This document shows, piece by piece, positions 1-32,598 of a DNA stretch of 32,598 nt. The translations under genes were made by a program, and so were the position numbers. Each line of letters opens with the position of its first letter. Position 1 is the first letter of the stretch. This DNA is from Lutibacter sp. (lineage in GTDB: Bacteria; Bacteroidota; Bacteroidia; Flavobacteriales; Flavobacteriaceae): NCBI GenBank assembly GCA_015662775.1, contig DQTL01000282.1, forward strand, positions 1 to 32,598. The letters are read 5' to 3'. Under the pieces are notes generated by a model. That model saw nothing but the letters and a program-made list of their open reading frames with translations, was not told where the DNA came from and made no database searches.

Positions 1-2035
1 CATAGTCTGAGCCATCCTTACTATTAGTCCATTCCCAAATATTACCAGCCATATCTGCCACAGTTTCGTGAGTTTCCCCGTTTTTAAAGATACCTACTAC
101 ACTCGTTCTTTCTAAACCTAATGCGACATTATTACACTTCATATTATCCCATTTATCACCCCATGGGTATTTTTTTTGTTCTTTACCGCTTGCTGCCGCT
201 TGCCATTGTATTTCAGTAGGTAAAAAATAATTTTCTCCTGTTTTGTTACTCAGCCATTGACAAAAAGCTTCAGCTTCATGCCAAGATACACCTACTACGG
301 GTTGGTAGTCTTGGTTAAACTTAGCATTATTCCAATACTTAGGTTCTTTTGTTTTTAATTCTTTAAGAAACGTCTTGTTCTTCCAATACTTCTCCTTTTT
401 ATAACCTCCATCTTCTATAAACTCTTTATACCATACATTAGTTACAGGATACTTAGCTAAATAAAAAGCTTCTTTTATCTCTTCTTTACCAAGATCTTCT
501 AAATTGTATGTACCTGCATCTATTTTTATAAATTCCTTATAATCAATACGTTGATTTTTAGCTTCCTTTTCTCTCTTGTATAAATCTTCTTTAAATTCTT
601 CAATATTATCAAATTTATCTTCTTTGAAAGTTGTAGTATATGAAATTAAGGTCTTTATTTCTTCTCCTGTTAAGGCTAAAGAACTAATTAAGTTTTGTAT
701 TTTTTCATCTTTATAATAAACTAAATGCTTCTCTACTTTTGGTTTATTTTTCAGCTGTTCCAGTTGTTCCTCAGAAGAACTTTTACGCAACTCTTCAATA
801 TAATCTTTTGCAATGAAATAACTCTTTTCATCATCGACCAAATCATTGAAAAAAACACTATTGTATATCTCTAATGTACGCCATAATATCATTTTCTCAA
901 AAGTTACTTGATTTGCATTATCTCCATGCCTTAATATTGCTACTTGTAATTTAATATGATTAAATAATGATATAATACGCCTTGGGTTGAAATCTAATAT
1001 GGGTAAGATAATTTCAATGGCAATGTCTAACAGACTCTTATTTTCAGTTGCAATACCTAATTGTTCTTTAATTTCTTGTAAAAATGACTCAGAATTTTCG
1101 TGTGTCTTTTTAGGCAATGAAAAATCAATTTGTATTATTTTTTCAAGAAATTTTTCGGCATCTACATTGTTGTAATCCTTGTTGTTTTCGAGTGCACTTT
1201 GTATAATGTTTTTGGCAGCTCCTAGTACAAAAACACAGCCTTCTTTATCTAAAAATACTTTTATGGTTTCGAGTACTTGTATAATTTTGGGTAATGGGCA
1301 ACGGTCTAGGTCGTCAATAAAAATGACCAAGCTGGCTTTTTGGTCTGGATTTTTTATTTTTTTTAAAGCATCTTTGCTTTCTGTCACACCTAACACCTCT
1401 AAGTATTTCCACAATAATTCATCAAAGTGCTCAGTAAAAATATCGTAAAAACTAAGATAATCCTTATATTTATTTTCTGGTGCGTCTTTTTCTTCTTTAA
1501 ATTGTAAAATTTTATCTGGATCAACAGGAATGGTAAGCTTAAACACTCCCTTTGCTACTTCCTTTATTGTATTAAAATAATCAAAACGTTTAAAATAACC
1601 TATTAGTTTTTTCACACCTTCCTTTTCAATAAAAGTGTCGTTTTCCTCCATTTTTTTTATAATCACATTGATTAAAGCAGCTAAAATTTGCTCTTCATCT
1701 TTGTATTTCCAAGCGTTAAACCATACCGTTTTTATTCTTCTAAACTGGTCTGTAATCTCAGGCGATGGCTTCTTACTTACCTCGTTAGTATTTTCTTTTT
1801 CATCTTCTTTATTCAATTCTTTAAACTTTCCTTCTATCTCACGCATCAAAGTTGTCTTACCAGATCCCCACTTGCCCGATATGCCTATGGTAAACGGTGT
1901 TTTGTTGTCTTTTGTAGCAATCATCTCTGCCAAAGCATTTGCGTAAGCATCAAAACCAAAGGATACATTGCCGTCTTTTTTAACAGCATCACTAACAATA
2001 CGTAAGGGTTCGTAAATAGTTGTTTTTTTTGCCAT
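1..2035 (-). CDS. KAP-family P-loop NTPase fused to an FGE/SUMF1-like domain (3' end outside window)
   Basis: 678 codons are visible and the frame runs off the left edge. The N-terminal half is a KAP NTPase: Walker A GISGKWGSGKTT with Lys60, then the family signature WFNAWKYKDEEQILAALI, Walker B FIDDLDRC (about residues 239-246), FLEKIIQIDFSLP and NPRRIISLF. No membrane helix is visible between Walker A and B, although many KAP proteins have one, so it is probably cytoplasmic. From about residue 500 an FGE-sulfatase/C-type-lectin-fold domain follows, with PVTNVWYKEF, PVVGVSWHEAEAFCQWL, FLPTEIQWQAAASG, YPWGDKW and DMAGNIWEW. The segment that carries the catalytic cysteines of true FGE lies off the window, so enzyme activity cannot be judged. 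The Asp common after the KAP beta-strand following Walker B appears to be Ala (VFVLGAAKN). KAP NTPases include the phage-exclusion protein PifA, so a conflict or defence role is plausible but inferred. The gene has its own promoter and starts 136 nt after parE ends. Confidence 0.85.
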   Translation of the reverse strand, partial: MAKKTTIYEPLRIVSDAVKKDGNVSFGFDAYANALAEMIATKDNKTPFTIGISGKWGSGKTTLMREIEGKFKELNKEDEKENTNEVSKKPSPEITDQFRRIKTVWFNAWKYKDEEQILAALINVIIKKMEENDTFIEKEGVKKLIGYFKRFDYFNTIKEVAKGVFKLTIPVDPDKILQFKEEKDAPENKYKDYLSFYDIFTEHFDELLWKYLEVLGVTESKDALKKIKNPDQKASLVIFIDDLDRCPLPKIIQVLETIKVFLDKEGCVFVLGAAKNIIQSALENNKDYNNVDAEKFLEKIIQIDFSLPKKTHENSESFLQEIKEQLGIATENKSLLDIAIEIILPILDFNPRRIISLFNHIKLQVAILRHGDNANQVTFEKMILWRTLEIYNSVFFNDLVDDEKSYFIAKDYIEELRKSSSEEQLEQLKNKPKVEKHLVYYKDEKIQNLISSLALTGEEIKTLISYTTTFKEDKFDNIEEFKEDLYKREKEAKNQRIDYKEFIKIDAGTYNLEDLGKEEIKEAFYLAKYPVTNVWYKEFIEDGGYKKEKYWKNKTFLKELKTKEPKYWNNAKFNQDYQPVVGVSWHEAEAFCQWLSNKTGENYFLPTEIQWQAAASGKEQKKYPWGDKWDNMKCNNVALGLERTSVVGIFKNGETHETVADMAGNIWEWTNSKDGSDY

Positions 2036-2072
2036 AGTGACTCAATTTGTATTAAATAGTATAAATTATAAA

Positions 2073-2105
2073 AAAAGATAGCGAATACAAGGCACAAAAA
2101 CCAAA
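2073..2105 (-). promoter_or_regulatory. Bacteroidota-type promoter of the KAP-FGE gene
   Basis: On the minus strand TTTG (2105-2102) is followed after 21 nt by TATCTTTT (2080-2073), one mismatch from TAnnTTTG. It lies about 38 nt upstream of the ATG, so the gene can be transcribed independently of parE. Confidence 0.45.
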
Positions 2106-2148
2106 CATTAAGATATAATCTAAAAACTAGCTATCTTATCTCTTGATT

Positions 2149-2173
2149 CTCTATTCTCTCTACTCTATTCTCT
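2149..2173. repeat. Pyrimidine-rich direct repeat at the 3' end of parE
   Basis: CTCTATTCTCT occurs at 2149-2159 and again at 2163-2173, inside a longer CT-rich tract from about 2131. The second copy overlaps the parE stop codon (2172-2174). It resembles low-complexity intergenic repeats of flavobacteria. No function is known. Confidence 0.6.
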
Positions 2174-4028
2174 AATCCTCATCTATCAAATCAACTTCCA
2201 CTTTCAAATTTTCAATAATAAATTCTTGACGTTCTGCTGTGTTTTTTCCCATGTAAAACTCAAGCATATCGGCTATACTAACGGTCTTATCTAACATCAC
2301 AGGGTCTAATCGTATATCGTCTCCGATAAAATATTTAAACTCGTTGGGTGATATTTCTCCTAAACCTTTAAATCGGGTTATTTCTGGTTTTCCTTTTAGT
2401 TTTTTAATGGCATCTTTCTTTTCTGTTTCAGAATAACAATAAAAAGTTTGTCTTTTATCTCGCGCTCTAAATAGAGGTGTTTCTAAAATATAAAGGTGTC
2501 CTTCTTTGATCAATTCAGGGAAAAACTGCAAGAAAAAAGTAATCAATAATAGTCTAATATGCATTCCATCTACATCGGCATCTGTTGCAATTACAATATT
2601 GTTATAGCGTAAGTTTTCGATACCATCCTCAATATTTAAAGCTGCTTGAAGCAGATTAAACTCCTCATTTTCATAGACTATCTTCTTAGTCTTTCCATAG
2701 GAATTAAGTGGTTTTCCACGTAAACTAAAAACTGCCTGCGTTTTAACATCTCTCGATTTTGTAATTGATCCACTTGCCGAATCTCCTTCTGTTATAAATA
2801 AGGTGCTGTCTAATCTTGCTTCCTTCTTCATATCGCCCAAATGAACACGACAATCTCTTAATTTTTTATTGTGAAGACTTACCTTTTTGGCTCTTTCTCT
2901 AGCCAATTTCCGAATTCCTGAAAGATCTTTTCTTTCTTTTTCGGCTTGAACTATTTTATGAAGAATACTATTTGCTACATCTGGATTTCTATGCAGATAA
3001 TTATCTAGCTTTGTCCGTATAAAATCATTGATAAATACATTGACACTTGGCAAATCGCCACCCATTTCTGTAGAACCCAGTTTGGTCTTCGTCTGGCTTT
3101 CAAATACAGGTTCCATAACCTTAATACTGATTGCCGAAACAATAGATTTACGAATATCAGAAGCATCATAGTTCTTGCCAAAGAAATCTCTAATCGTTTT
3201 GACAATTGCTGCTCTAAAAGCTGTTTGATGAGTTCCTCCTTGTGTAGTATTTTGTCCATTTACAAACGAATGATACGACTCACTGTATTGCATTTTACTG
3301 TGCGTCATGGCTACTTCTATATCTTCATCCATAATATGAATGATTGGATATTGCATAGCATCTTCCGTTATTTCTTCAGACAATAAATCTTTTAATCCAT
3401 TTTCTGAAGTGAATTTCTCTCCATTAAAAACGATGGTTAATCCCTTATTGAGATACACATAGTTTCTAATCATTTTCTCTATATATTCATTTCTGAATTT
3501 ATATTTCTTAAAAATACCTGTATCGGGAATAAACGTAACTTTTGTCCCTTTTCTAGAAGAAGATGCTGTTGGTGCTTCATCTGAGATCAGTTCCCCAATT
3601 TCAAATTCGGCTATTTTGGTTTGATTGTCTCGTATGGATTGTACTTTAAAATAAGAGGATAAGGCGTTTACTGCTTTTGTTCCTACTCCATTAAGTCCAA
3701 CTGATTTTTTAAAGGCTTTTGAATCGTATTTTCCACCCGTGTTCATTTTAGAAACCACATCAACTACTTTTCCTAATGGAATTCCACGACCATAATCTCT
3801 GATAGTAACCGTGTTTTCTTTAACGACAATATCAATGGTTTTTCCTGCTCCCATCACAAATTCATCGACAGAATTATCTAAAACTTCTTTGATGAGAATA
3901 TAAATACCATCATCAGGTGATGATCCATCGCCTAACTTTCCGATATACATTCCAGGACGCATCCTAATGTGTTCTTTCCAATCTAGGGATCGAATATTAT
4001 CTTCGGTATATTGTGTGGTTTTTGCCAT
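2172..4028 (-). CDS. parE: DNA topoisomerase IV subunit B
   Basis: This 618-residue type IIA topoisomerase subunit supplies the ATPase of topoisomerase IV, which decatenates daughter chromosomes together with ParC. The GHKL ATPase domain shows [10 protein letters not shown] (48-57, with the catalytic Glu and the Mg-binding Asn), DYGRGIP (78-84) and the [14 protein letters not shown] lid (about 114-124). The TOPRIM domain has EGDSASG (414-420) and DADVDG (483-488). The length and the [16 protein letters not shown] stretch fit Bacteroidota ParE rather than GyrB. parC is commonly the next gene, but here the next gene is the KAP-FGE fusion. parC could lie beyond the left edge. Confidence 0.95.
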
Positions 4029-4051
4029 GAATCTATTACAGTTCGTACCAG

Positions 4052-4059
4052 CAAAAATA
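4052..4059 (-). promoter_or_regulatory. -7 box upstream of parE
   Basis: TATTTTTG on the minus strand matches TAnnTTTG and lies 23 nt before the parE ATG. The expected TTTG at about -33 is only TTTT, so this is a moderate call. Confidence 0.4.
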
Positions 4060-4122
4060 CAGTTTCTCTCTTAAATTAAAAAGAGGTCTTTGGGGAATTT
4101 ATTAACAAGAATTTTTTTAGGA

Positions 4123-4267
4123 ATGTTGAGTTTGTTTATCCGTTGATTTGTTTAAATGAAAGATGGAATGGTTATTGAGTTTTTACATAAATAAATCATC
4201 TGTGACCTAATATGATATCGCAGATTTTTTATTAAAATGTTGATTTGTTTATTCGTTGATTTGTTTA
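4123..4267. repeat. Pair of ~31-nt direct repeats in the parE upstream gap
   Basis: The segments 4123-4154 and 4237-4267 are nearly identical, differing by one inserted G and one T/C change. Each is itself built from two copies of a GTTGATTTGTTTA-like unit. They sit in the 279-nt gap between parE and the next gene, which holds no ORF of note. The gap ends with AT-rich palindromic sequence, including GCTAATTAGC at about 4299-4308. Confidence 0.75.
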
Positions 4268-4307
4268 TTTTTCGATTCATTAACTAATTAACTCATTGGC
4301 TAATTAG

Positions 4308-5792
4308 CTAATCAATTTTTAGTTCTTGTATTGCTTTTTCGGGTGTGATAATCTTGTATCCTTTCCAAAAATCTTTATTGTACGCAGTAAACCTTCCTAT
4401 TTTGTAATCGCTATTTAGTTTAACTGCATCGTATTTAGCTTTTGAAAGTGATTGCCCATCGTTAAAAACAATTTCTTTTGTGAAGGTATTATACATGGAA
4501 AAGACAAATCGAAGGGAGACTTTATTTTGGGTGTTTCGTCCTTTTACAATTTTATTTTTTTCAATAATCTTAAAAGGTCGATCCATGCTATTGACACTTA
4601 TCATTTCTGTTTTTATATACTTTGTTCTATATTTTCCTGAACTATCTTTCTTAAAAATATTGGTGTTTTTAAAACTTAAATCATTGTTTTTTATACCAAA
4701 CAGATTAAAATGCTTATCAAAAATAGGTTTTGCACTTTGAATTTCTGATTTGATTATTGCAAAGTCTTTGGTATGGATGTATAGTTTTCCTTTGTATTTT
4801 GCCTTACTTTTAGGTTTAAAATCTATCACATAGACTAAATCATCTTCTAGTTCAACATAACCTACTTTTGTAAACTCATATTTATACGATTTATCTAAAA
4901 AATTAACTCGTGTGTCAGGGTTGATCACCAAATCATTTAATAATGTATTGAAATGCTGATTTCTATATTTTTGGGTATTCATTCTTAGCTCTTTTCCCTT
5001 TTTTATTGTTTTAGGTTTCTTAGGTTTGGTTATGGAGTCTATAGATTCTGTTTTATCAATTCGTAATATTCCTGTTTTAATAATTAAATAAGAATTGGGT
5101 TTTGCATTCTCTTTAAGTGCTTGTAGAAAATCATCCTGTATGGCTTTCATAGCCGTTTTTTCTTGCTTACTTCTGACAATCATTAATTTTTTTAATTGCA
5201 CTTTACCTTCTGTTAAATCTTTAGTGTAAGTTTCACCATAAGATTCAAGTAAAGACGTGATATCTTTGGGCATTTTACCTACAATGGTATCAAATAGGTT
5301 TTGGTCAATATTATCTATAGTTGATTTTTTAAGTTTAATCTTTAATTTCTTTACCTGTTGTTTATAGGTTTCCCTAAAAAATGCATTCCTTTGTGTATAA
5401 CTAACAGCATAGTTTTTATTTAGATTTTCCTTGACTTCCTTAATGATTTCTTTAGCTGTCATTTTATTTGTACTTAAAACAACAGGTGCAATCTTATAAA
5501 TTTCTGGTATTAAGAATAATTCTTCGGGTAAAGATTCTTTTAAATATTTAGTTGTTTTATAGCCTAATGAAGAAATAATTATCGAATCATTTAAAACCTG
5601 ATTTTCATTTATTTCAAATTCAAAAGTGCCTTCTTCATTTGACATGACTCCATCTGTATCAGAAAACTGAATGGTCGCATATGGAATGGGTTCTTTTGTT
5701 TCATTATCTAACAATTTCGCTGAAATGGTTTGGGAATAATTAGTTGTTATAAAACTAATAACTAAAATTGAAAATAGTAAATTACGTATCAT
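4308..5792 (-). CDS. Exported protein with carboxypeptidase-regulatory-like domain
   Basis: The 494-residue product begins with a signal peptide (MIRNLLFSILVISFITTNYSQ). A beta-sandwich carboxypeptidase-regulatory-like domain follows at about 22-100 (EPIPYATIQFSDTDG and NEEGTFEFEI). The remaining ~390 residues are lysine-rich and predicted mostly beta, with no family I can name (TKVGYVELEDDLVYVIDFKPK is a typical stretch). It lacks the plug and barrel of a TonB-dependent receptor and has no C-terminal sorting domain that I can see. In Bacteroidota such proteins are periplasmic or attached to the outer membrane, and that location is inferred here. It is on the same strand as parE, but 279 nt of repeats separate the two, so a shared transcript is uncertain. 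Confidence 0.7.
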   Translation of the reverse strand: MIRNLLFSILVISFITTNYSQTISAKLLDNETKEPIPYATIQFSDTDGVMSNEEGTFEFEINENQVLNDSIIISSLGYKTTKYLKESLPEELFLIPEIYKIAPVVLSTNKMTAKEIIKEVKENLNKNYAVSYTQRNAFFRETYKQQVKKLKIKLKKSTIDNIDQNLFDTIVGKMPKDITSLLESYGETYTKDLTEGKVQLKKLMIVRSKQEKTAMKAIQDDFLQALKENAKPNSYLIIKTGILRIDKTESIDSITKPKKPKTIKKGKELRMNTQKYRNQHFNTLLNDLVINPDTRVNFLDKSYKYEFTKVGYVELEDDLVYVIDFKPKSKAKYKGKLYIHTKDFAIIKSEIQSAKPIFDKHFNLFGIKNNDLSFKNTNIFKKDSSGKYRTKYIKTEMISVNSMDRPFKIIEKNKIVKGRNTQNKVSLRFVFSMYNTFTKEIVFNDGQSLSKAKYDAVKLNSDYKIGRFTAYNKDFWKGYKIITPEKAIQELKID

Positions 5793-6171
5793 TATTTGTT
5801 CCTATTTATTGTACAATAATAGAAAGGATTTTAGAAAATCAATGCTACAAAAATGTTAATTAAGTGTAAAGGATTTACTAAAAGTGAAAGTGTAAATACT
5901 AAAAAATCTGTTTCTCATGCATACTAAACCCCAATTGTAGAATTGTGATTTACATTAAGATAAACACTCGTTTTAATGGTGTTTATCGTATGTTTGTCAA
6001 AGTTCGGGAAAATATCTAATAATTTATACTTTTGTTAAAAAAAACTAATAACTAAATGGTATACTTTGGCTATTACTTTGTTTAGCTACTGTTTTATTAT
6101 GAGGAGTAAATGTCAAAATAATTAATCAAACGGGAGTAATCAACCCATACAAATAACAGTAAGTCCATTTA
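5793..6171. other. 379-nt gap with a hairpin and a plus-strand promoter-like site
   Basis: No convincing gene is present. A perfect 9-bp inverted repeat GATAAACAC/GTGTTTATC lies at 5959-5967 and 5979-5987, with an 11-nt loop. It has no T-run on either side, so it is more likely an operator or a weak transcript end than an intrinsic terminator. On the plus strand TTCG (6003-6006) is followed after 20 nt by TACTTTTG (6027-6034), a good -7 box. Only 8-9-codon frames follow it (ATG at 6056 and 6100), so any transcript would be an unannotated RNA or a decayed gene. Confidence 0.4.
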
Positions 6172-6467
6172 TTATAATATTCTCCTATTTTCATCTTGTC
6201 TATTGTCCCAAAATGAAAGTATTTCAACTCTAGTATCATTTATATCATAAAATATAAGATAGGATTTCATAACCAATACTCTTGTTTTCTTATTTGAAGT
6301 TAAACGTCCAATAAATTCACTTTGAGACAATGTGTTTAATAAATCATCTATTTCATTCATGAGTTTAAACTATAATTTACATTACCGTTTTGTTCGTTGT
6401 AGAATTCAAGAATCTCTTTTAACTCCAAATTAGCTCTAGCCGACCAAATTATTTCTTTTTTAGCCAT
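6172..6467 (-). pseudogene. ParE/RelE-type toxin, frameshifted
   Basis: The frame from the ATG at 6467 encodes 36 residues (MAKKEIIWSARANLELKEIL, then EFYNEQNGNVNYSLNS) and stops at 6357. The adjacent frame carries the rest, from MNEIDDLLNTLSQSEFIGRL to the stop at 6172, including VLVMKSYLIFYDI and RVEILSFWDNRQDENR, typical of ParE-family ribonuclease-like toxins. Adding one A to the AAA run near 6364-6366 restores SLKLMNEIDD and a toxin of about 98 residues, the usual family length. The ATG overlaps the end of the antitoxin gene by 19 nt, as expected for a coupled toxin-antitoxin pair. A sequencing error is the main alternative to real inactivation. Confidence 0.75.
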
Positions 6468-6685
6468 TCTTTTATTTCAGATATTGCTTTTGAATTATCA
6501 ATATAGTTTCCATTTTTTATTTCATCACGGCTAATATTAATTGATTCGTTTTGCACTTCATTTAATTGATATAATTCTTGTTCAGAAGTATCAAAAATAG
6601 TTTGTAAAGCTTTCAAAAAATTCAAATCTTTTGAATTTCTGATTCTTGAAATCAAATTATTTTTTATTTGAATTGTTTTGTCCAT
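6449..6685 (-). CDS. Small antitoxin partner of the frameshifted ParE-type toxin
   Basis: This 78-residue acidic/amphipathic protein (MDKTIQIKNNLISRIRNSKD, ending ISEIKEWLKKK) lies immediately before the toxin, and its end overlaps the toxin start by 19 nt. Its N-terminal half looks helical. The C-terminal SKAISEIKEWLKK segment resembles the flexible toxin-wrapping helix of ParD-like antitoxins. I recognise it as the antitoxin mainly from position, size and that tail, because no DNA-binding fold is obvious. The frame is intact and a good promoter lies just upstream, so it may still be expressed although the toxin is broken. Confidence 0.65.
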   Translation of the reverse strand: MDKTIQIKNNLISRIRNSKDLNFLKALQTIFDTSEQELYQLNEVQNESINISRDEIKNGNYIDNSKAISEIKEWLKKK

Positions 6686-6704
6686 ATCTCTTTATAAATT
6701 TACC

Positions 6705-6735
6705 CAAAGATACAATATATTTTTTTTGGATAAAA
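6705..6735 (-). promoter_or_regulatory. Promoter of the toxin-antitoxin module
   Basis: TTTT (6735-6732), 19 nt, then TATCTTTG (6712-6705), an exact TAnnTTTG -7 box. The antitoxin ATG follows within 20 nt, leaving a very short leader. Confidence 0.55.
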
Positions 6736-6766
6736 GGTGAAAAAGTATTCAATAACTTTTAACTTT

Positions 6767-6788
6767 AAAAACCTGTCTGCCGACAAGG
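6767..6788 (-). terminator. Likely intrinsic terminator of ychF
   Basis: Read on the minus strand, CCTTGTC, loop GGCA, GACAGG, then TTTTT forms a 6-bp GC-rich stem with one bulged T, starting 21 nt after the ychF stop. The core also matches the CTGTCTGCCGACAGG-type inverted repeat that recurs in flavobacterial genomes. Confidence 0.55.
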
Positions 6789-6808
6789 CATGGCTTTTAA
6801 CTTAATCC

Positions 6809-7903
6809 TTACACATTAAATCTAAAGTTCATCATATCACCATCTTGAACTACATATTCTTTACCTTCAACGGATAGTTTTCCTGCTTCTTTGACTTTAG
6901 CTTCGCTTCCATAGTGGATAAAATCTTCATATTTGATTACTTCTGCACGAATAAAGCCTTTTTCAAAATCGGTATGTATGACACCTGCCGCTTGTGAGGC
7001 TTTGTCACCTACATGTATCGTCCAAGCACGTACTTCTTTTTCTCCTGCTGTAAAGTAGGTTTGTAGATTGAGTAATCTATAAGCAGTTCTTATTAAACGA
7101 GAAACTCCTGTTTCTGTTAAACCTAGTTCTTCTAGGAACATTTCTTTTTCGTCGTAGTCTTCTAATTCTGCTATATCTGATTCGGTAGCTACTGCTAAAA
7201 CGAGGACTTCCGCTTCTTCATCTTTAACGGCTTCTTTAAGTGCATCAACAAATGCGTTTCCATTTACGGCTGATGCTTCATCGACATTACAAACATAGAG
7301 TACAGGTTTGTCTGTTAAAAATTGTAAAGGTGCGACAAATTCCTTTCTTTCATCATCTGATAAATCTATTGCTCTTACTGGTAAAGCTGCTTCAATCCCT
7401 ACTTTTACTTTTTCTAAAACAACTAGTTCTTTATTGGCAAGCTTATCACCTGTTCTAGCGGCTCTTTTTACTTTATCAATTTTCTTATCTAGCGTTTCTA
7501 AATCTTTTAATTGTAATTCGAAATCAATAATTTCCTTATCTCTAACAGGATCTATTGAGGTTTCGACATGTGTAATATTTTCATTTTCGAAACAACGTAA
7601 TACATGTATTATTGCATCTGTTTCACGAATGTTTCCTAAAAATTTATTCCCTAAACCTTCTCCTTTACTGGCTCCTTTAACCAAACCTGCAATATCTACG
7701 ATCTCTACAATGGCAGCTTGAACTTTTTGTGGATTGACAATTTCGGCTAATTTAGTAAGTCGCGTATCAGGTACACTTATTACACCGATATTGGGTTCAA
7801 TGGTACAAAATGGATAGTTAGCCGACTGTGCTTTGGCACTAGACAGACAATTAAATAAAGTTGATTTTCCTACATTGGGTAATCCTACAATTCCTGCTTT
7901 CAT
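6809..7903 (-). CDS. ychF: Redox-regulated ATPase YchF (Obg-like)
   Basis: The 364-residue product matches the universal YchF/OLA1 family: translation-factor-class P-loop proteins that hydrolyse ATP, bind ribosomes and act in oxidative-stress responses. The G1 motif GLPNVGKST is at 7-15. DIAGLVKGASKGEGLGNKFL lies around 68-90, and the central part is a coiled-coil (KIDKVKRAARTGDK). The nucleotide-specificity motif is the degenerate NVDE (CNVDEASA), which in this family favours ATP over GTP. The C-terminal TGS domain runs from about 280, with FTAGEKEVRAWTIHVG and YVVQDGDMMNFRF. It is monocistronic, with its own -7 box and terminator. Confidence 0.95.
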   Translation of the reverse strand: MKAGIVGLPNVGKSTLFNCLSSAKAQSANYPFCTIEPNIGVISVPDTRLTKLAEIVNPQKVQAAIVEIVDIAGLVKGASKGEGLGNKFLGNIRETDAIIHVLRCFENENITHVETSIDPVRDKEIIDFELQLKDLETLDKKIDKVKRAARTGDKLANKELVVLEKVKVGIEAALPVRAIDLSDDERKEFVAPLQFLTDKPVLYVCNVDEASAVNGNAFVDALKEAVKDEEAEVLVLAVATESDIAELEDYDEKEMFLEELGLTETGVSRLIRTAYRLLNLQTYFTAGEKEVRAWTIHVGDKASQAAGVIHTDFEKGFIRAEVIKYEDFIHYGSEAKVKEAGKLSVEGKEYVVQDGDMMNFRFNV

Positions 7904-7920
7904 TATTCAATATTTTATTA

Positions 7921-7945
7921 ACTGCTAAGATGCGAAGACACAAAG
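7921..7945. repeat. Dispersed-repeat-like sequence in the ychF leader
   Basis: CTGCTAAGATGCGAAGACAC followed by AAAG resembles a degenerate repeat often seen between genes in Bacteroidota and other phyla (GCTAAGATGCGAAGACACAAAG type). It falls in the predicted 5' untranslated region of ychF. Recognition is from memory. Confidence 0.4.
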
Positions 7946-8005
7946 CATATTCATTCGCACAAATACTTATCTTAACACTTTATAATTCTTAAATTAATTT
8001 GGGTG

Positions 8006-8013
8006 CAAATATA
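8006..8013 (-). promoter_or_regulatory. -7 box of ychF
   Basis: TATATTTG on the minus strand is an exact TAnnTTTG match about 100 nt before the ychF ATG. The -33 element is weak (TTTT). Confidence 0.45.
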
Positions 8014-8081
8014 GGTTTTTTTAGTTTTCGTAGAAAAATTTATTTTCTCTTTAAAACTATAGATTAAATGCTATTTCAGCT

Positions 8082-8089
8082 TATCTTTG
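8082..8089 (+). promoter_or_regulatory. -7 box of the mono-haem lipoprotein gene
   Basis: TATCTTTG matches TAnnTTTG exactly. A longer reading frame would start at the TTG inside this box (8087), so that start cannot be on the transcript. This supports the ATG at 8126. Confidence 0.5.
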
Positions 8090-8125
8090 TTACTCTACTG
8101 TTTACAAACCTTTAATACTGAAAAA

Positions 8126-8599
8126 ATGCAACGTTTAGTTTACATACTTCTTTTTTTATTGAGTTTTTATTCTTGTCAACAAAACACTACTCAAGGAAAA
8201 TGGATCAAAGGAAGTCAAAAAGAACAACTAGAAATAATCGAATGGCAATTCAGAGGTTTTGACAAAGCTATGGTAGAAACGGACTATAGGTATCAAGAAT
8301 TGTATTGGGCAGGTAAAGATAAAAATTGGGAATATGCCAATTATTCGGTTCAAAAGATAAAGAAAGCAATGATAACAGGCTTTCAACGACGACCAAAAAG
8401 AGAAGCCTCTGCACATGAGTTTTTAACTATAGCTTTACCTGAAATACAAAAAGCTATTGACTTAAAAGATTCTATTGCTTTTAACTTAGCATTTGACAAG
8501 CTTACTATAAGCTGCAATACTTGTCATGCACTTGAAAAAATGCCGTTCTTTATAATTAAAACACCTTTGCATAGGCATTCGTCTATTAGAAAGAATTGA
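8126..8599 (+). CDS. Lipoprotein with a single c-type haem-binding motif
   Basis: 157 residues from the ATG at 8126. A short hydrophobic signal ends in the lipobox-like LSFYSC with Cys17, so the mature protein should be lipid-anchored, probably facing the periplasm. One CxxCH motif (CNTCH, 130-134) attaches a c-type haem, and Met139 in EKMPFF is a possible sixth ligand. The body between is mainly helical and charged, with no catalytic signature. This suggests a small electron-carrier or a redox partner protein of cytochrome c' type, but no pathway is indicated by its neighbours. It converges with the acyl-CoA reductase gene, leaving 5 nt between the stops. The haem assignment rests on the motif. 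The role is unknown. Confidence 0.7.
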   Translation: MQRLVYILLFLLSFYSCQQNTTQGKWIKGSQKEQLEIIEWQFRGFDKAMVETDYRYQELYWAGKDKNWEYANYSVQKIKKAMITGFQRRPKREASAHEFLTIALPEIQKAIDLKDSIAFNLAFDKLTISCNTCHALEKMPFFIIKTPLHRHSSIRKN

Positions 8600-8604
8600 T
8601 GATT

Positions 8605-9663
8605 TTACAAACTCAATAAAAATTCTAAAGTATCCACACCATCGGCATAATCCCAAAGTTGCGGAATTTGTGTTGTGCCAAATGGAATACTATCTTCGGT
8701 AAGATTACTACTGACTACACATTGTATTTGTTCTTGTTCTAATATAATTTTATTCTTTAATTGTTCTAAAGAATCATAGTATTCGTAGAATAGAGTTGCG
8801 ATTGGAGAGGCATAAGAAGGATCTTCTTTAAGTACTAAGAAACCATTTTCTACTAATGGCATCAAACTCATTAAATAGACTGTTTTATTATAGGTATAGT
8901 TATTCTTATACTTCTCGTACTCTAAAATAACCTTATGCTTATAGACTGCTTTAAATAGCTTATCAAAATCATAATCTTTAGGAACAAATATTTTGGAAAC
9001 ACTACGACAACCCAAACCAAAGTACCTAAAGACATCTTCACCTAAAGCTTCCATTTCTTTTGTTGTTTCGTTTCCTGTTAAAACAGCAATTGCATTTCTG
9101 TTTTTTCGGATGATGTTTGGGTATTTATTGAAATAATGTTCAAAGTAACGAGCGGTGTTATTGCTTCCAGTTGCAATAACTGCATCAAATTTTTGTAATT
9201 TACCTTCTTGAAATAGTATTAAATCTTTAAACTGTGGTTCAATACAAATTAAAAAATCTGCAATGATAGGTAGTAATTTTTGATCGTTAGATGATTGCTT
9301 AATCAATAACGTATGTCCTGACATTAATACAGAAATAAAATCATGAAAACCAACCAAAGGGATATTTCCTGCGGTTACGATACCTACAGTTTTTTGAGAT
9401 ACTTTAGAAAAATCATACGTATCAGTCCATTTTTTTATGTTGGATTCAGACAATACACTAGCCCAAGTTTCTAACGCAAAATAGACATTTTCTTTAGTGA
9501 ACCAACCATTGTGATGCACCGCTTGATTAATTTGAAATTCTAAATTATCAAGAAAATGTTTCTCACAATCATTTGAGGAATACGTTTCTAAAGTATTAGT
9601 AATAAAGCTTCTTAAGACATTTCCTAAAGTGATAAAAGCATTTGTTCTATTTTCTAGTTTCAT
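8605..9663 (-). CDS. Acyl-CoA reductase (LuxC-like)
   Basis: This 352-residue protein of the LuxC/acyl-CoA reductase family belongs to the aldehyde dehydrogenase superfamily and reduces activated fatty acids to aldehydes with NADPH. TVGIVTAGNIPLVGFHDF (about 92-109) and VIATGSNNTARYF (about 162-174) match the nucleotide-binding parts. FGLGCRSVSKIF contains the presumed nucleophile Cys219. Flavobacteria carry short stand-alone versions of this enzyme whose substrate is not established. There is no luxD, luxE or luciferase nearby, so bioluminescence is not implied. A 24-nt gap to the upstream small gene suggests co-transcription. Confidence 0.8.
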   Translation of the reverse strand: MKLENRTNAFITLGNVLRSFITNTLETYSSNDCEKHFLDNLEFQINQAVHHNGWFTKENVYFALETWASVLSESNIKKWTDTYDFSKVSQKTVGIVTAGNIPLVGFHDFISVLMSGHTLLIKQSSNDQKLLPIIADFLICIEPQFKDLILFQEGKLQKFDAVIATGSNNTARYFEHYFNKYPNIIRKNRNAIAVLTGNETTKEMEALGEDVFRYFGLGCRSVSKIFVPKDYDFDKLFKAVYKHKVILEYEKYKNNYTYNKTVYLMSLMPLVENGFLVLKEDPSYASPIATLFYEYYDSLEQLKNKIILEQEQIQCVVSSNLTEDSIPFGTTQIPQLWDYADGVDTLEFLLSL

Positions 9664-9687
9664 TATAAATATTTAGGTTTTGTTAAG

Positions 9688-9924
9688 CTATTTTGCAACC
9701 TCAGCTCTTTGAGGTTTGAGAGCGTCTCTAAGAAGAATCATGTTACTTTCATCAATCACTACAAAACTAATACAATGATATTCTGATAACTCCGCAGTAC
9801 CTAGATCATAGCTTTGGATTTTATTTTTTAATGCGAAATTTCTAACATCCTGACTGTGGTTGGTTGCTATCTGTAGTGCATCTACACTTCTAAAATCCCA
9901 AATAAGTTTGATTTTTCTATTCAA
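9688..9924 (-). CDS. Small protein of unknown function upstream of the acyl-CoA reductase gene
   Basis: 78 residues, starting at a TTG (9924) because no ATG occurs in frame nearby. The sequence begins NRKIKLIWDFRSVDALQIA and ends VVIDESNMILLRDALKPQRA. It has no signal peptide, membrane helix or metal motif. The alternating hydrophobic pattern suggests a small alpha/beta fold. I do not recognise a family with confidence. It lies between the rplQ terminator and the acyl-CoA reductase gene, with a possible promoter overlapping that terminator (TTTG at 9980-9977, 23 nt, TATTTTTA at 9953-9946). Confidence 0.6.
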   Translation of the reverse strand: MNRKIKLIWDFRSVDALQIATNHSQDVRNFALKNKIQSYDLGTAELSEYHCISFVVIDESNMILLRDALKPQRAEVAK

Positions 9925-9977
9925 AATAAATGATTTATACAGTGGTAAAAATACTAAAATTATAAAAATTTTATTTC

Positions 9978-10011
9978 AAAAAAAAGGGATAAGTAAAAAA
10001 CCTATCCCTTT
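9978..10011 (-). terminator. Intrinsic terminator of the ribosomal-protein operon
   Basis: On the minus strand AAAGGGATA (10011-10003), an 11-nt loop, TATCCCTTT (9991-9983), continuing into a run of eight T in all. It begins 19 nt after the rplQ stop and ends the 17-kb run of translation genes. Confidence 0.85.
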
Positions 10012-10030
10012 AATTAATTATTATTTGAAA

Positions 10031-10516
10031 CTATTCAGCAGCTTCTTCAGTTTTTGAATCAGTTGCTTCAGTAGCTGTCTCTTCAACTTTATCAGTTGTT
10101 TTCTTTCTACGGCTACGTCTTGTTGTTGCTTTTTTCTTAGCATTAGGGTTGTAAACTTCGTTGTAATCTACAAACTCTACCATTGCCATTTCAGCATTAT
10201 CACCTAAACGATTTCCTAATTTAATAATACGTAAGTAACCTCCTGGTCTGTCAGCTATTTTAACTGAGATGTTTTTAAACAATTCAGTAACGGCATATTT
10301 ATTTCTTAAATATTTAAATGCCATACGTCTGTTATGAGTCGTATCGTTTTTAGATTTTGTAATTATCGGCTCAACAAATACTCTAAGAGCTTTTGCTTTT
10401 GCTAAGGTTGTATTAATTCTTTTGTGTTCAATTATTGAACATGCCATGTTAGATAACATTGCTTTTCTATGAGCTGTTTGTCTACCAAGGTGGTTAAATT
10501 TCTTTCCGTGTCTCAT
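10031..10516 (-). CDS. rplQ: 50S ribosomal protein L17
   Basis: bL17 lies near the exit of the peptide tunnel. The conserved core ([53 protein letters not shown]) ends near residue 120. A ~40-residue tail follows that is first basic ([13 protein letters not shown]) and then acidic (ending [13 protein letters not shown]), giving 161 residues against 127 in E. coli. It is the last gene of the operon, 42 nt after rpoA. Confidence 0.97.
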
Positions 10517-10558
10517 CTTACTATCTTGTTTTCGCTGTTGCGATTAATTCAATTTGTA

Positions 10559-11551
10559 TTACTCTTTCTCTAGTTTATATTTAGCTAGATCCATACCAAA
10601 ACTTAAGTTTTTGTTATCAACCAACTCACTTAATTCAGTTAATGATTTCTTTCCGAAATTTCTAAATTTCATCAAGTCCGTTTTATGATAAGAAACTAAG
10701 TCTCCTAAAGTATCTACTTCAGCTGCTTTTAGACAGTTAAGTGCTCTAACAGATAAATCCATATCTATTAGTTTTGTTTTTAACAATTGTCTCATGTGTA
10801 ATGATTCCTCATCATAAGACTCTGTTTGAGCTATTTCATCAGTTTCTAATGTAATACGCTCATCTGAGAACAACATAAAATGTTGAATCAATATTTTAGC
10901 AGCATTCGTTAATGCATCTTGAGGATTGATTGAACCGTCTGTTTTAATATCGAAAATTAATTTTTCGTAATCTGTTTTTTGTTCAACTCTATAATTTTCT
11001 ATCTCATACTTAACCAATTTTATCGGTGTAAAGATTGAGTCAGTAAATATAGTTCCTAAAGGCATTCCTGATTTTTTATTCTCTTCTGCTTGAACAAATC
11101 CTCTACCCTTTTCAATAGTGATATCCATATGAAGCTTTACGCTTTTTTCCATATTACATATTACTAAGTCTGGGTTTAAAACTTGAAAACCTGAGATAAA
11201 ACTTTGTAAATCACCTGCAGTAAATTGATTTTTTTTAGATACTGCAATTGAAACATTTTCTTCTTCAACATCATCGATTTGTCTTTTAAATCGAATTTGT
11301 TTTAAGTTAAGAATTATTTCAGTTACATCTTCAACGACTCCTGAAATTGTAGAAAATTCATGTTCTACGCCTTCTATTCTAATTGAAGTGATAGCAAAGC
11401 CTTCTAATGAAGAAAGTAATACTCTTCTTAAAGCATTCCCTACAGTTAAACCATAACCTGGTTCAAGAGGTCTGAATTCAAATGTTCCTTCAAATTCATT
11501 AGATTCAATTTTAACTACCTTGTCTGGTTTTTGAAAATTTAATATAGCCAT
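10559..11551 (-). CDS. rpoA: RNA polymerase subunit alpha
   Basis: 330 residues, normal for alpha. The N-terminal dimerisation domain contains [20 protein letters not shown] (about 30-49). The C-terminal domain has the helix-hairpin-helix segment ([20 protein letters not shown] and [13 protein letters not shown]) that contacts upstream DNA and activators. A linker rich in Asp/Glu separates the two. It sits between rpsD (20 nt upstream) and rplQ, the usual alpha-operon position. Confidence 0.98.
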
Positions 11552-11571
11552 AAGTTGGTTACTTTTCTTTA

Positions 11572-12177
11572 TTATTTAGAATACAATTCAACAATAAACT
11601 GTTCGTTTATATTTTCAGGTATCTGAACTCTACTTGGAATAGAAACAAATACGCCTTCTTTTTTATCTTCATTCCAAGTCATCCATTCATAAACGGCTGA
11701 TTTGTTAGCTAATGAATTTTCAATAGCTTCTAAAGATTTAGATTTTTCTCTTACACCAATTACATCACCTACATTAACACTGTAAGAAGGTATATTTAAT
11801 AATTTACCATTAACTGTAATATGACGGTGAGATACTAACTGACGTGCAGCACTACGAGTTGGTGCGATCCCCAATCTGTAGACAACATTATCTAATCTTG
11901 CTTCACATAATTGAAGTAATATTTCTCCAGTTACTCCACTTCTTCCAGAAGCTTTTTTAAACAAATTACGGAATTGTTTTTCTAAAATTCCGTATGTGTA
12001 TTTAGCTTTTTGCTTTTCTTGCAACTGAATAGCATATTCAGATTTTTTTCCACGTCTTCTGTTGTTTCCATGTTGCCCAGGTGGATATTTCTTTTTTTCG
12101 AAACTTTTATCCGGGCCAAATATGGCTTCTCCGAATTTTCTTGCAATTTTTGTTTTAGGTCCAGTATATCTAGCCAT
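11572..12177 (-). CDS. rpsD: 30S ribosomal protein S4
   Basis: uS4 is a primary 16S rRNA binder that nucleates assembly of the 30S body. 201 residues with the S4 RNA-binding domain [20 protein letters not shown] to [19 protein letters not shown] (about 90-140). The N-terminus ([20 protein letters not shown]) lacks the zinc-binding cysteines found in some S4 proteins. An unusually long 92-nt gap with potential RNA structure precedes it, notable because S4 represses its own operon in other bacteria. Confidence 0.98.
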
Positions 12178-12194
12178 TTGAATTGATTTATGTA

Positions 12195-12242
12195 AAAACG
12201 ATTATGAATTAAGGTCTAGAAATGATCCTTCGATAATCTTTT
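12195..12242 (-). promoter_or_regulatory. Candidate RNA structure in the rpsK-rpsD gap (possible S4 site)
   Basis: Outer arms are 12233-12242 and 12195-12205 (AAAAGATTAT with ATAATC-G-TTTT in the mRNA, one bulge). A nested stem follows at 12224-12230 with 12211-12216 (AAGG/CCTT plus TC/GA around a 7-nt loop). The gap is 92 nt while most others in the operon are below 45 nt. Regulation by S4 is inferred from position. Confidence 0.4.
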
Positions 12243-12269
12243 GCGTTTCTACGGTTATATATTTATTAA

Positions 12270-12656
12270 TTATACTCTTCTACGTTTTGGAGGACGACAT
12301 CCATTATGTGGTAATGGAGTAACATCTATAATTTCTGTAATGATAATTCCACTATTGTGAAGTGCACGCATTGCAGATTCTCTTCCGTTTCCAGGTCCTT
12401 TTACATAGGCTTTTACTTTACGTAAGCCTAATTCATGTGCTACTTTTGCACAATCTTCTGCAGCTAATTGTGCTGCATAGGGTGTGTTTTTCTTTGACCC
12501 TCTAAATCCTAGTTTTCCTGCGGAAGACCAAGATATTACATCACCTCTCTTGTTAGTAAGGGAAATAATGATATTGTTAAATGAAGCGTGGATGTGTGCT
12601 TCACCTATAGCTTCTATAATTACTTTACGTTTTTTAGTTCCGGTCTTTTTAGCCAT
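12270..12656 (-). CDS. rpsK: 30S ribosomal protein S11
   Basis: uS11 lies on the 30S platform, near the mRNA exit where S7 and S18 also sit. 128 residues with [33 protein letters not shown] and the conserved end [16 protein letters not shown], whose Asn-Gly is the known isoaspartate site of this family. 9 nt separate it from rpsM. Confidence 0.98.
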
Positions 12657-12665
12657 AATTCACTA

Positions 12666-13040
12666 TTATTTAGTTGCTATTTTTTTGTTGGCAACAGTTT
12701 TACGTTTACCTTTTCTGGTTCTTGCATTATTCTTTGTGTGTTGACCTCTTAATGGTAAACCTGTTCTATGACGAATACCTCTGTAACAACCAATATCCAT
12801 TAAACGTTTAATGTTTAGGCGTGTTTCAGATCTTAATTCACCTTCGATCGTAAATGTTCCTGCTTGCTCACGTATGCTTGCAATTTGGTCATCATTCCAA
12901 TCTTGAACTTTAATACTTTCATCAACTTTAGCATTTGCTAAAATTTCTTTAGATCTGCTTCTTCCAATACCATAAATATAAGTAAGTGCAATTACACCTC
13001 TTTTATTTTTTGGAATATCTATACCTGCTATTCTTGCCAT
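12666..13040 (-). CDS. rpsM: 30S ribosomal protein S13
   Basis: uS13 forms part of the 30S head and touches the P-site tRNA and the bridges to the large subunit. 124 residues with [32 protein letters not shown] and the C-terminal [20 protein letters not shown], then a basic tail. It starts 2 nt after rpmJ ends. Confidence 0.98.
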
Positions 13041-13042
13041 AA

Positions 13043-13159
13043 TTATCCTTGTCTTTGTTTATGTTTTGGATTCTTCTTGTTAATCACGTAAAGTCTTCCC
13101 TTACGACGAACGATGATGTCCTCTGGGGTTCTTTTCTTTAAAGATGCTCTTGTTTTCAT
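13043..13159 (-). CDS. rpmJ: 50S ribosomal protein L36 (cysteine-less)
   Basis: 38 residues starting [20 protein letters not shown] and ending NPKHKQRQG. Position between infA and rpsM and the RRKGRLYVI core identify bL36. The four zinc ligands of the classical form (CxxC...C...H) are missing apart from the His: the cysteines are replaced by Thr, Asp/Ile-region residues and Asn. It is therefore the zinc-independent C-minus type. Confidence 0.95.
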
Positions 13160-13180
13160 TATTATATCCTTTAAATGATA

Positions 13181-13396
13181 TTAGTATCTATATGTTATTC
13201 TTGCCTTACTTAAATCATAAGGACTCATTTCTAATTTTACTTTATCTCCTGGTAAAAGTTTGATGTAATGCATTCTCATTTTACCTGATATGTGTGCTGT
13301 TACAACATGTCCATTTTCTAATACTACACGAAACATTGCATTTGATAATGCTTCTGTTATTGTTCCATCTTGTTGTATTGCGGGTTGTTTAGCCAT
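13181..13396 (-). CDS. infA: Translation initiation factor IF-1
   Basis: 71-residue OB-fold protein that occupies the A site during initiation. Matches include [38 protein letters not shown] and [14 protein letters not shown]. It directly follows secY (5 nt). Other phyla often have adk and map between them, but here neither is present. Confidence 0.98.
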
Positions 13397-13401
13397 ATCT
13401 T

Positions 13402-14733
13402 TTAATTATTTGCTCTTCTACCTGTACTTGCTTTCATTAAACCATCATAATGGTGATTTAACAAGTAGGCATTTATTTGTTGTATTGAATCTATCGCCAC
13501 ACCTACCATAATGATAAGTGATGTTCCTCCATAAAATAAAGCCCAGTTTTGTTGAATTCCAAATTTAACTACAAACGCAGGAAAAACTGAAAGTAAGGCT
13601 AAAAATAAGGAGCCTGGGAATGTAATTCTTGATAAGACAGTATCTAATAATTCTGCTGTATCAGTTCCTGGTTTAACACCAGGAATAAAACCATTTCCTC
13701 TTTTTAAATCATCTGCCATTTTATTCGTTGGAATTGTAATTGCAGTATAAAAATAACTAAAGATTATAATTAGTATCGCAAATAAGATATTATAAGACAA
13801 ACCAAACATATCTTGAAACTGAATTCCTAGAGCTTTTACTGTATCATTATTTGATTGAGCAAGTAATGCAGGAACAAACATCAAGGCTTGTGCAAAGATA
13901 ATTGGCATTACACCTGCTGAGTTTAATCTTAACGGAATATAATCTCTTGCACTTCCTACAGATTTTATATTTCCAATAACTGATCTTTTAGCATATTGTA
14001 CTGTTACACGTCTTACAGCTGTTACTAAATATACAGAAGCCATAATTACAAGGAACCAAACTACTATTTCTAATAAAATCATGATTCCAGCTCCACCACC
14101 TGCGGACATTTTTGAAGTAAACTCATTCATAAATGATCCCGGGAATCTTGCGAGAATCCCAATCATAATTAAAAGAGATATACCATTTCCAATTCCTTTA
14201 TCAGTGATTTTTTCTCCTAACCACATGGCAAATATAGAACCTGTCATTAATAGGATTAATGATGATATGAAGAACATACCTCCGTGTCCCATTAAAAAGG
14301 CACTTTCAGGAATCCCAATTGCGCCCATATTATATATATAAGTTGGTGCTTGTACTAGAGTGATTAATATCGTTAACCAACGCGTAATTTGTGTCTTTTT
14401 ATTTCGACCACTTTCACCATCTTTATCTAGTTTTTGTAGATAAGGAACGGCAATACCCATTAATTGAACAACAATTGATGCAGAAATATAAGGCATAACC
14501 CCTAATGCCATAATTGATGCACCAGAAAATGCACCTCCTGTAAAAGCATTGATTATTCCTAATAAACCACCTTGAATATTTGTATCTACTCCAAGTTGTG
14601 TTACATCAATACCTGGCAAGGATACTTGAGCCATAAAACGGTAAACCGCCATGAACCCTAATGTTAAGATTAACTTATTTCTAAGTTCTTCAATCTTCCA
14701 AATATCCTTTATGGTTTGTATAAATTTCTTCAT
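13402..14733 (-). CDS. secY: Protein translocase subunit SecY
   Basis: Channel-forming subunit of the Sec translocon in the inner membrane, about ten transmembrane helices over 443 residues. Typical segments are [16 protein letters not shown]-like [20 protein letters not shown] (plug and helix 2 region), and [20 protein letters not shown] in the large cytoplasmic loop that binds SecA and ribosomes. The longer frame from 14775 would overlap rplO by 35 nt. The ATG at 14733 ([20 protein letters not shown]) lies 7 nt after rplO and matches family N-termini, so it is preferred. Confidence 0.96.
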
Positions 14734-14740
14734 CGATTGA

Positions 14741-15190
14741 TTATAATTCGGTTGCTGAACCACCTGCTTTTTCAATAGCTTCTTTGGCAGTTGCAGTAAA
14801 TTTATGTACAGTAATGTTTAACTTTGCAGTTAACTCACCTCTACCCAATATTTTTACTAATTCGTTTTTTCTAGCAAGTCTATTCTCAACTAGAACTTTC
14901 ATATCAACGGTATCTTTAATTCTACCTAAATCAACAAGATTTTGAAGTACATCAAGATTAATACCTTGATATTCTTTTCTGTTGATATTTGTAAAACCAA
15001 ATTTAGGCACACGTCTTTGAAGTGGCATTTGCCCACCTTCAAAACCAATTTTTCTTGAATAACCCGAACGAGATTTCTGACCATTATGTCCTCTTGTTGC
15101 TGTACCACCTTTACCAGATCCTTGACCTCTTCCTACTCTTTTACTTAAATGAGTAGCACCTTTAGCTGGTCTTAAATTATGTAATTCCAT
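14741..15190 (-). CDS. rplO: 50S ribosomal protein L15
   Basis: uL15 is a late-assembly protein of the 50S core. 149 residues with the Gly-rich, basic N-terminal extension KRVGRGQGSGKGGTATRGHN that threads into rRNA, and a globular C-terminal half ending KEAIEKAGGSATEL. 22 nt after rpmD. Confidence 0.97.
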   Translation of the reverse strand: MELHNLRPAKGATHLSKRVGRGQGSGKGGTATRGHNGQKSRSGYSRKIGFEGGQMPLQRRVPKFGFTNINRKEYQGINLDVLQNLVDLGRIKDTVDMKVLVENRLARKNELVKILGRGELTAKLNITVHKFTATAKEAIEKAGGSATEL

Positions 15191-15212
15191 TAGTTCTAAT
15201 GTTTTATCTTTA

Positions 15213-15392
15213 TTAAGCTTCTGTAACAGAAACTAAATGTTGTACTGTTTTGACCATTCCTAAAATCTGAGGAGTTGCTTCATGTACAACTTCATGATTC
15301 ATTTTACGTAAACCTAAAGCTTCAAGAGTCAGTTTTTGGTTTCTTGGTCTTCTAATTTTACTTCTTACTTGTTTTACTCTAATTTTTGCCAT
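15213..15392 (-). CDS. rpmD: 50S ribosomal protein L30
   Basis: 59 residues from the ATG at 15392 (MAKIRVKQVRSKIRRPRNQK). A frame two codons longer would begin at TTG and is unlikely. The small ferredoxin-like uL30 fold is supported by LEALGLRKMNHEV and the position between rpsE and rplO. Confidence 0.96.
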   Translation of the reverse strand: MAKIRVKQVRSKIRRPRNQKLTLEALGLRKMNHEVVHEATPQILGMVKTVQHLVSVTEA

Positions 15393-15403
15393 TTTCAAAA
15401 ATT

Positions 15404-15928
15404 TTAACCATTAAACACTTGATCAATCGATATTCCTCTTTCTTTCGCTACCATTTCTGGGTTTCTTAAACGTAGTAAAGCATCTAAAGTTGCTTTTACT
15501 ACGTTATGCGGATTTGAAGAACCTTGCGATTTTGATAATACATCATGTACACCTACAGACTCTAATACGGCACGAACTGGCCCACCTGCTATAACTCCTG
15601 TTCCTTCTGATGCAGGTTTTAGGAAAACTCTTGCACCTCCAAATTTACCTTTTTGTTCATGTGGTATAGTATTATTGGTAATTGGAATACGTACTAAATT
15701 TTTCTTAGCATTGTCAATTCCTTTTGCAATTGCAGTAGCGACATCTTTAGATTTCCCTAATCCATGACCTACTATACTTTCACCATCTCCTACAACAACA
15801 ATAGCCGAGAATCCGAAAGTTCTACCTCCTTTAGTTACTTTTGTAACTCTTTGTACTCCTACTAAATGATCTTGTAACTCTAAGCCACTTGGCTTAACAC
15901 GTTCAACATTATTATACTTGTGATACAT
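15404..15928 (-). CDS. rpsE: 30S ribosomal protein S5
   Basis: uS5 takes part in decoding accuracy and mRNA unwinding at the entry channel. 174 residues: the N-terminal dsRNA-binding-like domain has [20 protein letters not shown] and [17 protein letters not shown]. The C-terminal domain has [20 protein letters not shown] and [15 protein letters not shown]. 9 nt after rplR. Confidence 0.98.
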
Positions 15929-15937
15929 ATATATTTC

Positions 15938-16288
15938 TTAAAATTTTAATCCTTCTTTACGAGCTGCTTCTGCTAATGCCTTTATTCTTCCATGATACAA
16001 ATAACCATTTCTATCAAAAGAACAAGTAGTGATTCCTTCTTTGCTAGCTCTTTCACCTAATAATTTACCAACTGCAACTGCGATTTCGATATTATTCTCA
16101 CCTTTTATTGATTTTTCTCTTGAAGAAACTGCCAGTAATGTTTGACCATTTACATCGTCAATCATTTGTGCATAGATTTCTTTATTACTACGAAAAACAC
16201 TTAATCTTGGTTTTTCTGCAGTTCCTGAAACAACCTTTCTAATACGTTGTTTGATTCTTGTTCGTCTTTGTAATTTTGTTAATCCCAT
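15938..16288 (-). CDS. rplR: 50S ribosomal protein L18
   Basis: uL18 binds 5S rRNA with L5 in the central protuberance. 116 residues with [38 protein letters not shown] and the C-terminal [20 protein letters not shown]. 11 nt after rplF. Confidence 0.98.
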
Positions 16289-16299
16289 GATGTTATATA

Positions 16300-16842
16300 T
16301 TAAGCGGTTTTACCTGCTTTTCTTCTTAATACTTCTCCTACAAATTTCACTCCTTTTCCTTTGTACGGTTCAGGTTTGCGTAAAGATCTAATCTTTGCTG
16401 CAACTTGACCTACTAATTGTTTATCGTGAGAAGACAATTTAACGATTGGGTTCTTACCTTTATCAGAAACTGTTTCTACTTTAACTTCTGGAGCTATCAA
16501 TAATACAATACTGTGTGAATATCCTAAAGCTAAATCAAGTTTTTGACCTTGACTATTGGCTCTGTATCCCACACCTACTAATTCTAATTCTTTAGTGAAT
16601 CCTTTAGTAACTCCTTCAACCATATTATTAATTAAAGCTCTATATAATCCGTGCTTTGCTCTATTTGGTTTACTATCAGAGTTTCTATCTAACTTAATCA
16701 CACCATCTTCAATGTTTATAGAAACATCTTTAATTTCTTGTGTAAGCTCTCCTAATTTTCCCTTAACAGTTACTACATTGTCTTTTACTGTGACCGTAGC
16801 ACCTTCTGGTATCGTTATTGGGCTATTTCCTATTCTTGACAT
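16300..16842 (-). CDS. rplF: 50S ribosomal protein L6
   Basis: uL6 sits near the sarcin-ricin loop and the factor-binding site. 180 residues made of two repeated alpha/beta domains. The start [19 protein letters not shown] and the end [20 protein letters not shown] are characteristic, and [20 protein letters not shown] marks the second domain. 18 nt after rpsH. Confidence 0.98.
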
Positions 16843-16860
16843 TTTCCTTAAGTTTCTTGA

Positions 16861-17259
16861 TTAATAAACGTAGCATAAAACTTCGCCACCTATATTTGCA
16901 GATTGTGCTTTTTTATTGGTCATAACTCCTTGTGAAGTTGACATAATAGCAATTCCCAAGCCGTTTAATACTCTTGGTAACTCTGCAGCACCAACATATT
17001 TACGTAGTCCTGGCGTACTTACTCTCTTTAATTTTTTGATTACGGGTGCTTTCGTAATTTTATTATATTTTAGAGCTATCTTAACAACACCTTGTTTGTT
17101 GTCGTCAATAAATTTGTAGCTTAATATATATCCTTGTTCGAATAAGATTTTGGTAATCTCTTTTTTCACATTCGAAGCAGGTATTTCTACTACTCTATGA
17201 CCTGCCATAAAGGCATTTCTAATTCGGGTCAAATAATCAGATATCGGATCTGTTACCAT
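16861..17259 (-). CDS. rpsH: 30S ribosomal protein S8
   Basis: uS8 binds helix 21 of 16S rRNA and is essential for central-domain assembly. In E. coli it also represses the spc operon by binding its mRNA. 132 residues with MVTDPISDYLTRIRNAFMAG and the C-terminal STSQGVMTNKKAQSANIGGE. It is preceded by an 84-nt gap holding a two-stem structure, one of the four longest gaps of the operon. Confidence 0.98.
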   Translation of the reverse strand: MVTDPISDYLTRIRNAFMAGHRVVEIPASNVKKEITKILFEQGYILSYKFIDDNKQGVVKIALKYNKITKAPVIKKLKRVSTPGLRKYVGAAELPRVLNGLGIAIMSTSQGVMTNKKAQSANIGGEVLCYVY

Positions 17260-17289
17260 AATTTAAAAATTTAAATATTTACGATTATT

Positions 17290-17330
17290 GATTTATGCTT
17301 TACGATTTTATTAAATCGTAGTTCTAAATC
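17290..17330 (-). promoter_or_regulatory. Candidate RNA structure in the rpsN-rpsH gap (possible S8 site)
   Basis: In mRNA sense the outer stem is GATTTA/TAAATC (17330-17325 with 17295-17290). Then comes an asymmetric internal loop (GAAC opposite AAGCA) and a perfect inner 8-bp stem (17320-17313 with 17308-17301) capped by AATA. No T-run follows, so it is not an intrinsic terminator. A role in S8 autoregulation is inferred from position directly before rpsH. Confidence 0.5.
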
Positions 17331-17343
17331 TATTTATTCTTTT

Positions 17344-17613
17344 CTACCAACTAGCTTTTTTCACACCAGGAATAAGACCTTGATTGGCCATTTCTCTGAA
17401 AGTAACACGAGAAAGTCCAAACTGTCTCATATAGCCTTTAGGTCTTCCTGTTAATTTACATCTATTGTGCAAACGTACAGGTGATGCATTTCTTGGAATT
17501 TTTTGTAATGCTTCATAGTCTCCTTCCTCTTTCAATGCTTTACGTTTAGCTGCATATTTTGCAACTAATTTTTGTCTCTTCACCTCACGGGCTTTCATTG
17601 ATTCTTTAGCCAT
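17344..17613 (-). CDS. rpsN: 30S ribosomal protein S14 (C-minus type)
   Basis: uS14 stabilises the 30S head. 89 residues, the long form, with [20 protein letters not shown] and [20 protein letters not shown]. Only one cysteine is present, so the CxxC...CxxC zinc site of the short form is absent. 3 nt after rplE. Confidence 0.98.
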
Positions 17614-17616
17614 ACT

Positions 17617-18165
17617 TTACTTTTTAAAAGGTAATCCTAATGCTTTTAATAGAGACATTGCTTCTTTATCAGTTTTTGCTGATGTTACAAAGCTAATATC
17701 CATCCCACTAATCTTGTTAATTTTATCAATACTTATCTCAGGATAAATAATTTGTTCTGTTATTCCTAAGTTGTAATTTCCTCTACCGTCAAAACCAGTA
17801 GCTTTTATCCCTTGAAAATCACGAACACGTGGTAAAGAAACGGTAACTAGTCTATCTAAAAACTCATACATTCTCTCTCCTCTTAAGGTAACCATTGTAC
17901 CAATAGGCATTCCTTTTCTAAGGTTAAAAGTAGCAACATCTTTTTTAGACATTGTCACTACAGATTTTTGTCCTGTAATTAGTGTCAATTCATCAGCAGC
18001 ATAGTCAATTAATTTCTTATCTGCTGTGGCTGCACCAACTCCTTTACTAACTACAATTTTTTGTAATTTAGGAACTTGCATAACACTTTTATACCCAAAC
18101 TCTTCAAATAGTTCTTTAACTATTTTGTCTTTGTACTCTTGTTTTAATCTTGGTATATAACTCAT
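17617..18165 (-). CDS. rplE: 50S ribosomal protein L5
   Basis: uL5 anchors 5S rRNA and contacts the P-site tRNA. 182 residues with [40 protein letters not shown] and the conserved [20 protein letters not shown]. 2 nt separate it from rplX. Confidence 0.98.
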
Positions 18166-18167
18166 CT

Positions 18168-18476
18168 TTATACTGATTTGTTAGATTTTTTTGAAAATCT
18201 AATTTTTTTACCATCTTCTATTTTATAGCCTAATCTTACAGTATTTCCATTCTCAACTAACATTAAGTTAGAAATATGAATTGGGGCTTCCATTTTTTCG
18301 ATTCCTCCTTGTGGATTTGTAGCACTTGGTTTTCTATGTTTTGATACCATATTAACACCTTCTACAATTGCACGGTTTTTTGCTAAGATAACCTTAACGA
18401 TTTTACCTTCAGATCCTTTGTGCTCTCCAGCTATGACTCTTACAGGATCTCCTGTTTTTAGTTTAAATTTTGCCAT
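18168..18476 (-). CDS. rplX: 50S ribosomal protein L24
   Basis: uL24 starts 50S assembly and lies at the tunnel exit. 102 residues with an N-terminal KOW motif ([20 protein letters not shown]) and [20 protein letters not shown]. The basic tail is [13 protein letters not shown]. 12 nt after rplN. Confidence 0.97.
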
Positions 18477-18488
18477 TTCTTTTGTTTG

Positions 18489-18860
18489 TTATAGTACCTC
18501 TGGTGCGAGTGATACAATTTTCATAAATTTCTTATCTCGCAATTCTCTTGCCACTGGTCCGAAAACACGTGTTCCTTTCATTTCTTCAGATGCTTCTTCT
18601 AATAAAACACAAGCATTATCATCAAAACGGATATAAGAACCATCTTTTCTTCTAATTTCTTTTTTAGTTCTCACAACAACTGCACGAGATACTTGTCCTT
18701 TCTTTACTGTTCCGTTAGGAGTAGCTTCTTTGATTGTTACAACAATTTTATCACCAATTGATGCATATCTTCTACCTGTTCCTCCTAGAACGCGAATAAC
18801 TAGTACTTCTTTAGCACCTGTGTTATCTGCTACTTTTAATCTTGATTCTTGTTGTAACAT
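18489..18860 (-). CDS. rplN: 50S ribosomal protein L14
   Basis: uL14 forms intersubunit bridges and is the docking site of RsfS. 123 residues starting [20 protein letters not shown], with [19 protein letters not shown] and [20 protein letters not shown] at the end. 1 nt after rpsQ... the two genes almost abut, as is usual for this pair in the order rpsQ-rplN. Confidence 0.98.
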
Positions 18861-18861
18861 A

Positions 18862-19119
18862 TTATTTAGCTCTTTCTATAATTTCTACTAATCTCCATCT
18901 TTTTGATTTACTCAAAGGACGAGTCTCCATTATACTTACTTTATCACCCTCATTGCACTCATTCTTTTCGTCATGAGCAACATATTTTGTGGTATTCAAA
19001 AGGAATTTCCCATACATTGGGTGTTTTACACGTTTAACTCTTGTTACAACAATAGACTTATCCATCTTATTGCTTGATACAATTCCTATACGTTCCTTTC
19101 TAAGATTTCTTTCTGCCAT
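18862..19119 (-). CDS. rpsQ: 30S ribosomal protein S17
   Basis: uS17 is an OB-fold primary binder of the 16S 5' domain. 85 residues with [40 protein letters not shown] and [20 protein letters not shown]. 29 nt after rpmC. Confidence 0.98.
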
Positions 19120-19148
19120 CTTTAAAATTTATTTAGTTCTTGATTAAA

Positions 19149-19343
19149 TCAAGATTGTAATTCTCTATTTGTTAATTCAGTTGCTATTCTTGCTACTGTT
19201 TTTCTTAAACTCCTTAATTGAATCGGATTCTCTAAAGGAGAAACTGTGTGTGTTACTGTTAAATCAGTATACTTCTTTTTTAAAGTAGCTAATTTATCTT
19301 GTAAATCTTCTATTGAAAGATCTCTAATGTCTGAATTTTTCAT
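19149..19343 (-). CDS. rpmC: 50S ribosomal protein L29
   Basis: uL29 is a small antiparallel helical hairpin at the tunnel exit, near the binding site of trigger factor and SRP. 64 residues with MKNSDIRDLSIEDLQDKLAT and NPIQLRSLRKTVARIATELT. 10 nt after rplP. Confidence 0.96.
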   Translation of the reverse strand: MKNSDIRDLSIEDLQDKLATLKKKYTDLTVTHTVSPLENPIQLRSLRKTVARIATELTNRELQS

Positions 19344-19353
19344 CCTTTATTTA

Positions 19354-19785
19354 TTATTCGTTATAATCGTAATCTCTTGCGATAATAAACTTGGTTTTTA
19401 CTGGTAATTTTTGAGCTGCTAAACGAAGTGCTTCTTTTGCAATCTCAAGAGATACACCACCAACTTCAAATAATATACGTCCTGGTTTGACAACGGCAAC
19501 AAAATATTCTGGTGCTCCTTTACCTTTACCCATACGTACCTCTAATGGTTTTTTAGTGATAGGTTTATCTGGAAATATTTTAATCCACAAAGCTCCTTGT
19601 CTTTTCATGTAACGAGTTGCAGCCACACGAGCAGCTTCGATTTGACGTGAATCTAATAATTCTTGTTCTAAAGATTTGATTCCGAATGGGCCGTTTGAAA
19701 GACGATGTCCTCTATTGGAATTTCCTTTCATATTCCCTTTCCCCTTCTGTACCTTACGATATTTTACTCTCTTTGGTTGTAACAT
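19354..19785 (-). CDS. rplP: 50S ribosomal protein L16
   Basis: uL16 sits beside the A-site tRNA elbow and is needed for peptidyl-transferase maturation. 143 residues with [40 protein letters not shown] and [20 protein letters not shown]. 27 nt after rpsC. Confidence 0.98.
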
Positions 19786-19812
19786 TTTACAATCTTAATT
19801 TTTGTAATTTAA

Positions 19813-20541
19813 CTATCTTCTGCGTTGTGGTCCTCTTCCTCTACTATTATTATTATTTCTTCCACCTTTTCTTCCTTCTTTTTTCTTCATACCAACTAAA
19901 GGATTAAGGTCTCTTTTTCCATAAACTTCGCCTTTCATAATCCATACTTTTACACCTATTTTACCATAAGTAGTATTGGATTCAACTAATGCGTAGTCGA
20001 TGTCAGCACGGAAAGTAGATAAAGGAATTCTTCCTTCTTTGTAACTCTCAGATCTTGCCATCTCAGCTCCATTTAGTCTTCCTGAAATTTGAATTTTAAT
20101 TCCTTCAGCATTCATTCTCATCGTATTAGCAATTGACATTTTAATAGCTCTTCTATACGATATTCTATTTTCAATTTGACGCGCAATATTCGTTGCAACT
20201 AATTTTGCATCTAACTCAGGTCTTTTTATTTCATAGATGTTTATTTGCACATCTTTACCTGTTAATTTTTTAAGTTCCTCTTTTAACATATCTACTTCTG
20301 CTCCTCCTTTACCGATAATGATACCTGGTCTTGCAGTTGTAATAGTAATTGTTACAATTTTTAAAGTTCTTTCAATTATAACTCTAGAAACACTAGCTTT
20401 TGCTAACCTAGCGAAAATATAATCTCTGATTTTTTTGTCCTCAGCTAGTTTATCTCCGTAATCATTACCACCAAACCAGTTTGATTCCCAACCTCTGATG
20501 ATTCCTAATCTGTTTCCTATTGGATTTGTTTTTTGTCCCAT
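19813..20541 (-). CDS. rpsC: 30S ribosomal protein S3
   Basis: uS3 lines the mRNA entry tunnel. 242 residues with a type II KH domain ([20 protein letters not shown], GxxG loop = GKGG) and the C-terminal domain [20 protein letters not shown] and [21 protein letters not shown] low-complexity Arg/Gly/Asn tail ([17 protein letters not shown]) ends the protein. Confidence 0.98.
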
Positions 20542-20551
20542 GTGTTCCTTA

Positions 20552-20956
20552 CTATTTACTTAAGTTTTTAGAGCCTAATATCATTGTAACATGATTTGAA
20601 CGTTTTCTTATTCTGTGAGCACGACCTTGAGGTGCAGGGCGTATACGTTTAAGCATACTACCACTATCTACAAATATTTTACTAATGAATAAACCTGCAT
20701 CTTCGATACTTTGCTCTTCATTTTTAGCTTGCCAATTTGCAATCGCAGATAATAAAAGTTTTTCAAGATTAATAGACGCTTCTTTTGAACTAAATTTTAG
20801 TATTTGTAAAGCTTTATCTACATCAACGCCTCTTATTTGATCTGCTACTAAACGCATTTTCCTCGGAGAGGTTGGTACGCCTTTCATTCTTGCAGATACA
20901 ATGCTCTTGTTGGCTTCTTTACGAGCCTCAGCTGCTTTATGTTTTCTTACTCCCAT
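20552..20956 (-). CDS. rplV: 50S ribosomal protein L22
   Basis: uL22 sends a beta hairpin into the exit tunnel constriction, a macrolide-resistance hotspot. 134 residues with [20 protein letters not shown] and the hairpin segment [20 protein letters not shown]. 15 nt after rpsS. Confidence 0.98.
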
Positions 20957-20971
20957 TACTTAATGCTTTTA

Positions 20972-21238
20972 TTATTTTTTACCTGAACCATGTCCTCGGA
21001 ATGTTCTCGTTGGAGAAAATTCACCTAATTTATGACCTACCATGTTCTCAGTAACATATACTGGAATAAACTGTCTGCCATTATGAACTGCAATAGTCTG
21101 TCCGACAAAATCTGGTGTTATCATTGAGGCCCTTGACCATGTTTTAATTACGGTCTTTTTACCTGATTCTACATTCTTTTGAACTTTTCTATCTAGTTTA
21201 TAGAAAACGTAAGGTCCTTTTTTAAGTGATCTTGCCAT
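20972..21238 (-). CDS. rpsS: 30S ribosomal protein S19
   Basis: uS19 forms the 30S head with S13 and contacts the A-site finger bridge. 88 residues with [40 protein letters not shown] and [20 protein letters not shown]. 2 nt after rplB. Confidence 0.98.
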
Positions 21239-21240
21239 AT

Positions 21241-22077
21241 CTATTTAGTGTTTTTATTCTTTCTACGAACTACAATATGCTTATTACTCGCTTTTGTTTT
21301 TGATCTTGTTTTGAAACCTTTTGCTGGGATACCATTTTTAGATCTTGGATGTCCACCTGTCGCTTTTGCTTCTCCACCACCCATTGGATGATCAACTGGA
21401 TTTTTAACGGTTGCTCTTACACGTGGTCTTCTTCCCAACCATCTTGTTCTACCAGCTTTACCAGCTACTAATAATTGATGATCTGAATTTGAAACTACAC
21501 CAATAGTAGCTTTGCAAGTTGCTAAAATCAACCGTATTTCACTTGAAGGTAATTTAATACTAACGTATTTTCCTTCTTTAGAAACGATTTGAGCAAAACC
21601 ACCTGCACTACGAACCATAACGGCACCTTGTCCAGGACGTAATTCAATACATGATATTGTTGAACCCATTGGTATATTAGCTAGAGGTAGTGTATTACCA
21701 ATATTTGGTTTTACAGCATCACCTGACATCACCTCTTGTCCTACTTCTAAACCAGCTTGAGCAATTATATATCTTTTTTCACCATCAGCATAAACTAATA
21801 AGGCAATAAATGCACTTCTGTTTGGATCGTATTCAATTGTTTTTACTTTCGCAGGAATATTATCTTTATCTCTTTTGAAATCGATAATACGATATTTCTT
21901 TTTATGACCACCACCTAAATATTGCATAGTCATTTTTCCTGTTCTGTTACGTCCTCCAGATCTTTTTAGCGGTGCGAGTAAACTCTTTTCCGGCTTATCA
22001 GTTGTAATTTCGACGTACTCATTCACAACTTTAAATCGCTGACCTGGTGTGGTTGGTTTTAATTTTCTAACTGACAT
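21241..22077 (-). CDS. rplB: 50S ribosomal protein L2
   Basis: uL2 is a primary 23S binder next to the peptidyl-transferase centre. 278 residues with [20 protein letters not shown], SRNGxx-like [20 protein letters not shown] and the C-terminal [40 protein letters not shown] holds the conserved His implicated in peptide-bond formation. 11 nt after rplW. Confidence 0.98.
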
Positions 22078-22088
22078 TTTTCAGTATA

Positions 22089-22379
22089 TTAAATATTACT
22101 ATAAAAATCGATAGTATCTCCTTCAGCTAACTGTACAATTGCTTTCTTAAACCCTCCTGTTTTACCAGTTACAACACCATTTTTGGTGAATTTAGTTTTT
22201 CTTTCAATTGGATAGTTCATGGTACGTACGCTTGTTACAGCTACACCATACGCTTCTTCGATTGCTTTTTTTACTTGAATTTTGTTGGCCTTTTTATGAA
22301 CCACAAATCCATAGCGTCCGTATAACTCACTTTCTAGAGTTATCTTTTCTGTAATAATTGGTTTAATTAATATCCTCAT
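22089..22379 (-). CDS. rplW: 50S ribosomal protein L23
   Basis: uL23 is the main docking point for trigger factor and SRP at the tunnel exit. 96 residues with LIKPIITEKITLESELYGRY, VVHKKANKIQVKKAIEEAYG and VRTMNYPIERKTKFTK. 8 nt after rplD. Confidence 0.97.
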   Translation of the reverse strand: MRILIKPIITEKITLESELYGRYGFVVHKKANKIQVKKAIEEAYGVAVTSVRTMNYPIERKTKFTKNGVVTGKTGGFKKAIVQLAEGDTIDFYSNI

Positions 22380-22387
22380 TTTACTTG

Positions 22388-23017
22388 CTATTTAATAAGA
22401 TTTGCTTCAAATTCTTCTAATGCACCCTCTATAAACACTATTTTATCAGAATTCATTACTGAATAAGTATTTAAAGATGAGTTAGTTATGACATTTACCC
22501 TCGATAAGTTACGTGCCGACAAATATACATTTTTATTTGTACTGCTCATTACAAAGGTTGCTTTTTTACCATCTAGTTCTAAAGATTTTAAAATCGCTCT
22601 AAAATCTTTTGTTTTAGGTTGCTCAAAATCAAAGCTTTCCATAACAACTATTCTGTTGTTAGTTGCTGCTAAACTCAATGCTGAATTGCGTGCTAATTTT
22701 TTAGTTGTTTTATTCAACTTAAAAGAATAACTTCTAGGTCTTGGGCCGAATATTCTACCACCACCTCTAAAAACACCAGATTTAATACTACCTGCACGTG
22801 CAGTTCCTGTACCTTTCTGTTTTTTTATCTTACGAGTACTTCCTTTTATATCAGCTCTTTCTTTAGCTTTATGAGTTCCTTGTCTTTTATTTGCCAAATG
22901 CTGTTTCACGTCTAAATAAATGGCGTGTTGGTTTGGTTCTATTCCAAAGATACTTTTAGAAAGCTCAACTTTCTTACCTGTTTCTTTACCTTTAATATCT
23001 ACAACTGCTACTTTCAT
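22388..23017 (-). CDS. rplD: 50S ribosomal protein L4
   Basis: uL4 reaches into the exit tunnel. 209 residues from the ATG at 23017 (MKVAVVDIKGKETGKKVELS). The longer frame from 23044 would overlap rplC. The tunnel loop region RKIKKQKGTGTARAGSIKSG and GGRIFGPRPRSYSFKLNKTT is clear. In E. coli L4 represses the S10 operon through a leader before rpsJ. Here rpsJ follows fusA by only 15 nt, so that leader cannot exist in the same place. Confidence 0.96.
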   Translation of the reverse strand: MKVAVVDIKGKETGKKVELSKSIFGIEPNQHAIYLDVKQHLANKRQGTHKAKERADIKGSTRKIKKQKGTGTARAGSIKSGVFRGGGRIFGPRPRSYSFKLNKTTKKLARNSALSLAATNNRIVVMESFDFEQPKTKDFRAILKSLELDGKKATFVMSSTNKNVYLSARNLSRVNVITNSSLNTYSVMNSDKIVFIEGALEEFEANLIK

Positions 23018-23033
23018 GTCTGCCTTGTTATAA

Positions 23034-23651
23034 TTATTTTTCAATGGTTATATAAGTGTTTGTATGACCTGGAATAGCACCTTTTACAATTAAAAGATTT
23101 TTTTCAGTTACAACCTTAAGTACTCTTAAGTTTAACACTTTTACTTTTTTTCCACCCATTCTACCAGCCATTCTCATTCCTTTAAATACTCGAGATGGGT
23201 AAGATGAAGCTCCTAATGAACCAGGTGCTCTTAAACGATTGTGTTGACCGTGTGTTGCATCCCCAACTCCTTTAAATCCATGACGTTTTACAACACCTTG
23301 AAAACCTTTACCTTTAGATATTCCTGCAACATCTACAAATTCACCTTCTTTAAAGAAATCAACTGTAAGTGTATCACCTATTTTGTATTCTTCTTCGTAT
23401 CCTTGAAATTCAATGACTTTTTTCTTTGCAGATGTACCTGCTTTTTTGAAGTGACCTTCTAAAGCTTTGGTAGTCTGTTTAGCTTTTTTGTCATCGAAAC
23501 CCAATTGTACGGCATTGTACCCGTCAACCTCTTCGGTTCTGACCTGGGTAACAATACAAGGACCTACTTCCATGACAGTACACGGTATATTTTTACCGTT
23601 TTCGTCAAAGAGACTAGTCATTCCTATTTTTTTACCTATTAAACCAGACAT
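23034..23651 (-). CDS. rplC: 50S ribosomal protein L3
   Basis: uL3 is one of the two initiators of 50S assembly, and its extension reaches the peptidyl-transferase centre. 205 residues with [20 protein letters not shown] and [20 protein letters not shown] then [14 protein letters not shown]. The glutamine methylated in E. coli L3 (GQNQTPG loop) is not evident in GASSYPS. It is preceded by an 89-nt repeat-filled gap after rpsJ. Confidence 0.98.
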
Positions 23652-23663
23652 TATTATTAATTT

Positions 23664-23735
23664 AGAATGCAGAATGTAGAATGCAGAATTGAAAATTCAT
23701 TTAGAAAATTCATAATTCCGAATTCATTATTCTGA
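23664..23735. repeat. Tandem 7-mer and AATTC-type repeats in the rpsJ-rplC gap
   Basis: Four tandem units AGAATGC, AGAATGT, AGAATGC and AGAATTG (23664-23691) are followed by alternating AATTC/GAATT and TATTC elements up to about 23735. TAATTC and GAATTA form an inverted pair there. This is the kind of simple intergenic repeat often seen in flavobacteria, unusual here because it lies inside an essential operon. Confidence 0.8.
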
Positions 23736-23740
23736 ATTAG

Positions 23741-24046
23741 TTATACTTTTATTTCTACTTCTATTCCACTTGGTAATTCTAATTTCATCAAAGCATCAAT
23801 TGTTTTTGATGAAGAGCTGTAAATATCCAAAAGTCTTTTATAAGTACTTAATTGAAACTGCTCTCTTGATTTTTTGTTTACGTGTGGAGAACGTAATACA
23901 GTAAATATTTTTTTGTGCGTTGGTAATGGAATTGGCCCATTAACAATTGCACCAGTACTTTTTACTGTTTTTACGATTTTCTCAGCTGATCTATCAACTA
24001 AATTGTAATCGTACGATTTTAATTTTATTCTAATTTTTTGACTCAT
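23741..24046 (-). CDS. rpsJ: 30S ribosomal protein S10
   Basis: uS10 is part of the 30S head and is also NusE, a partner of NusB and NusG in antitermination. 101 residues with [40 protein letters not shown] and [20 protein letters not shown]. It lies 15 nt after fusA with no promoter or leader of its own. Confidence 0.98.
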
Positions 24047-24061
24047 CTTTTAGAATTTTAA

Positions 24062-26158
24062 CTATCCTATTGTTTTTTCTATAACTTCTTCTGCCAAGTT
24101 CGATGGGATTTTATCATAATGTGAAAATTCCATAGTTGATGTTGCTCTACCTGATGATAATGTTCTTAATGTTGTTACATAACCAAACATTTCAGATAAA
24201 GGTACAGTTGCTTTAATAACTTTAGCACCTGCTCTATCATCCATACTATTTACTTGACCTCTTCTTCTATTTAAATCACCTACAATAGAACCCATGCTTT
24301 CTTCTGGTGTTACCACCTCTAATTTCATAATTGGTTCTAGTAGTACAGCTCCAGCTTTTTTAGCAATAGATCTAAATCCTAACTTAGCGGCTAACTCAAA
24401 TGATAATTGATCTGAGTCAACTGCATGATAAGATCCATCATGTAAGGTAACCTTCATCGTATCAATTTCAAAACCAGCTAAAGGTCCATTTTTCATGGCT
24501 GCTGCAAATCCTTTTTCTACAGAAGGTACAAACTCTTTAGGTACATTACCTCCTTTTACACTGTTAATGAATTGTAAACCTTCTCTTTCAAAATCTTTAT
24601 CTGCAGGTCCTAATTCAAAAATTATATCAGCAAATTTACCACGACCACCCGATTGTTTCTTATAAACTTCTCTGTGTTTTATCGTTTTTGTAATTGCTTC
24701 TTTATATTCTACTTGTGGTTGTCCCTCGTTTACTTCTACTTTAAACTCACGTCTTAGACGATCTACAATAATCTCTAAGTGTAACTCGCCCATTCCAGAA
24801 ATAATTGTTTGTCCTGATGCTTCATCTGTTTTCACAACAAATGTTGGATCTTCTTCTGCTAATTTTGCAAGACCTACACCTAACTTATCAACATCTGCTT
24901 TTGTTTTAGGTTCTACTGCAATACCAATCACTGGGTCAGGAAAAGTCATAGACTCTAATACGATAGGATTCTTTTCATCCGTTAAAGTATCACCTGTTCT
25001 AATATCTTTAAAACCTACACCTGCACCAATATCACCTGCTTCAATTCTTTTAATAGGTTCTTGTTTATTTGCATGCATTTGGTAAATACGAGAGATTCTC
25101 TCTTTTTTACCAGATCTATTATTTAAAATATAAGACCCTGCATCTAAGGCACCTGAATAAACTCTAAAGAAAGCTAAACGACCAACGAAAGGATCAGTTG
25201 CAATTTTAAAAGCTAAAGCTGCAAATGGATCATTTACGGTCGGTTTTCTAGCTTCTGGTTCATCAGTATCAGGATTTACACCCTCAATTGCTTCAATATC
25301 AAGTGGAGAAGGCATATATCTCATTACACCATCTAACATCGCTTGAACACCTTTATTTTTAAAAGCTGACCCACACATCATAGGTATGATGCTCATATCC
25401 ATAGTAGCGGCTCTAAGTGCAGCAATTATTTCTTCATCAGAAATAGAATCTTCATCTTCAAAGAACTTTTCTAATAATTCATCATCATATTCTGCAACTG
25501 CTTCGATAAGTTCTGCTCTATATTGATCAACTTCTTCAATTAAATCTTCTGGAATTGGAATTTCTTCATAGGTCATTCCCATATCATCTTCACTCCAAAT
25601 TATTGCTTTCTTTGAAATCAAATCTACTACTCCTTTAAAATGCTCTTCAGCTCCTATAGGAACTTGTAATGGTACTGCATTACCACCTAACATTTCTTCA
25701 ATTTGTTTACAAACTGCAAAGAAATCAGCACCTTGTCTATCCATTTTGTTTACAAAACCAAGACGTGGAACTTTATATTTATCTGCTTGTCTCCAAACAG
25801 TTTCTGATTGTGGCTCAACACCATCAACAGCACTAAAGAGTGCAACCACTCCATCAAGCACACGTAAAGAACGTTCTACTTCTACAGTGAAATCAACGTG
25901 ACCAGGTGTATCAATAATATTAATGGCATAATCATTATTTTCATAAGACCAAACACAGTGCGTAGCGGCAGAAGTAATGGTAATACCACGTTCTTGCTCT
26001 TGCTCCATCCAGTCCATAGTTGCGGCACCATCATGTACTTCACCTATTTTGTGACTTACACCTGTATAATAAAGGATACGCTCAGTTACTGTGGTTTTAC
26101 CCGCATCAATATGAGCTGCAATTCCAATATTTCTCGTATATTTTAAATCTCTTGCCAT
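24062..26158 (-). CDS. fusA: Elongation factor G
   Basis: 698-residue translocase that moves tRNA-mRNA through the ribosome. G1 AHIDAGKT (15-22), RGITI (57-61), DTPGHVDF (83-90), NKMD (137-140) and a GSA loop form the GTP site. Domain II onwards includes [15 protein letters not shown], and domain IV has the [20 protein letters not shown] stretch. Length is normal (704 in E. coli). It is the operon-linked copy, 3 nt after rpsG. A tuf gene, which often follows, is absent. Confidence 0.98.
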
Positions 26159-26161
26159 TTC

Positions 26162-26638
26162 TTAGAATCTAAAGTGTGAGAAAGCTTTATTAGCTTGTGC
26201 CATCTTATGCGTATCAATACGCTTTTTAACAGCTGCTCCTTCCTCTTTAGCTGCTGCTAAAATCTCAGCGGCTAACTTTTGTGCCATTGTTTTTTCATTT
26301 CTCTTTCTTGAGAAACTGATTAACCATTTAATAGCCATGGAAACTTTTCTATCAGGTCTAATTTGTCTTGGAATCTGATAAGTTGCTCCACCTACTCTTC
26401 TACTTCTCACCTCAACTTGAGGCATTACATTTGACAAAGCTTCTTTCCATAATTGTAATGGAGTTTTTTCTTCATCTTGGTTTTTCTCTTCTACAATATC
26501 CATTGCATCATAAAAAACTTTAAAAGCAACAGATTTTTTTCCGTCCCACATTAAGTTGTTTACGAACCTTGTAACCAATTGGTCATTGAATTTAGGATCT
26601 GGTAAAAGAATCCTTTTTTTCGCCTGCCTTTTTCTCAT
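26162..26638 (-). CDS. rpsG: 30S ribosomal protein S7
   Basis: uS7 nucleates assembly of the 30S head and contacts E-site tRNA. 158 residues with [40 protein letters not shown] and [20 protein letters not shown]. The end [14 protein letters not shown] is typical. S7 is the translational repressor of the E. coli str operon, and the 106-nt gap upstream holds a strong hairpin. Confidence 0.98.
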
Positions 26639-26669
26639 TATTGAAAAAAATTAAAATTGTTAACAGTTT

Positions 26670-26723
26670 AAGGTGTCTATTTTGCTTGATAATTTCTTAT
26701 CAAGCATATTCCAACATCACCTT
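26670..26723 (-). promoter_or_regulatory. Candidate RNA structure in the rpsL-rpsG gap (possible S7 site)
   Basis: In mRNA sense the outer stem AAGGTG/CACCTT (26723-26718 with 26675-26670) encloses an internal loop. An inner perfect 10-bp stem (26706-26697 with 26692-26683) is capped by GAAA, a GNRA-type tetraloop. The sequence after the hairpin is AAATAGACACC with no T-run, so it is not a terminator. E. coli places its S7 repressor site in this same S12-S7 gap. The homology is inferred, not shown. Confidence 0.6.
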
Positions 26724-26744
26724 TTAATATTTTACTAAATTATT

Positions 26745-27119
26745 TTACTTCTTAGGGCGTTTCGCACCGTATTTAGATCTACGTTGTGTTCTACCTTCTA
26801 CTCCGGCAGTATCTAACGCACCACGTACAATGTGGTATCTAACTCCTGGCAAATCCTTTACTCTCCCTCCTCTAACTAATACTATCGAGTGCTCTTGTAA
26901 ATTATGTCCTTCTCCTGGTATATAAGCGTTTACTTCGTTACCGTTTGTTAACCTAACCCTTGCAACTTTACGCATAGCAGAGTTTGGTTTTTTCGGTGTT
27001 GTAGTATAAACACGAGTACATACACCACGTCTTTGTGGACAAGAATTCAAAGCAGCCGATTTGCTCTTCTTAGTTGTTTTGGTTCTTCCTTTGCGTACTA
27101 ATTGTTGTATGGTTGGCAT
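26745..27119 (-). CDS. rpsL: 30S ribosomal protein S12
   Basis: uS12 sits at the decoding centre and is the site of streptomycin resistance mutations. 124 residues from the ATG at 27119 ([20 protein letters not shown]). The longer frame starting at 27212 begins upstream of the promoter -7 box and is not the real start. [20 protein letters not shown] and [20 protein letters not shown] are intact. The streptomycin-determining lysines (PKKPN region, and K in GRVKDLPG) appear wild type. First gene of the operon. Confidence 0.98.
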
Positions 27120-27154
27120 ACTAAAGTTGTGATTATTTACGTTTTTGTTTTTGA

Positions 27155-27168
27155 CATGATATATCATG
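27155..27168 (-). promoter_or_regulatory. Perfect palindrome in the rpsL leader
   Basis: CATGATATATCATG is a 14-nt perfect palindrome, about 36 nt before the rpsL ATG and 30 nt after the predicted promoter. It could be a short hairpin in the leader RNA or a protein-binding site. A second small stem, CTCTT/AAGAG, lies just upstream of it in the transcript. Confidence 0.4.
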
Positions 27169-27198
27169 CCGTTACTTTCCTCTCTTTTTAAGAGTTTG

Positions 27199-27229
27199 CA
27201 AATGTAAAACAATTATTTTTAATATCAAA
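27199..27229 (-). promoter_or_regulatory. Promoter of the ribosomal-protein operon
   Basis: TTTG (27229-27226), exactly 19 nt, then TACATTTG (27206-27199). This is a near-perfect match to the Bacteroidota housekeeping consensus. Transcription would begin near 27192, leaving a leader of about 70 nt before rpsL. Confidence 0.8.
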
Positions 27230-27331
27230 TATGTTTTGAACTATTTTTTATGAGTCTTTTAAACTGTATTTTAGCCAATATATTTTTTCACAAACAACAA
27301 TGACATTACAACAAAAAATAGTTGTCACACC

Positions 27332-28999
27332 TTGAAAAACACTCCTTTCATATATATCTATTTATTTCTTACTTTGGTACAGCCTACTTATTCTCAAGCT
27401 AAAAAGGTTTTAATCATTAGTGGTTCTGAAATAAATTCTGACAGAATCATACAGCAGATAGACTACAATAAGATAATTACTCATGATAGTATTTATTTTA
27501 AAGAAATTAAGAATTTTAGAAACAAATTAGATCAACTAGGTTTTATTCAGCACTTTGTAGACAGTGTGTCTAAAAATGACAGCCTTTATTATATTCGTTT
27601 CAACCTTAGTAATGCAATAAAAAAAATAAGGATTTATCATCCTGACATAATTACTGTTTCTAAAATTGTAAATTATAAGATAAAAAAAAGAGAAACATAT
27701 ATTGAAATTCCATTTATTGAATTCTCTTTGTTTATGAATAAAATATCAGAGCATTATCAAAATAACGGGTTTGCTTTTATTAACATAAAGCTCATTAATC
27801 TTAAAAAAAACAACTCACATCTTTCTGGATTTCTAAAGATTGACAAAAACAAGAAAAGGACTATCGACAAGATTATTGTAAAAGGCTACACAAATTTTCC
27901 AAAAACATTTATTAATCGCAAATTTAATCTTCATAGTGGTGATTTATATGATAAAAACAAGATTGCAAGAATTCCTGAAGAATGCAATACAATTGATTTT
28001 GTTTCAGAAATAAAAAGTCCTGAGTTGTTGTATGCAAAAGATAGTACAGTTCTTTATCTCTATCTGAAAAGAGAAAGGAGCAATTATTTTGATGGGATAA
28101 TAGGCTTTAGCAGTTCCAAAGAAAAAAAAGGGATACAATTATATGGAAATATAGATCTTAAAATTAAAAATGCCTTGAATACTGGTGAAAGCATTAAACT
28201 AAAGTGGCTATCTAATCAAAACAAGGCTAAGACGTTAGATTTGACTTTAAAAACTCCATATATATTTAAAACGGCTTTTTCAACTTATTACAAGTTAAAT
28301 ATTCATAAGCAAGACACCTTGTTTTCATCAATTTCTAATTTGCTTGGAGCAGACTACAGAATAACTAAAAACCAAGACATTGGATTTATTATTGAAAGAT
28401 TACAATCTAATAAGACAACTCTTTTAGAACAAAGTGAAATTAGAGATTTCAATTCCTTTTTTTATGGAACAACTTACACCTACAGTAAACCATATAATCA
28501 TGTTGTTTTTAACACCAAAACATATCTCAATAGTCAAGTTAGTCAAGGCAATCGAAATGGTTTAACGCAATACAAAATATCTAATAAATTACATTATCTT
28601 TTAATCTTAAATAATAAAAATAATATTTTATTTAAAAACACCACCGAGATACTGCTATCCAAAGATTATATCAAAAATGAGCTTTTTAGAATTGGAGGAA
28701 GTCAAAGCATTCGCGGTTTCGATGAAAATAATTTTCTAAGTACTGGTTACTCTTACTTAAATACAGAATATAACTATCTAACTAGTCCGTACTCCTTTCT
28801 TTCTGGAATATTCGATTTAGGAGTAGTCAACAACAAACTTTTGAACACTACAAGCTACCTATATAGTTTTGGTATAGGCTTTTCTCAAAAAACAAAAATG
28901 GGTCAATTAGGGATTCAATATTTCATTGGAAATACTAACACATCTCCTTTCTCTTTTTCTAACTCAAAACTTCACTTATCAGTTTCACAAAATTTTTAA
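27332..28999 (+). CDS. Omp85-superfamily outer-membrane protein (BamA/TamA-like)
   Basis: 555 residues from a TTG start at 27332. The signal peptide (MKNTPFIYIYLFLTLVQPTYSQA) begins right there and no in-frame ATG exists upstream. A POTRA-like segment at about 185-275 (IDKIIVKGYTNFPKTFINRK) precedes a C-terminal beta-barrel. GGSQSIRGFDENNFLSTGY carries the IRGF motif (460-463) of the loop-6 lid, diagnostic of the superfamily. The final residue is Phe, as in many barrel proteins. It is shorter than true BamA (which has five POTRA domains), so it is a smaller paralogue of unknown substrate. An 11-codon upstream frame ends by overlapping the TTG (see findings). Confidence 0.8.
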   Translation: MKNTPFIYIYLFLTLVQPTYSQAKKVLIISGSEINSDRIIQQIDYNKIITHDSIYFKEIKNFRNKLDQLGFIQHFVDSVSKNDSLYYIRFNLSNAIKKIRIYHPDIITVSKIVNYKIKKRETYIEIPFIEFSLFMNKISEHYQNNGFAFINIKLINLKKNNSHLSGFLKIDKNKKRTIDKIIVKGYTNFPKTFINRKFNLHSGDLYDKNKIARIPEECNTIDFVSEIKSPELLYAKDSTVLYLYLKRERSNYFDGIIGFSSSKEKKGIQLYGNIDLKIKNALNTGESIKLKWLSNQNKAKTLDLTLKTPYIFKTAFSTYYKLNIHKQDTLFSSISNLLGADYRITKNQDIGFIIERLQSNKTTLLEQSEIRDFNSFFYGTTYTYSKPYNHVVFNTKTYLNSQVSQGNRNGLTQYKISNKLHYLLILNNKNNILFKNTTEILLSKDYIKNELFRIGGSQSIRGFDENNFLSTGYSYLNTEYNYLTSPYSFLSGIFDLGVVNNKLLNTTSYLYSFGIGFSQKTKMGQLGIQYFIGNTNTSPFSFSNSKLHLSVSQNF

Positions 29000-29100
29000 C
29001 ACTTTAACGCAACCTTTACTCTTAAATTAATCTTAATAGAGATAAATGGGCATTTATGTTAACATGACATTAACAATTTTATAATATTTTTAAGGAAATA

Positions 29101-29132
29101 CTTGTGTTGTTAACGTTATTTTAAGATATTTG
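29101..29132 (+). promoter_or_regulatory. Promoter of the susC-type gene
   Basis: CTTG (29101-29104), 20 nt, then GATATTTG (29125-29132), one mismatch from TAnnTTTG. A longer reading frame would start at the TTG inside the -7 box (29130), so translation is placed at the ATG at 29160. A TGTTAA/TTAACA inverted repeat (29057-29062 with 29070-29075) lies upstream. Confidence 0.5.
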
Positions 29133-29159
29133 CAGTTAATTAATTCAAATAATTATACA

Positions 29160-32100
29160 ATGAAAACAAAGTTTAATGGAATTTTAACGCTTTTACTAGC
29201 GTTTACGGTGCATTTTGCATTTGCACAAAAGACTGTTTCGGGAACTGTTTCAGATGAATCTGGCGCTCTTCCTGGAGTAAGTGTATTAATTAAAGGTACT
29301 ACAACTGGTACTGAAACTGATTTTGACGGTAAGTACAGCCTTCAAGCTAATGCTGGAGACATTCTTCAGTTTAGTTACATTGGTATGGAAACTACCTCCA
29401 AAACTGTGGGTGCTGCAAGCACTTACAATGTGGTTATGGCTGTGGATGCTGCCAATGTTTTAGATGAGGTTGTTGTAACTGCTTTAGGTATTAAACGTGA
29501 AAAAAAGAGTTTGGGGTATTCAACTCAGAAAGTTAAAGGTGATGCTGTTAGTACAGTTAAAGACGCAAACTTTATGAACTCATTATCAGGTAAAATAGCT
29601 GGTGTAGACTTAAAGAACAGTGGTACAATGGGTGGATCAACTAACGTCGTTATTCGTGGTTATTCTTCAATGTACGGAAACAATCAAGCTTTATTTGTTA
29701 TTGATGGTGTTCCAATTAGTAACGAAAACACAACAGATAGAGATGCACGAACTGGTAGAGGTGGTTATGACTATGGAAATGCTTCTCAGGATATTAACCC
29801 TGATGATATTGCCTCTGTCAATATCCTTAAAGGTGGTGCAGCAACAGCGTTGTACGGTTCTAGAGCTGCTAATGGAGTAGTTATCATTACTACAAAAAAA
29901 GGAAAGTCAAGAAAAAAAGGATTAGGAGTTACTGTAAATTCTTCAATGACATTTAACAACTATAATCCTGATACATTTGCAGTTTATCAAGATCAATATG
30001 GTGCTGGTTATTATGATGGATGGCACCCAGGTGGTTTCTATTTAGAAGATCAAGATGGGGATGGTATTGATGAAAAATATGTTCTTTCTGACTGGGATGG
30101 GTCTTATGGTATTGTTAAATTTGATGAGAATTTGATGGTTCACCAATGGGATTCATTTTATCCTGAATTAACTGAAACTTACGGGAAAGCTTCTCCTTGG
30201 TTAGCTGGTAAAAGTGGCCCTTCTTCAATTTTTGAAACAGGAACTACTATGTTTAATAGTTTTGCTATAGATGGTAATAATGAAAAAGGTTCTTTTAGAT
30301 TAAGTTATACTAAATTAGATCAAAAGGGTATTTTAGCAAATAGTGAAATAGGTAGAGATAATGTGAGTTTAGGGGCAACTTATAAACTTAGTGATAAATT
30401 AACAGCGACAGGTAAAGCTACGTTTGTTAAATCTACAGGTCTCGGTCGTTATGGAACTGGATATGATTCAGCAAACCCAATGCAAGGTATGAAACAATGG
30501 TGGCAAACTAATGTTGATATGGCTGCACAGAAAAAAGCTTATTTTGATACTAAGAAAAATATAACATGGAATACTTCTTATATCAATCATGACCTTCACC
30601 CTATATATCATGACAATTTTTACTGGTCAAGATATGAAAATTATCAAAATGATTCAAGAGATCGTTTCTTCGGAAATGCTGCTTTAACCTATGAAATTAC
30701 TGATTGGTTAAGTGTTTTTGGTCGTATTACTACAGATACGTACTCTAGTACACAAGAAGAACGTATTAACAATCACAGTACTGATGTATCTAGATACGAG
30801 GTGTTTACAAATAATTTTACTGAAAACAATTATGATTTAATGTTGCAATTTGATAAAAATTTAACTGAAAAGATTAATTTAAAAGGTGTTTTAGGTTCTA
30901 ATATTATGAGACAAGAATACTCAAGCATGAGATCTTCAACAAACGGCGGAATTAATATTGATCGCCTCTTTTCATTAAAAAATTCAAAAAATTCAATTAA
31001 TGCACCAGCTCAATATAATTATTTGATGGGAGTTAATGGATTTTACGCAAATGCTTCTATTGGTTATGACAACTTGGTGTTCCTAGAAGGATCATTCAGA
31101 CAAGATACTGCATCTACCCTTCCTGCAGATGATAACACATACAGTTATTATGGTGTATCAGGTAGTTTTTTATTCTCTAAATTAATCAATACTGATTTAA
31201 TTCAGTTAGGTAAGTTTAGAGTAGGTTATGCCAAAACAGGTAACGCTGCTAATCCTTTAAGTATATTTAATACGTATGGTCTTAGTACACCTGTCGGAGG
31301 TCAAGCTTCAGCTTCTTTACCGTCAACAAACAATAATAGTAAACTTCAAAACGAAGGATCAACAGAAAAAGAGGTTGGTTTAGAGATGGTGTTTATTAAA
31401 AGAAGGTTAGGATTTGATTTATCATTATATGATAAAATTTCATCAGATCTAATAACACCTATTTCTACAACACCACAAATAGGTTATACAAACCAATGGT
31501 TAAATGCTGGTGAAATTCAAAATAAAGGTGTTGAATTATCTTTATGGGGATCTCCTGTAAAAACCAACAACTTTGAGTGGAAAATTGATCTTAACTGGGG
31601 TAAAAACAATAATGAAGTATTATCATTACCTGAAGGTTTAAAAAATCTACAATTAGCAAGTGTACAAGGTGGTATTTCTATTAATGCTACAGTAGGTCAA
31701 CCTTACGGTACTATCCAAGGTTTTGACTATGTATATGAAGGTGGTCAAAAAGTAATAAAATCTAATGGAGCCTATTTAAAATCTGATACTTCTGATATTG
31801 TTTTAGGAACTTTTCAACCAGAATGGAAAGGTGGACTTAATAACAAGTTTACCTTTAAAAACATCTCTTTTAGTTTCTTAATTGATATGCAAAAAGGAGG
31901 TAGTATTTTCTCTCTTGATACATGGTATGGTATGGGAACAGGTTTATATCCAGAAACTGCTGGGTTAAATGAGTTAGGAAAAGATGTTAGATCTCCAACA
32001 GCTGACGGCGGTGGAATTCTTTTAGACGGTGTCATGGAAGATCCTGACAACCCTGGTACATATATACCTAATACAACAAGAGCTAAATTTGACTACTTTG

Positions 32101-32393
32101 CCAATGCTTATGGTTGGGCAAAAGCTCCTAATGCTCATCATGTATATGATGCAGGATTTATTAAGTTAAGAGAGGTAACTCTTTCTTATGTTGTTCCTCA
32201 AAACTTATTGAAAAATAATTTTATTGAAGGTATTACACTTTCTGTAATTGGGAAGAACTTGTGGATAATCGACAAATCATTGCCTTATGGAGATCCTGAG
32301 GCTGGTTTAAGTTCAGGTAATATTCAAGGTTATCAATCTGGATCTTATCCAACAACTAAAGATTATGGATTTAATGTTAAATTACAATTTTAA
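29160..32393 (+). CDS. SusC/RagA-type TonB-dependent outer-membrane transporter
   Basis: 1077 residues from the ATG at 29160. A signal peptide (MKTKFNGILTLLLAFTVHFA, cleaved near AFAQ) is followed by the N-terminal carboxypeptidase-regulatory-like domain of SusC proteins (LPGVSVLIKGTTTGTETDFD) and the TonB-box region DEVVVTALGIKREKKSLGYS. The plug domain contains VVIRGYSSMYGNNQALFVID and ends at ALYGSRAANGVVIITTKKGK. The large barrel ends in DYGFNVKLQF. A DQDGDGIDE loop near residues 297-305 resembles a Ca-binding EF-type loop. It imports a glycan or peptide substrate, which cannot be told here, together with the SusD-type partner that begins 12 nt later. Confidence 0.92.
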   Translation: MKTKFNGILTLLLAFTVHFAFAQKTVSGTVSDESGALPGVSVLIKGTTTGTETDFDGKYSLQANAGDILQFSYIGMETTSKTVGAASTYNVVMAVDAANVLDEVVVTALGIKREKKSLGYSTQKVKGDAVSTVKDANFMNSLSGKIAGVDLKNSGTMGGSTNVVIRGYSSMYGNNQALFVIDGVPISNENTTDRDARTGRGGYDYGNASQDINPDDIASVNILKGGAATALYGSRAANGVVIITTKKGKSRKKGLGVTVNSSMTFNNYNPDTFAVYQDQYGAGYYDGWHPGGFYLEDQDGDGIDEKYVLSDWDGSYGIVKFDENLMVHQWDSFYPELTETYGKASPWLAGKSGPSSIFETGTTMFNSFAIDGNNEKGSFRLSYTKLDQKGILANSEIGRDNVSLGATYKLSDKLTATGKATFVKSTGLGRYGTGYDSANPMQGMKQWWQTNVDMAAQKKAYFDTKKNITWNTSYINHDLHPIYHDNFYWSRYENYQNDSRDRFFGNAALTYEITDWLSVFGRITTDTYSSTQEERINNHSTDVSRYEVFTNNFTENNYDLMLQFDKNLTEKINLKGVLGSNIMRQEYSSMRSSTNGGINIDRLFSLKNSKNSINAPAQYNYLMGVNGFYANASIGYDNLVFLEGSFRQDTASTLPADDNTYSYYGVSGSFLFSKLINTDLIQLGKFRVGYAKTGNAANPLSIFNTYGLSTPVGGQASASLPSTNNNSKLQNEGSTEKEVGLEMVFIKRRLGFDLSLYDKISSDLITPISTTPQIGYTNQWLNAGEIQNKGVELSLWGSPVKTNNFEWKIDLNWGKNNNEVLSLPEGLKNLQLASVQGGISINATVGQPYGTIQGFDYVYEGGQKVIKSNGAYLKSDTSDIVLGTFQPEWKGGLNNKFTFKNISFSFLIDMQKGGSIFSLDTWYGMGTGLYPETAGLNELGKDVRSPTADGGGILLDGVMEDPDNPGTYIPNTTRAKFDYFANAYGWAKAPNAHHVYDAGFIKLREVTLSYVVPQNLLKNNFIEGITLSVIGKNLWIIDKSLPYGDPEAGLSSGNIQGYQSGSYPTTKDYGFNVKLQF

Positions 32394-32405
32394 AAATTTA
32401 AAACA

Positions 32406-32598
32406 ATGAAAAAATTATTAATAATAACCTTACTAATAGGTATCACATTTTCTTGTGAGAATTTCGAAGGTTGGAATGTCGACGAAATAAATCCAAGTGA
32501 GGTACCTGCTAGCTATTTACTAACTTCTAGTCAGTTTAATTTAGCTAGACGAATGACTGATCAAAGTGTTAATTATAACATTTATAAATTATTACCTC
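32406..32598 (+). CDS. SusD/RagB-type substrate-binding lipoprotein (5' part only)
   Basis: 64 codons are visible, then the window ends. The lipoprotein signal ends ITFSC at Cys17. The next residues, INPSEVPASYLLTSSQFNLA, are typical of SusD-like proteins (the SusD/RagB class with the NP...VP.xxLLT opening). It starts 12 nt after the SusC-type gene, as expected for a SusCD transporter pair on the outer membrane. It sits on the cell surface and hands substrate to the barrel. No polysaccharide enzymes are visible in the window. Confidence 0.85.
   Translation, partial: MKKLLIITLLIGITFSCENFEGWNVDEINPSEVPASYLLTSSQFNLARRMTDQSVNYNIYKLLP

Follow-up and report, generated by a model that had tools for sequence, protein, structure and literature searches.

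Introduction

Among described systems, the nearest to the gene reported here are the targets of clade-5D DGRs, which join CLec domains with STAND NTPases and some of which employ a KAP NTPase (PMC10907252), and the FGS-centred counter-invader systems, in some of which KAP may displace the STAND NTPase (PMC8195603). In the parts of these two papers considered here, the idea that KAP stands where STAND NTPases stand takes up one clause each, and a term match for 'KAP' finds nothing in the main text of two others (PMC10053308, PMC8144416). Since published work already places KAP in DGR/FGE conflict systems, the kind of protein is a known one; what is new is the member encoded in the window, together with template/variable pairs from nine relatives, two of these pairs being in trans, that put numbers on KAP in STAND's place. 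The putative antigen sensors of the STAND-CLec type, as presented in those parts of PMC10907252, share with the window's family an NTPase and a C-terminal CLec/FGE domain with a variable region. The clade-5D systems described there commonly use nSTAND1 or NACHT and have two targets per DGR, whereas the KAP-FGE cassettes examined here have single targets and some of their templates lie away from the RT; the tip of the window's own gene is unseen. The FGS-centred systems with EADs, in the corresponding parts of PMC8195603, likewise use the FGS domain as a recognition module, but no adaptor domain is found among the Pfam matches of the window protein.

PifA and QatA also have a KAP NTPase, and the window protein matches the PDC-S20, PifA and QatA models of PADLOC and NCBIfam; however, its FGE part lies outside the matched stretches, and on the side that can be seen it is flanked by genes that read as core genes. 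The PifA match (PADLOC, E 2.7e-23) falls in two stretches, the best on profile positions 10–70 of 720, and identity with QatA was rejected at 97 of 600 bits, below the equivalog cut-off (NCBIfam). RdrA of RADAR forms rings, according to the titles of its structure entries, and its likeness to KAP-FGE is structural, drawn from a predicted model. TvpA of Treponema denticola (2y3c), a DGR variable protein, shares the FGE-type fold, matching the KAP-FGE fusion of genome G347 by sequence (E 5e-19) and the model of the fusion at locus L150 by structure (E 5e-15); unlike the fusions, its chain of 294 residues has no NTPase.

Results

A KAP NTPase and an FGE-fold domain in one reading frame

The window, by which we mean the whole stretch of DNA analysed, is the entire contig C45 (32,598 bases) of a flavobacterial genome (G000) assembled in 340 contigs. 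The gene at its edge starts with ATG and runs as a single open frame from position 2035 to position 2 with no stop codon up to the contig edge, where its 3′ end is lost (Table 1). A first-pass annotation, made from the sequence, had proposed that KAP and FGE domains are fused in a single protein, and this is borne out by one ORF in which both Pfam domains score above cut-off: 147 bits against 20 for KAP_NTPase, and 108 bits against 23.3 for FGE-sulfatase over profile positions 33–193 of 255. The Walker A and B, FNAW and LEKIIQ motifs that it had listed are all present; when the protein is aligned to 28 other fusions, the key residues of the four motifs prove invariant or 90% conserved. The protein also appears to be soluble, as had been suggested, because a simple Kyte-Doolittle scan found no hydrophobic stretch of membrane-helix grade, and a soluble cytoplasmic protein is the best reading.

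Table 1. Features of the KAP-FGE fusion gene and its surroundings in the window
Feature	Position	Strand	Details and basis
KAP NTPase-FGE fusion gene	2..2035	(-)	678 aa; ORF list, Pfam
KAP_NTPase domain, residues 28-363	947..1954	(-)	Pfam PF07693, E 8.1e-43
Walker A GKWGSGKT, residues 54-61	1853..1876	(-)	sequence; conserved in fusion alignment
KAP motif WFNAWKY, residues 105-111	1703..1723	(-)	sequence; conserved in fusion alignment
Walker B LVIFIDD, residues 236-242	1310..1330	(-)	sequence; DD invariant in fusion alignment
KAP motif LEKIIQ, residues 297-302	1130..1147	(-)	sequence; K and Q invariant in fusion alignment
KAP-to-FGE spacer, residues 364-500, mostly helical	536..946	(-)	predicted model
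Incomplete FGE/SUMF1 (C-type-lectin fold) domain, residues 519-674	14..481	(-)	Pfam PF03781, E 6.4e-31
Contig edge, 8 residues past conserved WEWT	1..13	(-)	sequence
parE, upstream neighbour of fusion gene	2172..4028	(-)	ORF list

The closest full-length relative, from Desulfococcaceae (L164), aligns with the window protein across both domains (34% identity over 674 columns, E 6e-113; blastp, three-sequence set), which rules out an accident of frame or assembly as the source of the fusion. A STAND NTPase of the NACHT/NB-ARC kind was rejected: NB-ARC alone came up, at 19.7 bits against a cut-off of 23.5 (Pfam). No effector domain is fused to the protein, and neither such a domain nor a partner gene was seen in the window. 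Two further, weak KAP matches lie elsewhere in the genome (C63:14633-15157 and C294:5335-5835). The contig edge cuts the gene shortly ahead of the segment in which FGE enzymes have their active-site cysteines, a segment that is the DGR variable region of several relatives.

The gene lies where congeners have parC

The fusion gene starts 136 nt past the end of parE. In six of six congeners (L081-L086, read from their ORFs) the ORF after parE is parC, so that the fusion gene, which takes its place in the window, is an accessory insertion at the parE/parC junction. Its GC and GC3 are near those of parE and the other neighbours and give no indication of a recent transfer. These neighbours, among them a ribosomal protein operon and a SusC/TonB-receptor-like protein, read as core genes and point to a flavobacterium. 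A topoisomerase-A search of the genome returned one match, GyrA-like and 30% identical to a congener's ParC, and did not find parC; the stretch past the contig edge, parC included, is probably missing from the assembly, and a cassette just past the edge would therefore escape detection. The sequence at the contig edge is not repeated elsewhere in the genome, where the best other match has E 0.06.

KAP-FGE fusions in other genomes

Recurrence of the same fusion in other genomes had been put forward as a check on the first reading, and it does recur. A scan of species genomes with an alignment of KAP and linker confirmed 378 stretches, and among the best 80, which were kept, 35 have KAP and FGE in one ORF (frames of 571-897 aa), with Chloroflexota providing 25 of these 35. 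Two loci counted among the 35 (L116, L172) have the KAP N-terminus in a different frame, and L105 appears to be a repeat of G312. At L108, L128, L155 and L168 the FGE part lies in the subsequent ORF, an arrangement that could follow a frameshift or represent separate genes, and at L148, L153 and L177 the contig ends fall inside the putative start of FGE. A phylum-wide search matched 79 of 395 genomes at E ≤ 1e-12, and the two loci examined among these (G312, G347) are both KAP-FGE fusions; among the matches listed from a search of 99 genomes, the window's own alone spans both domains. Single-protein query scans of genome and viral contigs gave no match. An origin from phage or plasmid was rejected: FGE is found at none of 12 viral KAP loci, and among plasmid and phage records none matches the window protein over 80% of its length. 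The same holds for the G347 protein among plasmid records.

In a quick tree built from 71 KAP domains, the window protein sits on a long branch and clusters, with support 99, with three loci that are all KAP-FGE (L155, L164 and L148). The FGE label has to change five times on this tree, with at least four of the changes forced by well-supported branches; five rows cut ahead of any visible tail and ten far viral loci were excluded from this count. KAP proteins without FGE carry TPR or pentapeptide tails or a caspase or TIR domain in six of seven cases scanned.

DGR variable regions at the tips of relatives

The final ~40 codons are a DGR variable region in nine fusions. Pooled over the nine template/variable pairs, 147 of 174 mismatches fall at template A, a share somewhat favoured by the pair script, which chose for each gene the repeat with the highest A share; the bias is weakest at L109 (15/27) and G347 (14/24). 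A repeat of the ORF end within the same locus was found for seven of the 35 fusions, adenine-biased in five (L109, L116, L122, L135, L150) and without A bias in two (L111, L113), while three of 57 KAP-only ORFs have short repeats, none showing the A pattern. The template peptides resemble RGGSFNNN..., with asparagine at the variable places.

Several cassettes are dispersed over contigs. At the G347 fusion (L074, on C34) the final 154 nt of the gene are repeated 580 nt off, past a bAvd gene, and no RT adjoins this KAP-FGE/Avd/template locus (L074 3256-3828). The only RT match in that genome lies on a different contig, C39 (L078 2835-10932), with Avd, a DUF4062-nSTAND1-FGE gene and two TIR-FGE genes, and this DGR-type locus may serve the first in trans. 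Comparison with a single RT locus in each genome turned up two further templates in trans among 21 tests, for L106 (17/17 mismatches at template A) and L131 (15/15), each RT-adjacent on another contig. A whole cassette is present within the window protein's own clade: in genome G521 the L148 contig, which holds the KAP part, has an overlap of exactly 61 nt with one end of the L216 contig, where the FGE end lies together with bAvd, RT and template, and 21 of 22 mismatches of this pair fall at A (p 4.9e-10).

Two pairs of fusions were compared. Between L150 and L151, identity is 87% over the body and 54% over a 24-residue variable stretch; L156 and L157, from a different clade, are 71% identical in body and variable stretch alike. 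The L133 contig, one clean case, terminates with 27 nt identical to a template start; a pile-up of contig ends at the variable region was rejected as a specific signal because contig ends are frequent on both sides of these genes.

Of the 33 genomes in which the fusion is a single ORF, 18 have an RT of the L150 type (E ≤ 1e-40), three more have weaker matches and 12 have none at E ≤ 1e-8. The corresponding counts are three of seven genomes with split or cut fusions and two of eight KAP-only controls, and with so few controls we claim no association between RT and fusion. No RT match was obtained in the five genomes of the Latescibacterota/Gemmatimonadota clade or in the genome of L164, and some fusion lineages look undiversified, by this sequence search and by the equal identities of L156 and L157. 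At another locus (L225, the surroundings of L154 in G511) a KAP-FGE gene lies near a short DGR-like RT remnant, perhaps a decayed cassette.

The FGE-fold domain and the predicted structure

The catalytic cysteine pair of human SUMF1, which we take to be positions 336 and 341, was sought by alignment in the fusions. The two cysteines occur together in none of the 31 fusions, out of 35, that could be evaluated, with a lone cysteine at the first position in two and at the second in one. On this ground a catalytic FGE was rejected for the family, and the same result supports, at the level of sequence, the view that the FGE-fold domain is a non-catalytic binding module. It likewise supports the earlier suggestion that the domain binds a ligand rather than acting as an enzyme. 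The suggested layout of an NTPase with a recognition module is supported as well. The sequence matches of the FGE domain are to ToxD, EgtB and OvsA, and no equivalog cut-off is reached by the window protein (EgtB 82/360 bits; NCBIfam).

The predicted model of the window protein, a check that the first reading had named, has a mean pLDDT of 75.7 and a pTM of 0.56. Its KAP part (residues 11-457) best matches RdrA (Z 17.3, rmsd 5.2, 342 residues aligned, 14% identity), with other AAA+ proteins, ORC/Cdc6 and TnsC, next at Z 14-16. For the FGE part, EgtB and ToxD score close to Z 17, within an EgtB/ToxD/OvsA range of Z 15-17.

Genes beside the fusions

Neighbouring genes were compared by a PADLOC scan of 117 near and 117 far ORFs at E ≤ 1e-10. 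Among the families listed, near ORFs match models such as PDC-S01, PDC-S70 and PDC-S09 (two members each) and SoFic, AbiEii, QatD and mad3 (one each), and far ORFs match mad3 (5), mad8 (3), AriA (3), mad2 (2) and E1-E2, RmrA and ThsA (one each). Defence models are not clearly more frequent near the fusion gene, and no excess can be claimed since distinct members are not given and the list covers 25 of 44 near families. RT, Avd and KAP fragments were kept out of the near set, as were ORFs longer than 750 aa, so that some large STAND-like neighbours were dropped.

Pfam was also run on twenty hand-picked proteins, mostly neighbours of fusions. Those of immune type include an AAA_16-SIR2-pentapeptide protein (L112), an AAA_16-TPR protein (L134), a DUF4062-NACHT protein (L216) and a nucleotidyltransferase/HEPN gene (L116); others are a histidine kinase, a glycosyltransferase, a cytochrome, TatD and TsaD. 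At L107 (5846-16845) the KAP-FGE gene is flanked by a tubulin-like zinc-ribbon protein and by a SIR2-like and nSTAND1-WD40 pair.

Discussion

With a probability of roughly two in three, we read the window gene as encoding a soluble, cytoplasmic sensor of immune (conflict-system) type driven by a KAP NTPase, an accessory insertion belonging to a family whose tip is targeted by DGRs in several lineages. In the mechanism we propose, the C-terminal FGE-fold (C-type-lectin) domain would bind a ligand, and the KAP P-loop NTPase with the helical region would act as an ATP-dependent switch. Ligand binding would probably lead to assembly into a ring or oligomer, and the signal would be handed to an effector in trans. 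In several lineages of the family the tip of the binding domain, its last ~40 codons, is a target of DGRs, which alter codons at template adenines. Sensing, oligomerisation, an effector in trans and an anti-phage role are all inferred, and the formation of a ring in the manner of RdrA is suggested by analogy.

The first-pass annotation had deduced a conflict-system role from the domain layout, and this deduction is strengthened by the accessory position, the PADLOC and NCBIfam models, the likeness to RdrA and the domains of the KAP-only relatives. That relatives are DGR targets goes further than it had guessed. The neighbourhood, which it had named as a check, gave no such support: the window's neighbours read as core genes, those of relatives are mixed, and PADLOC gives no clear excess. 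The same observations, with several relatives sitting among metabolic or signalling genes, would suit a KAP protein of housekeeping or regulatory function that plays no role in conflict. We consider this unlikely, however, given that the gene is missing from the same place in all six congeners, that its distribution is scattered across distant phyla and that relatives are targeted by DGRs. Less probable still is a catalytic enzyme, FGE- or EgtB-like, held under ATPase control and acting on a substrate protein or small molecule. The matches to ToxD, EgtB and OvsA by sequence and structure would fit such an enzyme, and the catalytic segment of the window copy lies beyond the contig edge, but the cysteine pair is missing from every evaluable fusion, nine fusions have their variable stretch where the catalytic segment would be, and the score for EgtB does not reach its equivalog cut-off.

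If the sensor reading is taken for the window gene, the state of its own tip is a further matter. The variable/template repeat of the sister gene at L216 starts 11 residues past WEWT, and the window contig ends at eight; the RGGS motif follows WEWT by five residues in L164, 11-14 in nine fusions and 26-32 in twenty. The distance from contig edge to variable region would be ~3 codons by the spacing of the sister gene and up to ~22 by the longer spacings, and diversification of the window copy cannot be seen because the contig stops this far short. We put it at about even odds that the gene is an undiversified KAP-FGE sensor with a tip fixed in its lineage, either never a DGR target or one that has lost its retroelement; this is a version of the sensor reading and compatible with it. 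Such a state agrees with the finding of no RT in the genome, either by Pfam profile or by a DGR RT query (the latter run without a positive control), with the 12 of 33 fusion genomes, that of L164 included, that lack an RT match at E ≤ 1e-8, and with the short RT remnant that adjoins L154. Against it, the sister gene in G521 has a full cassette, and with parC not found in the genome the adjacent stretch is probably missing, so that a cassette there could go unseen. More tentatively, the window gene may itself be a DGR target, with Avd, RT and template in the missing stretch up to parC and with the variable/template copies, or many alleles, having broken the assembly. A search of the genome for the template peptide, run without a positive control, found none. 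If this were true, a flavobacterial genome would hold a KAP-driven intracellular immune receptor that the host cell can rewrite for itself.

Receptor tips varied by a retroelement in bacteria would amount to anticipatory immunity. KAP-FGE proteins are putative single-gene sensors, accompanied in some genomes by a compact cassette of RT, Avd and template, and whether DGRs diversify antiphage sensors could therefore be tested here in a simple unit. In one family of genomes (f32), many members have several frames of ~1000 aa with an FGE part that is 40-50% identical to that of the window protein.
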